Shown here: piece after piece, positions 1-64,000 of the stretch
Numbering within the stretch: the stretch's first letter is position 1
Layout: each line of letters opens with the position of its first letter
NCBI GenBank assembly: GCA_018222765.1
Contig: JAAEZT010000007.1
Location: 62,001-126,000, forward strand
From: a bacterium
Lineage (GTDB): Bacteria; Verrucomicrobiota; Verrucomicrobiia; Verrucomicrobiales; Akkermansiaceae
Reading direction: 5' to 3'
DNA: 64,000 nucleotides
The notes under the pieces: model-generated
Told to the model about the DNA's origin: nothing
What the model saw: only the letters and a program-made list of their open reading frames with translations
The model's database searches: none
Program-made: the position numbers and the translations under genes

Positions 1-3000
1 ACCGGATCGATCTTGGGAACGGTGGGGTTGCGGATAATGGGACCGTTGATGAATTTAGCGACTTAATTGCGTTTTTAAACGGAGCAGATTTGAGTGACCC
101 GACGGATTGGGCGGAGGTTGAGCGCCGGATCGATATCGTGAGTGCGGTGGACTTTGTGATTGCGGAGGGATATGGGCGGAATTCCAGTTGGAGAGGGAAT
201 CGGGAAATATGGCGTGACCATCGTCCGGGTAGCAAGTGGCGCTACTTCATTCCCGATATGGATCGAACATTTGGAAATACCACCCTTGCGCTGAGTATGG
301 GAGCCCTGATGGCAGGTGATCAAATTATTAGCCGAATACGTGGGGCAAGCGAGTTCAGGAGGCTCTTGGCACAACGTTATGCCGCCCATCTGGTCACGAC
401 TTTTGATGAGACAAGAATGCATGATCTAATTGATCACTTCAGTGGATTGATGATCCCTGAGCTTCCGCGGCAGCGTGCTCGTTGGGATAATGTGCCGACC
501 GAGCATTACTACCCAGCATCGATTGAAAGGATGAGGAATTTTGCAACGGCTCGAAGCGGAGATGTAATTGCAGAAATTGAATCGGTCCTGGGATTAGATC
601 CCGCTGTAGATTTGGTTCTGGTAGCTGATGGCATGGGAAGTTTTGAGATCGAGGGAGTGCCGATCGAGCAGGGAACGCTCAAAGTTTTTCCGAATATTGG
701 ATTGAAGCTCTCCGCTAGTCCCTCACCCGGGTTTCGATTCGAGGAGTGGCAAGGCCAGGAGGGTGGAGCGGAGATGGAGGTGATGCTTACCGATACGACG
801 GTTTTGACAGCACGCTTTGTGCCGGATTCAGGATCGGCGGTCAGTGGAACTCTCGTTGGTGACACTGCCTATACCTTGGCGGGATCACCTTATACGATTG
901 TGGATGATTTGACCGTGCCGAATGGAACGACTCTCACTGTTGAAGAAGGCGTATCGATTATCATGTCCAAGGGCGCGCAACTCCGTGTGCAGGGTAGCTT
1001 GAATATTGAAGGGACAGAAGAATTGCCGGTGAGTATCTCAGGACAAAGGGGAGCGCGATGGGGTGGTATTTCCTTTGAGCAAACCTCGACCACCTCTACT
1101 TTATCGTATCTGACCGTGAGGGATTCTGGGCGGGGCTTTGATCCGGTGACCTATCCGGCCGGAATCTCTGGCCTCGATTCCGATGTCGTGATTGAATTTC
1201 TCAATATCGATGAAGGCTTGGCTCCACTGTTTTTCCGCGGTGGAAGTTTGATCTTACGGGATAGCTTCATTCACATTCCGGTTACGGGTGATGGCTTGAA
1301 TGTGAAGCAAGGTCAGGCGCAAACTTTGCGGTGTGTTTTTTTAGGGAACAATGCTCCGGATACCGATGCCATCGATTACGATGGGGTCGTCAACGGGGTC
1401 ATCAGGGATTGCCAAATCTATCGCTTCTATGGATTTAATAGCGATGGAATCGATACTGGTGAGCAATGCGTCAACGTAATCATCGAGGGGAATCAGATTT
1501 ATTACAATTCCGACAAAGGGATTTCGGTGGGACAGGGGTCTACAGTGATCTCCCGTAATAACCTCATCGTAGGTTGTCCTCTTGGGATTGGAGTGAAAGA
1601 TCAGGGGTCAAAAATTACGGTGGATCAGAATACCTTTGTGGATTGTGGAATTGGAGTGTCGGTCTATGAGAAAAATTTTGGCGCTGGGGGAAGTGAGGCT
1701 GTGATCACCAATTCCATCTTCTCCAACTCATCGGTGGCTCCGGTTGATTGGGATTCCCTTTCGACGGTTTCGATTAGTTATAGCCTGAGCGATACCGATG
1801 AGTTGCTCGGAGTGAATAATTTGTTGGGCTTTCCTGGATTTGTTGAACCATCAAAATTGAATTTCTCTTTGCGGGGTGATTCCATTGCGAAAGATAGCGG
1901 GGACCCTTTTCATACGCTCGATCCCGACGCCACCATTGCGGATCGGGGGGCGTATTATCTTTTCGATTCAGATCATTACCCCTTCCTTATTGAAAACATG
2001 ATCGTGATTAACGAAGTGTTGGCGAATTCGGGGTCTGGTCAGGTCGATTGGATTGAAATTCACAATCGATCAAATGAAATGACCGATATCAGTGGATGGT
2101 TTTTGAGTGATGATGGCGGGGATTTGACGAAATTCTGCATTCCGGATGGGACGATGATTCCTGCTGGTGGGTTCATTGTGTTTTATGAGGATATTCATTT
2201 TGGTGAGGAGAGCACGGACCCGGGGCGTTTGGTGCCCTTCTCCTTGAGCGATACCGGAGAGACAGTCTATCTTTCCTCAGGAAATGGGGTGATCTTGACT
2301 GACTATCGGTTCGAGGAAAAATTCGGTCCTTCGTTAGAAGGCCAGACCTTGGGGTATTACTATAAGCCCAGCAGCGGGACGTACAACTTCATCGCTCAAC
2401 AAGACGCGACCTTGGCTCAAAAAAATGGGCCGCCTGTGGTAGGGCCGATCGTGATTTCGGAGATCATGTATCATCCATCCGATGAGAATGCTTCCGAGTA
2501 TATCGAGTTGTTGAATATCAGCGATACTCCGGTAAGTCTGTATGATTTCGATAAGGCTGCGCCCTGGTGGCTTGCGGATGGGGTGGTGTATGCTTTTCAG
2601 CCCAATGTCGTTCTTCAGCCCGGAGAGCGGATGTTGGTTGTAGAGGACTTGGCGAAATTGGGCCCGTATAACTTCAATCCTTCGATTAAGAAATTTCAAT
2701 GGACTTCAGGGAGGCTCAATGATGGAGGAGAGGCGGTTCAGCTCAACCGCCCGGGGCCGAGCAGAGGTGATGGAAGCCGGTCATACGTTCGGGTTGATCG
2801 AGTGAATTATGACGATGATTTCCCCTGGCCCCTTGAAACTGGCGGTGATGGGTTGGCGTTGAGAAAGATTTCTGAAAAATCCTATGGAAACGACTTCATT
2901 AATTGGACCGCTTCCGAGCCAACGCCGGGAAGCGTTTTTGGGGCAGATTCTTATGCTCTTTGGTCGGCTGACAGGAGTGTCATAAGCGCTTATGGCGATC

Positions 3001-3299
3001 CTGATGAAGATGGTCGTTCCAATTTGATTGAATATGCCCTGGGCTCCGACCCTATGGTGGCAGATGCTGGTCTGGGATTCAGTCATGAGAATGAGGGGCA
3101 TGAAGTTCGATTGGGGCTGGGTGTGTCACTCGAAGCTCCTGACGTTGACTTGCTCATTGAACGATCATCGGACCTCGAGACCTGGCAGGGAGTTGACCTT
3201 ACTCCAACTGAGATTATCGGGAGGGTTCAGGTGCGGGAGATTTCCCTCCCGATAGGAGAGCGATGGTTTTTCAGACTCAACGCAACTTTAAAACCTTAG
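1..3299 (+). CDS. CotH-type / beta-helix / lamin-tail surface protein, 5' end outside window
   Basis: The reading frame is open from the first bases of the window, so the N-terminus is missing; about 1099 codons remain. The visible order is: the end of a CotH kinase-like domain, with the aspartate motif PDMDRTF near codon 85 counted from the edge; a short beta-rich repeat; a right-handed beta-helix (about codons 285-630, with motifs such as NSDGIDTGEQCVN and NSDKGISVGQG); two lamin-tail domains (VINEVLANSG and VISEIMYHP); and a C-terminal domain containing GRSNLIEYALGSDP. It aligns over its whole length with the complete convergent gene at 6220-11409, so it is a close paralogue. A TTG at 90 lies inside the domain and is not the start. 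It is probably exported, cell-surface or secreted. CotH-family kinases can phosphorylate proteins, but activity here is not established. Confidence 0.85.
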   Translation, partial: RIDLGNGGVADNGTVDEFSDLIAFLNGADLSDPTDWAEVERRIDIVSAVDFVIAEGYGRNSSWRGNREIWRDHRPGSKWRYFIPDMDRTFGNTTLALSMGALMAGDQIISRIRGASEFRRLLAQRYAAHLVTTFDETRMHDLIDHFSGLMIPELPRQRARWDNVPTEHYYPASIERMRNFATARSGDVIAEIESVLGLDPAVDLVLVADGMGSFEIEGVPIEQGTLKVFPNIGLKLSASPSPGFRFEEWQGQEGGAEMEVMLTDTTVLTARFVPDSGSAVSGTLVGDTAYTLAGSPYTIVDDLTVPNGTTLTVEEGVSIIMSKGAQLRVQGSLNIEGTEELPVSISGQRGARWGGISFEQTSTTSTLSYLTVRDSGRGFDPVTYPAGISGLDSDVVIEFLNIDEGLAPLFFRGGSLILRDSFIHIPVTGDGLNVKQGQAQTLRCVFLGNNAPDTDAIDYDGVVNGVIRDCQIYRFYGFNSDGIDTGEQCVNVIIEGNQIYYNSDKGISVGQGSTVISRNNLIVGCPLGIGVKDQGSKITVDQNTFVDCGIGVSVYEKNFGAGGSEAVITNSIFSNSSVAPVDWDSLSTVSISYSLSDTDELLGVNNLLGFPGFVEPSKLNFSLRGDSIAKDSGDPFHTLDPDATIADRGAYYLFDSDHYPFLIENMIVINEVLANSGSGQVDWIEIHNRSNEMTDISGWFLSDDGGDLTKFCIPDGTMIPAGGFIVFYEDIHFGEESTDPGRLVPFSLSDTGETVYLSSGNGVILTDYRFEEKFGPSLEGQTLGYYYKPSSGTYNFIAQQDATLAQKNGPPVVGPIVISEIMYHPSDENASEYIELLNISDTPVSLYDFDKAAPWWLADGVVYAFQPNVVLQPGERMLVVEDLAKLGPYNFNPSIKKFQWTSGRLNDGGEAVQLNRPGPSRGDGSRSYVRVDRVNYDDDFPWPLETGGDGLALRKISEKSYGNDFINWTASEPTPGSVFGADSYALWSADRSVISAYGDPDEDGRSNLIEYALGSDPMVADAGLGFSHENEGHEVRLGLGVSLEAPDVDLLIERSSDLETWQGVDLTPTEIIGRVQVREISLPIGERWFFRLNATLKP

Positions 3300-3309
3300 A
3301 AGGATGTTT

Positions 3310-5877
3310 ATGACTGCCAACAATTTCAATCAATTGACTCCTTTCAGGGGTGTTTCATTATCTTTGATCGCTTTGGTTTGTTTATTAAGCGGTGTGGCAT
3401 ACTCCCAGACCATTCCTTTGGAGCCCTTTTCGCCGTCTTCAGATGTTCCGCTTTCGAATGCTCTTGAATCAACTCGATCCGGAACGCTGGCATCGTCTGC
3501 GCCCAATCCGGGTGGGGTGTATTCATTGGAAGTGATTCTCGGGCAGGCAATGCTTTTTGATTTTGCGGCAAGTGGTCTGGGGCGATATCGGGCGAGAGTT
3601 GAAGATCCCGACGGAGTGATCTTGCAAGAGCGTTCTTTTGGCGATGGCGAGTCTGATCGGGTCTCATTGATTGCCGGAAAATCCGGACGGCATTTCGTCA
3701 GGTTGCAGCCTTTGACAATCGAGGAAGTGGTGTTTGATTTTTCTGCGAATTTGAATCTGATTCTTGACGAGGTGGGAAACGAATCTATCTCCAGTGCCCA
3801 ATTGATTGATCAAGGTCTCATTCCTACGGGATTCCATGATCGGGCGATTACCTTACGATCAGAGTCTGGAGAATCCATCGAGGTTTTTCGGATTGATTTA
3901 GGTGCTGGAGAGAGTCTTTCACTGGCTGCCGAGGCCCAACAGCTCGATATTAAATTACGGAATAATTTGGGCGAATTACTGGCGTCCTCCAGTTCCGGTG
4001 TGAATGGACTCACTGCAATGATTGATGGCTTTTCTGTGACTGCGAACCAATCGCTGTTCGTTGAGATTTTGAATCCAAGAATGGGGGATTATGACTTTGT
4101 AGCTACGATCTCCTCACCAGAAGATGAATTGACTCCCCCATCGGTCGGGCGTCTCATTATTGATGAGTCGCGACCGTTCTCCAATATTGAGAAAGCCAGT
4201 TTTGTTGGGGAGTTGTTGAATGCCGAGGGCTTTGCCCGCGATTCATATCGGATGACATTCAAGAGAAATCAAGCGGTGAGATTGATCATGTCGAAGTCGG
4301 GGGGCGCCCCGGTTTCCTATTTGTTGGAGTCGCCTGGACGTGATCCCTTGAAAGTGGGATCGGTGGGTGAGGAAACCGAACTTTCTTTCACGCCCGTGGC
4401 ATCTGGCGATTATTTTTTGACGATCTCAACGGCGGACGGAGCGCTAACCCCCTATCAAGTTGAATTTTCCACTAATGTCTTGATGGAGCCACCAGTAAGA
4501 AATGATAGCGAGGCTACCGCGTATCCAATTGCCTATGGATGGACTCAGATTGGAGACTGTTCCCGCTTGTTGACAGTTTCTGGGCAGGTCGGGCTGGGGG
4601 GTGATCGGTTTGATCTGGAGCCCAATAATACTTTGGAAGAAGCCCAAGATCTTGATTTGGCGGAGTGGTCTCTTGAGCCCAGCAGCGATATTCTCGATTC
4701 TACTATCTTGCCACATACCAGTATGAGAGGTGGAGGAGGGGATGGAACCAAAGATCTTTATCGCTTCAAATCCCGTGTTCCGAATAGTCGCTTGATTTGC
4801 GATATTGACCGCTCGTTTAGCTTGAACACTTTTGTTCGGGTCCTCGATAGCGAAGGGAATCCCATTGCCGAGAACGATGATTCAGAAATCAGCGATGGTG
4901 CCAGAGGCAGCGGATCTCAAAATGATTCGTTTATCAATGTTGAACTGGGAAATCCTGGGACCTATTTCATCGAAGTGGGTAGAAACGGTGGGGATGGCAC
5001 CCTGAGGAACAACGATCGTTATGAGCTTCATGTGTCATTGGCGCATCATCAGTTGCAAGTAGTTCCCGAATCGGATCAGCATGATTACTATCGCGTCGAT
5101 CTGGCTGAGGGGGAGTTGTTCACCCTTGCTTGCTATCAAGATGATCCCTTGATTGAAGTGTTTGAAAATGGGAACCCTCTGACCGTCGGATTCTACAGCC
5201 GGTTTGATCTTCCTCAAATTCTCACGTATCGTGCAGATTCCGATACATCTTTGGTTGTTAAATTGAGCAACGAACTTATCGTACCCTACGACCTTCTCAT
5301 GGTTTTGAATGCTGGATTGGAAGATCCTTCTCATTCAGTTCCAACTGCTGCAATGAGTGTGAGTGCGGGGGAGTCAACTTTGGGGTGGATTTCAGATGAT
5401 CTGCCTGATTTTTACCGTATAAGTTTTTCGGATGAGGATGTGAGGGCGGTTTCTATCTCGCACAGTAGTCAACCAACCTCGTTGAATATTGATGTGTATA
5501 ACCTGAGTCAAGAGCTGGTGATGAGCTCAGACTCTTCACTGACCATTCCGGGTGAGCTGGGTAATGAATTTTACATTGCAGTGACTCGAAAGGCGCAGTT
5601 GTCAGCCTGCTATCTTCTGCGAATTGGAGATGCGGCGACTGATTGCCGGGATGTGTTTCCCGCCGGATCTTTTTCTGTCGAATGGCAGGTCATTCCGGAT
5701 CAGGTATATCAGGTGGAATTCTCGTCGAATCTATTAGATTGGATACGCATTCCGGAGTTGATTTCGAGCCCAAGTTCAACCCTGCAATGGGTCGATGCCG
5801 GTCCTCCGCGCACAGACTCGGCCCCGGGAACTGAGCACGCGAATCGTTATTACCGTTTGGTTTTTCCAGAGGAGTAG
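3310..5877 (+). CDS. secreted protein with pre-peptidase C-terminal (PPC) domains
   Basis: About 855 residues, beginning ten bases after the upstream CotH-type gene and probably co-transcribed with it. The ATG at 3310 is preferred over the one at 3304 because AGAAGG (3298-3303) lies six bases before it. The N-terminus has a hydrophobic signal stretch (LSLIALVCLLSGVAYS). The body holds repeated beta-sandwich segments of the bacterial pre-peptidase C-terminal type. The clearest starts at FDLEPNNTLEEAQDLD and continues with KDLYRFKS, DSEGNPIAENDDS and PGTYFIEVGRNGGDG. No peptidase catalytic domain is visible, so this is better read as a binding or structural surface protein. The C-terminus (VYQVEFSSNLLDWIRIPEL) resembles the terminal domain of the neighbouring CotH proteins (SSDLETWQGVDLTP), suggesting a shared sorting or anchoring module. 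Confidence 0.8.
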   Translation: MTANNFNQLTPFRGVSLSLIALVCLLSGVAYSQTIPLEPFSPSSDVPLSNALESTRSGTLASSAPNPGGVYSLEVILGQAMLFDFAASGLGRYRARVEDPDGVILQERSFGDGESDRVSLIAGKSGRHFVRLQPLTIEEVVFDFSANLNLILDEVGNESISSAQLIDQGLIPTGFHDRAITLRSESGESIEVFRIDLGAGESLSLAAEAQQLDIKLRNNLGELLASSSSGVNGLTAMIDGFSVTANQSLFVEILNPRMGDYDFVATISSPEDELTPPSVGRLIIDESRPFSNIEKASFVGELLNAEGFARDSYRMTFKRNQAVRLIMSKSGGAPVSYLLESPGRDPLKVGSVGEETELSFTPVASGDYFLTISTADGALTPYQVEFSTNVLMEPPVRNDSEATAYPIAYGWTQIGDCSRLLTVSGQVGLGGDRFDLEPNNTLEEAQDLDLAEWSLEPSSDILDSTILPHTSMRGGGGDGTKDLYRFKSRVPNSRLICDIDRSFSLNTFVRVLDSEGNPIAENDDSEISDGARGSGSQNDSFINVELGNPGTYFIEVGRNGGDGTLRNNDRYELHVSLAHHQLQVVPESDQHDYYRVDLAEGELFTLACYQDDPLIEVFENGNPLTVGFYSRFDLPQILTYRADSDTSLVVKLSNELIVPYDLLMVLNAGLEDPSHSVPTAAMSVSAGESTLGWISDDLPDFYRISFSDEDVRAVSISHSSQPTSLNIDVYNLSQELVMSSDSSLTIPGELGNEFYIAVTRKAQLSACYLLRIGDAATDCRDVFPAGSFSVEWQVIPDQVYQVEFSSNLLDWIRIPELISSPSSTLQWVDAGPPRTDSAPGTEHANRYYRLVFPEE

Positions 5878-5881
5878 TGTG

Positions 5882-5902
5882 CCAAGGGAGTTGGGATTTT
5901 TT
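5882..5902 (+). terminator. possible weak terminator after the PPC gene
   Basis: CCAA (5882-5885) pairs with TTGG (5891-5894) and is followed shortly by a run of six T (5897-5902). The stem is short, so this is tentative. Confidence 0.3.
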
Positions 5903-5931
5903 GAAATATTAAAGAAGCTTGAGGAGCAGAG

Positions 5932-5970
5932 GAATGCTGTTTGACGATTTTTTTGTCGTGGCATTCTTTT
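5932..5970. terminator. imperfect hairpin with T-run between convergent genes
   Basis: GAATGC (5932-5937) pairs with GCATTC (5961-5966), with an inner ACGA/TCGT pairing and TTTT at 5967-5970. It lies downstream of the plus-strand PPC gene in the gap before the convergent CotH gene. Confidence 0.4.
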
Positions 5971-6005
5971 GACAGATGAACTGAACGATCGTTTTCGTTG
6001 TTTGG

Positions 6006-6137
6006 ATGAGCTCATTTTTGCAGGGATTAACCGGGCTTCGGATCAATGAAATCATGGCGTCGAGCGTGCGGGCTTATCCGGATATTACCGATATCGAAGA
6101 CGATTCCGATTGGATTGAACTACACAAAGCGGGCGCA
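6006..6137 (+). pseudogene. N-terminal remnant of a lamin-tail (LTD) surface protein
   Basis: The frame reads RINEIMASSVRAYPDITD followed by IEDDSDWIELHKAGA. This matches the mature N-terminus of the neighbouring complete CotH/LTD protein (RINEFMASNTRSVPDITD, then FEDYPDWIELHNPGA). The residues just before (FLQGLTGL) sit where that protein's signal peptide ends. After about position 6137 similarity stops and the frame runs into unrelated residues (KEKENLHEGCASS). There is no hydrophobic signal core, so the piece is not a working secreted protein. It is best read as the dead 5' stub of a third family member in the same orientation as the gene at the left edge. The rest of the gap from 5878 to 6219 holds only the hairpins listed separately. 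Confidence 0.75.
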
Positions 6138-6219
6138 CAGAAAGAGAAGGAAAATCTTCATGAAGGGTGTGCTAGCTCGCCAGCGTGGATAGCTCAAAGT
6201 TCCTCTTTTCCTCTCCTCT

Positions 6220-9200
6220 TCAAGGCTTCAAGGTGACTTGAAGACGATGGAAGCGTCTCGGACCATCCGTTGTAAGATTCGCCTCACGCATGTGTTCGGT
6301 GTCGTTGATGATCGAGGGGGTTGTCGTGAGAGTAGCCCAGTCCTGAAGATTGGTTGAGCTTTGTAATTCAAGGTCAACGTCGGGGCGAATGAGGTTAAGG
6401 TTGTACTTCAACGAATAGCTGCCGCCGGAGGGTGTCACAGTAAGCGGATGAGTGAAGTTCGCGCTATTTGGATTGGTGCCCAAAGCGTATTCCATTATAC
6501 TGTTTAGTCCGTCGCCATCATCGTCGCCGTCTTGATCAGAAACGCCATTCAGTGAGGCCCAATTATTGTAGCGATCTCCGGGAGCGATGTCTCCGGGCGA
6601 GGCAGTCGCAGAGGTCCAATTGATGAAATCGTTTCCGTATTCTTTCTCTGCAATCTTGGTGAGCGCCGGGCCCGCGCCGTCGGGTTGAGTCAGCCAGGGT
6701 GCATCATCGTCGTAGTTGACGCGGTCGACCCGAACGTAAGTGACGAAGTTGTTCGAATCAACGGGGCCAGGGCGTCCCAGTTGAACCGCTTCACCGCTGT
6801 TGGATAATTTTCCGGTAGTCCATTCCAATAATTGCGTTCCTGCAGGCATGGCAAACTCGCTGTTAAATGCGGTGAGGTTTTGCGTGAGAATGAGCCGTTC
6901 TCCGGGGGCGAGAGCCACGGTGAGTTCGGCAGGGAATTCGTATTCAATTCCGGAAGTGAATTGCCAGGCCGTGCTGGAGCCGGAATCGAATAAGGTTACA
7001 CCTTGGTCGCTCACATTGAGGATTTCGAGGTATTCTGCATCTTCGTTGCCAGCAGGTTGATACATGATTTCCGAGATCACGATAGGCCCAATACGTGGTC
7101 CGTCATTGGGTGCGTTAGGAGTTGGGGTGGCGAGTGGCAGGAAGTTGTAACTGTTGCTACTACTCTTGTAGTGGTAGCCCTGTGCTTCCCCCGGAAGGGA
7201 GGCGCCGAAGTCCTCCTTGAAACGATAATCGGTGAGTTGGTCGTTCTCGGCCGAGCTGAGGTAGACTGTCTCGCCGTCGTCGCTGAGCCCGAATCCGGTG
7301 ATGCGGTTGGGGTCGGGGCTGGCAGTTCCGAAGTTGGCGTCTTCATAGTAGGTGAGAAAACCATTGGCTGGGATGATCGTGTCTCCCGGGATGCGGTATT
7401 TGGCAAGGTCAGTAGCACTGTCGCTTAAGAACCATCCCCCGATGTCGATGGGAGCATTGGTTCGGTTGTGAAGTTCAATCCAATCCGGGTTGGACCCGGA
7501 GTTAGAAAGGATTTCGTTGACTACGACGGTTTGTTCCAGCGTGAAGGGGTAGTCGCTGGCCTGGTAAAGATAAGCTGCGCCCATATCGGCACGAGTGGTG
7601 TCGGGGTCGGGGTCGTGCAGTGGATCTCCGGTGTCGATGGCGGGTGACCCGGGTTGAAGCTGGAAGTTGAGGCTGTTTGAATCGACAAACAGAGGGTTGG
7701 CTAAAAGATTGCCCGTTCCGGAGATAGCGAGAGTATCGCTGAGGTTGTATTCTGAGATGACCGTGGAAAAGGAATCAACCGACACCGGAATATCGGAGCC
7801 GGAAATAATGTTGTTGGTCACGGTGGCGTGGCCTCCGCCATTACCGAAGTTCTTTTCGAAAACCGCGATGGCTTCGCTACAATCGACGAAGGTGTTTTGG
7901 TCGATTTCAATGGTGGAGCCGAAGTCTTTGACTCCCACTCCCTGGGGGCAGCCCACGATGAGATTCTTGCGAAGGATGACCGAGGAACCTTGGCCGACGG
8001 AGATGCCCTTATCTGAGTTGAAATAAATTCCGTTTCCTTCGATGAGGACGTTGACGCATTGTTCGCCGGTATCAATCCCATCACTGTTGAAGCCCTGGAA
8101 ATTGTAAATGAAGCAATCACGAATGATTCCGTTGGTAACACCATCGTAGTCAATCGCATCGGTGTCCACGGCGTTGTTGCCAAGGAAGGTGGTGCGGATG
8201 GTTTCGGCGTAGCCTTTTTTAATATTAATACCATCTCCGGTGATAGGGATGTGGATGACGCTGTCGCGAAGGTAGGTCGAGCCTCCGCGGAAGAAGAGTG
8301 GTCCCCGGCATTCACGGAGATCGATGAAGTCGAGGTTGACGGTGGCATTGAGTCCGGAAATAGCAGCGGGGTAGATGGTGGGATCTGCGCCCCGGGAGGC
8401 ATTTCTGATAATGAGGTGAGCAAGAGAGGATGTCGTGGTGGGTTCTTCAAAGGAGACACCTCCCCAAGTTTGTCCATTGCAACCATTGAGCGTAATTTCC
8501 GATCCGGGTGACCCCTGGATGTCAAGGGTGCCTATGACGCGAATGTTGCGCTTTGCTTTCACTCTGATCTCTACTCCGGCGTCAACGGTGAGTGTAGTGC
8601 CACTTGCTACAATGAGATCATCGTCGATGGTGTAAGGGGATCCTTCGAGAGTGAAGGTCGTATTGGAGACCAAGGTGCCTCCGACGACCGATCCGGAAGC
8701 AGGAATGAAGTTGGCTGTGATAGCAATGGCGCCGGAGGTATTTAGGGTGGTTGTCTCTCCGCCCGAAATTCCTTCCCAGGAATCGAACTGGAATCCTGGA
8801 GCGGGGATTGCGGTGAGAGTGGCATCCAGATTTGGGAAAATCGGAATGACGCCCGGGCTCAGGGGGATTCCGGCAAGATGGACGGATCCCGATCCGGTCA
8901 CCGCAAGAGTCATGTCGACCGCCGTCCCGATGCCGAGTTCCGATGAAATTTCGGCATGCACGCTTGTGGATCGTTGCGTGGTGTAGTCTTTAATTTCCTG
9001 AAGATCGCGAGCTTGTTGGGCCGCGTCGATACTATCGGGCCAGCGGTCCTCGTGCCGGTCCAATTCAGGGGCGATGAGATTTCCAAGGCTGTCGACGATA
9101 GCAGCGATGCGGGCGGGATTAAAGGTGGCGGAAATATGGGCTGCGTATCGTTGGGCGAGACGTGCCTGAAATTTTGGTTGGTTCTTAATACGGTCAAGAA

Positions 9201-11409
9201 GAGCGTCATTGCGGAGCATGGAGTCGAACTCGTTTTCATCAATGTCGTCTAGTTTGAAAGTGCGATCCATGTCGGGGAGGAACCAGCGCCACTTGCTTCC
9301 GGGAGCGTGAGCTTTCCAAAACTCCCGGTTGTGCTTCCAGCTGGTATTGTTGGCGAAGCTTTCGCTCACTATGAAGTCGATGAAGCTATCAAGATCGACG
9401 CGGGATTCAACAAATGCCCAGTCGGCGGGCGTGTTGATGTCGTTGTTGTCGATGAAGTCGAGAAGCTCCACCCACTCGGTGATTTCGCCTTCCTCTGCTC
9501 CGAGGGTAGTGTCGTCACTGGTGAAGTGGCCATATCCGACATGGTCATATTCGCCGTTACTAACGCCGTATTTTTCGAAGATCCATTCTTTGGTCCAGCG
9601 GGATCGAATATTGTAGACGCCCCAGTAAGCTCCGTTGAGAAAGACGACCGAGGGACGGAAATTTGTCGTCTCAGCATTGAGATATCCCTCGGCAATGGAG
9701 TTCCACATGCCGTCGCGGAGCATCGCGCCGTCCCAGTCGTCACCACCTTCCCTGAGGGTGAAGGCAGAGTGGTTTGGAATTCCGCTGCCGGGAAAGAGGT
9801 CGTATTTGAGATTGTCGTCTCCGTATTTTCCGCGCAGGGAGATGTTGAGAGCTTTTTGATCATGGCTGCCCCAATTGTTTTCACCGCCGATACGGATACC
9901 GCCATTGACGGCGAATCCTTCACTGCTGTCTTGAGGGAAAAATTCCACATGTCCCGGGGCGTCCTTGCCCTTGTAGACTTCGTTCATTCCAGATGTAACA
10001 CGCTCGTGAGTATTTTCGTAAATGCCGATATCATTGCCGAATAGAGTCTCGGGATCGGCGACAACCGAAACGATGGGGAGGCCGTTGAATGTCTCTCCGT
10101 AGAGGTAGGTTGATGTAGCGACCGGTCCGGGGACTTTTCCTGATTCAAAGACGCGGGCGCGCACAATGGTGGTGGTTGAAATGGCGATGGGTGTCGTGTA
10201 AATTGGCGAGCTACCATTGGGTTCACTCCCGTCGAGAGTGTAGTGAATGTCTCCAGCCGAGGTGCTGATGGCTATGTTTTCTGGATTGGTATAGAGTCCG
10301 GCCGCGGGCGTGATGGAAGCTACCGGGCTGGTCAGGCGAATATTGGCGACGGTGTTGGTGGTATTGGCTGCACCAGGAGTGGGTTCGACGAAATGCTGCC
10401 AGATGGTCGGAGTAGTGAGATCGCGGCCATAGGAAATGTCGGTGACGGAGTTGCCATAAGTAATCGTGTCGATCGCGTTGGTATTGGTGAACGAGGAAGC
10501 ATCGAGCGAGAGGTCAAAACCGAGATCGGAGCTGCTTGAGGACACTTGGTGAACCTCGGCGGCAATGACATTGTTTCCGGCCACGAGGAGAGAAGGGGGG
10601 ATTTGATATGTGTCGAAATCGGTCTCATCACTTCCTCCGATTGAGTCGAGGGCGCGGGTCGTCGAGGTGATGGTGCCTGAGGGCATGTTTTGTCGAAGGA
10701 TCTCTTCGCCATTAAGGTAAATCACTGCGCCGTCGTCGACGAGCAAGCGGAGTGTTAAGCCAGTGAATATTGTTGGATCGGTGAGATTGAAAGTATGCCG
10801 GAAGTAGCTGGTAACGTGTTTATTGTCTCTGTCCGGACCATAGGAGATCTCAGTGTCCGGACTATTTCTGTATCCGAGAGGTGCGTTACCGGATTTCCAC
10901 GGGACGTCGTTGTAGGTGCGGGCCCGCCATTGCGTTGATTGGGCCGAGCCATCGTCGAGATATTTCCAGGTTGCACCTTCGGTGATTAAGTTGCTTGTAT
11001 TGATTCCGAGGGCCTGAGTTAGGACGACGGATTCACCTTCTGCGGAAAGTGAAAAATTGGTGTGATATTTTTCGACAGTAAAATCCCTCCATGGCCAGTA
11101 TCCGCGCGGAAATTCTTCGCCGGGAGCAGCATTCTGACTATCGGCGATGACTATAAGATATCCACCAGCCGGGATTGACGCGCCGGCGGGAATGGCCCAC
11201 TTGAATCGATCACTTGGGTTATCGCTTAAATAATAGCCTTCGAGACTAACGGCGGAGGCCCCGGGGTTGTGGAGCTCAATCCAGTCGGGATAGTCCTCAA
11301 AATCGGTGATGTCAGGCACCGAGCGGGTGTTGGAAGCCATGAATTCGTTGATGCGAACTTGGCCGAATAAGGGGAGCAAGAGGCATGGAATAAGAAGAGC
11401 GGACTTCAT
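6220..11409 (-). CDS. giant secreted CotH kinase / beta-helix / lamin-tail protein
   Basis: 1729 residues from the ATG at 11409, chosen because it begins a clean signal peptide (MKSALLIPCLLLPLFG). In order: a lamin-tail domain (RINEFMAS to about residue 120); a jelly-roll-like segment with LLVDDGAVIYLNGEEIL; a chitobiase-type beta domain (IHYTLDGSEPNGSSPIYT); a CotH kinase-like domain (about 440-720, with MLRDGMWNSIAEGY, GAYWGVYNIRSRW and PDMDRTF); a short beta repeat; a right-handed beta-helix (about 920-1250); two more lamin-tail domains (VVNEILSNSGS, VISEIMYQPAG); and a C-terminal domain with NSIMEYALGTNP. It is a paralogue of the gene at the left edge and faces it tail to tail. Probably exported to the surface or the medium, with a role in matrix or polysaccharide binding inferred only from the architecture. 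Substrate unknown. Confidence 0.88.
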   Translation of the reverse strand: MKSALLIPCLLLPLFGQVRINEFMASNTRSVPDITDFEDYPDWIELHNPGASAVSLEGYYLSDNPSDRFKWAIPAGASIPAGGYLIVIADSQNAAPGEEFPRGYWPWRDFTVEKYHTNFSLSAEGESVVLTQALGINTSNLITEGATWKYLDDGSAQSTQWRARTYNDVPWKSGNAPLGYRNSPDTEISYGPDRDNKHVTSYFRHTFNLTDPTIFTGLTLRLLVDDGAVIYLNGEEILRQNMPSGTITSTTRALDSIGGSDETDFDTYQIPPSLLVAGNNVIAAEVHQVSSSSSDLGFDLSLDASSFTNTNAIDTITYGNSVTDISYGRDLTTPTIWQHFVEPTPGAANTTNTVANIRLTSPVASITPAAGLYTNPENIAISTSAGDIHYTLDGSEPNGSSPIYTTPIAISTTTIVRARVFESGKVPGPVATSTYLYGETFNGLPIVSVVADPETLFGNDIGIYENTHERVTSGMNEVYKGKDAPGHVEFFPQDSSEGFAVNGGIRIGGENNWGSHDQKALNISLRGKYGDDNLKYDLFPGSGIPNHSAFTLREGGDDWDGAMLRDGMWNSIAEGYLNAETTNFRPSVVFLNGAYWGVYNIRSRWTKEWIFEKYGVSNGEYDHVGYGHFTSDDTTLGAEEGEITEWVELLDFIDNNDINTPADWAFVESRVDLDSFIDFIVSESFANNTSWKHNREFWKAHAPGSKWRWFLPDMDRTFKLDDIDENEFDSMLRNDALLDRIKNQPKFQARLAQRYAAHISATFNPARIAAIVDSLGNLIAPELDRHEDRWPDSIDAAQQARDLQEIKDYTTQRSTSVHAEISSELGIGTAVDMTLAVTGSGSVHLAGIPLSPGVIPIFPNLDATLTAIPAPGFQFDSWEGISGGETTTLNTSGAIAITANFIPASGSVVGGTLVSNTTFTLEGSPYTIDDDLIVASGTTLTVDAGVEIRVKAKRNIRVIGTLDIQGSPGSEITLNGCNGQTWGGVSFEEPTTTSSLAHLIIRNASRGADPTIYPAAISGLNATVNLDFIDLRECRGPLFFRGGSTYLRDSVIHIPITGDGINIKKGYAETIRTTFLGNNAVDTDAIDYDGVTNGIIRDCFIYNFQGFNSDGIDTGEQCVNVLIEGNGIYFNSDKGISVGQGSSVILRKNLIVGCPQGVGVKDFGSTIEIDQNTFVDCSEAIAVFEKNFGNGGGHATVTNNIISGSDIPVSVDSFSTVISEYNLSDTLAISGTGNLLANPLFVDSNSLNFQLQPGSPAIDTGDPLHDPDPDTTRADMGAAYLYQASDYPFTLEQTVVVNEILSNSGSNPDWIELHNRTNAPIDIGGWFLSDSATDLAKYRIPGDTIIPANGFLTYYEDANFGTASPDPNRITGFGLSDDGETVYLSSAENDQLTDYRFKEDFGASLPGEAQGYHYKSSSNSYNFLPLATPTPNAPNDGPRIGPIVISEIMYQPAGNEDAEYLEILNVSDQGVTLFDSGSSTAWQFTSGIEYEFPAELTVALAPGERLILTQNLTAFNSEFAMPAGTQLLEWTTGKLSNSGEAVQLGRPGPVDSNNFVTYVRVDRVNYDDDAPWLTQPDGAGPALTKIAEKEYGNDFINWTSATASPGDIAPGDRYNNWASLNGVSDQDGDDDGDGLNSIMEYALGTNPNSANFTHPLTVTPSGGSYSLKYNLNLIRPDVDLELQSSTNLQDWATLTTTPSIINDTEHMREANLTTDGPRRFHRLQVTLKP

Positions 11410-11621
11410 AAGGCTGTTCTCTTTGAAAAGCATATAGCTGGAAAAGTCCCAGATGAACACGTTATTAATCCCCCAGATCGTAGCTGTATGGGACTGATGA
11501 AATCTGGACCATGAAAACTAGATAAGAAGTGGTAAGGCTTCATAAAATGGGGCGATTTTGTGCAAATTGATTTTGATGAAGTGCTCCAAAGGGGCGACTG
11601 AACTATGAAGGACCAAAGTGC

Positions 11622-12410
11622 TTACTTGGCTAAGTTCCTGATAATCATCTTCCAGGCGGCCATGGATTTCTGAAGGTTATTATATTTGTCGCCTTTAATT
11701 GCGTAGCATTGCAAGCCGATGGGGCCGCTGAATTTTAGTCTCTTTAGGGCCCTTAAAAGCCTTTCTTGGGGAAAATCGCCTTTGTCCAAGGTCTGGATCA
11801 GTTGGTTCCAGCTTTCCCCTTTTAGGTCAGCTCCGCATGTGCTGACGGCAAAGAGTTTTGAGCCGGCTTTTTCAAGCGTTGTCTCGAGAGTTTTGGGGTC
11901 TTCGTTTTTCAGAAAATGGCAGAGGTTGAACATCACGCCGAGATTAGGGTGGTTGACCTTTTTGATAAGGTCCATGGCCTGAGGCATGGTGGCGACGGCG
12001 AACCCGTGGTGAGGATATAGAGCGACTTTGATTTTCAAGTTTTCCGCCACTGCCGCAGTTTGGCGAACAGCCTCGACGGTCTTCGGGTTCATTTTTTGAA
12101 TGGTGAGTTCAATGAGGGCGTCACGATTTTCGAGAGCTTGCACGGTGGCGGGCTCAATGGGCTTGTCGTTGACGTTGAGATAGATGCTGAGGACTTTTAG
12201 TCCGGCTGCTTCGAAGGACTGAACTTGATTGGGCAAGCCGGTGGGATGGGCTCGAACCTGGCTGATGCCATCGAAGCCCAGCTCTTTGAGCGTGGCTGCG
12301 GAGTTCTTGAAGTTGACCCCGTTTTGAAAGGCGTAGAACTTGGGTTGAAAAGGTTCAGCGAATGCAGAAGCAAGAAGAGAGAAGGAGAGAAGAATTTTGA
12401 GAAGAGGCAT
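11622..12410 (-). CDS. exported sugar phosphate isomerase/epimerase-like TIM-barrel protein
   Basis: About 262 residues from the ATG at 12410, chosen because it begins a typical signal peptide (MPLLKILLSFSLLASAFA). ATG 12449 and TTG 12464 are longer in-frame alternatives, and none has a clear ribosome site. Motifs of the xylose isomerase-like TIM-barrel family are visible: FGFDGIS-type first strand (LKELGFDGISQVR), KVALYPHHGFAV, LGVMFNLCHFLKNEDP (Asn/His metal-site region) and SGPIGLQCYAIKGD at the end. Secreted versions are common in Planctomycetes and Verrucomicrobia, usually with unknown substrates. It is the last gene of the long minus-strand run, about 60 bases after the beta-propeller gene (nine bases if the longest start is used). 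Catalytic activity is not proven by sequence. Confidence 0.75.
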   Translation of the reverse strand: MPLLKILLSFSLLASAFAEPFQPKFYAFQNGVNFKNSAATLKELGFDGISQVRAHPTGLPNQVQSFEAAGLKVLSIYLNVNDKPIEPATVQALENRDALIELTIQKMNPKTVEAVRQTAAVAENLKIKVALYPHHGFAVATMPQAMDLIKKVNHPNLGVMFNLCHFLKNEDPKTLETTLEKAGSKLFAVSTCGADLKGESWNQLIQTLDKGDFPQERLLRALKRLKFSGPIGLQCYAIKGDKYNNLQKSMAAWKMIIRNLAK

Positions 12411-12473
12411 TGGGGTTAATTTACGCAGCCTCGTGTTTAAATCGTTCATGGAGACGTTTTTCAAGCTTCGTAG

Positions 12474-13670
12474 CTATCGCAGGTCGAGACAAGTTGCGGT
12501 GCCATCGGCATCGCGGACGTAGAGGCGGCCTTGATGAAGGACAGGGGGACTCCAAGTGCGTCTGCCAAGTCCGGAATGACGGGCTAGTTCCCGATATCCT
12601 TCGCTTTGCGCCTTCGCCGCGATGATGGAGCCGTCGTTGGAGAGGATGAGAAGTTTTCCATTGGAGAGAATGAGGGAGCCTTTAAGGTCGGGTTTGCTCC
12701 AAACGGTTTTTCCGGTGGCGAAATTGACGCAACGGAGAAAGCCTTTGATTTTCTTTTTGTGAACGGGGCCGTCGAAGCCATAGAGATGACCTTCGTAGAG
12801 AACAGGTGGTTGGATGTGGTTTTGAAATTCCTTGTTTGTCCAAATCGGCTCGGTGGAGTCTTTATTGGGGTCGAAGAGAGCGGCTCCCTGGCCCCACCAG
12901 GAGGAGAGATACAGTTTGTTGTCGATGATGAGCGGGTCGGCGGAGTTCTCGCCATACTTGGTGGGCCAATCCACTTGCCAAAGAACCTTGCCGCTGGCTT
13001 GGGACACGACGTGCATTGATTTGTGGCCAAAGATCGCGACGGCATCCTGGTCGCGGCAGGTGAAAGGGACGGCCGCAGCGTATCCGCAGGAGGAGGGTGG
13101 AGAATTCCATAGGAGCTTTCCGGTTTGCTTGTCGAGCGCGACACCCGATTCGTTGACGTTGAGGAAGAGCCGCCCTCCCACGATAACAGGACAGGAGGCA
13201 AATCCCCACGTTGGCATGGGCGCCTTCGCAGTGGTGGCGAGATCGTTTCGCCACTTTGGTTTCCCGGTTGCTTTGTCGAGGCAGGAAACGAGGCCTTGCT
13301 TGCTGAGAGTATAGAGCCATTTACCCTCGATAATGGGTGGGGCATTTGGCCCGCCGGGATTGTATTTCGGCACGAGATCCTGGGGATACTTTTCGTTCCA
13401 GATGATTTTCCCGGTATCGATGCTTAGGCATTGAATGAGGTCTTCACCCTCGGAATTGCCGATAGTGTAGGCTCGCCCTTCACTGACCGCGATACCGGAG
13501 TAGCCAGTGTGGACTTTGGTCTGCCAGAGCGTTTTTGCTCCGGTCGGCAGCCAGTCGTGTTTCCAAGTCGTTTCGTGGTCGTAGTTCCCCTCGCTCGCCG
13601 GTCCGCGCCAGACGCTCCACTCGGGAGCGGCACTTAAAAGACCAGGGAGAAGTAAAAGGACTTTAAACAT
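12474..13670 (-). CDS. exported PQQ-type beta-propeller protein
   Basis: 398 residues. The ATG at 13670 is preferred over the overlapping GTG at 13676 because GAAGG lies five bases upstream and the signal peptide (MFKVLLLLPGLLSAAP) then starts cleanly. The body repeats blades of the PQQ-like propeller with the tryptophan-docking pattern: WSVWRGPASEGN, DTGKIIWNEKY, ATGKPKWRNDL, QTGKLLWNSPP, ASGKVLWQVDW and ATGKTVWSKPD. No dehydrogenase catalytic residues or full-length quinoprotein features are seen, so this is a propeller protein of the type annotated PQQ-binding-like, likely periplasmic. It may act as a scaffold or bind a ligand. It follows the HtrA-like gene, whose stop overlaps the alternative GTG, so the two are translationally linked or nearly so. 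Confidence 0.82.
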   Translation of the reverse strand: MFKVLLLLPGLLSAAPEWSVWRGPASEGNYDHETTWKHDWLPTGAKTLWQTKVHTGYSGIAVSEGRAYTIGNSEGEDLIQCLSIDTGKIIWNEKYPQDLVPKYNPGGPNAPPIIEGKWLYTLSKQGLVSCLDKATGKPKWRNDLATTAKAPMPTWGFASCPVIVGGRLFLNVNESGVALDKQTGKLLWNSPPSSCGYAAAVPFTCRDQDAVAIFGHKSMHVVSQASGKVLWQVDWPTKYGENSADPLIIDNKLYLSSWWGQGAALFDPNKDSTEPIWTNKEFQNHIQPPVLYEGHLYGFDGPVHKKKIKGFLRCVNFATGKTVWSKPDLKGSLILSNGKLLILSNDGSIIAAKAQSEGYRELARHSGLGRRTWSPPVLHQGRLYVRDADGTATCLDLR

Positions 13671-13672
13671 GA

Positions 13673-15811
13673 TCACCTTCGCAGCTTCTTCGCCACTTCG
13701 TTGACCGTCTTCGCGGGGATGGCGAGGCTGCGATGGCGAAGGGCGCGGGCGATATTGAGTCCCACGACTTCTCCTTTGCGATTGATCAGGGGAGCGCCGC
13801 AGTTTTGTGGTTTTAAGACCTGGTCGTGGTAAAGGGTGCGGGGGAAGTCGTTGCGACGCTTGCTGAGTTTTCCGCCCCGTCCGCTGAGAGAAGAGAGCGA
13901 GTCGTCCCGGCGGGCGGCTGTCCGGTCAAAGGTTCCGATGGCTTTGGCCTGACGAACATCGAGGATTGGTTTGAGCGTAATTTCCTTGTCGCCGCGTTTG
14001 ACGATGATGATGATTTTTTCTCCCGGCCCGTGTTTGGAGATAGCCTCGCCGAGTTCCTCGGAAGTGTCGATGGATTTTCCATTCATCTTGATTACTTCGT
14101 CGCCCTCGAGGAACCCGATTTTATCAGCCGGGCTGTCAAGGTCGACACCCGAGATGATGGCGGAAGTGGTTTCGGGCGAGAAACTGACACCAAGGTATGC
14201 GCTTGGTTCTTTTGAGGAGACGTTCTTTTCAAATCCTTTCTTGGGGGCGGAACGGGCAGGTTGGGTTACGACGCCATAAGCCATGTCATCGGGAAGCGGG
14301 GAGAAAACCAGAGTGGCGGGTGAGGGTTCGTCCTCCTCCCATCGGACGGAGACCAGGCCGTCGGCGTTGATACTGATCAAGGCGATGTCGGTTGCCTTAT
14401 CAGTGCCGATGATGGTGATGGGGTAGGTCCTCCCCTTGAAGTAAGCGAGGAGTTCTTCCGGTTTGGAAAGCTCGGATGCTTTGGTGACCAAGCGTCCAGT
14501 GGGGGAAACAACGGTGGCATGAATGACTGTTTTATCGCCACGTTTGATCTCGAGAACGGAATTTTGCAATGCTTGCTGGAGCACGTTGAGTGAAGTGAGG
14601 AATTCGAGGTTGGATTTCTGGATTGAGTCCGGTTGTTTACCGGAGTCGTTGGTGATCATCATTGAGATGAGTCCTGCGACAGGTTGTGGGAAGTGGCGCC
14701 TGGCGGGGACTTCTTCGGGGGAAAGAGTAGCTGTTTTGTTGTTAGCGGTGGTAAGCGTGAGCGGGGCCTTGGTTTTTAACTTTAGTGCGAGGCTGATGGG
14801 GCTTTCTACGGCTTGGTTGTTGGCGCTGGTGATGACGTCACCTCTGGCGAGACCTGCTTTTTCAGCCGGGCCGCCCGGTTGGATGGAGGCAATTCTCGGA
14901 GAAGAGGCTTTCAGATCGAGAGTGAATCCAAAGTACGGTGCTTTTGGGATTTCGTCGACAGTTTCCCCCTCTTCTTCCTCGGTATCGATGCGGTCGAGAA
15001 AGTCCTGCATGTGGTGGGGATCGAGAAGTCGAGGGTGTTTGAGGAGTTCGGCAGCGAGGGGATCCCCGGAATTTTCTTCGAGAGCGGTTTCAAACTTTTC
15101 GCGCAGGCCAGCGTAGGGTTCGTCGAAGTAGTATTCTGTTTGCTGGGTCATTGACTGGGCTGCGCCGATGGTTTCGTTGTTCATCAACTCGTCCCATTTT
15201 GCGACGATGGCGGGGAGGGGAACGTGTTTGTTTACCGACCAAGGCATGCCGATGTTGCTGTTGATGCCGATGACTTCTCCTTTGAGATTGTAGAGCGGGC
15301 CACCCGAATCTCCGGAGATCACGGTCGCGGTGGTGGTGATGGCGTCGTTGAATCCGCTTTTGGTGCCAGCTTCGATAATCCGTCCGAGACGGATCGGACT
15401 GGGGCGGCCGACGACAGGTCCACCAGGGTGGCCGGTAGCGATGGCGAATTCACCGACTTCGTAGTTCTTTTCTTTGATGTAGGGACGGAAGGGAAATGGT
15501 CCGGGAGAGTTGATTTTGAGTAGGGCACCATCGGTATTGTGATCGACGCCGAGGCTGGTGGCGGGAAGCTCTCGGCCATCCGAGAGGAGGACGCTCATTT
15601 GTTTTCCGGGGGTCGATGTGACGTGAGCGGCCGTGATAACGAGGCCATCGGCGGTCACGATGACGCCGGAGCCAGAGCCTTGTCCGACCATGATGGCGAC
15701 AGTGGAGGCAACGAGGTCGGGAGCGAGTTTTTTGAGGGTGCGGTCGAGTTCCTCGGGAGTTTGTCCCAATGCCAGTGAGAGAGAAAAGAGAAAGGGTAGG
15801 AGGAATTTCAT
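13673..15811 (-). CDS. HtrA-like serine protease, active trypsin domain plus degenerate second domain with inserted PDZ
   Basis: 712 residues with a signal peptide (MKFLLPFLFSLSLALG). The first trypsin-like domain keeps the triad: ITAAHV (His), NTDGALLKI (Asp) and ISGDSGGPLYNLKGEVIG (Ser). A PDZ domain follows (SIQPGGPAEKAGLARGDVI). A second protease-like barrel then starts (VVSPTGRLVTKASEL), where the His position is Ser. It is interrupted by a second PDZ (SGVDLDSPADKIGFLEGDEV) and resumes with PQNCGAPLINRKGEVVGL, where the catalytic Ser position carries Cys. The protein probably acts in the periplasm as a quality-control or processing protease, with the second half as a binding module. Three bases separate it from the paralogue upstream. 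Placement in the Bat operon suggests substrates in that system, which is inference. Confidence 0.85.
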   Translation of the reverse strand: MKFLLPFLFSLSLALGQTPEELDRTLKKLAPDLVASTVAIMVGQGSGSGVIVTADGLVITAAHVTSTPGKQMSVLLSDGRELPATSLGVDHNTDGALLKINSPGPFPFRPYIKEKNYEVGEFAIATGHPGGPVVGRPSPIRLGRIIEAGTKSGFNDAITTTATVISGDSGGPLYNLKGEVIGINSNIGMPWSVNKHVPLPAIVAKWDELMNNETIGAAQSMTQQTEYYFDEPYAGLREKFETALEENSGDPLAAELLKHPRLLDPHHMQDFLDRIDTEEEEGETVDEIPKAPYFGFTLDLKASSPRIASIQPGGPAEKAGLARGDVITSANNQAVESPISLALKLKTKAPLTLTTANNKTATLSPEEVPARRHFPQPVAGLISMMITNDSGKQPDSIQKSNLEFLTSLNVLQQALQNSVLEIKRGDKTVIHATVVSPTGRLVTKASELSKPEELLAYFKGRTYPITIIGTDKATDIALISINADGLVSVRWEEDEPSPATLVFSPLPDDMAYGVVTQPARSAPKKGFEKNVSSKEPSAYLGVSFSPETTSAIISGVDLDSPADKIGFLEGDEVIKMNGKSIDTSEELGEAISKHGPGEKIIIIVKRGDKEITLKPILDVRQAKAIGTFDRTAARRDDSLSSLSGRGGKLSKRRNDFPRTLYHDQVLKPQNCGAPLINRKGEVVGLNIARALRHRSLAIPAKTVNEVAKKLRR

Positions 15812-15814
15812 GGC

Positions 15815-17476
15815 TTAAAATTGACGGGAGTTTGTGAGGAGGCGCTCGAGGGAGGCGCGGATTTCCCTGGGTGTGAGAGCGAGGGTTTTTCCGGCTGAGA
15901 GCGAGGCGATGTTGAGGCCGATAGCCTTGCCGTTTTGATCGTAAAGGGGAGATCCGCAGTCCCAAGCATTGAGAGAGAGGGTGTGGACAAGGCAGTCGGG
16001 GAAAGGGCTTCGTCGGACGCTGGGAATGACGGGGATATAGGAATTGGCCGAGATTCCGGTGGTCGGAGGCATCAGGTCAGGGGATTCCAGCGTGACGGCG
16101 AAAGTCTGAGTGGAGCCGCCGCGGGAGATGTTGACTTGAACTTCGTCGCCGACAGCTTTGCTGTTGAGGAAGCTGGTGAGGGTGGATCGGGTGGGGGTTT
16201 TGGTCTTGTCAATGTTGACGATGGTGTCTCCAACCGTGAGGCCTGATTTGCTGGCGGAGGATTTGGAGCGGATGGCGGAGATTTGCAGGCCGTTGTCGAG
16301 CTGCTCCGTGACGACCCCCAAGCTGGTGACCGAGCTGGTTTGATGAATGGTGGGGGTTCCTGATTTTTGAATGCCGATGAAGTTCCCGAGAAGCGCGGAT
16401 TCTTCGCTGAGCATTTCAGAGGTGGTTTCCTTGAGTAGTTTTGGTGCGGCCAGTGAGCTGCCCGAGGGGGGAATGTCCTCGTGCCACTGAATCACCGGCA
16501 TATCGGAAGCTTCGATGCCAACGAGGGCGAGGTCGCTTTTTTCGTCGGTCGAGAGGAGGACGGCAGGATGTGTCTTGCCATTATAACGGACGGCGAGGTT
16601 GGGCCCAAGCTCACTCGCCTTGGTGAGAATGAGTCCATTGGCATCAACGATGGTGCCGATGATCGAGTGGGTCCGTTGTTTGTCGACGTTGAAGATGAGG
16701 ACGCTGGGCAAGGGTGAGGGGAAGATCTGCAGGGCTTCTTTTTCCCGCGCCAGGCGGAGGGCTGATTGTTCGAGTTCCTTGAGTTCGTCTTTGGTAAGGC
16801 TGGGCGCTTTCGGAAGTTGCGTGGGGCTGGACTTTACCAACTCGGGGAGAACTTCACTGAGCTTGGCGTCTTTTTCGATGATTCGGGAGAGGAGTGTGGC
16901 CTGAGGCCCGCCATTGGTATATTTTGAAATGATGCCGGTCAGGGAGCCGTCGAGATTGAATACGGCATCGCCGAGTCCAACGGTTTGGAGATCGAGGGAA
17001 ACAACCTTGGAGTCTTCGGCTGGTTGGGCGAGGAGGTGGCAGACCTGAAAGTGAGCTTGCTCGCCAAGTTTGGTGATGGGAGCGCAACCGGTGACGAAGA
17101 AGGTATCGTCACTTCGTTCGGAAAGGGGCACCGGTGCGAGGCCGGGAGATTCGGTTTTGAGAATTGCAAAGTTGAGTTTGTCTTTTTCAAGAATGGTGGT
17201 GAGTTCTTCACGGCGTCCATCGGGATGATAAAGGAGGTAGGGTGAGGGCTCTCCGTCGATACTTCCGAGGTAGGGGCTGATGAGGTGTCCTTCTGCGGAG
17301 ATTACGACTGCGGTTCGGGTGTCGGCGAGGCCGAGCCGCCCGATGATGACGGTGCTTTTAGGGAGTTTTTTGCCGAAGGCGAGGCTGTGCTCGTCGAGAG
17401 TCCGGGTGTGTTGCTCGGTCCAGATGACGGCGGAAACGAGGGAGCTGAGGGCGATGAGAAGGGCGAGAACTTTCAT
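15815..17476 (-). CDS. HtrA-like pseudoprotease with PDZ domain
   Basis: 553 residues with a signal peptide (MKVLALLIALSSLVSA). It is a degenerate paralogue of the downstream gene. The first trypsin-like domain has VVISAEGHLISPYLG where the catalytic His motif should be, and VGLGDAVFNLDGSLTGI in place of GDSGGP, so His and Ser are both lost. The second barrel (TIVDANGLILTKASELG) is split by a PDZ domain (SAIRSKSSASKSGLTVGDTI) and ends with WDCGSPLYDQNGKAIGLNIA, again Cys at the Ser position. Both copies share this PDZ-in-barrel order, so it was present before they diverged or was kept in both. The protein is probably a periplasmic non-catalytic partner of the neighbouring protease. One base separates it from the BatD-BatE fusion upstream. 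Confidence 0.8.
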   Translation of the reverse strand: MKVLALLIALSSLVSAVIWTEQHTRTLDEHSLAFGKKLPKSTVIIGRLGLADTRTAVVISAEGHLISPYLGSIDGEPSPYLLYHPDGRREELTTILEKDKLNFAILKTESPGLAPVPLSERSDDTFFVTGCAPITKLGEQAHFQVCHLLAQPAEDSKVVSLDLQTVGLGDAVFNLDGSLTGIISKYTNGGPQATLLSRIIEKDAKLSEVLPELVKSSPTQLPKAPSLTKDELKELEQSALRLAREKEALQIFPSPLPSVLIFNVDKQRTHSIIGTIVDANGLILTKASELGPNLAVRYNGKTHPAVLLSTDEKSDLALVGIEASDMPVIQWHEDIPPSGSSLAAPKLLKETTSEMLSEESALLGNFIGIQKSGTPTIHQTSSVTSLGVVTEQLDNGLQISAIRSKSSASKSGLTVGDTIVNIDKTKTPTRSTLTSFLNSKAVGDEVQVNISRGGSTQTFAVTLESPDLMPPTTGISANSYIPVIPSVRRSPFPDCLVHTLSLNAWDCGSPLYDQNGKAIGLNIASLSAGKTLALTPREIRASLERLLTNSRQF

Positions 17477-17477
17477 A

Positions 17478-19760
17478 TTACCAAACTTGTTGAAGGTGTT
17501 CCAAAGGGAGCCAGAATGAGGATTCAGCCGATGCGATCTTGGCGTGGGTTCCGGTGGTTTCGTCTACCTTGACAATTTGCCCGGCGCGGAAGGGTGAGTA
17601 GTTCCAGTCGGGCATGCCGGCGGTTGGTTCGCGCGGGAGGTCGTCAACGAGAACCATGTATTGATCGTCGGAGTAGGCGTTTTGCTGTCGCCAGGCGGCG
17701 GCGAGGGCGAGCAATGCCGCCAGTGTGATGACGGTAAGGGCGGGCCATCTGGGAAGAGCGCAAAAGTGGCGGATGCCGAGGTAAGTGAAGGCGAGAATCC
17801 AGAGTGCGGTGGCTACCATGACCCATTGGTCGGGTCTGAGTGCGATGAGTGAGGTGCCCGGGAGGGCGGGCTGACCCTGGCGGTTGCGGATTTCATCCAT
17901 CAGGGCGCGGGTTTCGGAGTCAAGAGGATCGAGAAGCAGAGCGGTGTGGCAGGCGGCTCGGGCGCGTCCGGTGTCGTTGGCGGAGAGATAAGCCTGGGCG
18001 AGATTGAAGTGCAGCGAGGTGTGGCCGGGGTTTTCTTCGATGAGCTTGTTGTAAATCGCGATGGCTTCGTTGAAGCGGGAATTTTCAAAGGCTTTGTTCG
18101 CTTTTTCCAAAGTAGTTCCTTGCAGGGATTGGAGGCAGAGGAGAAGGAGAAAGCTGATCTTGGCGAGAGAGGCTGAAAGTGATTTGAGATCGGTGGAATT
18201 GGCGCGCGGGGTGAAGGCAGTTTTGGCGTGCTCGCGGATCAGTTCTGCCAGTTCTCCGTCCTTGGCAGGGAGGCTGTCTGCAATTTCGCTTCCGGTTGCT
18301 CCGTCGGGTAGCTTAAGCCGGGTGCGGAGGAAGGGGTAAACTTCGTCGTTGATTTCGCTGTGGTCGGCTTGAGCCGAAGCGAACCGTGAGATCAGTTTTT
18401 TAAGTTTACGATCGTTTTCAGCCTTCTCGGGATCGCGGTTATCGAGGTGTTTCTTGGCTAGTCCGAAGAGAAAGGGTAAGAAGGGTGCGAGAGCGAGGGC
18501 GCCAAAAGTTGCGATAGGAAGATTGAGGAGGACGGGGCGGGTGAGGGGCTTGTCGAAGGAGGCGCGGGGCTCCATCTCGGCCACGGCATCGGTGAAGCCG
18601 GGGAGAGTGAGATTGGGCGTGACCTTTGATAGTTTCCATTCGTCATTGATGGTGTCGAAGGAGGCGATGGTAAGCGTGGGATACGTGCCAACCTTGCCGG
18701 TTGGAATGAGAGTTTGGGAGAATACCCCCCGCCAGGTGTCCCTCCAGTTATCGCGGGCGCTGCGTCTCATTCTTGACTCGAAATCGTCTGATTTTTTGAC
18801 CGAGGGAAAGCCTTCCCGGGAGAGGTCGATGGGATTGACGAGCTTGGGGTTGCCGAGTCCCCGGGCCTCGATCTGTATGGTGAAGGGCTCGTTTTCCTGG
18901 ATGGACTTGGTAGTGATGGAGGTTTGGAAATTCCAATCACCGACGAGCCCGGTATTGATGACTTGATTATTGGGGATAGGCGGAAGTGGAAGGACTTCGA
19001 TGCTGAAGGGGATGAGGTAGGTGCGGGCGAAGTATTCCGATTTCCCAATGGTGACTCCAAGATGGCCGGTGGACATTCCGAGGTCGGTGAAGTAAAGTCG
19101 CGAGCGGTAGGTGCGGGTCTGCACGATTTCGTTGCCGATGATCTCCGCGTCCTCCGTGTAGGGGGCTTGGCTTCCGAAGAAGCTCATGTCCGCATAAAAG
19201 TAGTCGTAAGGAGAGGGTTTGCGTCCCTCGACTTTACGGAACTGATGCCATTGGGCATTACTTGCGCGCGAGGAAGGAAGTTTAAAAAAGCTAGGGCGGC
19301 GGTGGGTTTGGCTACGCGTTTTTTCAATGAAGTCGATTTCGATGGCTTCGCCGAGGTGGACTTTCTCTGGCGGCTTTTCGAGGCTATTCCAGAGGGCCTT
19401 GAAGCGGCCAAAGTCTTTTGGAAGGTCATTTGGGACGGCCCGGATTGTTCCCTTACGAATAAAGAATTCCTTTCCCTCGAGGACAATGGCAATGGGGGGG
19501 AATTCGATCGTTCCGGGCGTCTTCGCGATAAAGCCCAGGGTGTTCAACGTTCTGCCCTGGCGGGTGCGTCGATTGGAAATATCGAGCCAAATGATTTTGG
19601 GGTGTGAGGGCAATTTACCCCAGGCCATTTCGGCTTTGGTGTCGATGAGGATTTCGTAACGGAGGTCGGTTTGGATTTCCGAGGGAAGTTCGGGAGTCCA
19701 AAAATCCTGCCCTGCTGAGATCAGGGAGCTTGTCAGGAAAAGTGCCAAAAAACGAATCAT
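17478..19760 (-). CDS. BatD-BatE fusion: oxygen-tolerance-type beta protein, TPR and SH3-like tail
   Basis: 760 residues with a signal peptide (MIRFLALFLTSSLISAGQ). Residues to about 420 resemble BatD: extracytoplasmic beta-sandwich segments (GTIEFPPIAIVLEGKEFFIR, IQIEARGLGNPKLVNPIDLS), then a membrane segment (LPIATFGALALAPFLPFLFG). A second hydrophobic stretch (ISFLLLLCLQSLQG) looks like the old BatE signal peptide. It is followed by TPR units (ANKAFENSRFNEAIAIYNKL, SLHFNLAQAYLSANDTGRAR), two membrane segments and a C-terminal SH3-like domain (YSPFRAGQIVKVDE). BatD and BatE are separate genes in the classic Bat operon, so this is a fusion. Function is membrane-associated, linked to stress or cell-envelope fitness in Bacteroides work; the exact role is unknown. 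Confidence 0.82.
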   Translation of the reverse strand: MIRFLALFLTSSLISAGQDFWTPELPSEIQTDLRYEILIDTKAEMAWGKLPSHPKIIWLDISNRRTRQGRTLNTLGFIAKTPGTIEFPPIAIVLEGKEFFIRKGTIRAVPNDLPKDFGRFKALWNSLEKPPEKVHLGEAIEIDFIEKTRSQTHRRPSFFKLPSSRASNAQWHQFRKVEGRKPSPYDYFYADMSFFGSQAPYTEDAEIIGNEIVQTRTYRSRLYFTDLGMSTGHLGVTIGKSEYFARTYLIPFSIEVLPLPPIPNNQVINTGLVGDWNFQTSITTKSIQENEPFTIQIEARGLGNPKLVNPIDLSREGFPSVKKSDDFESRMRRSARDNWRDTWRGVFSQTLIPTGKVGTYPTLTIASFDTINDEWKLSKVTPNLTLPGFTDAVAEMEPRASFDKPLTRPVLLNLPIATFGALALAPFLPFLFGLAKKHLDNRDPEKAENDRKLKKLISRFASAQADHSEINDEVYPFLRTRLKLPDGATGSEIADSLPAKDGELAELIREHAKTAFTPRANSTDLKSLSASLAKISFLLLLCLQSLQGTTLEKANKAFENSRFNEAIAIYNKLIEENPGHTSLHFNLAQAYLSANDTGRARAACHTALLLDPLDSETRALMDEIRNRQGQPALPGTSLIALRPDQWVMVATALWILAFTYLGIRHFCALPRWPALTVITLAALLALAAAWRQQNAYSDDQYMVLVDDLPREPTAGMPDWNYSPFRAGQIVKVDETTGTHAKIASAESSFWLPLEHLQQVW

Positions 19761-19769
19761 GGAAGGAGA

Positions 19770-22286
19770 TCAATGGTCTTTGCTTCTAGGAATCCTCTTG
19801 TTGCGATTCTTATTCCCGAGGCGTTCTAGGAGACGGTCGCGGAGGTCACCATTTTCTTTGCCGGAGCGTCGTAAGTCGGCGTCGTTTTTGGATTCCTCCG
19901 GTTTTTCGCCTTCCTCGTCTCCGTCGCCCTGACCTTCATCCTCGCCCTCAGGTCGATCGCCTTGGCCTTCTTCGTCCTCTTCTCCGCCTTCACTTCCTTC
20001 ACCAGGTTCCCCATCGCCCTCTTCGTCACCTTCGCTCTGTTGCGGTTGCATTTGCTGTGGGTCGATGAGGTGGTCGAGAGCGTCTTGAATGTGTTGTGCC
20101 GAGGCTTCGAGATCGCGGTCAAGGTGAGGGGAGGGGGCGAGGACAATATCCTCGAGTGCCAGTTTGTAATCTTTCAGTCCCTCCTCGGGGAGGAGGGTGG
20201 GCTTTTCCTTGATCGCGAGGGCCTTTTTGACAAGGTCGTCGATAGCGATGGAAGATTCATTTATGGCTGCTTTGTTGACTTCCTCCTTGGTGGTGACCTC
20301 TCGTTCGAGACTCTTTAGGAAGCGTTTTTCTTGCGTGACGGCGGTGAGGGTGGTTTCGATCGCGGTCTGGTAGGCCTTCAGATAGTCGAGATATCCTTGC
20401 ACTCGCGCGATGTCTCGATAGAGGACGGCGAAGTTCGTGCTGAGTTCGTCATTTGCAGGTTCAAGAGGAGCCGCTTGCTTGTAGAGGGCGAGGCCTTTGC
20501 GGAAGGATTTGAGCGCTTCTTCGAGCATTTTCACGGGCTCCATTTGGAGTTCCATGGCTTTCATCATAGCCTCTTCCTGGGAGTTGGGAACCATGGACTT
20601 TCCTTTGCGATGGTGAAGCAGGCCAAGCTTGAGGCGGGCTTTAAAGAGAAGGTCGGGCCGGTCGACGGGGGAGAATTCGGCGGCTTTGGAATAGAGGTCA
20701 ACGAGGAGCTTGAACTGGTCTTTCGATTTGAGTTCGAGATCGGGTTCGGCGCGTTCGAATTCCACTCCTTTGTTGTAGTAGCCGATGCTGCGTTGGGTGT
20801 CGGTGAGGTCTTTGTTCTCGAGTTGTTCTTTGACAGCTTCTGGGAGGTAGTCCACGGATGCGGCGGTGTCGGAGACCGAGCTGTCACCGTCGAGGATGGC
20901 GTTGGCCCTTTTGATCCAGGAGGCGGCCCCCTTGGAATCATGGGAGAGGCTGCCGAGGTTGTTTTCGTCGGTGTCGAGGAAGATTACCATGGGGTAGCTG
21001 GTGATATCGAACTTGGCGGCGAGGGCGCGTCGGGCATTTCGGCTTTCCTTGTCGATTCCGGTGCGAGGAAGGTCGATAAGAACGGTGATGACCTTGGACC
21101 TGGCCCAGTCCTGATAGACTTTGTGGGAAAGGATTTCCTTCTCGAAAGTGATGGAGAGTTGGGACCAGTCGGAGCCGGTGAAGATCACGGCGAGGGGAAG
21201 TTCCTCTTCCTTGGCTTCCTTGAGCGCGCGGTCGAAGTCAGTGTGTTGTGCTCCTTTGAGCGCGGGGGAGAAAATGAAGGAGAGCGCGATCAGTGCGGTG
21301 AGCGGGTGCCAGGCTTTACTGCGCAGAGGAAGGAAGAGGTGAATCATAAGAAGGATAAGGGCAAGGGTGAGGGGGTAGGCGTAGAGGTCCAGTGGGCGAT
21401 TGTAGATTTCTTTGGCAAAGCTGTCACCGTTGATTTCGATGGTGTCCACACGGGTGGAAAGCTCTTCGATTTGAGCGTCGACTTTGGAGGGGATGCCGGC
21501 GAGGTAAAGACCATCGGTGGCATCGGCGAGTTTATTAAGGGTGCTATGATCGGCGGTGGATTCTAAGGGTGAGTTTGGGACGGGAGCTGGTGAGCCAGGT
21601 TTGCCAAAGGCGGCAGCGATGACGGGGATGTTTGCTTTTTTGAGCTCCTCGAGAACCTTGGCGGGGCTCTCTCCGGTGACATTGTCTCCATCGGAGAAGA
21701 CCAGAATGGCGGATCCGGTGGGGGGATCATCGCCGAGTAGGTTTTGAGCCTCCAGGAGGGCTGTATTGATATCGGTGCCTCCTACAGGGAGCGAGCCCGG
21801 TTTCAGCTTGTCGAGTCGCTGGAGGAGCATGGTGCGATCGATAGTCGTCGGGCATTCCGGATAGGAGGCTCCTGCGAAGGAAATCAAGCCAATGCGGTCG
21901 GTGGGACGGGTGTTGATGAATTCGCGGAGGAGCAGTTTGGCCGCGTCCATGCGGGAGAGGCCGTCGGAATCGTTGGCCCCCATGGAGCGGGAGACGTCGA
22001 GGAGGACGATAAGATTTTTGGCGGGCTTTTTGTTTTCGTTAAATTCTGTTCCACCGGTTGGGCGGAGCGCGGCGAGGAGAGTCAGGACGAGAGCGGAGAA
22101 AAGCGAGACGGTAAGAATGCGACGGCGCAGGGGGGAGGCGTTGGTCTGGAGATTGCATTTCGCCGCGTGGTTTGTCAGGAGATGAATGGCCTGCCGGCGC
22201 TGTCGGATGGACCAATAGAGTGCGGCTGTCGCGCCGAGAAGAATCGGCAGGACCCAGATGAGGTGATGGTAGGAAAGGAATTTCAT
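19770..22286 (-). CDS. BatB-like VWA membrane protein fused to thioredoxin-like domain and acidic BatC-like tail
   Basis: 838 residues from the ATG at 22286, which overlaps the batA stop by one base (TGATG); a TTG six bases earlier is less likely. Two N-terminal membrane segments precede a von Willebrand A domain with intact MIDAS: DVSRS, GGTDINTA and FSDGDNVTG. After a third membrane segment comes a thioredoxin-like fold (VIFTGSDWSQLSITFEKEI to FDITSYPMVIFLDTD). Its active-site CxxC is replaced by SDWSQLS, so it cannot do dithiol exchange. A helical TPR-like region follows, then a Glu/Gly/Asp-rich stretch (EGDGEPGEGSEGGEEDEEG), as in BatC. The fusion joins BatB and BatC functions in one chain. 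It sits in the inner membrane with the VWA domain probably periplasmic or membrane-proximal. Confidence 0.84.
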   Translation of the reverse strand: MKFLSYHHLIWVLPILLGATAALYWSIRQRRQAIHLLTNHAAKCNLQTNASPLRRRILTVSLFSALVLTLLAALRPTGGTEFNENKKPAKNLIVLLDVSRSMGANDSDGLSRMDAAKLLLREFINTRPTDRIGLISFAGASYPECPTTIDRTMLLQRLDKLKPGSLPVGGTDINTALLEAQNLLGDDPPTGSAILVFSDGDNVTGESPAKVLEELKKANIPVIAAAFGKPGSPAPVPNSPLESTADHSTLNKLADATDGLYLAGIPSKVDAQIEELSTRVDTIEINGDSFAKEIYNRPLDLYAYPLTLALILLMIHLFLPLRSKAWHPLTALIALSFIFSPALKGAQHTDFDRALKEAKEEELPLAVIFTGSDWSQLSITFEKEILSHKVYQDWARSKVITVLIDLPRTGIDKESRNARRALAAKFDITSYPMVIFLDTDENNLGSLSHDSKGAASWIKRANAILDGDSSVSDTAASVDYLPEAVKEQLENKDLTDTQRSIGYYNKGVEFERAEPDLELKSKDQFKLLVDLYSKAAEFSPVDRPDLLFKARLKLGLLHHRKGKSMVPNSQEEAMMKAMELQMEPVKMLEEALKSFRKGLALYKQAAPLEPANDELSTNFAVLYRDIARVQGYLDYLKAYQTAIETTLTAVTQEKRFLKSLEREVTTKEEVNKAAINESSIAIDDLVKKALAIKEKPTLLPEEGLKDYKLALEDIVLAPSPHLDRDLEASAQHIQDALDHLIDPQQMQPQQSEGDEEGDGEPGEGSEGGEEDEEGQGDRPEGEDEGQGDGDEEGEKPEESKNDADLRRSGKENGDLRDRLLERLGNKNRNKRIPRSKDH

Positions 22287-23314
22287 CAGCAAATCTCTCT
22301 CAGTAAGGTGTGGCGAAGCAGGAAGGCGGTGGCGAGGGTGATGACGCCGCAGATGAGGAAGAGGGGATAGAGGTCACGTTGGAAGACAAGGGCTTCGTGG
22401 ACTCGGGAAGTTGTCTCGAGAGCGTCGATGGTATCCATGACATCCTCGAATCCCTGATTATCTTTGGCCCGGAAAAAACGTCCATTGGTGATGGCAGCAA
22501 TTTTTTCAAGGTTACGGGTGTCGAATTGAATGCTGGCGCCAGAACTCCTTAGGTAGGTGTCTAGAAAAGGATTGTCGCTGCCAATACCCACGGTGTGAAT
22601 CGTGATCTCTTTGTCACGGGCAACCTCCGCGGCCTCCTCGGGAGTGAACACCTCGTCATCCACGGTGTGGTCGCCATCGGTGATGAGGATCATGGTGCGA
22701 CGGCTTTCACTGTGGTTCACGAGAGCGTTGACCCCAGCACCAATCCCACCAGCGATGTTGGTCCCTCGTTCGTGACGATACAGGAGCGAGCCAGTGAGTT
22801 GGTCGACCTTGGCAATCAGATGATCGTGATCGAGGGTGGGCGGGCATGAAAGGTAGGCATCGACCCCAAAAATGACGAGTCCGATACGGTCGGCGTAGCG
22901 GCGTTTGACGAAGCGCTGGATTTGCTCTCGAGCGACATCAAGGCGGTCTTTGATGGCTTCTTCAGCGACGAGGCGTCTGACCGTAGACTCGCTGAGGGAG
23001 GGGTCTGGGTCATAGGCATCCATGCTGTTCGAGTAGTCTAGGACCAGCATAATGTCAGTTCCCTCCTGAGTTTGGGGCATCAATTCAACCCCTTGTTGGG
23101 GGCGGGCCAAGGCGACGATGAAAGCGATGGTGGCGAGGGTTTCCAAGAAGAGGAGAATATGCCAGGGAGCGAAGTACTTCGGGGCCGGAGCATTGGTGTA
23201 ATGCTTGGTCGAGGATACGGCGATAGAGGCTGGAGTGCCGAACCAACGCCAAGCGACACCCAGCAGTAAAGGCAGGATGAGCCAGAGGACGAGGGGGTGT
23301 GCGAATTCAGGCAT
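22286..23314 (-). CDS. batA: BatA-like VWA-domain membrane protein
   Basis: 342 residues. Two N-terminal membrane segments (LVLWLILPLLLGVAW and ILLFLETLATIAFIVALA) are followed by a von Willebrand A domain with MIDAS residues DYSNSMD, RGTNIAGG and ITDGDHTVDDE. A C-terminal membrane segment (YPLFLICGVITLATAFLL) closes the protein. This layout and size match BatA of Bat operons. It overlaps the upstream membrane-protein gene by eight bases and the downstream BatB-like gene by one, showing coupled translation. VWA proteins next to MoxR ATPases are thought to be assembled or regulated by the ATPase and to bind metal-dependent partners. Confidence 0.85.
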   Translation of the reverse strand: MPEFAHPLVLWLILPLLLGVAWRWFGTPASIAVSSTKHYTNAPAPKYFAPWHILLFLETLATIAFIVALARPQQGVELMPQTQEGTDIMLVLDYSNSMDAYDPDPSLSESTVRRLVAEEAIKDRLDVAREQIQRFVKRRYADRIGLVIFGVDAYLSCPPTLDHDHLIAKVDQLTGSLLYRHERGTNIAGGIGAGVNALVNHSESRRTMILITDGDHTVDDEVFTPEEAAEVARDKEITIHTVGIGSDNPFLDTYLRSSGASIQFDTRNLEKIAAITNGRFFRAKDNQGFEDVMDTIDALETTSRVHEALVFQRDLYPLFLICGVITLATAFLLRHTLLREIC

Positions 23315-24290
23315 CTTCGGTTTCGGTGTCAGGTTTTGGAGTGGTATCGACTACGAATGAGCGGACGAGACTCTGCGAGCGGGGTGCGTCGTCGTCGTCC
23401 GGAGTCAAGCCGGCGAATTTCACTCCATCTGCCAAGCGGGCCAGAGGCGGCAATTTGTCGAGATGTTCCTCGGGAATGTCCGAGAGCCTTTTTAAATCGC
23501 GGATAAATTCGGATGAAGTTTTGGCGCGGGCAGGAACGAGGTATCGTTCGGCCGTGTATTGCTTGAGAATGTCGGTGAGCTGGGAGAAGAACTTTTCCGG
23601 AGCGGTGTCATCGAGGGCGAGTCTGTCGAGTTTGCTCAGGGCACGCTCCCAGGGCGGCGTGGCATTAATGGTCTTTTGACGTCTGACGAGTAAGATGATC
23701 GCGCCGAGGAGGATGAGAATTACCCCGACGATGAGCCAGTAGTTGTTTTGATCTTCGGGGATGACCGCGTCATTGAATTCTTCGCTCAGTGGAGGTTCTT
23801 CGTTGAGGAAATCCTGGGGGTTTTCGGGGTCGGGAGGAATACTTCCAGGTAAGTTGATGGTCAGTTCGGGCAGAGGGACGGTGACGGAGTTCGGGCCGAT
23901 TCGTCCGGTGCGCTTGATGGGAAGAGTGATGGTTTTTCCTTCGAGCGAAATGGTGTCGGTGGCGACGAGTGGGATGCGATAGTGCCAGAGGCGATATCCG
24001 GAGAAATCGAGGTTGCCTTTGGCGAAGAGGTATTTGTCTTTGACTGGGGGGAGGGAGTCGGGGTGGCCGACCGGGCGAGCGGTGATCACATCGCGGTGCC
24101 AGGGTGCACGGATGGTGATGCTCAGGTCACGGCTGTGCCCAAGGAGGACCTCGTCATCATCCCAAGTGGCGCTGACCAAGCCGGGGCGTTCGTTGTTTTG
24201 CCAGACGCGGAAGAAAATGACCACGAAGATCAAGCCCACGAGGAGGATCGTTAGGAGGAGATACTTCAGGATTTTGAGAAACGATTTCAT
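23307..24290 (-). CDS. Bat-operon membrane protein, DUF4381/BatD-like
   Basis: 327 residues. An N-terminal membrane anchor (LLTILLVGLIFVVIFF) precedes about 140 residues of beta-rich extracytoplasmic domain (LGHSRDLSITIRAPWHRDVI, RIGPNSVTVPLPELTINLPG). A second membrane segment (YWLIVGVILILLGAIILLV) leads to a cytoplasmic helical region (PPWERALSKLDRLALDDTAP, FIRDLKRLSDIPEEHLDKLP). This resembles the small membrane proteins placed between DUF58 and VWA genes in MoxR operons (DUF4381 or short BatD-like types). The family assignment is from layout more than a diagnostic motif. The ATG overlaps the DUF58 stop by four bases. It likely links the cytoplasmic ATPase part with the periplasmic VWA part. 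Confidence 0.65.
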   Translation of the reverse strand: MKSFLKILKYLLLTILLVGLIFVVIFFRVWQNNERPGLVSATWDDDEVLLGHSRDLSITIRAPWHRDVITARPVGHPDSLPPVKDKYLFAKGNLDFSGYRLWHYRIPLVATDTISLEGKTITLPIKRTGRIGPNSVTVPLPELTINLPGSIPPDPENPQDFLNEEPPLSEEFNDAVIPEDQNNYWLIVGVILILLGAIILLVRRQKTINATPPWERALSKLDRLALDDTAPEKFFSQLTDILKQYTAERYLVPARAKTSSEFIRDLKRLSDIPEEHLDKLPPLARLADGVKFAGLTPDDDDAPRSQSLVRSFVVDTTPKPDTETEDA

Positions 24291-25153
24291 CGGCGGGAGA
24301 TACGCTTATCGAAGAGCCCCACGATGGCGGGAAGATAATCGACGGCGGTGTCGAGTGGAACGTAGTCGACGCCAGCGCGAAGGCATTTCTTGGCGAGAAC
24401 GGAAGCGTCCTCTGAAGTGCGGCTTGCAAGTGATTGGGCATCCTTGCGGCGGAGTCGGGTAACTTCGCCGGTTTCGAGATCGGAAATCGAGAGGGCCGGA
24501 ATGTTCGGGAGGCTTCGTTCAATGGGGTCGGTGACGTGAAGGAGGATAACTTCGTGTTTTCGAGAGAGGGCCCGGAGGGGCTTGTCGAACTCGGGGGTGA
24601 TGAGATCGCTCAGGATGAAAACAATGGATCGCTTTAAGGTCGTCTTGAGGAGGTGCTCGATCCCGGCGGCGAGGTCGGTCTTTTGGGATTTTGGCTCGAA
24701 GGCGAGGAGTTCCCGGATGATGCGGAGGACGTGGCGGTGTCCGCGGGCGGGATCAAGCTGGAGTTCCTCTTGGTCTGAGAAGAGGAGGAGGCCAACGCGG
24801 TCTTTGTTGAGAGTTGCCGAGAAAGCGAGGACAGCGGCGACTTCGGCAGTGTATTCGGCCTTGGTCATTTCGCCGGAGCCGAACTGTCCGGAGGCCGAGC
24901 GGTCGACGAGAAAGAAGACGTTCTGCTCTCGCTCTTCGGTGAAGAGTTTGATGTATGGCGAGCCGAGACGGGCAGAAACATTCCAGTCGATGGAGCGAAC
25001 TTCATCCCCTTCCTGAAATTCGCGGATCTCTGCAAATTCAATACCGCGTCCTTTGAACGAGGCGTGCCAGGCTCCGGCGGTGCGATTTTGAACGATCCGC
25101 CGGGTGCGGATCTCAATCCGCCGCACTTTTTCCATGAGTTCGGAAGCCAACAT
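24287..25153 (-). CDS. DUF58 domain protein of the MoxR/Bat operon
   Basis: 288 residues, no membrane segment. The DUF58 signature is clear: FKGRGIEFAEIREFQEGDEV, RSIDWNVSARLGSPYIKLF and the VWA-like strand FFLVDRSASGQFGSGEMTKA. A second conserved block is RSIVFILSDLITPEFDKPLR with EVILLHVTDPIERSLP. DUF58 proteins contain a degenerate VWA fold and nearly always follow a moxR gene, as here, with six bases between them. The role is inferred as a cytoplasmic adaptor between the ATPase and the membrane VWA proteins. Confidence 0.88.
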   Translation of the reverse strand: MLASELMEKVRRIEIRTRRIVQNRTAGAWHASFKGRGIEFAEIREFQEGDEVRSIDWNVSARLGSPYIKLFTEEREQNVFFLVDRSASGQFGSGEMTKAEYTAEVAAVLAFSATLNKDRVGLLLFSDQEELQLDPARGHRHVLRIIRELLAFEPKSQKTDLAAGIEHLLKTTLKRSIVFILSDLITPEFDKPLRALSRKHEVILLHVTDPIERSLPNIPALSISDLETGEVTRLRRKDAQSLASRTSEDASVLAKKCLRAGVDYVPLDTAVDYLPAIVGLFDKRISRR

Positions 25154-25159
25154 CGCGGA

Positions 25160-26173
25160 CTAGGGAGTGCGGAGGGTGTCGAGGAGTTGAGTGATGAGGG
25201 CGTCGGCGTCCATGTTTTCGGCCTGGGCTTCGTAGGATGGAATTAGGCGGTGGCGGAGAATGTCGGGAGCGATGGCCTTGACGTCTTCGGGAAGCGCATA
25301 GGGACGACCGTCGAGGAAAGCCAGAGTGCGAACCCCGCGGATGAGCTGAATGCTTGCACGGGGAGAGGCTCCGGCTGTGATGAGTGGATCGAAGCCCGAA
25401 AGGTCAAGTCCTGACTGACGCTCGGAGAGTTGGCTGCGTCCTTCCGCACGGGTGGCAAAAACGATATCGAGAATGTAGTCTTCGATTTTCGGATCGACGT
25501 TCACTTCGTTGATGAGGTCGCGGCCCGCGATGATCGCGTTCAAGTCGGTCACGGGTGAGGCCTCCGGTGTGGTGGTGGTGGAAGACATGCGGCGGAGGAC
25601 TTCTTTTTCCTCGTCTCGGGCAGGGTAATCGACGACGACCTTCATCATGAAGCGGTCCATTTGGGCTTCGGGAAGCGGATAGGTGCCTTCCTGATCAAGC
25701 GGGTTTTGGGTAGCCATGACGAGAAAAGGCGAGGGGAGTTGACGGGTTTCTCCACCAAGAGTGACCTGCTTTTCCTGCATCGCCTCGAGAAGCGCGGATT
25801 GCACTTTGGCCGGAGCACGGTTGATTTCGTCGGCGAGGAGGAGGTTGGTGAAGACCGGACCTTCCTTGGCGGTGAATTCCTGGGTGCCGGGGTTGTAGAT
25901 GTGCGTTCCGATGACGTCGGCGGGGAGGAGATCGGGCGTGAACTGAATTCGCCCGAACCGCGCGGTCATGGCCTGTGCCAAAGTGTTGACGGCGAGGGTT
26001 TTGGCTAATCCTGGGAGGCCTTCCACGAGAAGGTGGTTTCCGGTAAGGAGGCAGACCAGCATACGGTCGACGAGGTGGCTTTGGCCAATGAGAACCCGGG
26101 AAATTTCCTGTCGCAGCGGGGCGACGAAGGCGGAGCGGGCAGTGATTTCAGCGGAAAGTTCTTCTTGTGTCAT
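25160..26173 (-). CDS. moxR: MoxR-family AAA+ ATPase
   Basis: 337 residues. Walker A GLPGLAKT (about residue 53), Walker B LLLADEINRAPAKVQSALL, sensor-type MATQNPLDQEGTYPLPEAQM and DRFMM are intact and in MoxR order. A C-terminal lid contains SGLDLSGFDPLITAGASPRA. MoxR ATPases act as chaperone-like enzymes that mature or control VWA-domain partners. It is the first gene of a run of ten minus-strand genes with gaps or overlaps of a few bases, so its promoter probably serves the whole operon. Confidence 0.92.
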   Translation of the reverse strand: MTQEELSAEITARSAFVAPLRQEISRVLIGQSHLVDRMLVCLLTGNHLLVEGLPGLAKTLAVNTLAQAMTARFGRIQFTPDLLPADVIGTHIYNPGTQEFTAKEGPVFTNLLLADEINRAPAKVQSALLEAMQEKQVTLGGETRQLPSPFLVMATQNPLDQEGTYPLPEAQMDRFMMKVVVDYPARDEEKEVLRRMSSTTTTPEASPVTDLNAIIAGRDLINEVNVDPKIEDYILDIVFATRAEGRSQLSERQSGLDLSGFDPLITAGASPRASIQLIRGVRTLAFLDGRPYALPEDVKAIAPDILRHRLIPSYEAQAENMDADALITQLLDTLRTP

Positions 26174-26510
26174 GGATGGGAGTTCGTTGATTACGATGAG
26201 ATTGCGCGAAAGCTAGCACGAGGAAAAAAAAGCGCGACTGCACAAATGGGCATATTACCGATTTTTCACGCTTTTACGGATTGGGGCGCATCGGCCTCCG
26301 ATTTCCTCCATCTCTTGGTGGACCAAATTTTGTTGCGGGATTTTCCAAGTAATCGTGAAACGTCTCTCTGCAGCCTTGAGTCTCTCTATCTCTCTGGGAA
26401 TCACCCTGCATGTTCTCTTGGTGGAGCTTCCTGCTTGTGAAAGAGGAACTCTGGTGACCAGCCACCTTGTTGGTGATAGGGGTGAAGGCGGGATTTTTCC
26501 TTGGGTGTGT
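26174..26510. other. gap upstream of the moxR operon
   Basis: This gap should hold the promoter for the minus-strand moxR-bat run; no convincing -35/-10 pair could be picked by eye. A plus-strand frame from the GTG at 26355 begins with a signal-peptide-like stretch (MKRLSAALSLSISLGITLHV) and then runs antisense into the sulfatase gene. It has no recognisable domain. It may be chance or another 5' gene stub. Confidence 0.3.
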
Positions 26511-27890
26511 TTAGGGAGTGGTCTCCTTGATCCAAGCGGCGAGTTCGTCGTGAAGAGTCTTTACCTTGTCAGGATACTTTCTCGCGAGGTCGGCTTTTTC
26601 TCCGAGGTCGCTACTGAGATTGTAGAGCTCGTTGGTGTCGGTTGTGTCGAAGTGGATGAGCTTCCAATTCCCTTTGCGGATGGCGTGAGACGGGCGGTGG
26701 CCCGAACCGTGGTTGTGCGGGTAGGTCCAGGCGAGCGTTCGCTCGTTGAGAGCCGGAGTGGCATTGCCGAGGAGAGCGGGTTTGAGGGATGTTCCATCAA
26801 GGTGTTGTTTGGGGAGGAGTTTTTGATCAGTGAGATCGAGGAGAGTAGGCATGACGTCCATTGAGATCATGGGGGTGTCACAGATGCCGGGTTTGAGTTT
26901 GCCTTTCCAGGAAATGATCGTGGGGATGCGGATGCCACCTTCGAAAGTCCATCCTTTGCCGGATTTGAGAGGGAGGTTGCAGGTGACGCCGGGAGATTTT
27001 TTGAGATGGCAATGACCTCCGTTGTCAGAGGTGAAGAGGATGACGGTGTTTTCGGTGAGTCTGAGTTCGTCAAGCTTGGACATGACGCGTCCGATGTTGG
27101 TGTCGAGGTTCTCCATCATCGCGGCATAGGTGGCGTGGTCCTGACGGGAGCGGGAGGTGGTTTGGTAACGGTGGAAGATTTTTTCGGCACCGCTATTGCC
27201 GTAGAGTTTCTTTTTCTTCTCCTCGTATTTTTTAACGAGTTCCTTGGGAGCCTGAATCGGGGTGTGCACGGCGTAGTGTCCGAAGTAGAGGAAGAAGGGT
27301 TTGTCTTGTTTGTCTCTGATGAAATCCAGGGCGTGATCGGTGAGGGCGTCGGTGAGGTAGTCGCCTTCCTTGCCATCTTTGAGGTCAGGGACATCCCAGT
27401 AGTTTCCGCGTTTTGACTTTCGAGTGTAGGGGAAGAAGTAGGAGGCTGGCTGGCCGGCTCGGTTGACGGATTTCATCCACGAAAATCCGTTAGCGGTTGG
27501 AAGTTGGTTGTCTTTTTCGCCAAGGTGCCACTTGCCGATGTATCCGGTCTGGTATCCTGCGGATTGGAAGGCCTCGGCGATGGTGGTTTCCTCCGCAGGA
27601 AGGTGAAGAGTCGAGGGCTGGGGGATCCACTGGGTGATGCCGACGCGCTGGGGGGCTTTTCCTGTAAGGAGGGCGGCCCGGGTGGGTGAGCAGACGGGAT
27701 TGGCGGAATAAGAATTGGTGAAGCGAATTCCGGAAGCGGCTAGCTTATCGAGATTGGGGGTTTCGTAATACCGAGAGCCCTGGCAGCTCAAGTCGGCCCA
27801 GCCGAGGTCGTCGATGAGGAAGACGATGACGTTGGGTTTGGCGAAGGCATTAGCCGAGAAAAGTAAGAGGAGGGATAAGAGCGTTTTCAT
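26511..27890 (-). CDS. exported Cys-type sulfatase
   Basis: 459 residues from the ATG at 27890, chosen because it starts a signal peptide (MKTLLSLLLLFSANAFA); upstream in-frame codons give an implausible leader. Type I sulfatase features are present: the N-terminal metal site NVIVFLIDDLGWADLSC, the formylglycine motif CSPTRAALLTG, GKWHLGE, and ILFTSDNGGHCH for the second metal-binding pair. The Cys must be oxidised to formylglycine by a maturase not encoded here. The likely role is removal of sulfate from sulfated polysaccharides or glycans in the periplasm or outside. The exact substrate cannot be read from sequence. Its start region faces the DUF6807 gene, so the two may share control. Confidence 0.9.
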   Translation of the reverse strand: MKTLLSLLLLFSANAFAKPNVIVFLIDDLGWADLSCQGSRYYETPNLDKLAASGIRFTNSYSANPVCSPTRAALLTGKAPQRVGITQWIPQPSTLHLPAEETTIAEAFQSAGYQTGYIGKWHLGEKDNQLPTANGFSWMKSVNRAGQPASYFFPYTRKSKRGNYWDVPDLKDGKEGDYLTDALTDHALDFIRDKQDKPFFLYFGHYAVHTPIQAPKELVKKYEEKKKKLYGNSGAEKIFHRYQTTSRSRQDHATYAAMMENLDTNIGRVMSKLDELRLTENTVILFTSDNGGHCHLKKSPGVTCNLPLKSGKGWTFEGGIRIPTIISWKGKLKPGICDTPMISMDVMPTLLDLTDQKLLPKQHLDGTSLKPALLGNATPALNERTLAWTYPHNHGSGHRPSHAIRKGNWKLIHFDTTDTNELYNLSSDLGEKADLARKYPDKVKTLHDELAAWIKETTP

Positions 27891-27918
27891 GAATGAGGAG
27901 GTAGATACGGGATATTTT

Positions 27919-27938
27919 GGAACATATTCCGGCGTTCC
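27919..27938. promoter_or_regulatory. candidate operator in the divergent sulfatase/DUF6807 promoter region
   Basis: In the 81-base divergent gap, GGAAC (27919-27923) is matched by GTTCC (27934-27938), and GGAA-CATA-TTCC overlaps it at 27919-27930. Such nested inverted repeats between divergent genes often bind a regulator. No promoter consensus was firmly identified. Confidence 0.3.
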
Positions 27939-27971
27939 TTGAAATAATCGAGTTAAATACAGCGTCATTGA

Positions 27972-28868
27972 ATGATCATGAAGCATGGATTTTTATTGAG
28001 CGGCCTAGCCGTGATGCCGGTGTTTGGGGCCCTGGAGTTTAAAGATGAGAAAGGGAAGTACCTTGATGTGATTTCGGACGGGAGGGTTCTTGTTCGCTAC
28101 ATGTATGAGCATGACACCACCGACAAGACAACACATCACAACACCTACAAGCCGTATTTGCACGTTTTCGATCAGGAAGGTAAAGAGCCGATTACGAAGG
28201 GGCCGGGTGGACAGTTTACGCACCACCGCGGGATTTTCATCGGCTGGAGTAAGATCGGCTTTGACGGCAAAAAATACGACCGCTGGCACATGAAGGGCGG
28301 CGACATTGTGCATCAAAAATTTTCCAAGAAAGAGGCCAAGGGCAATGCTGCCTCGTTCACTTCGGTAACTCATTGGATGGATGCCGACGGGAAGGCTTTC
28401 ATTGAAGAAGAACGTAGCTTCACCGTGACTGCGGGAGCGCATGGAGGACGGGCCTTAATTGATTTGCAATCCAAGCTCACACCGATGCGCGGAGATATCC
28501 AGCTGAAGGGAGACCCCGAGCACGCCGGGATTCAGTATCGTCCCGCCAATGAAGTAGATAAGAAGCTCACCAAGTATGTCTTCCCGAAAGGTGTTGAAAA
28601 AGTGAAGGGTACCAAGGATATGCCATGGGCTGCCGAGAATTACACTCTCGCTGGAAAGGAATACGGCGTGGTTCATCTTAATTCCAAAAGTAATCCGAAG
28701 GGGACCGTTTATTCGGCCTACCGCGACTACGGACGCTTCGGAGCCTTCTTTGAAAAGGACGTCAAGCAAGGTGAGTCTCTGACCGTGAATTATGGATTCC
28801 TGATCGTTGATGGTGAACTGCCTGGCCAGGATGATATTCAGAAAGTCTGGGAGGCCTGGGGTAAGTAG
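27972..28868 (+). CDS. exported DUF6807 (PmoA-like) protein
   Basis: 298 residues from ATG 27972; ATG 27978 is an equally possible start two codons later. A short hydrophobic leader (FLLSGLAVMPVFGALEF) suggests export. Conserved DUF6807 blocks are visible: YKPYLHVFDQEGKEP, GPGGQFTHHRGIFIGWSKIG with the paired histidines, WMDADGKAFIEEERSF, EHAGIQYRPANEV and YRDYGRFGAFFEKD. It is a distant paralogue of the gene at 50289-51194. DUF6807 proteins are frequent in Verrucomicrobia and Planctomycetes near sulfatases and sugar catabolism genes. The biochemical function is unknown, and the divergent sulfatase is consistent with glycan use. Confidence 0.82.
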   Translation: MIMKHGFLLSGLAVMPVFGALEFKDEKGKYLDVISDGRVLVRYMYEHDTTDKTTHHNTYKPYLHVFDQEGKEPITKGPGGQFTHHRGIFIGWSKIGFDGKKYDRWHMKGGDIVHQKFSKKEAKGNAASFTSVTHWMDADGKAFIEEERSFTVTAGAHGGRALIDLQSKLTPMRGDIQLKGDPEHAGIQYRPANEVDKKLTKYVFPKGVEKVKGTKDMPWAAENYTLAGKEYGVVHLNSKSNPKGTVYSAYRDYGRFGAFFEKDVKQGESLTVNYGFLIVDGELPGQDDIQKVWEAWGK

Positions 28869-28893
28869 CACCTATCGCAAATCTAATTGAGAG

Positions 28894-28919
28894 GGTCGCT
28901 TTGCGGAGCGGCCTTTTTT
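28894..28919 (+). terminator. rho-independent terminator after the DUF6807 gene
   Basis: GGTCGCT (28894-28900) pairs with AGCGGCC (28907-28913) with one G-T wobble and a six-base loop, followed by six T (28914-28919). It lies 25 bases after the stop. Confidence 0.75.
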
Positions 28920-29027
28920 GTGATCCATCTCTGAGCGCTACACGATCGGTGTCGGAGGAATCGGTGTTACCACAGAGGCTTACAATGAGGCGGAATTAGC
29001 CACTTACTTTTCTCTGTTGAGCGTCGC

Positions 29028-29062
29028 AAAAAAAATCCCATCGTCGAAAGGATGAGATTTTT
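29028..29062 (-). terminator. rho-independent terminator of typA
   Basis: On the minus strand ATCTCATC (29058-29051) pairs with GATGGGAT (29042-29035), loop of eight, followed by a T-run corresponding to the A-run at 29028-29034. It lies 25 bases past the typA stop. Confidence 0.75.
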
Positions 29063-29086
29063 GAAATTGGAAGAAGTGTTAGAGTT

Positions 29087-30913
29087 TTAACCTTCGGCTT
29101 TTGCCGCCTTGACGGCGCGCTTGCGCTCGTGGGGATCGAGGATGCGCTTACGGAGGCGGAGGAAGTTTGGAGTGACTTCGACCAGCTCATCAGGGGCGAT
29201 ATATTCGATGGCGCGTTCGAGAGAAAATTTGAGCGCAGGAGCAAGCTTCTGGGTGTTCTCTTTGGTCGCGGAGCGAATATTGTCGAGCTTCTTGGCTTTG
29301 ACCGGATTGACGGGGAGGTCATCGGCGCGGGAATTTTCGCCAATCACCATGCCGGTATAAACTTCCTCGGTTGGGTTGACAAAGAGGGTTCCGCGTCCTT
29401 CGAGCGCGAGGAGGCTGTAGGCGGTGGCAGGGCCGGTGTCCATGGAAACAAGCGTTCCTGCTTGCCGGGTGGAAATGGTTCCGGCCCATGGCTTATATTC
29501 ATCGAAGAGGTGGGACATGATGCCGTGACCGGAGGTCAGGTTGACCAGTTCGAATTCAAGACCAATGATTCCGCGAGTGGGAATGTTGGCGGTGATGAGG
29601 GTGCGGCCGGAGGCGTCGTTGGTCTCCATGTTCTCGAGAATGCCTTTGCGTTCGTTGAGAATCTTAAGAAGTGAGTTGGCATACTCGCTGGGCATTTCAA
29701 GGTAGAGGGTTTCCCAGGGCTCAAGGCGCTTGTCATTTTCGTCGCGCTTCACAATGACGGTCGGGCGGGAAACGAGAATTTCGAATCCTTCACGGCGCAT
29801 TGTTTCCACGAGAACGGCGATCTGCATCGCGCCACGAGCGGAAACATTAAAGACACCCGCGATTTCTGAATCTTCCACGTGAATCGAGACGTTGGACTTC
29901 TTCTCCCGAAGAAGACGGTCACGAATAACGCGGGATTGAACGTGCTTTCCGTCTTTTCCGGCGAAGGGGCCGTCGTTAATGGAGAACTGCATCTGCACCG
30001 ATGGTGGGTCGATGTTGACGGGAGGGAGAGGTTCGGTTTCTTCGTCTCCGGCGAGGGTTTCGCCAATGTCGGCGTCTTCAAAGCCCGCGATACCAACGAT
30101 GTTTCCAGCAACACCGTCCTCAGTGTCCTGGATTCCGAGGTTGGTGTATTCAAAAACCTTGCCAATTTTGGTGCGAATCTTAGTGCCATCTTTCTTGAAG
30201 CGGAAAACGGTGTCGCCTTTCTTGATGGAGCCGGAAAGGATCTTTCCGATTGCGATTCGACCGACGTAGTCATCCCAGTCGATGTTGGAAACGAGCATTT
30301 TGAAGGGGGCCTCGGCATCCACGACGGGTGCGGGGATGTGCTCGATGATGGCTTCAATGAGAGGAATGCAGTCTCCCTCGGTCACGTCGTGTGAGGTGGA
30401 GAAGAATCCGTTTTTGGCAGACCCGTAAAGAGTGGGTGCATCGAATTGATCTTCGGTGGCATCGAGTTCGAGGAAAAGCTCAAGGACCTTGTCGTGCACT
30501 CCGAGTGGGTCTGAGTTGGGGCGGTCGATCTTGTTGACGACGATGATGGGCTTCAGGCCTTCCTGGAGAGCCTTTCGGAGCACAAAACGAGTCTGGGCCT
30601 GTGGTCCACCGAAGGCGTCGACAACGAGAATGACACCGTCGACCATTTTCATGACGCGCTCGACTTCGCCGCCGAAGTCTGCGTGCCCCGGAGTGTCGAC
30701 GATGTTAATGATGTGATCTTTCCAGTGAACGGCAGTGTTCTTAGATTTGATGGTGATGCCTTTTTCCCGTTCCAAGTCCATGGAGTCCATGGCCCGCTCG
30801 GTGACAGCTTGGTTTTCACGGTAGGCGCCGCCAGCCTGAAGGAGCTGATCAACGAGGGTGGTTTTGCCATGGTCAACGTGGGCGATGATGGCGAGGTTTC
30901 TGAACTGGGACAT
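29087..30913 (-). CDS. typA: TypA/BipA ribosome-associated GTPase
   Basis: 608 residues, the usual length for BipA. GTPase motifs are complete: G1 [11 protein letters not shown]2 region REKGITI, G3 [14 protein letters not shown] and G4 NKIDR. The EF-G-like domain follows, then the BipA-specific C-terminal part ([40 protein letters not shown]). TypA binds the 70S ribosome and supports growth under stress and low temperature. It lies about 100 bases downstream of the DAHP synthase gene on the same strand and has its own terminator. Confidence 0.95.
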
Positions 30914-31010
30914 GATACAGTTGGCTGGGTTTGCGCGGAAGCGCCAGCGGTCCTTGCCTCAGAATCCTGAGAATAGCAAGGAAAGCGTGCGATCCGGCGG
31001 AAATCGCTTA

Positions 31011-32051
31011 CTAGAGTACGGAGGCAGCCTGTTTGACAATTCGCTCGGTGCTTTCCCAGTCAATGCACTGATCCGTGATGGACTGACCGTATTTCAGTTG
31101 ATCGAGAGGTTGGGGGAATTTTTGGGCGCCGGCTTCGAGGTGGCTCTCGAGCATCGCTCCGATGATGGAGCGATCTCCTTCGGCGCGTTGTTTGACGATT
31201 TCTTCAAAGACGCCGGGCATTTTCGTGCAATCCTTTCCGCAGTTGGCGTGGGAGGCATCGACCATGATGCCGGGGGCAAGATTGTGCTTTAGCAAGGTGT
31301 CGCGGGTTTGTTTGATCGAGTCTGGATCGAAGTTCGGCCCTCCGTCGCCGCCGCGGAGGATGAGGTGGCAGTGGGGGTTTCCGGCGGTCGAGACGGCGGA
31401 GGCCACGCCTTCCTGGGAAACGCCAAGGAAAGTTTGCGGGTTGGAGGCTGCTTTGATGGCATTGATGGCCGCGATGACGTCACCTGAGGTAGTGTTTTTG
31501 AAGCCGAGGGGCATGGAAAGGCCGGAGGCCATTTGGCGATGGGTCTGGCTTTCCGAAGTGCGGGCTCCGATGGCGGACCAGGAAATGAGGTCGGAAATGT
31601 ATTGTGGAGTAATTGGGTCCAGCAGTTCGGTAGCAGTGGGGAGGCCCAGACCCAGGATTTCGGTGAGGAACTCGCGGGCTTTTGCCAGTCCCTTGGGGAT
31701 ATTGTCCGATCCGTCGAGGTCGGGGTCCATGATAAGGCCCTTCCAGCCCACTGTGGTGCGAGGTTTTTCGAAGTAAACGCGCATCACGACGAGGATCTTG
31801 TCTTTCACTTCTTCGGCCAATCCGGCGAGTTTTTCGGCGTAGGAGCGGCAGGCATCAGTGTCGTGGATGGAGCAGGGGCCAACGATGAGAAGGAATCGCG
31901 AGTCCGGCACGAAGAGGGAGTTGCAGATGGCGGAGCGTGATTCGGAGACCAATTGGGCCTGATCCTGACTCCGGACGACTTGGCTCATCAGGACGGCCGG
32001 CGAGGGCAGAGGGGTATTGTTGAGGACGTTGACGTCGGAGACCTTTTCCAT
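31011..32051 (-). CDS. aroG: 3-deoxy-7-phosphoheptulonate (DAHP) synthase, class I alpha type
   Basis: 346 residues, the length of AroF/AroG/AroH. Family motifs are present: LLIVGPCSIHD, MRVYFEKPRTTVGWKGLI for PEP and erythrose-4-phosphate binding, IGARTSESQTHRQMASGLS, MPLGFKNTTSGD, MVDASHANCGKD with a metal-binding His, and GAMLESHLEAGAQ. It makes the first committed intermediate of the shikimate pathway. The isoform specificity for Phe, Tyr or Trp feedback cannot be told from sequence, so aroG is used generically. It is divergent from the M42 peptidase gene, with 62 bases between the starts. Confidence 0.92.
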   Translation of the reverse strand: MEKVSDVNVLNNTPLPSPAVLMSQVVRSQDQAQLVSESRSAICNSLFVPDSRFLLIVGPCSIHDTDACRSYAEKLAGLAEEVKDKILVVMRVYFEKPRTTVGWKGLIMDPDLDGSDNIPKGLAKAREFLTEILGLGLPTATELLDPITPQYISDLISWSAIGARTSESQTHRQMASGLSMPLGFKNTTSGDVIAAINAIKAASNPQTFLGVSQEGVASAVSTAGNPHCHLILRGGDGGPNFDPDSIKQTRDTLLKHNLAPGIMVDASHANCGKDCTKMPGVFEEIVKQRAEGDRSIIGAMLESHLEAGAQKFPQPLDQLKYGQSITDQCIDWESTERIVKQAASVL

Positions 32052-32113
32052 AAAGAAGGGCTATCTAGGGTTTTCTATTTCAAGTTTCAAGCGTGGGTTG
32101 TTAGGACTTTCCC

Positions 32114-33184
32114 ATGCAGAAAAAAGGCCTCGCTCTCCTCGAATCTCTCACGCAAGCCCACAGCGTCCCCGGATTTGAGGACGAAGTGCGGGAAATCTTC
32201 GTCAATGAACTCCGTGAATATGGCGAGCTCGGAAGTGATAAAGTGGGCTCGGTCTATTGTCGCAGGGGTGATTCTGGACCTAAAATCATGGTTGAAGGCC
32301 ACATGGACGAGGTGGGATTTCGTGTTCAAACGATCCTTCCAAATGGCTTTTTAAAAATGGTGCCGGTTGGAGGCTGGTGGGGGCATACTCTGCTATCCCA
32401 GCGAGTTGAGGTAAAAACTTTCTCCGGGGATAAGATCATGGGGACGATTTGTTCCCGTCCGCCTCATTTCCTTTCCGAGGCTGAGCGGAACAAGGTTATC
32501 GGAGTTCCAAATATGTTTGTCGATATCACTGCGCGCTCGCAAGCCGAGGCCGAGGAGTGGGGAGTTCGCTTGGGCGATCCAATTTGCCCGTGGAGCCCGT
32601 GGACGCCGATGCGGCAAAAGGGATGGTATATGACCAAGGCCTTCGACAATCGCGTCGGTATGGCGGGAGCGATTCAAGTCGGCCAAGAAGCTGAGGTTCA
32701 ATGCTGTGAGTTGATCGTTGCCGGATCGGTCCAAGAGGAGCTCGGTCTACGCGGAGCCAAGACACTTGCTAATGTCACCAAGCCAGATGTGGCGATTGTT
32801 TTAGAGGGGCCGCCCGCCGACGACACCCCGGGCATGCCTTTTTCCGAGAGTCAGGGGGTGATTGGTGGGGGAGTGCAAATTCGTTTGCATGATCCGAGCG
32901 CCATCATGAACCCACGTCTTGGCCGCTTTGCCATTGAGACGGCGCAAGCGGAGGGGATTCCTCATCAAGTGACCGTGCGCACGAGCGGCGGAACGGATGC
33001 AGGTTCATTTAATATTGCCAATGAGGGAATTCCCTCGGTGGTGCTGGGAACGCCTGCTCGCTACATCCATTCGCACAACGCCATTATCTCCGATCATGAT
33101 TATCGGGCCATGGTGGCCCTTTCGTTAGCAATGGTTAAACGTCTGGATCAGAGTAGGGTGGATGGGTTTACCTCCTATCTTTAA
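32114..33184 (+). CDS. M42-family metallo-aminopeptidase
   Basis: 356 residues. M42 features: SVPGFEDEVREIF at the N-terminus, VEGHMDEVGF with the first metal-binding His near residue 63, AFDNRVGMAGAI with the bridging Asp, and SVQEELGLRGAKT with the catalytic Glu pair. ALVLEGPPADDTPG-like residues (IVLEGPPADDTPG) supply another ligand, and GTPARYIHSHNAI the last His. These cytosolic dodecameric peptidases trim short peptides; some relatives act as cellulases, so substrate is not certain. AGGA lies about eight bases before the ATG. It precedes the YqiJ-like gene by 66 bases that contain a candidate control hairpin. Confidence 0.9.
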   Translation: MQKKGLALLESLTQAHSVPGFEDEVREIFVNELREYGELGSDKVGSVYCRRGDSGPKIMVEGHMDEVGFRVQTILPNGFLKMVPVGGWWGHTLLSQRVEVKTFSGDKIMGTICSRPPHFLSEAERNKVIGVPNMFVDITARSQAEAEEWGVRLGDPICPWSPWTPMRQKGWYMTKAFDNRVGMAGAIQVGQEAEVQCCELIVAGSVQEELGLRGAKTLANVTKPDVAIVLEGPPADDTPGMPFSESQGVIGGGVQIRLHDPSAIMNPRLGRFAIETAQAEGIPHQVTVRTSGGTDAGSFNIANEGIPSVVLGTPARYIHSHNAIISDHDYRAMVALSLAMVKRLDQSRVDGFTSYL

Positions 33185-33215
33185 GTGCGGTATAAATTGC
33201 CAGATGTTTTGTAGT

Positions 33216-33250
33216 GGAGGAGAGGAACAATATTTGTTCTTTATATCTCC
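33216..33250 (+). promoter_or_regulatory. hairpin that may hide the ribosome site of the YqiJ-like gene
   Basis: GAACAA-TAT-TTGTTC (33225-33239) is a perfect inverted repeat. Just outside it, the purine-rich GGAGA (33219-33223), the only ribosome-site-like sequence here, is complementary to TCTCC (33246-33250), which directly abuts the GTG start at 33251. Folding could therefore mask the ribosome site. The repeat could equally be a protein operator. Confidence 0.4.
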
Positions 33251-33898
33251 GTGAAAGAAATTTGGGAACAGGCTCTCTTGGCTTACAATCTGCCGCTGAC
33301 GATTTTGTTGGGGTTGGTGTTCCTTTTTTGGATTTTTAGTCTGATAGGCTTGGGGGACGCTGACGCCAAGGTGGAAATCGATGGATCGATAGATGCCGAT
33401 GCGGATGGCGATGTTGATGCCGACGGGGTGTTTGGATTTTTAATGCGGTTGGTGAACGCCCAGGATGTCCCGGTGATGCTCGTGCTGAGCTTACTCACTC
33501 TTTTCATGTGGGCTGTTGCGATTTCTTCCAACTATTATTTTAATCCGGGACAGAGTAGCGGGTTGGCTTTTGTATTTCTTTTTGGAAACTTCATTCTCAG
33601 CGTTTTTATGGTGAGGCTCGCAACCCAGCCGCTCCGTCCGTTTTTTCACTCAATCAAAAATGACAAAGAGCACCAGGAACCGCTGATTGGTTCATCCGGA
33701 GTGGTGAAAAGCCGGGTGCTGGATCGAGATTTTGGACAGTGTGAGGTTGGTCGGCCCAAAGGGGCTCCGGCTTTGCTTAATTGCCGATTGGCGGAGGAGG
33801 ATAAGCCATTGGTGAGGGGCGATCAGATTTTGATAATTGGATTCGATGACGTGAACCAGAAGTTCATCGCGAAAACAGACAAATTAAACGTAAAATAA
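33251..33898 (+). CDS. YqiJ-like inner-membrane protein with OB-fold tail
   Basis: 215 residues starting at a GTG; no ATG is available upstream in frame near the start. Membrane segments lie at about residues 14-37 (LPLTILLGLVFLFWIFSLIG), 74-95 (VPVMLVLSLLTLFMWAVAIS) and 102-125 (SGLAFVFLFGNFILSVFMV). An Asp-rich stretch between the first two (DGSIDADADGDVDADG) could bind calcium or other cations. The C-terminal domain (LIGSSGVVKSRVLDRDFGQC) looks like the OB-fold found in YqiJ and NfeD-type partners of flotillins. The flotillin gene starts one base after its stop, as in yqiJ-yqiK pairs, so the two proteins probably act together in membrane microdomains. Confidence 0.75.
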   Translation: MKEIWEQALLAYNLPLTILLGLVFLFWIFSLIGLGDADAKVEIDGSIDADADGDVDADGVFGFLMRLVNAQDVPVMLVLSLLTLFMWAVAISSNYYFNPGQSSGLAFVFLFGNFILSVFMVRLATQPLRPFFHSIKNDKEHQEPLIGSSGVVKSRVLDRDFGQCEVGRPKGAPALLNCRLAEEDKPLVRGDQILIIGFDDVNQKFIAKTDKLNVK

Positions 33899-33899
33899 A

Positions 33900-35927
33900 A
33901 TGATGAAAATAAATGAAATAATGCCCTTGGCATTTGGATTCGAGTTACTTCTCGCGATTGGAATTGGAACGTTAGTCCTGGCTGGATTGGCAGCCTTTTT
34001 AATGCTGACATTTTACCGCAAGGTGGAAAAGGGAACCTCATTGGTTCGAACAGGTTGGGGCGGGACAAAAGTCTATTTCAACGGAGGAGTTGTCTACCCG
34101 ATCATGCATCGAATCGACCATATGGATATTTCGCTGAAGCGGATCGAGATTGACCGGACCGGAAAGAACGGACTGATCTGTAAGGATAATCTTCGCGCTG
34201 ATATTAAAGTTGCCTTCTTCGTAAGGGTAAACAATGCCTCGGAAGACGTTCTTCGGGTTGCCGAGTCTATCGGTTGTGATCGGGCCTCATCCGAGGAAGA
34301 GATCCGCGCTCTTTTCGATGCAAAATTTTCGGAGGCCCTCAAAACCGTGGGTAAGCGGTTTGATTTTATCGCTCTCTATGAGGATCGGGACACTTTTAGG
34401 GACGAGATTTTGAAGGTCATCGGAACAGATCTTAATGGTTTTGTTCTCGATGATGCCGCGATCGACTACCTTGAGCAAACTCCGCTCTCGATGCTTGATC
34501 CGGATAACATTCTCGATGCCGAAGGTATTAAGAAGATTACCGAACTGACTGCGACGCAGGCCAAGCTTGCGAACAATATCCAGCGGGATAAAGAGAAAGT
34601 CATCAAGCAGCAGGATGTCGAAGCCCGTGAAGCCATTCTTGAACTCGAACGTCAGCTGAAGGAGACCGAAGCCAAGCAGGAACGTGAAGTGGAGACGGTG
34701 AGGTTCCGTGAAGAAGCCGAAGCTTTAAAAGTTCAGGAAGAGGAACGCCAGAAGTCCGAGCAAGCCCGAATTTCCGCCGAGGAAGAGATCCAAATTGCCG
34801 AAGAAAACAAGCAGCGCCAGGTCCTGGTTGCTCTGCGCAATAAAGAACGCACCGATGGCGTTGAGCTCGAACGTGTCGAGCGCGAGCGCATGCTTGAAGA
34901 GATTGAACGCAAACGCGTCACCGAGCTGAAATCCATCGAAGCCGAGAAGGTGATTGAGGTTCAGAAGAAGGAGATTCAGGAAGTGATCCGTGAGCGGGTT
35001 TCTGTTGAAAAAGGGGTTGTTGAAGAGCAGCAGCGCATCAAGGACACTGAAGAATTTGCCACGGCTGATCGCTTTAAGCAGGTGACCGTGACCACTGCCG
35101 AGGCGAATGCCGAAGAGCAGCTCATTAGAAAAATTAAGGAAGCTGAGGCTGGTAAGGAAGCGGCACAACTCAAGGCTGATGAGGATGCCTACATCGTTCT
35201 CAAGGAAGCTGAAGCAGCCAAATCGGCAGCAGAGATGCGTGCTGAAGAGCGTGTGATTCAGGCTGAAGCCGAGCAAACCGCATCCGAGAAGGAAGCCGAA
35301 GCCAAGAAGATGATTGCGGAAGCCGTCGTGAAGGAATCTTCCGCCGAGGGATTGGGTGAAGCCGATGTCATTCGCGCCAGAGGAACTGCGGATGCCGAAG
35401 CGATCGAACAGAAAGCGGCCGCGATGAAACTCTTCGAAGAGTCCGGTCAGGAGCACGAAGAATTCAAGCTCGAGCTGGATAAGGCGAAACAAGTCGAACT
35501 CGCCGAGATCGATGTCCAGCGTCAGATTGCGGAACAGCAGGCAGTCGTGGTGGGTGAGGCTCTTAAGTCAGCCAACATCGATATCGTCGGTGGCGAGACC
35601 CAGTTCTTCGACCGTATCACCAATGCCATTACTACTGGTAAGGTTGTTGATCGCACCGTGGGGAACAGTGAAGTGCTCGATGATGTGAAGGAGACATTCT
35701 TCAACGGAGATCCTGATTACTTCAAGTCGCAGCTTGCGACCTGGATTGATGACTTTGGAATCTCAACCGAAGACATCAAAAATCTCAGTATCAGTGCTCT
35801 GCTTGGAAACTTGATGAGCACCGCCAAAGGAGAAGAACGTAAAAAAGTCGTCGGCCTCCTCGGTGCTGCCGAGCGTTTCGGAGTAGGTGACATGAAAGCC
35901 GCCGACCTCCTGAAGAAGTTGGGCTAA
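33900..35927 (+). CDS. flotillin-family SPFH protein (YqiK-like)
   Basis: 675 residues. One N-terminal membrane segment (ELLLAIGIGTLVLAGLAAFL), an SPFH/band-7 domain to about residue 230 (GTSLVRTGWGGTKVYFNGGV, DIKVAFFVRVNNASEDVLRV), then roughly 300 residues of Glu/Ala/Lys-rich coiled coil as in flotillins (EAEAAKSAAEMRAEERVIQA). A C-terminal folded tail follows (NIDIVGGETQFFDRITNAIT). Such proteins oligomerise at the inner membrane and organise lipid domains. It directly follows the YqiJ-like gene. The large ATPase starts 361 bases downstream on the same strand, suggesting one functional cluster. Confidence 0.88.
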   Translation: MMKINEIMPLAFGFELLLAIGIGTLVLAGLAAFLMLTFYRKVEKGTSLVRTGWGGTKVYFNGGVVYPIMHRIDHMDISLKRIEIDRTGKNGLICKDNLRADIKVAFFVRVNNASEDVLRVAESIGCDRASSEEEIRALFDAKFSEALKTVGKRFDFIALYEDRDTFRDEILKVIGTDLNGFVLDDAAIDYLEQTPLSMLDPDNILDAEGIKKITELTATQAKLANNIQRDKEKVIKQQDVEAREAILELERQLKETEAKQEREVETVRFREEAEALKVQEEERQKSEQARISAEEEIQIAEENKQRQVLVALRNKERTDGVELERVERERMLEEIERKRVTELKSIEAEKVIEVQKKEIQEVIRERVSVEKGVVEEQQRIKDTEEFATADRFKQVTVTTAEANAEEQLIRKIKEAEAGKEAAQLKADEDAYIVLKEAEAAKSAAEMRAEERVIQAEAEQTASEKEAEAKKMIAEAVVKESSAEGLGEADVIRARGTADAEAIEQKAAAMKLFEESGQEHEEFKLELDKAKQVELAEIDVQRQIAEQQAVVVGEALKSANIDIVGGETQFFDRITNAITTGKVVDRTVGNSEVLDDVKETFFNGDPDYFKSQLATWIDDFGISTEDIKNLSISALLGNLMSTAKGEERKKVVGLLGAAERFGVGDMKAADLLKKLG

Positions 35928-35990
35928 TCAGAATGCGGATCTGGCAAACTTGGCAGATCTTGGTTTTGGAATCAACACGGCATATTGGAA

Positions 35991-36212
35991 ATGGACCTCA
36001 TTCAAAGAGACCAGTCACACAAACTTATTGGAGCCTTTTTTCAGGGATACAATGAGATCGGGCCTGGCTTTCTGGATGAAGTTTATCACCAATCGTTGGA
36101 GTACGAGCCGGAAACAGTTAAGCTACCGGATAATCCGCGTTATACCCAAGTCTTCAATTCCCTCAAAGCTACGGCGTTCCAAGTGGATTCACCGAATCGT
36201 CCACACTCATAA
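35991..36212 (+). pseudogene. truncated GxxExxY-family gene remnant
   Basis: Frame from ATG 35991 reads MDLIQRDQSHKLIGAFFQGY then NEIGPGFLDEVYHQSLEYE. This matches the N-terminal third of GxxExxY proteins (typical pattern IIGAAIEVHNELGPGFLExxYxxAL). The family is normally about 125 residues; here similarity ends after roughly 40 residues and the frame stops at 73. It is a 5' stub lying between the flotillin and ATPase genes. No ribosome site is obvious. Confidence 0.7.
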
Positions 36213-36215
36213 ATA

Positions 36216-36242
36216 ATCCGTAAAATCCGCACGATCCGCGTT
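36216..36242. repeat. three 9-base tandem repeats ATCCGnnnn
   Basis: ATCCG occurs at 36216, 36225 and 36234 with an exact nine-base period (ATCCGTAAA, ATCCGCACG, ATCCGCGTT). It lies just after the GxxExxY stub and before the ATPase gene, and could mark an insertion or recombination scar. The rest of the gap from 35928 to 36288 holds only the stub and the ATPase leader. Confidence 0.5.
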
Positions 36243-36288
36243 CTTTTCCCAATCTTAAAGGAGAGGGCCGCAATCTAAGAAGAATAGA

Positions 36289-39200
36289 ATGTCAGAAGAA
36301 AAATCCCAACAACTCGAGGGCGGTGCCTATGAGGTGATCCGTGCCCGGCTTGAGAAGGGCTCGACGGAGCTGCAGTCCCGGATGGGTCGGCTCAATGAGC
36401 AACGCCAAGAGGTGTTCGGTTCAGTCGAGACGGCTTTGGTCTCAACCGAGCGGGTATCAACCGAACATAGCTGTGTTCCTCGCGATATCATCGCGATCGG
36501 GCACAACCGCTTTCTCTTCGGATACAATATCCAGTTTGGGCTCAAGGCCACGACTTCGATCGAAGACGTCTTTAATGTCTACGACTACGATCAGGAATCG
36601 CACACTTTCTCTCCGGTTCCCGTTGAGAAAGTCCTCTCCGACTCTGCTTTCTTGGACGATTTTAAATATCTCTACAAATACTATCGTCAGGCGGTCTTTG
36701 TGAAATTCATGGTGATCGGGCCGAACCTCTACATGGGGCTTCGAATCGGAAAAACGATCGCCGACCTCAAGGCCTTTAAGTGGCTTATGAAGGGGGACGG
36801 CACCCTCGAGTATATTGGGAACCGTTTCGACCATGAATATCAGTTTCCGCCTCAACAGGAATTCGAGTGGAAACGGGCGCATCGTGATATGCAACGTCCA
36901 GGCGAGCATCCTCATGTTTCGATTGAAGATCGGGTCTTTGTCGAAACGGTGGGAGGCGATCTCACCATCAAGGTTGAAGATAACACCGAGACCGGATCCG
37001 GGATTTATGAGGAACCGGTAACCGAGGCTGATCAAACGCTCGATGATGCCGAGATTCTCTATGCTGTTGTTGGGTCTTTGATTCTGCTGAAGATTCTTCC
37101 TTACCGCGAAGAACTCTATCGCTATCTCGTCTTCAATGAGAAGACCCAGACGGTGCATCGTGTCGACGCCATTGGGCATTCCTGTGTTCTACTGCCAGAC
37201 GAGCAAGGGATTATTTTCTCGAACGGGTATCTGCTTCTCACCGGTGAGTCGAAAGTCTTCGAGACGGATCTTACCGACATGCGCTTTGAGCGCCGCATCG
37301 CCAGTGCGAATGGCGAGGATACGCTCTTTGTATTCTACAACCGGAAGAGCGGTGACTACGTCCTGCTCTCCTACAATATGATTTCGCAATCCGTGGACAC
37401 TCCGGTGGTCTGCAACGGATACTCGCTCTTTCCGGACGGGCGGATGATTCTTTTTCGGACGGAAGAAGAGGCGCAGAAACATCACGCACTTCAGATTTGG
37501 CAGACTTCGTATCTCTCCGATGAAGCGGCCTCCAGCCAGGCCTCCAATAACGAGTCGTATCTCTTCAAGATCGGCAACGCGGAGTTGGTTCGCGGCATGG
37601 CTGAGTGTCGTGAAGTTTTGACACTTCTCCGCAAGGATGACAACTATGGCGATCTCTACCTTGATCTGTCGAAGAAGGCTGGAGACATCATCGATTCCTA
37701 CTTTTGGTTGGGGCAGGAAAATGCCGGGAACCTCGCCGAGCCGCTTAGGGATATTCGCGGTGCGGCGACGGCGGCGATTGATGAGTTCGAGAAAGTCCAG
37801 GGGCTTCGACGTTCGACCAAGGAGCGGACTGGTTCCGTTCGGGAGGCAGTCGAGACTTTGTTGAAGTCTGTCAGGCATTCGCCGCCTGATGATATTTTTG
37901 GATTTGTCCATCACCTCTCTGAATTGCGAAAGCGACGTGGGGAAGTGATTGGCTTGCGCGACCTGCGCTATGTCGACGGCACCCTGGTCGATGATCTTGA
38001 AAAAGAAGTCGCGACGGCCGCAGATGATACCGCAGCCAAAACGGTAGCCTTCCTGCTCAAGCCGGAGTCGTTGAATCCTTACCGCGAGGCGGTCGAATCC
38101 CAGCAGGCGAAGCTTCCTAAGTTGGTCAAGGTCATCGACGCCGACGAAGTGGCCGAGGCTCTCGATCAATCCGGCACGGAGTTGGAGATGCTCATCGATG
38201 TGGTGGGGAATCTCAAGATTGAGGACGCCACTCAGACCACCGCGATCATTGATAGCGTTTCGGGGATATACTCGACACTGAATGGTGTTCGTGCCGAGCT
38301 GAAGAACAAGCGCAAGGATCTCGCGAAGGGCGAGGGCGTGGCGCAGTTCGGAGCGCAGATGAAGTTGTTGGGCCAGTCGGTGGTCAACTATCTTGATCTC
38401 TGCGACAGCCCGGAGAAGTGCGAGGAATACCTCACCAAGGTGATGGTTCAGCTCGAAGAGTTGGAAGGTAAGTTCGCGGAGTTTGATGAATACATCGAAG
38501 AACTCTCGGCAAAGCGCGAGGAGATTTACGAGGCCTTCGAAGGTCGGAAGCAATCGCTGCTGGAAAAGCGTAATCGGCGTACCAATCAGTTGGTGAAATC
38601 AGCCGAGCGGATTCTATCGGGGATCAAGCATCGTCTCGAAGGCTTTTCCGAGATCAACGAAATCAACGGCTACTTCGCCGGTGATTTGATGATCGAGAAA
38701 GTCCGCGATATTATTGCGGAACTGACCGAGGCTGGAGATGCCGTCAAAGGTGATGATATTCAGACCCGCCTCAAAACAACGCGTGATGACGCGGTGCGGG
38801 CTCTCAAGGACCGAAAGGAACTCTTTGTCGATGGTCAGGCCATCATCAAGTTCGGAAAGCATCGATTTTCGGTCAACGAACAGGATCTGGAATTGTCCAT
38901 CGTGCCCCGTGAAGGAGAGATGTGCTTCCACCTTTCGGGCACGAATTTTTTTGAGGAGATCAAAGACGAATCTTTCCTCTCGACCAGCGCGGTTTGGGAC
39001 CAGGAGGTGATCAGTGAGACCAAGGAGGTTTATCGGGCCGAGTATCTCGCTTACAAGTTCTTGAAATCGGGAGAGGAGGATCTCAATGCCTTCATGCAGC
39101 CGAGGTATTCCGAGGGCTACCTAAAAGGCGTACACGATCTCGACGCAGCCAAGATTGTTGAAGTGCTCAAGCCGATGCACGAAGAGGCGGGCTTGTTACG

Positions 39201-41268
39201 CTACAGCCCCCGCACTCGCGCCAAGGCTTTGTTGGCCTGGGAAGAATGGGACGAGGAAAAGAAAGCCGGCTTTAGAGGGCGTCTGCTGGCGCATGGTCAG
39301 CGGAAGAAGTTTTTTGGAGATGATGATGCCGCTGAGACTTGGGGCAGTCTTCTCATGGTCGAAATGGAGGATGACGACAACGTTCACCTCACTGAAGAGC
39401 AGGGAGAGTATCTTTATTATGAACTCACAGGTGATGAAGCCTTCGTAGTCTCTCGCGAGGCTGCAGATATTTATAAGCACTTCAAAAGCGAACTCACCGC
39501 AAAGAGGGCTGATAAGGCCTTCGCGTCAGTTCTCGAACCGTTTCAGGATTCAATCTCCGGTCGCTTTGGGGTGATCCTTGATTGGTTCATGGCGCTTTCT
39601 ACGGAAGACGCCATCTACGAAGCCGCCTTCTGGCTGGCCAAGGGTGGTTACGAAGAGCGTTGGGTGAAGACGGTAGAGCTGACTGCTGAGATCGAGGGCT
39701 TGAAAGGAAGTCATCGACTTGTTGAAGAGGGAAAGCTTTCGCTTCACTACCATGAATTTATGAACCGTTTGGCTGCTTTTGAGGAGTCGGAGGTTCCGAC
39801 TTTCCAAGCTTATGTCGAAACCAAGCAGGCTTTGGTCGAGGATAAGCGGGAAGAGATGCGTCTCGATGAGTTTAAGCCGCGGGTCATGAGCGCCTTCGTG
39901 CGAAACCGTTTAATTAACGAAGTTTATCTTCCCATGGTCGGAGACAACCTCGCCAAGCAAATGGGCACGGCAGGTGGCGATACCCGGACGGACAGGATGG
40001 GGCTCCTGCTTCTCATCTCACCTCCGGGATACGGAAAGACGACGCTCATGGAGTATATCGGGAATCGCCTCGGTTTAACCTTCATGAAGATCAACGGCCC
40101 GGCTCTCGGGCACGAAGTGACTTCGCTCGATCCCGCCGACGCTCCCAATGCCTCGGCGCGTGAAGAGATTTGCAAATTGAACCTCGCTCTTGAGATGGGG
40201 GATAACGTGATGATTTACCTCGATGACATTCAGCATACTCATTCTGAGTTTTTGCAGAAATTCATCAGTCTTTGTGACGGGCAGAGAAAAATCGAAGGTG
40301 TCTACAATGGCAAGGCCCGAACGTATGACCTGCGTGGTAAAAAAGTCGCCGTGGTGATGGCGGGTAACCCCTACACCGAGACTGGTGGCAAGTTCCAAAT
40401 CCCCGACATGCTCGCGAACCGTGCAGACACCTACAACTTGGGTGATATTCTCGGCGATCATGAGGAAGCCTTTAAATATAGCTTCATCGAAAACTGTCTA
40501 ACTTCGAACAGCGTGCTTTCCAAGCTGGCCTCCAAGAGTCAAAAGGATGTTTATGCCGCCATGGCCATTGCCGAGACTGGGAGCCAGGAGGGCGTTGATT
40601 TTGAAGGGAACTACACTCCGGCTGAGATCGAGGAATTTTCCAAAACTCTCAAACATCTCTTCCGCATTCGCGATACCATCCTTCGCGTGAACCTGGAATA
40701 CATCGACAGTGCAGCGCAGGAAGACGCCTATCGCGTTGAGCCGAGCTTTAAGCTCCAAGGTTCCTATCGGAACATGAATCGCATCGCTGAAAAGGTGATT
40801 CCGCTCATGACGCCGGAGGAAGTCGAAGGTCTCATCTTTGATCACTATCAAAACGAATCTCAAACCCTCACCACTGGTGCGGAAGCGAATTTGCTGAAGT
40901 TTAGGGAGCTCGAAGGTGTCCTCACCGGCGAGGAACAAGCCCGCTGGGATCAGATTAAGAAAGACTTTGGAAAGCAGAAGCTCCTCGGCGGAGCAGGGGA
41001 GAACGATCCCGTCGCCCGCGTTGTCGCTCAGATGACTCAGTTCAACGACGGACTCGAAGCGATTTCAACCGGCCTAACCCGACCGCAAAATCTCGCCGAA
41101 GCCAGCATCGAGCAACTCCAGAAAATCATCGAAGGACTCAGAGCCGTCCCTGTGAAAGTCGATATCAACGTCGTGCCAGTGCAGGATGAAGGTGATTCGA
41201 TCGAGAGTATTGAAAAGAGGTCCTCTCCACCGATCGATATTGTGCCTGAGGTGAGCCAGGGGGACTGA
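36289..41268 (+). CDS. very large AAA-type ATPase with DUF3686-like N-terminus
   Basis: 1659 residues, no signal peptide. The N-terminal ~450 residues are beta-rich with repeated propeller-like strands (IIAIGHNRFLFGYNIQFGLK, DTLFVFYNRKSGDYVLLSYN), like the DUF3686 region of proteins often labelled DNA-repair ATPase. Long helical and coiled-coil parts follow (about 450-900). The ATPase core has Walker A SPPGYGKTTL at about 1244-1253 and Walker B MIYLDDIQH at about 1308. It continues with VVMAGNPYTETGGKFQIPDM and an Arg-containing lid (NRADTYNLGDI). The name DNA repair is historical and not supported by any nuclease or DNA-binding motif seen here. Linkage to the flotillin and YqiJ-like genes suggests a membrane-associated remodelling machine, which is inference. 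Confidence 0.72.
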   Translation: MSEEKSQQLEGGAYEVIRARLEKGSTELQSRMGRLNEQRQEVFGSVETALVSTERVSTEHSCVPRDIIAIGHNRFLFGYNIQFGLKATTSIEDVFNVYDYDQESHTFSPVPVEKVLSDSAFLDDFKYLYKYYRQAVFVKFMVIGPNLYMGLRIGKTIADLKAFKWLMKGDGTLEYIGNRFDHEYQFPPQQEFEWKRAHRDMQRPGEHPHVSIEDRVFVETVGGDLTIKVEDNTETGSGIYEEPVTEADQTLDDAEILYAVVGSLILLKILPYREELYRYLVFNEKTQTVHRVDAIGHSCVLLPDEQGIIFSNGYLLLTGESKVFETDLTDMRFERRIASANGEDTLFVFYNRKSGDYVLLSYNMISQSVDTPVVCNGYSLFPDGRMILFRTEEEAQKHHALQIWQTSYLSDEAASSQASNNESYLFKIGNAELVRGMAECREVLTLLRKDDNYGDLYLDLSKKAGDIIDSYFWLGQENAGNLAEPLRDIRGAATAAIDEFEKVQGLRRSTKERTGSVREAVETLLKSVRHSPPDDIFGFVHHLSELRKRRGEVIGLRDLRYVDGTLVDDLEKEVATAADDTAAKTVAFLLKPESLNPYREAVESQQAKLPKLVKVIDADEVAEALDQSGTELEMLIDVVGNLKIEDATQTTAIIDSVSGIYSTLNGVRAELKNKRKDLAKGEGVAQFGAQMKLLGQSVVNYLDLCDSPEKCEEYLTKVMVQLEELEGKFAEFDEYIEELSAKREEIYEAFEGRKQSLLEKRNRRTNQLVKSAERILSGIKHRLEGFSEINEINGYFAGDLMIEKVRDIIAELTEAGDAVKGDDIQTRLKTTRDDAVRALKDRKELFVDGQAIIKFGKHRFSVNEQDLELSIVPREGEMCFHLSGTNFFEEIKDESFLSTSAVWDQEVISETKEVYRAEYLAYKFLKSGEEDLNAFMQPRYSEGYLKGVHDLDAAKIVEVLKPMHEEAGLLRYSPRTRAKALLAWEEWDEEKKAGFRGRLLAHGQRKKFFGDDDAAETWGSLLMVEMEDDDNVHLTEEQGEYLYYELTGDEAFVVSREAADIYKHFKSELTAKRADKAFASVLEPFQDSISGRFGVILDWFMALSTEDAIYEAAFWLAKGGYEERWVKTVELTAEIEGLKGSHRLVEEGKLSLHYHEFMNRLAAFEESEVPTFQAYVETKQALVEDKREEMRLDEFKPRVMSAFVRNRLINEVYLPMVGDNLAKQMGTAGGDTRTDRMGLLLLISPPGYGKTTLMEYIGNRLGLTFMKINGPALGHEVTSLDPADAPNASAREEICKLNLALEMGDNVMIYLDDIQHTHSEFLQKFISLCDGQRKIEGVYNGKARTYDLRGKKVAVVMAGNPYTETGGKFQIPDMLANRADTYNLGDILGDHEEAFKYSFIENCLTSNSVLSKLASKSQKDVYAAMAIAETGSQEGVDFEGNYTPAEIEEFSKTLKHLFRIRDTILRVNLEYIDSAAQEDAYRVEPSFKLQGSYRNMNRIAEKVIPLMTPEEVEGLIFDHYQNESQTLTTGAEANLLKFRELEGVLTGEEQARWDQIKKDFGKQKLLGGAGENDPVARVVAQMTQFNDGLEAISTGLTRPQNLAEASIEQLQKIIEGLRAVPVKVDINVVPVQDEGDSIESIEKRSSPPIDIVPEVSQGD

Positions 41269-41348
41269 CAGTGAAATGAAAGCCAGAAAACGGTCACTTC
41301 TTTCGCATGTTTTTCTTCTCCTTAGAGTGTTTCTTGCCACAGGCTTTG

Positions 41349-41364
41349 AGGGAATGTTTTCCCT
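41349..41364. repeat. small inverted repeat downstream of the ATPase gene
   Basis: AGGGAA (41349-41354) pairs with TTCCCT (41359-41364) around a four-base loop. There is no T-run on either strand, so a terminator role is doubtful. Confidence 0.3.
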
Positions 41365-41392
41365 GAGACGAGCGGAGGCATCCTTCGATTGA

Positions 41393-41539
41393 CTAGAAAT
41401 TGAATGCGATATCGTGTAGAGTGATGTCAACTTTCTGCTTCTTTTCACCGTGGCAGGAGGTGCAATGACTTTCGAAGAATTTCGGGGCTGTTGCAGTATT
41501 GGCGGCATTAACTGCGAAAGCATTGGGGCCGAATAAACC
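41393..41539 (-). pseudogene. planctomycete-type cytochrome c domain remnant
   Basis: A minus-strand frame bounded by stops (no start codon) reads GLFGPNAFAVNAANTATAPK then FFESHCTSCHGEKKQKVDIT and ends LHDIAFNF. It contains a haem c motif CTSCH (41464-41450) inside the FFexHCxxCHGxxKQK context typical of the large exported cytochrome/DUF1549-DUF1553 or DUF1592 proteins of Planctomycetes and Verrucomicrobia. The residues before it look like the end of a signal peptide. The rest of the gene, normally many hundreds of residues, is absent. It is a dead N-terminal stub. Confidence 0.72.
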
Positions 41540-41543
41540 TCAA

Positions 41544-41594
41544 ACGCCTGGGGCCGCAGCGCAGAGACCCCTCACCGGAAGGTGGATCAGGCGT
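41544..41594. repeat. nested inverted-repeat element, possible structured RNA or REP-like repeat
   Basis: ACGCCTG (41544-41550) and CAGGCGT (41588-41594) are perfect complements. Inside them, CACC-GGAA-GGTG (41573-41584) forms a hairpin with a GNRA-type loop, and GGGG/CCCC can close a second arm. The result is a three-way-junction shape. It lies in the gap between the cytochrome remnant and the lectin-like gene. No T-run follows directly. Confidence 0.45.
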
Positions 41595-41643
41595 GGACCG
41601 TATCACGTCTTGATTGCCCCGGAATGATACATCCTTGCTGTCG

Positions 41644-42360
41644 CTATTCCGGCGCTTTCTGGTCAAGAGAGTAAATTTTGACATCATCGACGATGGCCTT
41701 TTTCTTAACGGAAAGACGGAGGGTTGTCTTGGTAGGGTGGCCGATGCCGGTGGAGGAGAGTTTGCCGACTTCTTTACCGTTGATGGTGACGGACATGACG
41801 TTGGCAGAGATGCGCACGCTGAGTGTGTGCCATTTGCCCGGCTCGAGTTTATGATCAAACTTCTTCGTCTTGGTCATGAGCATCTTGACGAGGGTTGGGG
41901 AGAGCTTGTTTGACTGGCGAAGTTGGCGGACTTTTAAATCCATGACGCCCGTCTTGAGGTCGGAAATGACGAGGCTGGAGGTTCCAATGCGAGTGACGCA
42001 GAGGTGTCCGGCGTGAACTTTTTTGTAGCCGAGGTCGGCGAAGTTGAGCCCGAGGCTATCGTCTTTATTTTCGAGCTGGAAGCGGAGATCAATGCGGCCG
42101 TTTTTGAATTTAGCCTCGTGAGTGACTGAAACGGCGTGATCTGCCTCGGGATGGATCGCGATGTGCATCGCGCCGTCCTTGAGGTCGACCTGCTTGTTGC
42201 CCTTTGCCCGCTTCTTGCTATTCGAGCCCCAGCCCTTTCCGATCTCCTCGGTTTTTTCCTGGGATTCCTTTCGCTCAAAATCGTCTTCGAATAGCAAGGT
42301 GGCTTTATCCTCGCCGTGGAGGAGGGAGATCGACAGGAGTGCGAGGAGAGATTTCGTCAT
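41644..42360 (-). CDS. exported concanavalin A-like (DUF1080-type) protein
   Basis: 238 residues with a short signal peptide (MTKSLLALLSISLLHGE). The rest is a beta-sandwich pattern: LFEDDFERKESQEKTEEIG at the start, AVSVTHEAKFKNGRIDLRFQ, KLEPGKWHTLSVRISANVMS and VTINGKEVGKLSSTGIGHPT. This resembles the 3-keto-disaccharide hydrolase/DUF1080 and LamG folds that are very common in this phylum, but the length is short and no catalytic residues can be assigned. It starts six bases after the pheT stop, so it is probably co-transcribed with pheT. That pairing is not functionally obvious. Confidence 0.6.
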   Translation of the reverse strand: MTKSLLALLSISLLHGEDKATLLFEDDFERKESQEKTEEIGKGWGSNSKKRAKGNKQVDLKDGAMHIAIHPEADHAVSVTHEAKFKNGRIDLRFQLENKDDSLGLNFADLGYKKVHAGHLCVTRIGTSSLVISDLKTGVMDLKVRQLRQSNKLSPTLVKMLMTKTKKFDHKLEPGKWHTLSVRISANVMSVTINGKEVGKLSSTGIGHPTKTTLRLSVKKKAIVDDVKIYSLDQKAPE

Positions 42361-42366
42361 GATGAG

Positions 42367-44748
42367 TTAACGGAAGGTTACGGGCAGAGTTTTCTCAAGA
42401 TGCGCGCGGAGTTTGTCGTGAGAGGCATCGATCTGCTTTTGCTTCAAAGTGCCTTCGCTGGAGCGGTAGGTGAAGGAATAGGCGATGGATTTTTTGTCGG
42501 CGGGAATTTTTTCGCCGGAAGAATCGCTGAACTGATCAAAGCAGGTCGCGGAGACGAGAAGCGGATCGTTGTGTTTGGCGAGGGCTTTTTCGATTTCGGC
42601 ATTCGTGGTGGTGATGGGAAGTTCCATGGCAATGTCGCGGCTCGAGCCGGGGAATTGCGGGAGGGCTTCGACCTGGAAGAAGTCCCTCGCGAGACCGAGG
42701 ACTTTCTTGAGATCGAGTTCGGCGAGATAAAGCGGCGTCGAGCAATCGAGTTCGCGGGCGCGCGATGGGAGAGCCTGAGCATAGGTGCCAATGGGCTTAC
42801 CGTTGAGTTGAACGTCGCCGGCGATGAGGAATCCCTCCCGCGGGCGGGGTGAGAACTGAATGGCGTTGCCTCCAAGGAGAGCTTGAATCGCGGCCTTGAG
42901 ATCGTAGAGGTCGATCTGGCGGTTTTCTCCTCGTGACCAGGCTGGTGGCTGGGCTTCGCCGCTCATGAGGAGGGCGAGAGAATCAGCTTCGAGGTCGGTC
43001 GCCTTGCCGCCACCGGCATTGCGGAACTGGCGACCGGCTTCGAAGAATCGGAGAGTCTTGGCTCCTTGGCGGAGATTGTTTTCGGCGGTCGCAATGAGTC
43101 CGGGAGTCAGGGAAGGGCGCAGGATGGCGTGGTCCTCACTGAGTGGGCGTGCGACTTTGACGAGATCGCCATCGATGAGCGGGCGGATGGGTAGGCAATC
43201 GCGGAGTTGTGATTCCGCGATGAGCTTGATGGTTTGGGTCTCGAAGAATCCGAGTGCAACGAGCTTTTTCTTGAGGTCAAGAAGTCGGTCGTAGTCGCGG
43301 TCGATGGGGCTTTCATCAACGGCGGTGCCCCCAACGCGGGAAGGTACGTTTTCGAGTCCGTGAACGCGGGCCACCTCTTCGACGAGGTCAGCGGAGCGTT
43401 CGAGGTCGGCACGCCAACTGGGAATGTTCCAGGAGCTTCCGTCGCGCTTGCTCAAGCCGAGGCGAGTGAGAATGGCGCTGGCATCTTCGAGTGAGATACT
43501 TTGGTCCATCAGTTGCATGAGGCGATCGACATCGAGTTTGACGGAGGGAAGCTCATCGGGAAGAGTTCCGGCGATGACGGTCTCGGTGGATGCTTCGCCA
43601 CCAGCAATTTCGAGAATCAAGGCTGCGGCGAGGGCCGAGGCAGGAAGAACATTGTTGGGGTCAACTCCGCGCTCGAAGCGGTAAGAGGAATCCGACGTGA
43701 GGAAAAGGCGGCGAGAAGTGCGGCGGATTTCCGAAGTGGCGAAGTATGCGGATTCGAGAAGGATGTCGGTAGTGTCTTCGCTGACTCCGCTATCGAGTCC
43801 TCCCATCACGCCGGCCAGGGCAAGGGCAGCTCCGTCTTCGTCGGAGATGAGGCAATCGTTCTCGTTGAGCTCGTAAGTTTCTTCGTCGAGGGCGAGGAAC
43901 TTTTCTCCCTCGGTGGCCTGTCGGACGTTGATCGCGCCCGAGACCTTGGCGGCATCGAAGGCGTGAAGTGGCTGGCCGAGCTCGTGAAGCACGTAGTTGG
44001 TAATATCGACGATGTTGTTGATGGGGCGCAAGCCGATGGACTCGAGCTTTTTGATCAACCACTCGGGGCTGGGAGCAACCTTGACGCCTTTGATCGAGAG
44101 GACGGAATAAAACGGGCAGGTCGCGGAACCGGTCACGGCGACGGAGGCATCCTCCTTGGTGCCGGTAGCGTGGGATTTTTCAACTGGTGAACATTCGGTG
44201 TGAAGGAGGGCAGCAAGTTCACGGGCGAGGCCGGAGTGCGAAAGAAGATCGGGACGATTAGGGGTAATTTCCACTTCGATGAGGGTGTCGGAATCGAAGA
44301 GATCTTTCACGAGGGTGCCGACGGCGGGATCGCCTTCGAGAATAAGGAGTCCGTCTTCTTTGTCGGTGAGGCCGATTTCCGAACCGGCAGCGAGCATGCC
44401 CTTGGATTCCACGCCGCGCATTTTGGCTTCGCCAATTACGAATCCTCCGAGGTCGGCTCCAGGGAGACAGCAGGGGACTTTGTCGCCGACCCGGTAGTTC
44501 TTCGCTCCGCAGACAATCTGGCGTAATTGGCCTTCACCAGCATCGACCTGTGTGACCTTGAGCTTATCGGCATCGGGGTGCTGGACGGCTTCCTTGATTT
44601 CGGCCACGACGATCTGATCGCTCTGCACTCCCACGGTTTGGAGGCCTTCTACTTCAATGCCGGCAAAGGTCAGGAGGTCGCAGACTTCGTCGAGTGAGCG
44701 GGATCCGAGATCGAGGCGTTCTTTGAGCCAATTGAGCGAAACGTTCAT
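42367..44748 (-). CDS. pheT: phenylalanine--tRNA ligase beta subunit
   Basis: 793 residues, the usual PheT length. The start MNVSLNWLKERLDL is conserved. Domains in order: the EMAP/tRNA-binding domain (VAEIKEAVQHPDADKLKVTQ, QIVCGAKNYRVGDKVPCCLP), the B3/B4 editing region (LRPINNIVDITNYVLHELGQ, PLHAFDAAKV), the B5 domain, the catalytic-like core (FETQTIKLIAESQL, RPSLTPGLIATAENNLRQGA), and the C-terminal FDX-ACB anticodon-binding domain (FPGSSRDIAMELP, YSFTYRSSEGTLKQKQ). The alpha subunit gene pheS is not adjacent, so this is an unlinked arrangement. Confidence 0.95.
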   Translation of the reverse strand: MNVSLNWLKERLDLGSRSLDEVCDLLTFAGIEVEGLQTVGVQSDQIVVAEIKEAVQHPDADKLKVTQVDAGEGQLRQIVCGAKNYRVGDKVPCCLPGADLGGFVIGEAKMRGVESKGMLAAGSEIGLTDKEDGLLILEGDPAVGTLVKDLFDSDTLIEVEITPNRPDLLSHSGLARELAALLHTECSPVEKSHATGTKEDASVAVTGSATCPFYSVLSIKGVKVAPSPEWLIKKLESIGLRPINNIVDITNYVLHELGQPLHAFDAAKVSGAINVRQATEGEKFLALDEETYELNENDCLISDEDGAALALAGVMGGLDSGVSEDTTDILLESAYFATSEIRRTSRRLFLTSDSSYRFERGVDPNNVLPASALAAALILEIAGGEASTETVIAGTLPDELPSVKLDVDRLMQLMDQSISLEDASAILTRLGLSKRDGSSWNIPSWRADLERSADLVEEVARVHGLENVPSRVGGTAVDESPIDRDYDRLLDLKKKLVALGFFETQTIKLIAESQLRDCLPIRPLIDGDLVKVARPLSEDHAILRPSLTPGLIATAENNLRQGAKTLRFFEAGRQFRNAGGGKATDLEADSLALLMSGEAQPPAWSRGENRQIDLYDLKAAIQALLGGNAIQFSPRPREGFLIAGDVQLNGKPIGTYAQALPSRARELDCSTPLYLAELDLKKVLGLARDFFQVEALPQFPGSSRDIAMELPITTTNAEIEKALAKHNDPLLVSATCFDQFSDSSGEKIPADKKSIAYSFTYRSSEGTLKQKQIDASHDKLRAHLEKTLPVTFR

Positions 44749-44945
44749 GTGCGCGGAGCCTTTGTGGAGATGGCGGGATTTTCAATGGCGAAATGAGGGA
44801 AATCTCAGATGCCGGGGATACAAAGACTGTTTTTGAAATTTTGTGAGTGATTCGAATCGTTTCTACGAGGGACGTTGTAGGGAATTTGGACTACGGGTGG
44901 GTGATTGAGAGCTGAGGTTTTGACAGTTCGATTACTCAGGTGAAT

Positions 44946-46907
44946 CTAGAAGGTCGCGCCGATGGCGAAGTGGAAGGCTCCGGCGGGTTCTTCGTTATCC
45001 CGGGTGAGGGAGTAGCCGTACTCGAGACGGATGGGTCCGACAGGGAGGTCGAGGCGGATTCCCAGCCCGGCGGCAACTTCGATGTCAGCATCGAAGAGGC
45101 CGTCAGGGGCGGGAGAGAGGGCCCCGGCATCGATGAAGAGAACTCCTTGCACCGGGCCGGTGATCTTTCGGGTGTATTCGGCATTGGCGACCCACCAGGA
45201 GGTGCCACCGATAGGATCGTTTCCATACTTGGATCCGAGGTCTCGTTCGGTGAATGAGCGCACGGTATTGGCTCCACCGAGGAATTTACGAAGGTCGATG
45301 GGGAGGTTGGAGCTGTCCCCGGATGGTTTGATAAAACCGCCTCGAATGCCCAGGGCGTAGCGACTGTTTTCGCTCAGCTTTTTGTAGTAGCTAATTTCGG
45401 CTGTGGTTTCGAAGAAGGGGACGCTCTCATCTCCCAGGGAAATTCCGAGGGAGGTGTCCAGCTCTGCGAGCAGGCCTGTGGTGGTGAGAGTGGGATCGTC
45501 GCGATGGTCGTATCGTTGCCTGAATGACAGACGTGAGACACCGTAGTTCTTTTGACCGATAATATCGATAGGAATGTTGCTGCTAATATCGGAATACGAG
45601 TTGGAGAACCCCAGCGTGCCGGTGTAGTGATGCTCGGGAAGATCCCAGGAGAGCTCCATCGCGAAACCCGACTCCCACTTCGAATAAGCATCGTGGTCGC
45701 GGGTGAGGGTAAAGAGGCGTCGGTTAAATTGGAGATCGCGGTCGAGAAAGTAGGGATCGGTGAGTGAAAACTCGCCAAGGGCACCCAGCGAGGTGACTTC
45801 GATTCCGGCGTTAAGATTCCAGAGTCGGCCCCAGAGATTGCGGTCGTAGTAACGTGCTCCGAGGATGACTCCTTCGTATGATCCAAAACCAGCTGAGAAG
45901 GAAACTCCGCGAGCTTCGGCTTCCTTGAGGTGAAGAGTGAGATCGATTTCCTTGTTGGGGGTTTCGGCTTTTTCAAGGCGGGATTCGGCGAAGGCTCCGG
46001 TGGTAATAAGTTTTTTGATGGTTTTGCTGATTTGGTTTTCGTCGAAGGTGCTGCCAGCGATATTTTTGAAGCGAGAGCGAACGTGTGTTGGGAGCGTTTT
46101 GGCGATACCCTTGATGTCGAATGAGCGAACTTTGAAGCGGGTTCCGGGGGTGACTTTGAAGAAAAGTTGAAGAGTGGTGCCTTTGATTTCCCTGGCCATT
46201 TCGATTTCTAGGTCGGCGTATCCACGCATACGGTAGTGTTTGCTAACAGACCTATGAATTTTGATGATGGTCTCTGAATTTGCGGTGGTTCCTTTGACGT
46301 CGTGGAGCTTCCCAGTGAGATTGCTTCCCGGAGAAATAGACGACTCCAGTTTTGGGAGAGCGAGAAGATATATGGGGCCTTTGTTGACCGTAATGCGCAT
46401 CGGGATTTTTCCTTCGGCATCTCTGGGGAGCGGGGTGGCGACGGCTTTGGCAGCCCAGTGACCCCGTGAGGTGAGCAAGTCAATGACGCGGGAGGTTCCC
46501 GAGGAAACTGAGCCGGCAACAAAAGCGCGTTTTTTTCCATCGCCAGGAAAAGCGGCCTGGAATTGTTCAGCGATTTTCTTGATATCATCCGAGCCGACGA
46601 CCGAAACCGTGCCGAGGAACTTGGGCGGGCCTTCGTTGACGGTGAGCAGGATTTTGTCGCCGCCGGGAAGTGACCATTCGACGAGCGCTTCCGGCAGGCC
46701 GTGGGTGTGGAGATAGCTTTTTACAAGGAAGGCGGCATCATCGGCACGTTGCGGAGTGGGATCGCGTTTTTGGATGTATTCCAACCGTCCCGCGATTGTT
46801 TCGAGGAGGATTTTTTCGGAGTAAGATCGCAGCCCCACGATATCGATGTCTGCCGCCTGGGCGAGGGCGGAGAGTGCGAAGAAGAGGCTGGTGAGGAGAC
46901 GACGCAT
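44946..46907 (-). CDS. tamA: TamA/BamA-family outer-membrane protein
   Basis: 653 residues with a signal peptide (MRRLLTSLFFALSALAQA). Residues 20-330 hold POTRA-like repeats (GTVSVVGSDDIKKIAEQFQA, TRFKVRSFDIKGIAKTLP, ISKTIKKLITTGAFAESRLE). The rest is a 16-strand-type barrel of the Omp85 surface antigen family (GVSFSAGFGSYEGVILGARY, RKFLGGANTVRSFTERDLGS containing the conserved VRSF motif) that ends in Phe (FHFAIGATF), as outer-membrane barrels do. The start lies immediately beside the stop of the tamB-like gene, so the two form a TamAB pair for outer-membrane protein or lipid trafficking. Confidence 0.85.
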   Translation of the reverse strand: MRRLLTSLFFALSALAQAADIDIVGLRSYSEKILLETIAGRLEYIQKRDPTPQRADDAAFLVKSYLHTHGLPEALVEWSLPGGDKILLTVNEGPPKFLGTVSVVGSDDIKKIAEQFQAAFPGDGKKRAFVAGSVSSGTSRVIDLLTSRGHWAAKAVATPLPRDAEGKIPMRITVNKGPIYLLALPKLESSISPGSNLTGKLHDVKGTTANSETIIKIHRSVSKHYRMRGYADLEIEMAREIKGTTLQLFFKVTPGTRFKVRSFDIKGIAKTLPTHVRSRFKNIAGSTFDENQISKTIKKLITTGAFAESRLEKAETPNKEIDLTLHLKEAEARGVSFSAGFGSYEGVILGARYYDRNLWGRLWNLNAGIEVTSLGALGEFSLTDPYFLDRDLQFNRRLFTLTRDHDAYSKWESGFAMELSWDLPEHHYTGTLGFSNSYSDISSNIPIDIIGQKNYGVSRLSFRQRYDHRDDPTLTTTGLLAELDTSLGISLGDESVPFFETTAEISYYKKLSENSRYALGIRGGFIKPSGDSSNLPIDLRKFLGGANTVRSFTERDLGSKYGNDPIGGTSWWVANAEYTRKITGPVQGVLFIDAGALSPAPDGLFDADIEVAAGLGIRLDLPVGPIRLEYGYSLTRDNEEPAGAFHFAIGATF

Positions 46908-49900
46908 TTATCGGAATCGGATGGAGAAGACGACGAGGGCCCGGGTTTGTCCTTGTTCGTCGATTTGCGTAGTGAAGTCCCATTGGTCGTCGATTTCCAG
47001 GGTGGCCGACGAGAATTTGCGACCGGTGAATTGGTTGGCGTCGCCAAGGGAGAGTTCGATTTGGTCGGAGTTTTTGAGAAGGCGTTGCAGGACACTCTTG
47101 TCCTTGTTGCCGTAGCGGCGGCGAAGCCCTTCGAGGAGGTATTGCAGAGCCTTTTGCGAGGCAATCTCACGGTCTTCAAGGGCTGCCGAGGGGGAACCGG
47201 TGGCGATGAGGAGCATGATTTCGCTTTCCGGGAGCGGGGGATTGGAACTCAGGGTGAGGTTGGGGTTTTGCACCGGTCCGGAGAGGAAGGCCTGCACGGT
47301 GTATTGTGAAACTTTGGAAGTCCCGCGCAGGCTAATGATGGGATTGTCATAGTCGTTGGGTTGCAGGGTGACCACGGCGGTAGTGACTTCGAGATCGCTG
47401 AAAGGGAGGTCTGCGACAAGCTTGTTGGTGACGATGGTGCCGGATGGGCGGGGCGCGCCAATGGTCCCAAGAATGCGTGCGTTGGCGGTGAGGTCACCTT
47501 TGGCGAGGTTGCCTCTGATGAGTATGGGGTCGGCGGTGGTGACGGTGATGTTGAGGGGCCAATTTCCGTAGGGGGCGGGGACAAGAAGGGATGAGCCCTT
47601 TAATTTCGAGCTGGAAGAAAAGGTGGGCAGATTGGGTCGGGGGATATCGGGGGTGGTGGGAACGCCGAAGGGTAGGATTTCGACGTCCTTGTAGATGAGG
47701 CTCTCGGCAAGGGCGAGGGTACCGGAGAGAGTGGCCTTTGAGAGGGCGCCACGGAGATTGAGGTCGGGATGGCCGCGAAAGGTATAGTCGGCATTGCGAG
47801 TGAGAAGGACGTGTTTTCCCTTGAGGGAAAGATCGAAAACCGGTTCATCTCCGGCGAGTTCGATTTTCCCGCCGAGGTTCAAGGTTCCTCCGGCTACCAT
47901 GAACAAGGAGGGCTCGATCGTGATGGTTTTTCCTTTGGCGGTAACGCGGAGTCTGGAGTCGCGGAAGTCGGCGATGGGCGCGTCTGAGAGGATCATCCGA
48001 TTGATCGAGGCCGTTAGTTCGCCTGAGTAGTTTGGCTTGGCAAGGGTGCCTGAAATGGTGGCGTTTGTTTTGAGATCTCCGGATATGGAACGAATGGAGG
48101 GAACGAAAGGTTTGATGCGATTGAGATCAAACTTGGTCGATTTGATATTGAGATTGATGGTGGCATCGCCCGGGCTTTCTTCGCGCTTCAGCCAGACGGC
48201 GGGGAGGAAGGCAAGGTCTCCCTTGATGTCGAGAAGGGGGCCTCCGGGTTCGCGGGCATTGCCTTTGAGGATAAGTTGCTGGTTTTCGGTTTTAAAGGAG
48301 GTGCGGAGATCGACCGGAGGGAGTTTAGGTTGGTCGTTTTGGTGGAAATCGATGAGAGAGGCCGTTCCTTTAATCCGTGGTTTCTGGGGAGTGCCGGAAA
48401 GGTTTAGGCTGGCTTCGACCACACCTTTGAGGGTTTTGGGAATGGGGGCGAACTTGCGAAGGCGCTCAAAGGAGAGCGGTTGGGAGTCGAGTTTAAATTC
48501 GAAAGGCGTGTCGTTTTGAAGAACATCATCGAGCGACTTGAGATTGAGCGGAGCGGGAAGTTTTCCGGATGCCTTGAGCAAGGTGTTACCGGATTCGATC
48601 AGATTGAGAGAGTTGACAGTGAGGAAATCATCCTGCCATGAGAGGGCTCCTTCGAGGTGTCCTTCGGGGGTGAAGACTTGAATGTTGTTTAAGGTGACGG
48701 ACTTGGGCCAATCCCAGGATCCGGTCGCAGTGGTGACGATCTGGGGTTCTTTGAGATTGGCCTGCTGGAGGTCGATAGTTCCCTGGTGGGCTTCATTTGG
48801 GAGGTCTCCTTTCGCAGTGAGGTTGAGGGCCAGAGGTCCGGTGAGGGTTTCGTGAATGACTTCGCCGTTTTGAATTTCACCATGGAGCTTGGCGGAGTAG
48901 GTAGAGGACTGAAGATCGTAGTTGGCCTCAAGTTGAATTTCTTCCAGTGCAACGGCATCCAGAGAGACTTTTTGGTTGGCGAATTTCAATTGCCCCGAAG
49001 TCTCGGGCATCTTTGGGTAGGTGAGGTTGAAGGAGAGCAGGGCGGTGCTTTCGAGGATTTCCTCGTTGAGGAAAACCGAGCCCTCAGCGGTGAGCTGATC
49101 GTGATAGTTGAGTTCGATCTCGGTTTCATGCCCAAAGATTTCGAATCGATTTTCTCCGGAAGCGTTTAGTGAGATTTTGTGGTCCTTATAGATGGTGTCG
49201 AGCTCGACGCGAACTTGTTGGTCCTTGAGTGAGCCATTGAGGTTGATGGATTGAATGAGCCGCTCCTGCCATTGGATCATCGTGCCAGTCAGGTTGATTT
49301 CGTTTTGAGTAAGCGAGAGCTTGGAAAGAGTTCCACCTACGGGGAGTTCGGGGTCGTAAAGTGAAGCGGCTTCCTTGAGGTCGAGAGAGGGTGAGTTGAG
49401 CGCGAGCGAGAATTCGGTTTTGAGATTCGATGACGCTGAAAGGAGGGATCCGGCGAGTTCCATCCTGGTGGTGATTCCGTCATCGATTTTATAAGCAAGG
49501 TCGCGCAAGCCGAGGGCCTTGAGGATTTGGAGTTGGTCGACGGAAATGGACTCGTTGTTCCAGGTGATAGTGCTCGATTGATTGCAGGCGGTGCGCCCCA
49601 GATGGTCGGTGATGCTGAGATCTTCGAAGCGATAGTGTTGTTCCCCTGGAGAATGTTTGAGGGCGGCAAGAGCGAGGCCAAAATCCATTTCGGCGGCTTT
49701 CGCTTTGAAATCCATTCGGGTGATGGTGATTTTGGCTGGCTCCAGAAATTCGCGAGCGAGGTTGAGGGTTTCGGAGAGGGGGGCGGGACCCTCGGCCGGG
49801 GATGAGGAGGCTTCCGGAGATGATGGCCTCGGAGCGTCGAAATCGAGATAGACGACGAGATTCGTGATCTCGATATCCTCGAGTTCTTTCGAGAGCAGTG

Positions 49901-50192
49901 ATGAGGGAGACCAGGAGAGGGCGATCTTGGACGCTTCGGCTTTCTGAATGAGTCCGTCGCTTGTCAGGGTGATGTTTTCGAGGGAAAGGCCACCGAGGAG
50001 GGATCCGGAAAGGGTGAAGTCACCGGAGAGGTTTTGTTTCTTGAGTTGGTCGGCGAGGGTCGTTTCAACGACCCATCGGGCGCCGGGGCCATTGGCCCAA
50101 ATTCCAGAGGCAATCAAGAGCACAAGAAGCCCCCCAAAACGCTTCTTCCAACGATGGCGTGGTTTGGGTTGGGGTTCTAATTTTTCGGGCAT
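46908..50192 (-). CDS. tamB: TamB-family translocation and assembly module protein
   Basis: 1094 residues. A positively charged N-terminus and one membrane anchor (FGGLLVLLIASGIWANG) are followed by long beta-helical AsmA/TamB repeats and the C-terminal DUF490 domain (GTIVTNKLVADLPFSDLEVT, NPPLPESEIMLLIATGSP, LLKNSDQIELSLGDANQFTG). The last residues (ALVVFSIRFR) fit the TamB end. TamB spans the periplasm and works with TamA, possibly moving phospholipids. The tamB-first order and zero-base spacing are shown by the sequence. Confidence 0.88.
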   Translation of the reverse strand: MPEKLEPQPKPRHRWKKRFGGLLVLLIASGIWANGPGARWVVETTLADQLKKQNLSGDFTLSGSLLGGLSLENITLTSDGLIQKAEASKIALSWSPSSLLSKELEDIEITNLVVYLDFDAPRPSSPEASSSPAEGPAPLSETLNLAREFLEPAKITITRMDFKAKAAEMDFGLALAALKHSPGEQHYRFEDLSITDHLGRTACNQSSTITWNNESISVDQLQILKALGLRDLAYKIDDGITTRMELAGSLLSASSNLKTEFSLALNSPSLDLKEAASLYDPELPVGGTLSKLSLTQNEINLTGTMIQWQERLIQSINLNGSLKDQQVRVELDTIYKDHKISLNASGENRFEIFGHETEIELNYHDQLTAEGSVFLNEEILESTALLSFNLTYPKMPETSGQLKFANQKVSLDAVALEEIQLEANYDLQSSTYSAKLHGEIQNGEVIHETLTGPLALNLTAKGDLPNEAHQGTIDLQQANLKEPQIVTTATGSWDWPKSVTLNNIQVFTPEGHLEGALSWQDDFLTVNSLNLIESGNTLLKASGKLPAPLNLKSLDDVLQNDTPFEFKLDSQPLSFERLRKFAPIPKTLKGVVEASLNLSGTPQKPRIKGTASLIDFHQNDQPKLPPVDLRTSFKTENQQLILKGNAREPGGPLLDIKGDLAFLPAVWLKREESPGDATINLNIKSTKFDLNRIKPFVPSIRSISGDLKTNATISGTLAKPNYSGELTASINRMILSDAPIADFRDSRLRVTAKGKTITIEPSLFMVAGGTLNLGGKIELAGDEPVFDLSLKGKHVLLTRNADYTFRGHPDLNLRGALSKATLSGTLALAESLIYKDVEILPFGVPTTPDIPRPNLPTFSSSSKLKGSSLLVPAPYGNWPLNITVTTADPILIRGNLAKGDLTANARILGTIGAPRPSGTIVTNKLVADLPFSDLEVTTAVVTLQPNDYDNPIISLRGTSKVSQYTVQAFLSGPVQNPNLTLSSNPPLPESEIMLLIATGSPSAALEDREIASQKALQYLLEGLRRRYGNKDKSVLQRLLKNSDQIELSLGDANQFTGRKFSSATLEIDDQWDFTTQIDEQGQTRALVVFSIRFR

Positions 50193-50216
50193 CGCTCGGC
50201 TGTCGTCACTCTGACG

Positions 50217-50243
50217 AAAATTCGGGACATTTTATTGTCCGAA
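50217..50243 (-). terminator. hairpin with T-run after the second DUF6807 gene
   Basis: On the minus strand TTCGGACA (50243-50236) pairs with TGTCCCGAA (50229-50221, one bulged base), followed by TTTT (50220-50217). It lies 46 bases past the DUF6807 stop and before the tamB start. Confidence 0.55.
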
Positions 50244-50288
50244 TCGGTCTAAATAGCGAGTGACATTTCTCCAGCGATCCCGAGAGCG

Positions 50289-51194
50289 TTAATTCGCAAA
50301 TATTTGGTAGGATTTTGCGACGGCTTCTCTGTCGAATTTGCCACTTTCCAGAAGAATCCCGTAGCGCTGGGTAAGGGTCTTTCCTTTCTTCAGGTTGTAG
50401 TCACCCGATTCCTTTTCGCCGAAATCTTTTTTGCCGAAGGGATTGGCTGCGATGAGTCCGTATGTGCGGGCGTGCCACCAGGTTGGGTGACGGAGGTTTT
50501 TGGGGTGGTCCATCATGGTGATGACGGTGGCCTGGCCTTTGGAGTCGGGTCCGTGAACCGAAACCCACTTGGCGCGCTTGCCCCAGACCTTCCCGTCAAT
50601 TTGGCCCTCGGAGTTGGCGAGCTGTCCCTTGGCGACATTTCCCTTGTGGCGGAGAGTGGGCGCAATACGGAGTGCGAAAGAGCCTTCCTTGGTGTCGGCA
50701 AACTTGGTGTCGATTTCGGCGGTGATCTGGCTATTCACCACAATTGAGAGGGCTTTTTCGCTGAGCTTTTCAAATTGGTAGGTCCGCTTTTCCTTGAGGA
50801 TGATTTTGTCCTTGTGGGTCCAGTGGAGATTGGCGGTGAAGGTGCCGCCTCTGACGTTCTCGAACGATTGGTGCTGGATCTTGGAGTTGTGTTTCGGGTC
50901 GTGCCAGAAATCGTGACCGTTAACATTTCCGTGGGTGAACCAGAAGGAACGGTGGTGCGGGTGGTCGCTCTGTTCGCCTGCGACGTCTTTGACCATGGGG
51001 AAGCTGCGGGTGAGCCCGGTTCCGCCGGGGCCGACGAGTGGGTAGAGGTAGGGAACCGAGCTATCGGTACGATATTCGGTGATCAGTTTGTTACCGTCGA
51101 AGATTTTTAGGGAACTGTCGGTTTTTTCCGAACGAAGTTCAGCGGTGGAAATCCCGGTCAGGGCCGCGGAAAGGAGGAAAACGAGTGGTTTCAT
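50289..51194 (-). CDS. exported DUF6807 (PmoA-like) protein, second copy
   Basis: 301 residues from the ATG at 51194, which begins a signal peptide (MKPLVFLLSAALTGISTA); a longer upstream leader is implausible. DUF6807 blocks: PYLYPLVGPGGTGLTRSFPM, GEQSDHPHHRSFWFTHGNVN (paired histidines), WTHKDKIILKEKRTYQFEKL, MMDHPKNLRHPTWWHARTYG and GLIAANPFGKKDFGEKES. It is a distant paralogue of the gene at 27972-28868. The function is unknown; histidine clusters suggest metal or carbohydrate binding. It appears to be transcribed alone and ends at a hairpin. Confidence 0.82.
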   Translation of the reverse strand: MKPLVFLLSAALTGISTAELRSEKTDSSLKIFDGNKLITEYRTDSSVPYLYPLVGPGGTGLTRSFPMVKDVAGEQSDHPHHRSFWFTHGNVNGHDFWHDPKHNSKIQHQSFENVRGGTFTANLHWTHKDKIILKEKRTYQFEKLSEKALSIVVNSQITAEIDTKFADTKEGSFALRIAPTLRHKGNVAKGQLANSEGQIDGKVWGKRAKWVSVHGPDSKGQATVITMMDHPKNLRHPTWWHARTYGLIAANPFGKKDFGEKESGDYNLKKGKTLTQRYGILLESGKFDREAVAKSYQIFAN

Positions 51195-51294
51195 GGGTTT
51201 ATTAGTTATCGGGATTGTGCTTCGGATAAAAGAACGGATGTTGAGGGAATAAAATTGCGGCCATTTGCTCTTAATGAGCATAACAGGGGAAAGG

Positions 51295-51434
51295 ATGGAA
51301 GAATTTGCAAATCTCGTCGATCAGTTTTATCGAGCGCTTTACCGCTTTGGGGATTGCTAGCGAAAGACTCCGACCGGGCCTCGGATCTGGCGCAGCAGAC
51401 CTTTGTGATTTGGGCTCAGAAGGGCCACCAACTC
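51295..51434 (+). pseudogene. frameshifted N-terminal remnant of an ECF sigma factor
   Basis: From ATG 51295, with GGGGAAAGG just before it, the frame reads MEEFANLVDQFYRALYRFG and hits TAG at 51358. Shifting by one base at about 51351 gives LLAKDSDRASDLAQQTFVIW followed by AQKGHQL. Joined, this matches region 2 of ECF sigma factors (pattern YRALYRFALSLAKxxxDASDLxQQTFxxWxxKGHQL) with correct spacing if one base was lost. Similarity stops at 51434, so regions 3 and 4 are gone. A dead gene stub. Confidence 0.75.
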
Positions 51435-51461
51435 TCTCCCGGAGCCTTAAGGATCGAGCAT

Positions 51462-51484
51462 AGCAGAGACTCCTTGCCTCTGCT
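51462..51484. repeat. 7-base inverted repeat between two gene remnants
   Basis: AGCAGAG (51462-51468) and CTCTGCT (51478-51484) are perfect complements around nine bases. It lies exactly between the ends of the convergent ECF sigma and symporter stubs and may mark the junction of a rearrangement. The whole gap 51195-51647 otherwise holds only those stubs. Confidence 0.4.
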
Positions 51485-51491
51485 GCGGGTG

Positions 51492-51641
51492 GTTGATGAC
51501 TAGGAAACACCAGCGCATGTCGCGCCCGGCGAGGAAATAGTTTTCCGCATTGTCGGCGGTTTTTCGAGCGGCCCATCACCCGATCCCCATGCAAATGAGG
51601 AGGGGGGCGGCGATGATGATCCAGTCTGCGGTATCGATCAT
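51492..51641 (-). pseudogene. N-terminal remnant of a sodium:solute symporter
   Basis: From ATG 51641 the minus strand reads MIDTADWIIIAAPLLICMGI, G, an in-frame TGA at 51578, then WAARKTADNAENYFLAGRDM and RWCFLVIN. This is the first membrane helix and the conserved WxxRKTxxxxxYFLAGRxMxW loop of SSS-family transporters. The stop falls in the first helix, and similarity ends after about 50 codons of a protein normally over 450. It is a dead stub, convergent with the ECF sigma remnant. Confidence 0.78.
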
Positions 51642-51647
51642 AGTGAC

Positions 51648-52460
51648 TTAGTTTTTTGGAATGTCCCAAGCGGTGAGCCATTGGTGGGATTGTTTTATGA
51701 AACCCCGGGAGAGAAGGGTCTTTTCGATGTCAGGAAAGTGAGCCGCGCCATAGAAGATCCCGATCTGTTTTGAGCCCCTCTCGATTTCCTGATCGAGGAC
51801 GTTGAAGCATTTTTTGTTTCGGTCGTTGATGATGACGGATTGCTCGTCGAGAGCGCCCATTTGTTCATCTCCCTTGTCCAGAGAGTGGACGACTTCGAGC
51901 TTTGCAGCGTTGGAGTTTCCGGAGAGAAGGGTTTGCAGGAGTTTTTCGGGAGAGAGTTGAGCTTGTTCTTCGGCCCCTTCCGCAGCCTTCATCGCGAAGG
52001 AAAGGGTGGTCTCGCCGCGTTCTTCCTGAAGCTTTTCGAATTCCTTCAAAGTGAAATCGGCGTGAACAAAGTTTTTAGCGGTATAATCGATTTCCTTCTT
52101 TTGCTCCGAGAGATTGAGGAAATGAGCGACCATGGCGTAGGTTTTTGCCATGGTGGAAGTGTCGACGACTTCATCTTTGGCGGCGTCCTTTTGGATTTTG
52201 GTCATGTTTTCGCCTCCGATCATTTCAAAGAGGAGCTTGTCTTGCTTTTTGAAGTGGGCGTTGAGTTTTTCGAAGTAGGCCTTGTCGGCGATGTGAACCG
52301 CTCCGATGAGACTCACGGAGAGGTCGTCTTTTTGATAGGTGGTGATGCCAGTCTGCAGACGGGTGGCCTTTTCGTCCTCATCGACCCGAATGAAGTCGGT
52401 AGCCTTCTCGGCTTGGGTATTGAGGCTGAGGGCGCAAAGAAAGGCCGGAATCCATTTCAT
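51648..52460 (-). CDS. exported TraB/GumN-like protein
   Basis: 270 residues from the ATG at 52460, chosen because it begins a signal peptide (MKWIPAFLCALSLNTQA). Family features: LSVSLIGAVHIADKAYFEKL (strand with GxVH motif), KQDKLLFEMIG with the conserved Glu, and KQIGIFYGAAHFPDIEKTLL with the second GxxH motif near the end. This Gly-His/Glu/Gly-His pattern belongs to the TraB/PrgY/GumN and ChaN-like group, thought to be metal-dependent hydrolases, some with proteolytic activity. The substrate is unknown. It is divergent from ispG with about 105 bases between starts. Confidence 0.72.
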   Translation of the reverse strand: MKWIPAFLCALSLNTQAEKATDFIRVDEDEKATRLQTGITTYQKDDLSVSLIGAVHIADKAYFEKLNAHFKKQDKLLFEMIGGENMTKIQKDAAKDEVVDTSTMAKTYAMVAHFLNLSEQKKEIDYTAKNFVHADFTLKEFEKLQEERGETTLSFAMKAAEGAEEQAQLSPEKLLQTLLSGNSNAAKLEVVHSLDKGDEQMGALDEQSVIINDRNKKCFNVLDQEIERGSKQIGIFYGAAHFPDIEKTLLSRGFIKQSHQWLTAWDIPKN

Positions 52461-52565
52461 CCCGAAATGCTGGGATAATTGCTGATTTGGAGCAATCCCC
52501 GAAATTCCGGCAATGGCTGGCGTTGCGGTCGATCCGATTTTGGCGTAGGACTGGCGGTAGAGCAA

Positions 52566-54341
52566 ATGTCTGGCGAATTACGATACTGTGAGGATCTTTT
52601 TAACTACTCGCGACGGGAGTCGAGAGAAGTGACGGTGGGGAATGTAAAAATGGGGGCCGGGCATCCGGTGGTGGTGCAGTCGATGATTACTTCCGATACC
52701 CGCGACACCGAGGCCTGTGTTGCTGAGGTGCTGCAGCTGGCTGAGGCCGGATGCCAGATCGTGCGGATCACGGCGCAGACCCGCAAATATGCCGAGAACC
52801 TCGAAAATATCCGCGATGGAGTGCGGGCGGCGGGTTGCGAGGTGCCTTTGGTGGCCGATATTCATTTCAAACCCGACGCTGCCTTCGAGGCCGCCAAGTG
52901 GGTGGAAAAAGTTCGGGTGAATCCGGGAAACTACGCGGATAAGAAGAAATTTGAGATTCGCGAATACACCGACGAGCAATACGAGGAGGAGCTGGGACGT
53001 ATTCGCGGGGAGTTTGCGCCGCTGGTGCAGCTTTGTCAGGAGCTCGGCCGGGCCATTCGCATCGGCACGAATCACGGAAGCTTGAGCGACCGGATCATGA
53101 ACCGCTATGGCGATACTCCGCTTGGAATGGTCGAGAGTGCGTTGGAATTCGCCCGCATTGCCCGCGACGAGGGCTTTCACAACTTCGTTTTCTCGATGAA
53201 GGCTTCGAATCCGAAGGTGATGATCGAAGCTTATCGTCTTTTGGTTGCTCGTCTGGCCGAGGAGGGACCGGATTGGAATTACCCGCTTCATCTTGGCGTG
53301 ACCGAGGCCGGTGACGGAGAAGATGGGCGCATAAAAAGCGCGATTGGAATTGGCAGTCTCCTGGCCGACGGAATCGGAGACACTATTCGAGTGAGCCTCA
53401 CCGAAGATGCGCTACACGAAATTCCCGTAGCGCAGGCATTGGTGAAAACGATTAATCAGTTTTCCGGAGCGAAAGTTGAGGATCAGGTCATGCCGAGTTG
53501 GAATCCTTTTGAATACGAACGTCGTCACTCCGAAGTGATGGAGGTCGGAGGGCACGCTCTCGGTGGAACCGATTTGGCGCGGGTGTTCACCTCGCAAGAA
53601 AAGTGGGATGCAGTTTCTCACAAGATTGAGCAGATGGGAGATTTTAAGCCCGAGATCGTCTTGGAAGATTCTGGAGTGATCGCCCTCGACCCACGGGATA
53701 CGGCTGCGATTTCTGAGGTGAATCAATCTTCCGCTGCCAAACTGGTCACAGTGGCTGACGGCCTGAATCTTGCGGCGATTGCGGCCTTCCGCCTGTTAGC
53801 ATCCAAGCTCGATGCGCGACATCCAATCCTACTGAAAGACACGCTCCATCCAAAAGGCGGGCAAAATTTTCAGCAAAACCTACTTCAGTCATCGATCACG
53901 ATTGGTTCGTTGATCTGCGATGGCATTGGGGATGCCATCATCGTGCAGAGCGAGGAAGCACCAGGACAGTCGCTCCGACTCTCCTATAATGTTCTCCAAG
54001 CGGCCGGCGCACGGATTTTCAAGACAGACTATGTGGCCTGCCCAAGTTGTGGACGAACTTTGTTTAATCTCCAGGAAACGACGCAAAAGATTCGCGAAGC
54101 GACCGGCCATCTCAAGGGTGTGCGCATCGCAGTGATGGGATGCATTGTGAATGGACCGGGAGAAATGGCGGATGCGGATTTCGGATATGTCGGTGGCGCG
54201 CCGGGAAAAATTAATCTCTATGTCGGAAAGCAGGCCGTGAAATTCAATATCCCGGAGGGAGAGGCGGTGGAGCGCCTGCAGGATTTGATTCGGGAGCACG
54301 GTCGGTGGGTCGAGGCTCCCGAACAAGCAGTGGAAGTGTAG
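52566..54341 (+). CDS. ispG: (E)-4-hydroxy-3-methylbut-2-enyl diphosphate synthase, long form
   Basis: 591 residues from ATG 52566; a longer in-frame opening from 52479 would overlap the divergent promoter. The N-terminal TIM barrel is clear (TVGNVKMGAGHPVVVQSMIT, VPLVADIHFKPDAAFEAAKW, VRVNPGNYADKKKFE). The C-terminal 4Fe-4S part has VACPSCGRTLFN near residue 490, VMGCIVNGPGEMADADFGYV and GGAPGKINLYVGK, giving three Cys ligands and the catalytic Glu. The roughly 200 extra residues between them are the insert domain of the long IspG found in plants, Chlamydia and Bacteroidetes. The enzyme makes HMBPP in the MEP isoprenoid pathway. Confidence 0.93.
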   Translation: MSGELRYCEDLFNYSRRESREVTVGNVKMGAGHPVVVQSMITSDTRDTEACVAEVLQLAEAGCQIVRITAQTRKYAENLENIRDGVRAAGCEVPLVADIHFKPDAAFEAAKWVEKVRVNPGNYADKKKFEIREYTDEQYEEELGRIRGEFAPLVQLCQELGRAIRIGTNHGSLSDRIMNRYGDTPLGMVESALEFARIARDEGFHNFVFSMKASNPKVMIEAYRLLVARLAEEGPDWNYPLHLGVTEAGDGEDGRIKSAIGIGSLLADGIGDTIRVSLTEDALHEIPVAQALVKTINQFSGAKVEDQVMPSWNPFEYERRHSEVMEVGGHALGGTDLARVFTSQEKWDAVSHKIEQMGDFKPEIVLEDSGVIALDPRDTAAISEVNQSSAAKLVTVADGLNLAAIAAFRLLASKLDARHPILLKDTLHPKGGQNFQQNLLQSSITIGSLICDGIGDAIIVQSEEAPGQSLRLSYNVLQAAGARIFKTDYVACPSCGRTLFNLQETTQKIREATGHLKGVRIAVMGCIVNGPGEMADADFGYVGGAPGKINLYVGKQAVKFNIPEGEAVERLQDLIREHGRWVEAPEQAVEV

Positions 54342-54347
54342 CGGGCG

Positions 54348-54638
54348 ATGAATGCAGTGGAAGCACCGGTGCGGAGGAGCAAGTCGCAGACGCGCGATAA
54401 TATTGCCGAACCTTGGCAGGTTGTCGTGCTCGATGATCCAGTGAACTTGATGGAATACGTCAGTAGGATATTGATCCGTATCTTCGGGTACTCCCGTGAG
54501 AAAGCCGATGCCTTGATGATGGATGTGCATACCAAAGGGAAAGCCATCGTGTGGAGCGGTGGGCGGGAAAAGGCCGAGATGTATGTGAATCAATTACACA
54601 GTGCGCAACTCCACGCGACTTTGGAGAGAACGAGATGA
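54348..54638 (+). CDS. clpS: ATP-dependent Clp protease adaptor ClpS
   Basis: 96 residues, the ClpS length. Conserved blocks: WQVVVLDDPVNLMEYVSRIL, FGYSREKADALMMDVHTKGK and IVWSGGREKAEMYVNQLHSA, with QLHATLER at the end. The Asp-Pro-Val-Asn segment lies where ClpS normally has Asn-Asp-Asp-His residues for N-degron recognition, so some binding residues differ. ClpS delivers N-end-rule substrates to ClpAP. It starts six bases after ispG, and its stop overlaps the next start (ATGA). Confidence 0.88.
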   Translation: MNAVEAPVRRSKSQTRDNIAEPWQVVVLDDPVNLMEYVSRILIRIFGYSREKADALMMDVHTKGKAIVWSGGREKAEMYVNQLHSAQLHATLERTR

Positions 54639-55105
54639 TTGTGCTCCCGACATTGAATGGTGGCATCAAATTGGTCATCGAACGGGATCAGGATTGGGAC
54701 AATCTTAAGTCCATCAGCGACGATGCCGCAGAAGACTTCTCGAAGCGCTTTTCGCTTTTAATGGATGAGGATTCGATGTGGGACGAAATCGTAGAGCCTG
54801 AACTAAAGGATCAGTTTTCGAGTCAGGTGAAATTCGTGAAGAAGCAGGTGGAACTGGCTTTTGACAATAGCGTCGATGATTTTGAGGAAGAGCTTCCTGA
54901 AATCTCGATCACCAGGGAGGAAACCGAACTTTGGTATGGTGCTCTTAATCAGGCCCGTTTGTCATTTGAGGATAAATTCCGCAAGGAAGTCGAGGCCTTG
55001 AAGGAGACGGGGAAAATTGAGAATGGAGAAGTGGTGCGGGCGTTATTTCGAAATCAGTTCTACTTCGGATTTCAAAGTGAAATTATAGCTCACACTATGG
55101 ACTGA
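54635..55105 (+). CDS. acidic ClpS-linked protein, possibly DUF2017-like
   Basis: 156 residues from ATG 54635, overlapping the clpS stop by four bases, so translation is coupled. It is acidic and mostly helical (SISDDAAEDFSKRFSLLMDE, ELKDQFSSQVKFVKKQVELA), no signal peptide or membrane part. In Actinobacteria a DUF2017 protein follows clpS; this gene sits in the same position, but the family link is by context and general character, not a decisive motif. The 3' end overlaps the convergent GT9 gene by 11 bases. Function unknown; a role in ClpS-dependent proteolysis is an inference. Confidence 0.65.
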   Translation: MIVLPTLNGGIKLVIERDQDWDNLKSISDDAAEDFSKRFSLLMDEDSMWDEIVEPELKDQFSSQVKFVKKQVELAFDNSVDDFEEELPEISITREETELWYGALNQARLSFEDKFRKEVEALKETGKIENGEVVRALFRNQFYFGFQSEIIAHTMD

Positions 55106-56099
55106 ATAGGGCGCGCATTTCGCCGAGCACTTCCTCTACCGTAATTTCCGTCATGCATCGATGATCGAGCGGGCAGTTTGCGAGGAGGCATCCGCTGCAA
55201 GGAACATGATGGCGGATGAATTGGTGTTGCGTCCCAAGCGGGCGTTTCCACAGCGGTTCGTTGGGGCCGAAGAGAACGAGTGACTTCGTGCCCATAAAGG
55301 CGGCGAGGTGGGGAATGGATCCGTCGTTGCCCACCAGGCCATGACAAGTCGCGAGATGATCGAGGACTTCATTGTCATTGCCTTGGAAAACAAATTCAGG
55401 ACGGCCCACTTCCTTACCCAGGGCAATCGCGGGACCGGGGCGGTCGTGCGAAGGAATAATGGTTATGTCGGCGTAGTTCATGAGCGTTCTCGTGAGTGTG
55501 ACATAGTTGGTTAGCGGCCATTCGGTGGAGTTTCCAAAATCCGATCCGGGGACGATGGCAACGCGAAATTTTTCTCCACTTGGCGGTCGCTCGGGGTGGA
55601 GGAAATTGGACTTATCAAAGGGCACTGCGCCGAGCTTCTGTATGAAGAAGAGGTAGTGGCGTACGCGGTGTTCGATCGGGCCGATGGGACGGACGACTTC
55701 CACCGGATGAGTGAGGTGGGGGAGGAGGTCCCTCTCGGGAGTGCCCATTCTGATTGGAATGCCAGCATGGGCAAATCCACCTGTCGCAGGATTGTTTTCC
55801 CAGGCGATAGACTTGGTAAATTCAATTTCCAGATCTTTGATAATCTGACCAACGTTTCGGGCCGAGGCGTGGGTATCGTATGCAACTACTTCATCGACTT
55901 CATCGACTTTTCGCCAGAGTGGAGCGACGTCTTCGGCAGCGAAGACCACGATGGTGCCATCGGGATGGGCATTGTGAATAGCGCGGACCGCTGGAACGCT
56001 GAAGCAGGCTTCGTCGATTGCATCAGGCGAGGAAATGGCGATCCTTCCTCCGTCAATCTGCGCGAGAGATTGATCAGACGAGGAAAGTGGGTGCGACAT
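55095..56099 (-). CDS. glycosyltransferase family 9 (heptosyltransferase-like)
   Basis: 334 residues. GT9/ADP-heptose:LPS heptosyltransferase features: a first Rossmann domain (EACFSVPAVRAIHNAHPDGT), the nucleotide-sugar region with VAIVPGSDFGNSTEWPL, HLATCHGLVGNDGSIPHLAA with the conserved GNDxGxxHLAA-type motif, LVLFGPNEPLWKRPL, and a Cys-rich end (HVPCSGCLLANCPLDHRCM) often seen in heptosyltransferases. It probably adds a sugar to the lipopolysaccharide core or a surface glycan on the cytoplasmic face. It overlaps the convergent gene by 11 bases and lies 24 bases downstream of the CBM9-like gene on its own strand. Confidence 0.82.
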   Translation of the reverse strand: MSHPLSSSDQSLAQIDGGRIAISSPDAIDEACFSVPAVRAIHNAHPDGTIVVFAAEDVAPLWRKVDEVDEVVAYDTHASARNVGQIIKDLEIEFTKSIAWENNPATGGFAHAGIPIRMGTPERDLLPHLTHPVEVVRPIGPIEHRVRHYLFFIQKLGAVPFDKSNFLHPERPPSGEKFRVAIVPGSDFGNSTEWPLTNYVTLTRTLMNYADITIIPSHDRPGPAIALGKEVGRPEFVFQGNDNEVLDHLATCHGLVGNDGSIPHLAAFMGTKSLVLFGPNEPLWKRPLGTQHQFIRHHVPCSGCLLANCPLDHRCMTEITVEEVLGEMRALFSP

Positions 56100-56123
56100 G
56101 GCGTGAAAACTAGCGAAGGTCGC

Positions 56124-56732
56124 TTACAAAGTCACGTCCGAGCGTATGCGAACTCCCGGAAAATCATCGGGGCGGTGAAAGTTAGGCTCCCCGGGGGCTG
56201 GAGCTCCTGCGGTGAGGAAGATTTGCGCTGGCGAATTTAGAATGAAGGTCGCATTGAGCATGCTGCCGGAACCGAAGTCTAGGTGTTCGCGAAGAAAGGA
56301 AAGGGGAATTTTGGCGAGGGCGTTCCAGCCATCGGGAGTGACTTCTCCGGTGGCGATCACGCCGGGGAGAGGTGGGTTGTTTTCATCCATCGGAGTAAGG
56401 GCCTCTTTGAACAGGCAGGACCACCATCCTCCATTCGGGGCGAGATTGAATTCGAGGTAGTGATTCGAGTCGGGTGCGCGGAGAAAAAACTCGGCGACGT
56501 CATACTTCCAAAGCTCGGCTTGAAATTCTCCGGGGCGACTTTCGGGATGAATCACTGCATGTGAATTTCGCGAAGCGAAGAAGTGCAGGTGATTGCGATC
56601 CATTCCAAAGAGATAGTGAGCGGGTGGAGAGAAAGATTGTCCAAACCAGTCGGAAGAAAGGGAGTTATGGTAGGTTTCTAACTTTTCAAATTTAGGTAAA
56701 ACTTTTGCGCTGATGATCTCTACCGTCTCCAC
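56124..56732 (-). CDS. CBM9-like carbohydrate-binding family protein
   Basis: 202 residues from a GTG at 56732; no better start is seen. No signal peptide. The pattern HLHFFASRNSHAVIHPESRP, ELWKYDVAEFFLRAPDSNHY and LEFNLAPNGGWWSCLFKEAL is that of family 9 carbohydrate-binding-like beta-sandwich proteins, in which aromatic residues and a Trp pair line the binding site. VTPDGWNALAKIPLSFL also fits that fold. The lack of an export signal is odd for a glycan binder and could mean a wrong start or a cytosolic role. It is likely co-transcribed with the GT9 gene 24 bases downstream. Confidence 0.65.
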   Translation of the reverse strand: METVEIISAKVLPKFEKLETYHNSLSSDWFGQSFSPPAHYLFGMDRNHLHFFASRNSHAVIHPESRPGEFQAELWKYDVAEFFLRAPDSNHYLEFNLAPNGGWWSCLFKEALTPMDENNPPLPGVIATGEVTPDGWNALAKIPLSFLREHLDFGSGSMLNATFILNSPAQIFLTAGAPAPGEPNFHRPDDFPGVRIRSDVTL

Positions 56733-56837
56733 TTATTCACAAAAAACGAAAAAAGATGGATTTAGCAAGACTGACGATAGGAATTCCCTAGCCACCCGTA
56801 GAAAAATAGTTAAGAAATCTTACAGGTCTTAAGCGAC

Positions 56838-57557
56838 ATGAAACCCATCGAATACATCGGCGCAGCACCGGTGAAGAAAAAACGCCGAAGCTCTTTTGGA
56901 GGATGGGTGTTGGTGGCATTCGCTCTTTCGCTCGGCGCGGTTTTTCTTCGTCCGCTGATTCCGTTCTTGAAAGCGCAGCAGGAACTGACTTCGGATGCCA
57001 ATGTCCTCGAAGCAATTGAGCTCTTGGAATCTGATGGCGACTTCGGCTCGCGTCTGGCCGCCGCCGCTCTCAAACGGACCCAGTCCAAGGTCACTTACGA
57101 TGCCGCCTACTATAAAATCGATTTTCCCAATGGTGACGTTCCCGTTGACAAGGGAGTGTGCACCGATGTCGTGATCCGGAGCTTCCGGGGGCTTGATATT
57201 GACCTTCAGGAACTGGTGCACAGTGACTTAAAGACGAATTTCCGCGCTTATCCTCAACTTTGGAAGGCCAAAGGTCCGGACACCAACATCGATCATCGTC
57301 GCGTTCCCAATCTTCAGCGCTTTTTCAGCAGAAATGGTCAGGCTTTGGCCATGACGACCGAGGAATCAGACTATTCCGTGGGTGATGTGGTGGCATGGCG
57401 CCTCGTGAATGGCCAGACTCACACCGGGATTGTCGTTCCCGGACCCGGAGCGCGGAAGTCGGAGAAATGGATCGTCCACAATATCGGTCAAGGTCCGGTT
57501 TGGGAGGATGCTCTCTTTGACTTTAAGATCATTGGGCACTATCGCTACGGAGAGTAG
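56838..57557 (+). CDS. DUF1287 (YijF-like) membrane-anchored protein
   Basis: 239 residues with an N-terminal membrane anchor after a basic stretch (KKKRRSSFGGWVLVAFALSL). The DUF1287 domain is clear: YYKIDFPNGDVPVDKGVCTD with the conserved Cys, VVIRSFRGLDIDLQELVHSD, KGPDTNIDHRRVPNLQRFFS, SDYSVGDVVAWRLVNGQTHT and GIVV with the His. DUF1287 proteins are distant members of the NlpC/P60 papain-like fold, with Cys and His as a likely catalytic pair, so peptidoglycan or peptide hydrolysis is possible. It faces the periplasm. Confidence 0.85.
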   Translation: MKPIEYIGAAPVKKKRRSSFGGWVLVAFALSLGAVFLRPLIPFLKAQQELTSDANVLEAIELLESDGDFGSRLAAAALKRTQSKVTYDAAYYKIDFPNGDVPVDKGVCTDVVIRSFRGLDIDLQELVHSDLKTNFRAYPQLWKAKGPDTNIDHRRVPNLQRFFSRNGQALAMTTEESDYSVGDVVAWRLVNGQTHTGIVVPGPGARKSEKWIVHNIGQGPVWEDALFDFKIIGHYRYGE

Positions 57558-57560
57558 GGC

Positions 57561-57806
57561 GTGCTTATCGCGGGATTGAATTGCTTCCAACCCGTGGCTC
57601 GAATGGTGAGGCAATTTGCTCGGTTCGGTCGTCGGGGAATATTCACCTTGCTGACTTTTGTTGGGCCGACCTATCTCAGTGCTAGAGAGACAATTCTCAG
57701 GGAGGCCTGTGTAGGAGATAGTATCACCAAGGGGAGCCGACTGAAAAACAAGGCGCTCGAGAGTTATCCCGCGCAGTTCGCAAAAACCCTTGGAGAGTGG
57801 CTAGGA
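57561..57806 (+). pseudogene. N-terminal remnant of an SGNH/GDSL hydrolase
   Basis: The plus-strand frame from GTG 57561 contains a hydrophobic leader (GIFTLLTFVGPTYLSARE), then REACVGDSITKGSRLKNKAL and ESYPAQFAKTLGEWLG. GDSIT (57714-57728) with SYPAQFxxxLG is block I of SGNH/GDSL esterases, including the catalytic Ser. Similarity ends at about 57806, where the frame runs antisense into the secA 3' end; the blocks holding Gly, Asn and the Asp/His pair are missing. A dead 5' stub. Confidence 0.72.
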
Positions 57807-57810
57807 TGGC

Positions 57811-60800
57811 TTATTCGCTCATACGGCCGCAGCAGGCTTTGTATTTTTTTCCTGACCCGCAGCTGCAGGGTTCGTTGCGACCAATCTTGGCGATGGGACG
57901 GCGCTTGGGAAGGTTGAGCTTGAGCTTGCTTTCGTTGGGTGCGCCGGCCGAGGAGCCTGCGGATCCGGAAGAGGCGACGTTATCGTTGGAGACGCTGTCT
58001 TGGGTGCCGCCGGAGGTTTGCTGGGGGGCATCGGCGAGGACGGAGTCCATGGGTTGCACGGTGGTGAAGCGGAAGATGTTGTGCGTCGACGCATCATCGA
58101 TGCTGTCCATCAGCGTGACGAAGAGCTTGTAGGCTTCGGTTTTGTATTCCTGAAGCGGATCCTTCTGCCCCTGGGCGCGGAGTTGGACGCCCTCGCGGAG
58201 GGAGTCCATCGCGTAGAGGTGTTCCTGCCATTTTTGGTCAATAGCGTGGAGCATGATGTGGCGTTCGAGGTTGTCGAGGTGCTCGGGATTTTCCGAATCA
58301 ACTTTGCGCTTGTAGGCTTCGTGAATCTTTCCGGTGATGAAGGCGATGTTGCCTTCGACGTCTCGGGTTTCGAATTGCGCCGAATCCAGGGTTAGGTGGA
58401 GCGGGAAGGTCATGTTGGTCCAGTGGAGCATTTCGACGAAGTCAGGTTGTCCGTCGTCACGTTCCTCCGTGAAGTGGCTGACTTGAGCTTCGACCACGCG
58501 GTCGATGACTTCCATGATTAACTCGCGGGGATCCTCGGATTTGAGAACCTGGTTGCGGTATCCGTAAACAACCTCACGCTGGCGGTTCATAACGTCATCG
58601 AAGTCGAGGACGTATTTCCGGCGGCGGTAGTGAAGTTGCTCAACGCGCTTCTGGGCGGTTTCGACCGAGCGGTTGAGCCAGCGGTGTTCGAGGGCTTCGC
58701 CGTCTTCCATACCGAAGCGTTCCATCATGTTAGTCATACGGTCGGCGGCGGCGAAGTTACGCATCAGGTCGTCTTCGAAAGAGAGGAAGAACTGGGATTC
58801 ACCGGGATCACCCTGACGGGAACAACGGCCGCGCAGCTGTCGATCAATCCGGCGTGATTGGTGGCGTTCGGTGCCGATGACGAAAAGCCCGCCGGCATCG
58901 GCTACGCCCTCGCCGAGTTTAATATCGGTTCCACGTCCCGCCATGTTGGTGGAGACGGTTACGGACCCGAGTTGGCCGGCGTTCTTGATGATTTCAGCTT
59001 CCTGAAGGTGATACTTGGCGTTGAGGACTGAGTGGGGAAGCTTTGCGCGTTTGAGCATGCGGGCAAGCGTCTCCGAGGCTTCGACAGAGGCGGTTCCTAC
59101 GAGGACGGGCTGGCCTTTTTTGTGGCATTCCTCGATACGGTGGACCACAGCGTTGAATTTTTCACGGCGGGTCTTGAAGACCTGGTCGTTGGAATCTTCC
59201 CGCTGGTTGTCGCGGTGTGTCGGAATGGGAAGAACGTCGAGATTGTAGATGTCGTGGAATTCCGCCGCTTCCGTTTCCGCGGTTCCGGTCATGCCACCGA
59301 GTTTTTCGTAGAGGCGGAAGTAATTTTGAATCGTGATGGTTGCGTAAGTCTGGGTCTCTCGCTCGATCTCTACGCCTTCCTTGGCTTCGACAGCTTGGTG
59401 GAGGCCGTCGGACCAACGACGTCCGGCCATTTCACGACCGGTGTTTTCGTCAACGATGACGACCTTGTTGTTTTTGACCACGTATTCGTTGTCTTTCTCA
59501 TAAAGGCAGTAGGCCTTGAGAAGCTGGGAGATGGCATGTACGCGGGTGCCTTGGGCATCCATGCTGGTTTGGATTTCTTCCTTCTTGGTGATGCGCTCTT
59601 CCTCACTGAGTTCGAGGTCGGCGTCGATGTTGGCGAAGGCTTCGGCAAGGTCGGGGATGACGAAGGCTTCGGGTTGGTCGGGTGAGAGGAATTCCCGCCC
59701 GTTTTCCATGAGGTCGGCGTCGTGGCCCTTTTCATCGATGGTGAAGAGAAGCTCCTCCTTGATGGCGTAGAGGTCTTTCTTACGAGTGTCCTGGTAGAAG
59801 GCGAGTTCGGTTTTTTCGAGAAGGCGACGGGTGTCGGGATCCTCCATGAAGCGCATAAACTGGCGATTGCGCGGTTGGCCGAGCTTGATTTTGAAGAGCG
59901 CGCGTCCGGCGGTTTCCTCGTCCTCCTCGTCCATCGCCTTTTTGGCTTCGGCGGCGAGTTCGTTGCAAAGGTGATTTTGCTTTTTCACCAACTGCTCGAT
60001 CATGCTGCGGTAGCGCTTGTATTCCTCGGTGTTGGACACGACAGCGGGGCCGGAAATGATGAGAGGCGTCCGGGCTTCGTCGATGAGGATGGAGTCGACC
60101 TCGTCCACAATGGCGAAGTAGTATCCGCGTTGGACTTGATCCATTGTGGAGCTGGCCATGCCGTTGTCGCGGAGGTAGTCGAATCCAAATTCTGCGTTGG
60201 TTCCGTATGTGATGTCGCAGGCGTATTGCTCACGACGGATATGCGGTGGGAGTTGATTCTGAATACAGCCGACGGTGAGACCGAGGAATTTGAAGACGGC
60301 CCCCATCCATTCGGAGTCGCGTCGGGCGAGGTAGTCGTTGACGGTCACGACGTGGACGCCGAGGCCAGTCAGGGCATTGAGGAAGACGGGAAGAGTCGCG
60401 ACGAGAGTCTTACCCTCACCGGTCTGCATTTCGGAAATCATGCCGCGGTGAAGGGCGATGCCTCCGATGAGCTGAACATCGAAATGAACCATTTCCCAAG
60501 GCATTTTGTCGTCGCAAACATCGACCTCAGACCCACAGAGACGACGTGAGGCATTTTTAACACAGGCGTAGGCTTCTGGGAGAATCTCATTAAGATACTT
60601 GTCACGAAGGACCGGGAAGTCGTCTTCGATTTCAGCGAAGGCGGCCTTGGCGACGCTGATGTCGTCGAGCGATGAAATCTCACTGGGGAGCTGAGGGAAT
60701 TCCTCGCGGAGGGAATCAAGGCGATTCATCAGGCCGGAGGTGATTTCGCCGACGATGGCCTCGTCCATGAGTTCGAGCTCGCGCTTGGTGGGGAGCTGCA

Positions 60801-60978
60801 GGGGCAGAAAGCGGTGGAGGTATTTCTGCCATCCTTCGACTCGCTCAAGGAGTTGCTCGACAGTTTCCTTCTGATATTGCTCCTCAAGCTCGTTGATTTT
60901 GGCTACAACCGGGCGCATACGCTTGAGTTCGCGCTGGTTCTTAGAGCCAACGATTTTCTGCAGGGTCCACTTAATCAT
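57811..60978 (-). CDS. secA: preprotein translocase ATPase SecA, long form
   Basis: 1055 residues, against about 900 in E. coli. Motor motifs: Walker A MQTGEGKTLVATLP near residue 185 (about 80 residues later than usual), DEVDSILIDEARTPLIISGP for the DEAD box, VNDYLARRDSEWMGAVFKFL, TVSTNMAGRGTDIKLGEGV, and GTERHQSRRIDRQLRGRCSR with RQGDPGESQFFLS. The C-terminus has the zinc SEC-C motif NEPCSCGSGKKYKACCG. A charged insert of about 120 residues lies between the first nucleotide-binding fold and the NBD2 region (FIRST part ends IISGP; insert includes AAEAKKAMDEEDEETAGRA). SecA drives export through SecYEG, needed for the many secreted proteins here. Confidence 0.93.
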   Translation of the reverse strand: MIKWTLQKIVGSKNQRELKRMRPVVAKINELEEQYQKETVEQLLERVEGWQKYLHRFLPLQLPTKRELELMDEAIVGEITSGLMNRLDSLREEFPQLPSEISSLDDISVAKAAFAEIEDDFPVLRDKYLNEILPEAYACVKNASRRLCGSEVDVCDDKMPWEMVHFDVQLIGGIALHRGMISEMQTGEGKTLVATLPVFLNALTGLGVHVVTVNDYLARRDSEWMGAVFKFLGLTVGCIQNQLPPHIRREQYACDITYGTNAEFGFDYLRDNGMASSTMDQVQRGYYFAIVDEVDSILIDEARTPLIISGPAVVSNTEEYKRYRSMIEQLVKKQNHLCNELAAEAKKAMDEEDEETAGRALFKIKLGQPRNRQFMRFMEDPDTRRLLEKTELAFYQDTRKKDLYAIKEELLFTIDEKGHDADLMENGREFLSPDQPEAFVIPDLAEAFANIDADLELSEEERITKKEEIQTSMDAQGTRVHAISQLLKAYCLYEKDNEYVVKNNKVVIVDENTGREMAGRRWSDGLHQAVEAKEGVEIERETQTYATITIQNYFRLYEKLGGMTGTAETEAAEFHDIYNLDVLPIPTHRDNQREDSNDQVFKTRREKFNAVVHRIEECHKKGQPVLVGTASVEASETLARMLKRAKLPHSVLNAKYHLQEAEIIKNAGQLGSVTVSTNMAGRGTDIKLGEGVADAGGLFVIGTERHQSRRIDRQLRGRCSRQGDPGESQFFLSFEDDLMRNFAAADRMTNMMERFGMEDGEALEHRWLNRSVETAQKRVEQLHYRRRKYVLDFDDVMNRQREVVYGYRNQVLKSEDPRELIMEVIDRVVEAQVSHFTEERDDGQPDFVEMLHWTNMTFPLHLTLDSAQFETRDVEGNIAFITGKIHEAYKRKVDSENPEHLDNLERHIMLHAIDQKWQEHLYAMDSLREGVQLRAQGQKDPLQEYKTEAYKLFVTLMDSIDDASTHNIFRFTTVQPMDSVLADAPQQTSGGTQDSVSNDNVASSGSAGSSAGAPNESKLKLNLPKRRPIAKIGRNEPCSCGSGKKYKACCGRMSE

Positions 60979-61195
60979 GAAATTTCAGGCGGGGTTTTCG
61001 CCAAGGCGCGAAGAAATACACGGGGAAGGCCCGAGAAGCAAGGGAGGTATCGCAGAAAGACCGGTAAACTGCGGGCGGCAATTCGGTTCGAATTTGGCCA
61101 AATATGGAAGGGAATGCCCCTCAGGGCGACAGATTCAGTTTAATCAGAGGATTAAAGCTTGTTTTCAGGAATAGGCCGAACACCGTCCTCTAATC

Positions 61196-61594
61196 GTGAA
61201 AACAATATTAAATACTTGGTTGGCCGGACTTTGTTTCTTGATGACCTCTTGTGGTGATTCCCCCGAAAGCGTCATGGACGAAACCATTGACTGCATCAAG
61301 GAAGTCACGGAGATCGTTGAGGGCGTGAACGACGGGGACAACGCTTCGGATGCGGTTGGCGATATTAATGATCTCAAGGAGGATATGGAAGAAATCGCTG
61401 AGAGGGTAAAGGAGCTCAAGAAAGATCCATCCCACAAGGAAGAGGTTAAAAAATTGTTGGAAGAAAAGAAGGATGAAATGGTGAAAGCTATGGGGGATTT
61501 GATGGGAGAACTCGTCAAACTTTCCACATCTGGCAACGATGGGGCCAAGGATGTGGCTGCTGAAGTTCAAAAGTTTCTGTCGACGATGAATTGA
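61196..61594 (+). CDS. small predicted lipoprotein, helical and acidic
   Basis: 132 residues from GTG 61196. The N-terminus (MKTILNTWLAGLCFLMTSCG) ends in a lipobox-like LMTSC, so the Cys at about residue 19 is probably lipidated after export. The mature part is helical and charged (DLKEDMEEIAERVKELKKDP, EEVKKLLEEKKDEMVKAMGD). No family is recognised. A terminator follows at 61624-61655, so it forms its own unit. Confidence 0.65.
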   Translation: MKTILNTWLAGLCFLMTSCGDSPESVMDETIDCIKEVTEIVEGVNDGDNASDAVGDINDLKEDMEEIAERVKELKKDPSHKEEVKKLLEEKKDEMVKAMGDLMGELVKLSTSGNDGAKDVAAEVQKFLSTMN

Positions 61595-61623
61595 GCGGCA
61601 ATTCGATTTCTTGTAAATCTAAC

Positions 61624-61655
61624 GGAGCATGCTCGGATGGGCCTGCTCTTTTTTT
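61624..61655 (+). terminator. rho-independent terminator after the small lipoprotein gene
   Basis: GAGCA (61625-61629) pairs with TGCTC (61644-61648), extended by a G-T pair, followed by seven T (61649-61655). Confidence 0.65.
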
Positions 61656-61985
61656 GGATCAGGAGCTAAATCTTGGACCAGTGGACCTATCTATTGCGTT
61701 CATCCCAGGTTCTTATCGTGCCGACCCAGTTGATTTTGGGTCTGAGGAGGACCTTGTGGAGGTGCCGTGGTATTGCTTTTCGGCCATACAGTATTCATGG
61801 CGGACGAGCCTGCCCTGATGGTGGCGATTGAGGAAATATTTTGGCCGGTATTGAGAGAAACGCAGTTTTCGGCCAGAGTCGGATCAGGGTAGCAATCGAA
61901 GAGTCGGGAGAACTGCCACACAACTGACGTGAATTAAGCATTGCGCAGCGGATTGCGGGCGATAGCTTCGCCCCAGATTTCAGCA
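61656..61985. other. 330-base gap before sucC with no recognised gene
   Basis: Frames on both strands are short and without known motifs. It should hold the sucCD promoter. No tRNA, riboswitch or repeat was recognised. Confidence 0.4.
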
Positions 61986-63164
61986 ATGAATATTCACGAG
62001 TATCAAGCAAAAGAGCTTTTCGACCGTTTTGAAGTTCCCAGTCCACGGGGCCAAATGGCTGAATCAGCTGAATCGGCGCAAGCCATCGCAGAAGAAATTG
62101 GCTCCGATCTCATGGTCGTGAAAGCCCAGGTCCACGCCGGAGGGCGCGGAAAGGGGACTTTCAAGAACGGCTTTGAAGGGGGAGTACATCTCACCAAGAG
62201 TGCCACCGACATTGGCGAGATCGCCGGCAAGATGCTCGGCCAGACTCTCGTCACCAAACAGACCGGCGAAGAAGGTCGTCTTGTCCGCAAGGTCATGGTT
62301 GCCGACGCGGTGGACATTGAGCACGAATATTACCTCTCTCTTCTCATGGACCGCGACACCAGTCGTCCCGTGGTCGTCGTTTCGACTGAAGGCGGCATGG
62401 ATATTGAAGCCGTCGCTGAAGAGACTCCCGAGAAGATCATCAAGCAGCTCATTCATCCGCTCGCCGGTCTCCAAGCCTACGAAATTCGTAAGCTCACCGC
62501 CGCTCTTGGATTTCAAGGCGCCGCGGCCAAGCAGTTTGGCAAACTCCTCAAGAATCTCTACAAGCTCTTTGTCTCGCTCGATTGCGACATGGTGGAAATT
62601 AACCCGCTCGTCGAAACCAAGGACGGACAGGTGCTCGCGCTCGATGCCAAGTTCGGCTTTGACGACAACGCGCTTTATCGTCACCCCGAAGTGCTCGCCT
62701 ACCGCGATACCGAGGAGGAAGATCCCCGCGAGGTCGCGGCGTCCGAATTTGATCTCAGCTATATTGGTCTCGATGGAAATATCGCCTGCCTCGTGAACGG
62801 AGCCGGATTGGCCATGGCCACGATGGATGCCATCAAGTTCGCCGGAGGTGATCCTGCCAACTTTCTCGACGTTGGCGGCGGTGCCACCAAGGAACAAGTT
62901 GTCGGCGCCTTCAACATCATCCAATCCGATTCCAAAGTCGAAGCGATCCTCATCAACATCTTCGGAGGAATCATGGACTGCAACGTCATCGCTGAAGGCG
63001 TAGTCGCGGCTGTTCAGGAAACGGGCTTGAAGCTTCCGCTTATCGTTCGTCTCGAAGGAAACAACGTGGCCGCTGGTCGCGAAACCCTCAAGGCCTCCGG
63101 GCTTGCCATCACCGGCGCGGAAGACCTCGCTGATGCCGCCAAGAAAGCTGTCGCCTCTGTCTAA
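61986..63164 (+). CDS. sucC: succinyl-CoA ligase (ADP-forming) beta subunit
   Basis: 392 residues from ATG 61986, the conserved start [12 protein letters not shown]; an upstream in-frame opening at 61941 adds an unrelated leader. ATP-grasp features: [60 protein letters not shown] with metal ligands, [34 protein letters not shown] and [20 protein letters not shown]. It carries out substrate-level phosphorylation in the TCA cycle with SucD. Its stop is 21 bases before sucD. Confidence 0.95.
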
Positions 63165-63185
63165 ACCACTTAACAATTTTATAAA

Positions 63186-64000
63186 ATGTCTATTCTCGTT
63201 AACGCAGACACCAAGGTATTGGTGCAAGGAATCACCGGTGGATTTGGCGGACGCCACGCCGGACTCAGTCTCGACTACGGCACCGCATTGGTTGCTGGAG
63301 TCACTCCCGGAAAAGGTGGCCAGACTTTCGATCACGGAGATCACAAGGTCCCGGTTTATGACACCGTCACCGACGCCGTGAAGGAAACAGGAGCCACCAC
63401 TTCCGCGATCTTCGTGCCGCCGCCATTCGCGGCTGATGCCATTCTCGAGGCGGTTGATGCCGAAGTTGATCTCATCGTCGCTATCACCGAGGGGATCCCG
63501 GTCATGGACATGATGCGGGTGAAGGAATACATGAAGGGTTCCAAGACCCGCCTCATCGGTCCGAATTGTCCCGGCGTGGTCACTCCCGGAACAGGTCCTG
63601 ATTCCACCGGCGGCTGCCGGATCGGAATCGCTCCCGGCTACATTCACAAAAAGGGGAACGTGGGCATTCTTTCCCGCTCTGGCACGCTCACATACGAGGC
63701 CGTTTGGCAGGTGACATCTCTTGGCTACGGCCAGAGCACTTGTGTTGGCATCGGTGGCGATCCCATCAACGGAACTTCCCATCTCGACATCATCAAGCTC
63801 TTCAACGAAGACCCTGAGACCGAAGCGATCATCATGATCGGTGAGATCGGTGGTTCTGCCGAAGAAGAAGCTGCGGCTTGGATCAAGGAGAACTGCAAAA
63901 AGCCCGTCGCCGGATTCATCGCCGGTGCGACCGCGCCTCCTGGACGTCGCATGGGACACGCCGGAGCAATCGTCTCCGGTGGCCAGGGAACGGCCGAAGC
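63186..64000 (+). CDS. sucD: succinyl-CoA ligase alpha subunit, 3' end outside window
   Basis: 271 codons visible from ATG 63186; the frame is open at the right edge, and about 290 residues are expected. CoA-binding Rossmann fold: [20 protein letters not shown] and PGKGGQTF. The domain continues with [36 protein letters not shown] and [20 protein letters not shown]. The phosphohistidine segment [16 protein letters not shown] is present near the edge. It pairs with SucC in the same operon. Confidence 0.95.

Follow-up and report, generated by a model that had tools for sequence, protein, structure and literature searches.

What might a flotillin-family scaffold do when its gene stands beside that of a giant AAA+ ATPase? 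The question arises from an Akkermansiaceae genome (assembly GCA_018222765.1), in which positions 33251–41268 of the window, the 64,000-nucleotide stretch of contig JAAEZT010000007.1 analysed here, encode on one strand a YqiJ/NfeD-like protein with three transmembrane (TM) segments, a divergent SPFH/flotillin and a 1659-aa DUF3686 AAA+ ATPase. The exact functions of most bacterial SPFH scaffolds remain unclear [PMC12005517]. Our reading, to which we assign a probability of about one half, is that these genes encode an SPFH-AAA+ membrane-attached machine in a three-gene operon, the short form of a PSP-associated flotillin operon.

A recurrent YqiJ-flotillin-ATPase cluster

The preliminary description took these three genes as a single cluster, and all three ORFs were found (Table 1). 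Its 'flotillin pair' was half right, since one member is a flotillin and the other is its YqiJ/NfeD-like partner.

Table 1. Features of the cluster, in window coordinates
Feature	Position	Strand	Details
YqiJ/NfeD-like inner-membrane protein	33251..33898	+	GTG start, 215 aa; 3 predicted TM segments and a C-terminal soluble part
SPFH/flotillin-family scaffold	33900..35927	+	675 aa; start 1 bp past the YqiJ-like stop
Decayed GxxExxY (PDDEXK_3, PF13366) gene	35985..36212	+	within the flotillin-ATPase gap
DUF3686 AAA+ ATPase	36289..41268	+	1659 aa
WD40-like beta-propeller, ATPase N-terminal	36427..37509	+	residues 47–407, predicted from the model
Long helical/coiled-coil region of the ATPase	37576..38823	+	residues 430–845, predicted from the model; DUF7902 at 594–676
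AAA+ module, MoxR-like fold	39847..40920	+	residues 1187–1544

The TM segments of the YqiJ-like protein are predicted at residues 16–34, 67–85 and 105–123. The window copy matches YqiJ_N weakly (E 0.006, below the cut-off); in a set of 20 family members, nine reach E 0.1 or better with YqiJ_N and three with NfeD (lowest E 3.6e-8 and 0.0049, respectively), and the family profile gives a weak match to YuaF 2k14 (E 0.026). The flotillin has one predicted TM segment, hydrophobic and N-terminal (4–22). No Pfam family scored with the whole protein, while a search with residues 1–230 alone gave Band_7 (E 1.6e-9, over the cut-off; domain at about 41–181). A long, charged, coiled-coil-like region follows; a FloT match at 424–515 is partial, weak and far below the cut-off, and the flotillin profile gave two weak matches to PDB sequences (QmcA, E 0.0054). 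The DUF3686 assignment of the ATPase is unambiguous (PF12458, residues 27–472, E 4e-189). Confident AlphaFold models agree with the propeller, coiled coils and AAA core described for it earlier, and this large protein lacks a clear membrane segment.

The gene order YqiJ-flotillin-ATPase, on the same strand, was present in all 20 order-level loci examined. Among 80 wider loci, a flotillin gene lies near the ATPase gene in 69, upstream on the same strand in 68 and divergently in one. Six of the 11 loci without a nearby flotillin are truncated by contig ends; the other five have 1.5 kb or more of sequence upstream, and four of these five genomes encode a flotillin elsewhere. The linkage is thus far above chance, and the trio recurs in many bacterial phyla, so that neither the lack of recurrent linkage nor the unrelated partners that the preliminary description named as contrary signs appeared in the surveyed loci. 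Some copies are plasmid-borne, among them those of pQBR103 and a 169-kb Hymenobacter plasmid. Within the host order, DUF3686 is patchy (90/249 genomes), and it was found in none of 14 control genomes, including those of E. coli and B. subtilis. An apparent 3320-aa ATPase 'fusion' at locus L072 was an artefact of reading through a run of Ns; this row was kept in the N-terminal alignment, which lies ahead of the Ns, and is absent from the C-terminal one.

The three genes probably form a single operon and would be transcribed together. Promoter-like sites occur at chance level (7 found against a mean of 6.1 in shuffles) and are therefore uninformative on a separate ATPase promoter; one of them lies in the flotillin-ATPase gap, where no terminator-like site was found.

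The cluster had been presented as the window's strongest candidate for an undescribed system, a claim that must be withdrawn. Ravi et al. (2024, PMC11237479) reported a PSP-associated band-7/flotillin-YqiJ/YuaF-AAA+ operon, including a short form without PspA, with a 3TM YqiJ and an AAA+ protein carrying a coiled coil and a beta-propeller, and proposed a sub-membrane assembly for its products. The window matches this operon in its flotillin (TM segment plus Band_7), in the propeller and coiled coil of its ATPase, and in its 3-TM YqiJ/YuaF-type gene, whose family scores weakly to moderately against YqiJ_N, NfeD and YuaF. The long form has a CesT/Tir-PspA dyad, of which PF04012 found no PspA member in the host genome, whereas the short form needs none. 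The host genome differs in a distant PspA-like gene on another contig and in a decayed GxxExxY gene in the flotillin-ATPase gap. The terms 'GxxExxY', 'PDDEXK' and 'MoxR' are absent from the main text of that paper; added here are the MoxR-like motor fold and the GxxExxY lineage that occupies the gap in Verrucomicrobiota and is decayed in the window.

PspA-like genes and the cluster

A PF04012 search of the host genome gave no match, and a first cross-table was built on this profile. Because a relative's protein used as query did find a PspA-like copy, the negative was a threshold effect, and both the claim that the genome lacks PspA and the cross-table were discarded. The copy, 81% identical to the query, lies far from the cluster on another contig.

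These genes bear on an alternative that we consider unlikely but worth weighing, namely that the ATPase chiefly disassembles PspA/ESCRT-III-like filaments, as a bacterial stand-in for Vps4, with flotillin and YqiJ as a membrane anchor. In at least 15 of the 80 loci the cluster includes an upstream PspA gene, a lower bound because PspA was counted by clustering, with PF04012 checked for one member. Bacteroidota clusters also carry PspA and CesT_Tir_1 genes, and pQBR103 has a PSP-type gene set with the cluster. In B. subtilis, an SPFH protein is needed for PspA recruitment to the membrane (cited in PMC10936438). Across the 249 genomes of the order, 51 carry both DUF3686 and a PspA-like gene, 39 only DUF3686, 32 only the PspA-like gene and 127 neither. 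With control for the tree and after dropping genomes less than 90% complete, the co-occurrence is not significant (median p 0.125, from only 9–10 independent pairs) and is suggestive only. The rpoB tree used rows picked by similarity, with 55 of 58 genomes matched and G011, G022 and G029 left out.

Other observations argue against filament disassembly as the chief role. The host PspA-like gene adjoins an AAA ATPase gene of its own, and its product has no PF04012 score. In genus g17, the PspA-like query was unmatched in all 22 DUF3686-positive genomes; of three of these also searched with PF04012, two had no match and one matched in part (E 8e-4). The tie of the operon to PspA is not obligate, and the question of unlinked PspA becomes sharper, since one lineage seems to retain the operon without the PspA-like gene of its relatives.

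The gene in the flotillin-ATPase gap

Within the 361-bp gap (35928–36288) lies what remains of a GxxExxY gene, whose PF13366 match at 36009–36119 is the sole one found in the host genome. The gene is intact in several relatives, and in many copies of the cluster it is absent or decayed. One lineage of the family resides in this gap in Verrucomicrobiota: a branch with 10 of the 11 gap copies and one copy from elsewhere separates from 19 of the 20 elsewhere copies and the Cerasicoccus gap copy, and the 10 gap copies alone have support of 92/84. Given this branch, random repeated insertion is not favoured for most copies; a single old inherited insertion would give the same tree picture.

An improbable reading of the cluster is anti-phage defence, in which the nuclease-like GxxExxY protein would be the effector of some members. 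The residence of the GxxExxY lineage inside the Verrucomicrobiota cluster, the plasmid copies and the patchy order-level distribution would fit it, but the gap gene is missing or decayed in many copies, that of the window included. PADLOC returned just two weak partial matches (IetA, 0.0015; LmuB, 0.0039) and one viral-contig scan a single 68-residue fragment with no full relative, so that neither yielded anything useful for this reading.

The motor and its proposed role

The AAA+ module has its Walker A motif at residues 1245–1252, Walker B at 1309–1316, sensor 1 at N1360 and a further ATPase residue at R1378; PPGYGKTT (Walker A), DDIQH (Walker B), GNP (sensor 1) and R1378 are invariant across 70 sequences. 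As modelled, the module is closest to MoxR proteins by VIA-align, with CbbQ at Z 16.5 (rmsd 4.0, 253 aligned) and NorQ at Z 15.7 (242 aligned), whereas other AAA+ folds score lower (dynein 14.2, ClpA 13.4, midasin/Rea1 13.3). The model also predicts a hairpin ahead of the sensor-1 strand, as in MoxR proteins. In sequence, the MoxR-type profile AAA_5 reaches E 0.0021 with the ATPase, but its 18.5 bits lie below the 22-bit cut-off. In Foldseek, RuvB and MCM helicases head the E-value order for the C-terminal model, with CbbQ sixth, whereas the TM-score by target is 0.60 for CbbQ/NorQ and 0.38–0.41 for the top three RuvB rows, bar one at 0.35. Fold-search rows cover mainly residues 45–407 of the N-terminal model and 152–855 of the C-terminal one, and since many rows for the latter model combine a wide first-to-last span with few aligned residues, the fold claims exclude residues 430–1180. 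The DUF3686 module differs from CbbQ and NorQ in being fused to a propeller and a long helical region in one 1659-aa chain. A VWA-domain partner, usual in MoxR systems, was not noticed here, and a MoxR-like fold leaves the client unspecified.

A role in DNA repair or chromosome dynamics, with the flotillin link incidental, is very improbable: public records label relatives 'DNA repair ATPase' or 'DNA repair protein', a sub-threshold RuvB match surrounds the P-loop, helicases lead by E-value and Shewanella cells whose YqiK-type flotillin was knocked out showed more spontaneous mutation and were more sensitive to peroxide [PMC1468410], but the RuvB and p97 sequence matches are confined to the P-loop region, no DNA-binding or repair domain of Pfam/NCBIfam exceeded its cut-off in the ATPase, the whole-domain fit is better for CbbQ/NorQ and the pairing with a membrane scaffold is near-universal. 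The relevant passages of PMC1468410 make no mention of a DUF3686-type ATPase. The preliminary description saw no visible support for the label, and it should be treated as unsupported.

Known systems offer partial parallels. E. coli YqiJ-YqiK and B. subtilis YuaF-YuaG each combine an NfeD-like membrane protein and an SPFH2-type flotillin in one operon [PMC2636767], but the control genomes of both species lack DUF3686. HflK/HflC-FtsH likewise joins an SPFH scaffold to an AAA+ protein at the inner membrane, the HflK/C cage enclosing AAA+ proteases [PMC11260169]; the DUF3686 protein, which would form a comparable complex, differs in its MoxR-like AAA+ module, in lacking a clear TM segment and in having no protease-domain match, with no peptidase family, zinc metalloproteases included, among its Pfam/NCBIfam matches. 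Flotillin has been reported to hold unfolded proteins [PMC11222466]. Our literature search found no experiment on any DUF3686 protein and no functional test of the trio.

In its likeliest function, the proposed SPFH-AAA+ machine would use ATP to remodel proteins at a membrane patch scaffolded by the flotillin when the envelope is under stress. The flotillin, aided by the YqiJ/NfeD-like protein, would assemble an oligomeric scaffold on a patch of inner membrane, at which the ATPase would dock, its propeller and helical region serving as adaptor. The MoxR-like AAA+ module, presumably as a ring, would spend ATP on client protein complexes bound to the scaffold, remodelling them, extracting them or taking them apart; these clients may include distant PspA-like assemblies encoded elsewhere in the genome. 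The purpose would be envelope-stress or membrane-protein maintenance. A membrane-remodelling or stress role was also suggested in the preliminary description. Less easily accommodated are the Foldseek E-value order, with RuvB and MCM above CbbQ, the non-obligate PspA tie and the deletion of E. coli YqiK, which caused no growth defect under the stresses tried [PMC2636767], although E. coli lacks the ATPase.

More speculatively, many phyla may share a non-proteolytic counterpart of HflK/C-FtsH, a flotillin-NfeD dome with a resident MoxR-type ring and a WD40-like propeller adaptor, and Verrucomicrobiota may once have coupled a PD-(D/E)XK-like GxxExxY protein, a nucleic-acid enzyme, to membrane-scaffolded remodelling. 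SPFH scaffolds are widespread, and their near-constant pairing in this cluster with a dedicated ATP-driven motor offers a concrete experimental handle, making the clients and the ATP cycle of the motor testable.

The flotillin operon and its linkage

The three open reading frames assigned to this cluster in the preliminary description, encoding a YqiJ-like protein, a flotillin and a DUF3686 ATPase, are all present at the places claimed, on the forward strand. They lie on contig C14 of a 4.33 Mb host genome (97.8% complete), in which the ATPase is the sole DUF3686 match; among the matches listed, its nearest named relatives are from Akkermansiaceae and Verrucomicrobiales MAGs (74–80% identity), which points to a host within Verrucomicrobiota, most likely Akkermansiaceae. 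The DUF3686 match spans residues 27–472 (E 4e-189), followed by DUF7902 at residues 594–676 and by AAA-type matches starting at about residue 1240. Searched whole against Pfam, the flotillin gave no match at E 1, while its residues 1–230 alone matched Band_7 above the cut-off; whole-protein Band_7 matches were obtained for 3 of the 24 members of its family. The YqiJ-like protein matched YqiJ_N weakly (E 0.006), and at E ≤0.1 its family showed YqiJ_N in 9 of 20 members and NfeD in 3 of 20. Hydropathy indicated three transmembrane segments in the YqiJ-like protein, one in the flotillin and a single marginal segment in the ATPase, inside its propeller.

Features of the operon in the window and of related loci (L-numbers)
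Feature	Location	Strand	Basis
YqiJ-like protein	33251-33898	+	ORF
Flotillin	33900-35927	+	ORF
GxxExxY (PDDEXK_3) gene, broken	35985-36212		profile match, operon gap
DUF3686 ATPase	36289-41268	+	ORF
Short SPFH-only protein	L070 2451-3044		
Short SPFH-only protein	L080 6957-7508		
Short SPFH-only protein	L100 6793-7326		
Short SPFH-only protein	L125 8242-8793	-	

A neighbourhood survey of DUF3686 ATPases, proposed as a check on the cluster, found the linkage to flotillin and YqiJ to be recurrent. In a search of 58 genomes, DUF3686 was present in the host and 28 relatives, and neighbourhoods were retrieved for 20 of the 28; all 20 showed the order YqiJ-flotillin-ATPase on one strand, with some genes clipped at contig ends. 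The upstream M42 aminopeptidase gene adjoins the cluster in 8 of 10 host-genus loci and in 0 of 10 others, and was therefore excluded from the system. A scan of named genomes yielded at least 579 confirmed relatives, of which the best 80 loci were analysed, several duplicating contigs of the 20 neighbourhoods. Among these best 80, flotillin was found in 69 (68 upstream on the same strand, 1 divergent) and YqiJ in 58, and the flotillin-ATPase gap in the 68 loci had a median of 131 bp and a maximum of 2069 bp (≤100 bp in 27, ≤400 bp in 49). Six of the 11 flotillin-less loci have less than 700 bp of upstream DNA; four of the five genomes with more (L069, L083, L086, L091 and L129) encode a flotillin of the same family elsewhere, two of these matches being in two pieces and one clipped by a contig end. 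A 'plasmids' collection held 12 further DUF3686 records, some chromosome-sized, including Actinomycetota, Deinococcota and Gammaproteobacteria.

In the divergent locus (L125, 5950-14878), the ATPase stands head to head with the YqiJ-flotillin pair on opposite strands. In four loci, a gene for a short SPFH-only protein of about 180–200 aa is also present, with the YqiJ-like gene on one side and the full flotillin on the other. Its product is an additional band-7 protein in truncated form, and Band_7 scores above the cut-off in 3 of 4.

Predicted structure of the ATPase

From alignments with 60 and 58 rows, AlphaFold produced confident models (mean pLDDT 86.7 and 84.5) that support the architecture first proposed, a propeller-like N-terminus, coiled coils and an AAA core. 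Residues 47–407 are modelled as a WD40-like propeller, for which Foldseek placed Sec12 and DCAF1 close to the top of its list; its similarity to the DCAF1 WDR domain is modest (Z 9.9, rmsd 6.2, 226 aligned). Residues 430–845 are predicted to be mostly long helices. In VIA-align comparisons, the nearest folds to the AAA+ module (residues 1187–1544) were those of the MoxR proteins CbbQ (Z 16.5, rmsd 4.0, 253/267 aligned) and, tied with it, NorQ (Z 15.7), ahead of dynein (14.2), ClpA (13.4) and midasin/Rea1 (13.3). Foldseek E-values gave a different order, with RuvB first, MCM chains next and CbbQ sixth, whereas its TM-score by target favoured CbbQ (0.60) over the first RuvB (0.38). In the model, a hairpin of strands 1334–1339 and 1342–1347 appears directly before the sensor-1 strand, a feature of the MoxR/dynein/MCM branch. 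PPGYGKTT, DDIQH, GNP and R1378 are invariant across 70 sequences, adjacent positions being less conserved. Given the predicted fold and these motifs, and with neither a protease domain nor a DNA domain found in Pfam and NCBIfam searches, the DUF3686 ATPase looks like an active remodeller.

A GxxExxY gene in the flotillin-ATPase gap

The gap, 361 bp in the window, holds a broken GxxExxY gene that is the only PF13366 match found in the host genome. A profile made from four gap copies, which still detects 20 of 20 tested copies from elsewhere, was run over 100 loci and the window (2.0 Mb in all, some duplicated), and every match at E ≤1e-4 fell between flotillin and ATPase, on the same strand as the operon. 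Gap copies occurred in 12 loci, in L052, whose flotillin would fall past the contig end, and in the window, L053 being a repeat of L037. The Verrucomicrobiota loci concerned are L031, L032, L034, L036, L037/L053, L040, L043, L044, L045, L052, L062 and L100. Such clustering within a single short interval stands out. When 36 genomes were searched in full with PF13366, 29 gave matches, 80 in total; by coordinates 9 of the 80 are gap copies, in 9 of the 22 DUF3686-positive genomes among the 36. Such a frequency predicts about one non-gap copy per 2 Mb, and little can be concluded from finding none in the remainder of the loci.

A tree was built from 11 gap copies, leaving out L053, L034 and the window remnant, together with 20 of the 71 that lie elsewhere. 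Its starred branch (100/98) sets 10 of the gap copies, along with a single copy from outside the gap (genome G043, contig C24), apart from the rest, while the gap copy of Cerasicoccus (L100) groups with the other GxxExxY copies, and a single clade of all gap copies was rejected (p-AU 0.005). Taken together, these phylogenetic results indicate that one GxxExxY lineage is a long-standing resident of the gap and that at least one other copy reached the same place separately. The gene is decayed in the window (broken), L032 (stop) and L034 (fragment), shortened in L031 (profile positions 2–102 of 117) and missing from many loci. No paper about flotillins, judged by title, emerged from a literature search on GxxExxY.

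Prior description, PspA and proposed function

The cluster had been put forward as an undescribed system, which was not borne out, since the accessible part of PMC11237479 (mSystems 2024) describes the same operon. That was the only paper found since 2018 for flotillin, PspA, AAA ATPase and operon together; searches found none naming DUF3686 or PF12458, and nothing that combined flotillin with either 'DNA repair ATPase' or AAA+ and MoxR. The accessible part of PMC10936438, on ESCRT systems, makes no mention of a flotillin-DUF3686 operon. The long form of the operon, with a CesT/Tir-PspA dyad, was reproduced among the best 80 loci from at least 579 relatives, where similarity clustering, with one member of each group checked by Pfam, gave lower bounds of 15 loci with a PspA-type gene, 13 with a CesT/Tir-type gene and 16 with an HTH gene (opposite strand in 15). 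All loci with a PspA-type or CesT/Tir-type gene are Bacteroidota by record title. According to its deposited annotation, Hymenobacter DG25B has, ahead of the trio, genes for a LexA-family regulator, Tir chaperone, PspA and DUF1449. On plasmid pQBR103 (L203, 986-14190), a group of PSP-type genes comprises YjfI, PspA, rhomboid protease, DUF2491, DUF350, DUF1190 and glutathionylspermidine synthase; after it come, in order, a hypothetical gene at the place of YqiJ, the gene for an SPFH protein and that for the DUF3686 ATPase.

The PspA profile PF04012 found no match in the host genome. With a relative's PspA-like protein as query, a homologue 81% identical to it was found on host contig C34; this protein itself has no PF04012 score, and its PspA identity rests on relatives that do, such as that of G053 (53.6 bits, cut-off 33.9). 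On C34, a gene for a 552-aa AAA ATPase comes after this distant PspA-like coiled-coil gene (L141, 4323-6911); a similar pair occurs in L134, L135 and L136 and not in L137.

The protein query detected the PspA-like protein in 31 of 58 relatives, and G040 was also counted as positive for its strong PF04012 match. In the host genus, by hand count, it occurs in 14 of 15 DUF3686-positive and 3 of 12 DUF3686-negative genomes, joint absence being inflated because several of the latter are incomplete MAGs. On an rpoB tree of 55 genomes, 10 independent pairs were available, and DUF3686 and the PspA-like protein varied in the same direction in 6.0 of them and in opposite directions in 0.2 (median p 0.031); the median p was 0.22 and 0.06 (two directions) for genomes ≥85% complete and 0.125 in both directions at 90%. 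Across 249 genomes of the order, with at most 10 candidates scored per genome, 51 had both and 127 had neither, with DUF3686 alone in 39 and the PspA-like protein alone in 32 (Fisher p 1e-8, without tree correction). In genus g17 of the order, the query was unmatched in 22 of 22 DUF3686-positive genomes, and PF04012 on three of these 22 gave two misses and one partial match (E 8e-4). The pair tests and the absence in g17 therefore make the tie between operon and PspA suggestive, not obligate.

Precedents for a function come from the accessible parts of several papers. In Staphylococcus aureus, flotillin stabilizes unfolded proteins, with NfeD appearing in section headings (PMC11222466); HflK/C forms a cage enclosing AAA+ proteases (PMC11260169); and in Bacillus subtilis, membrane localization of PspA requires an SPFH protein (cited in PMC10936438). 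Shewanella SO1377 is a YqiK-type flotillin encoded beside a DUF1449 gene, and its knock-out led to phenotypes in iron, mutation and peroxide (PMC1468410). An easy phenotype is disfavoured, because deletion of Escherichia coli YqiK caused no growth defect in the stresses tried (PMC2636767). We infer that the flotillin-ATPase system may form a complex, act on clients and have a role in stress. In view of these precedents and of the protein anatomy, the best reading of the operon is that it would encode a flotillin-NfeD scaffold with a dedicated MoxR-like remodelling motor.
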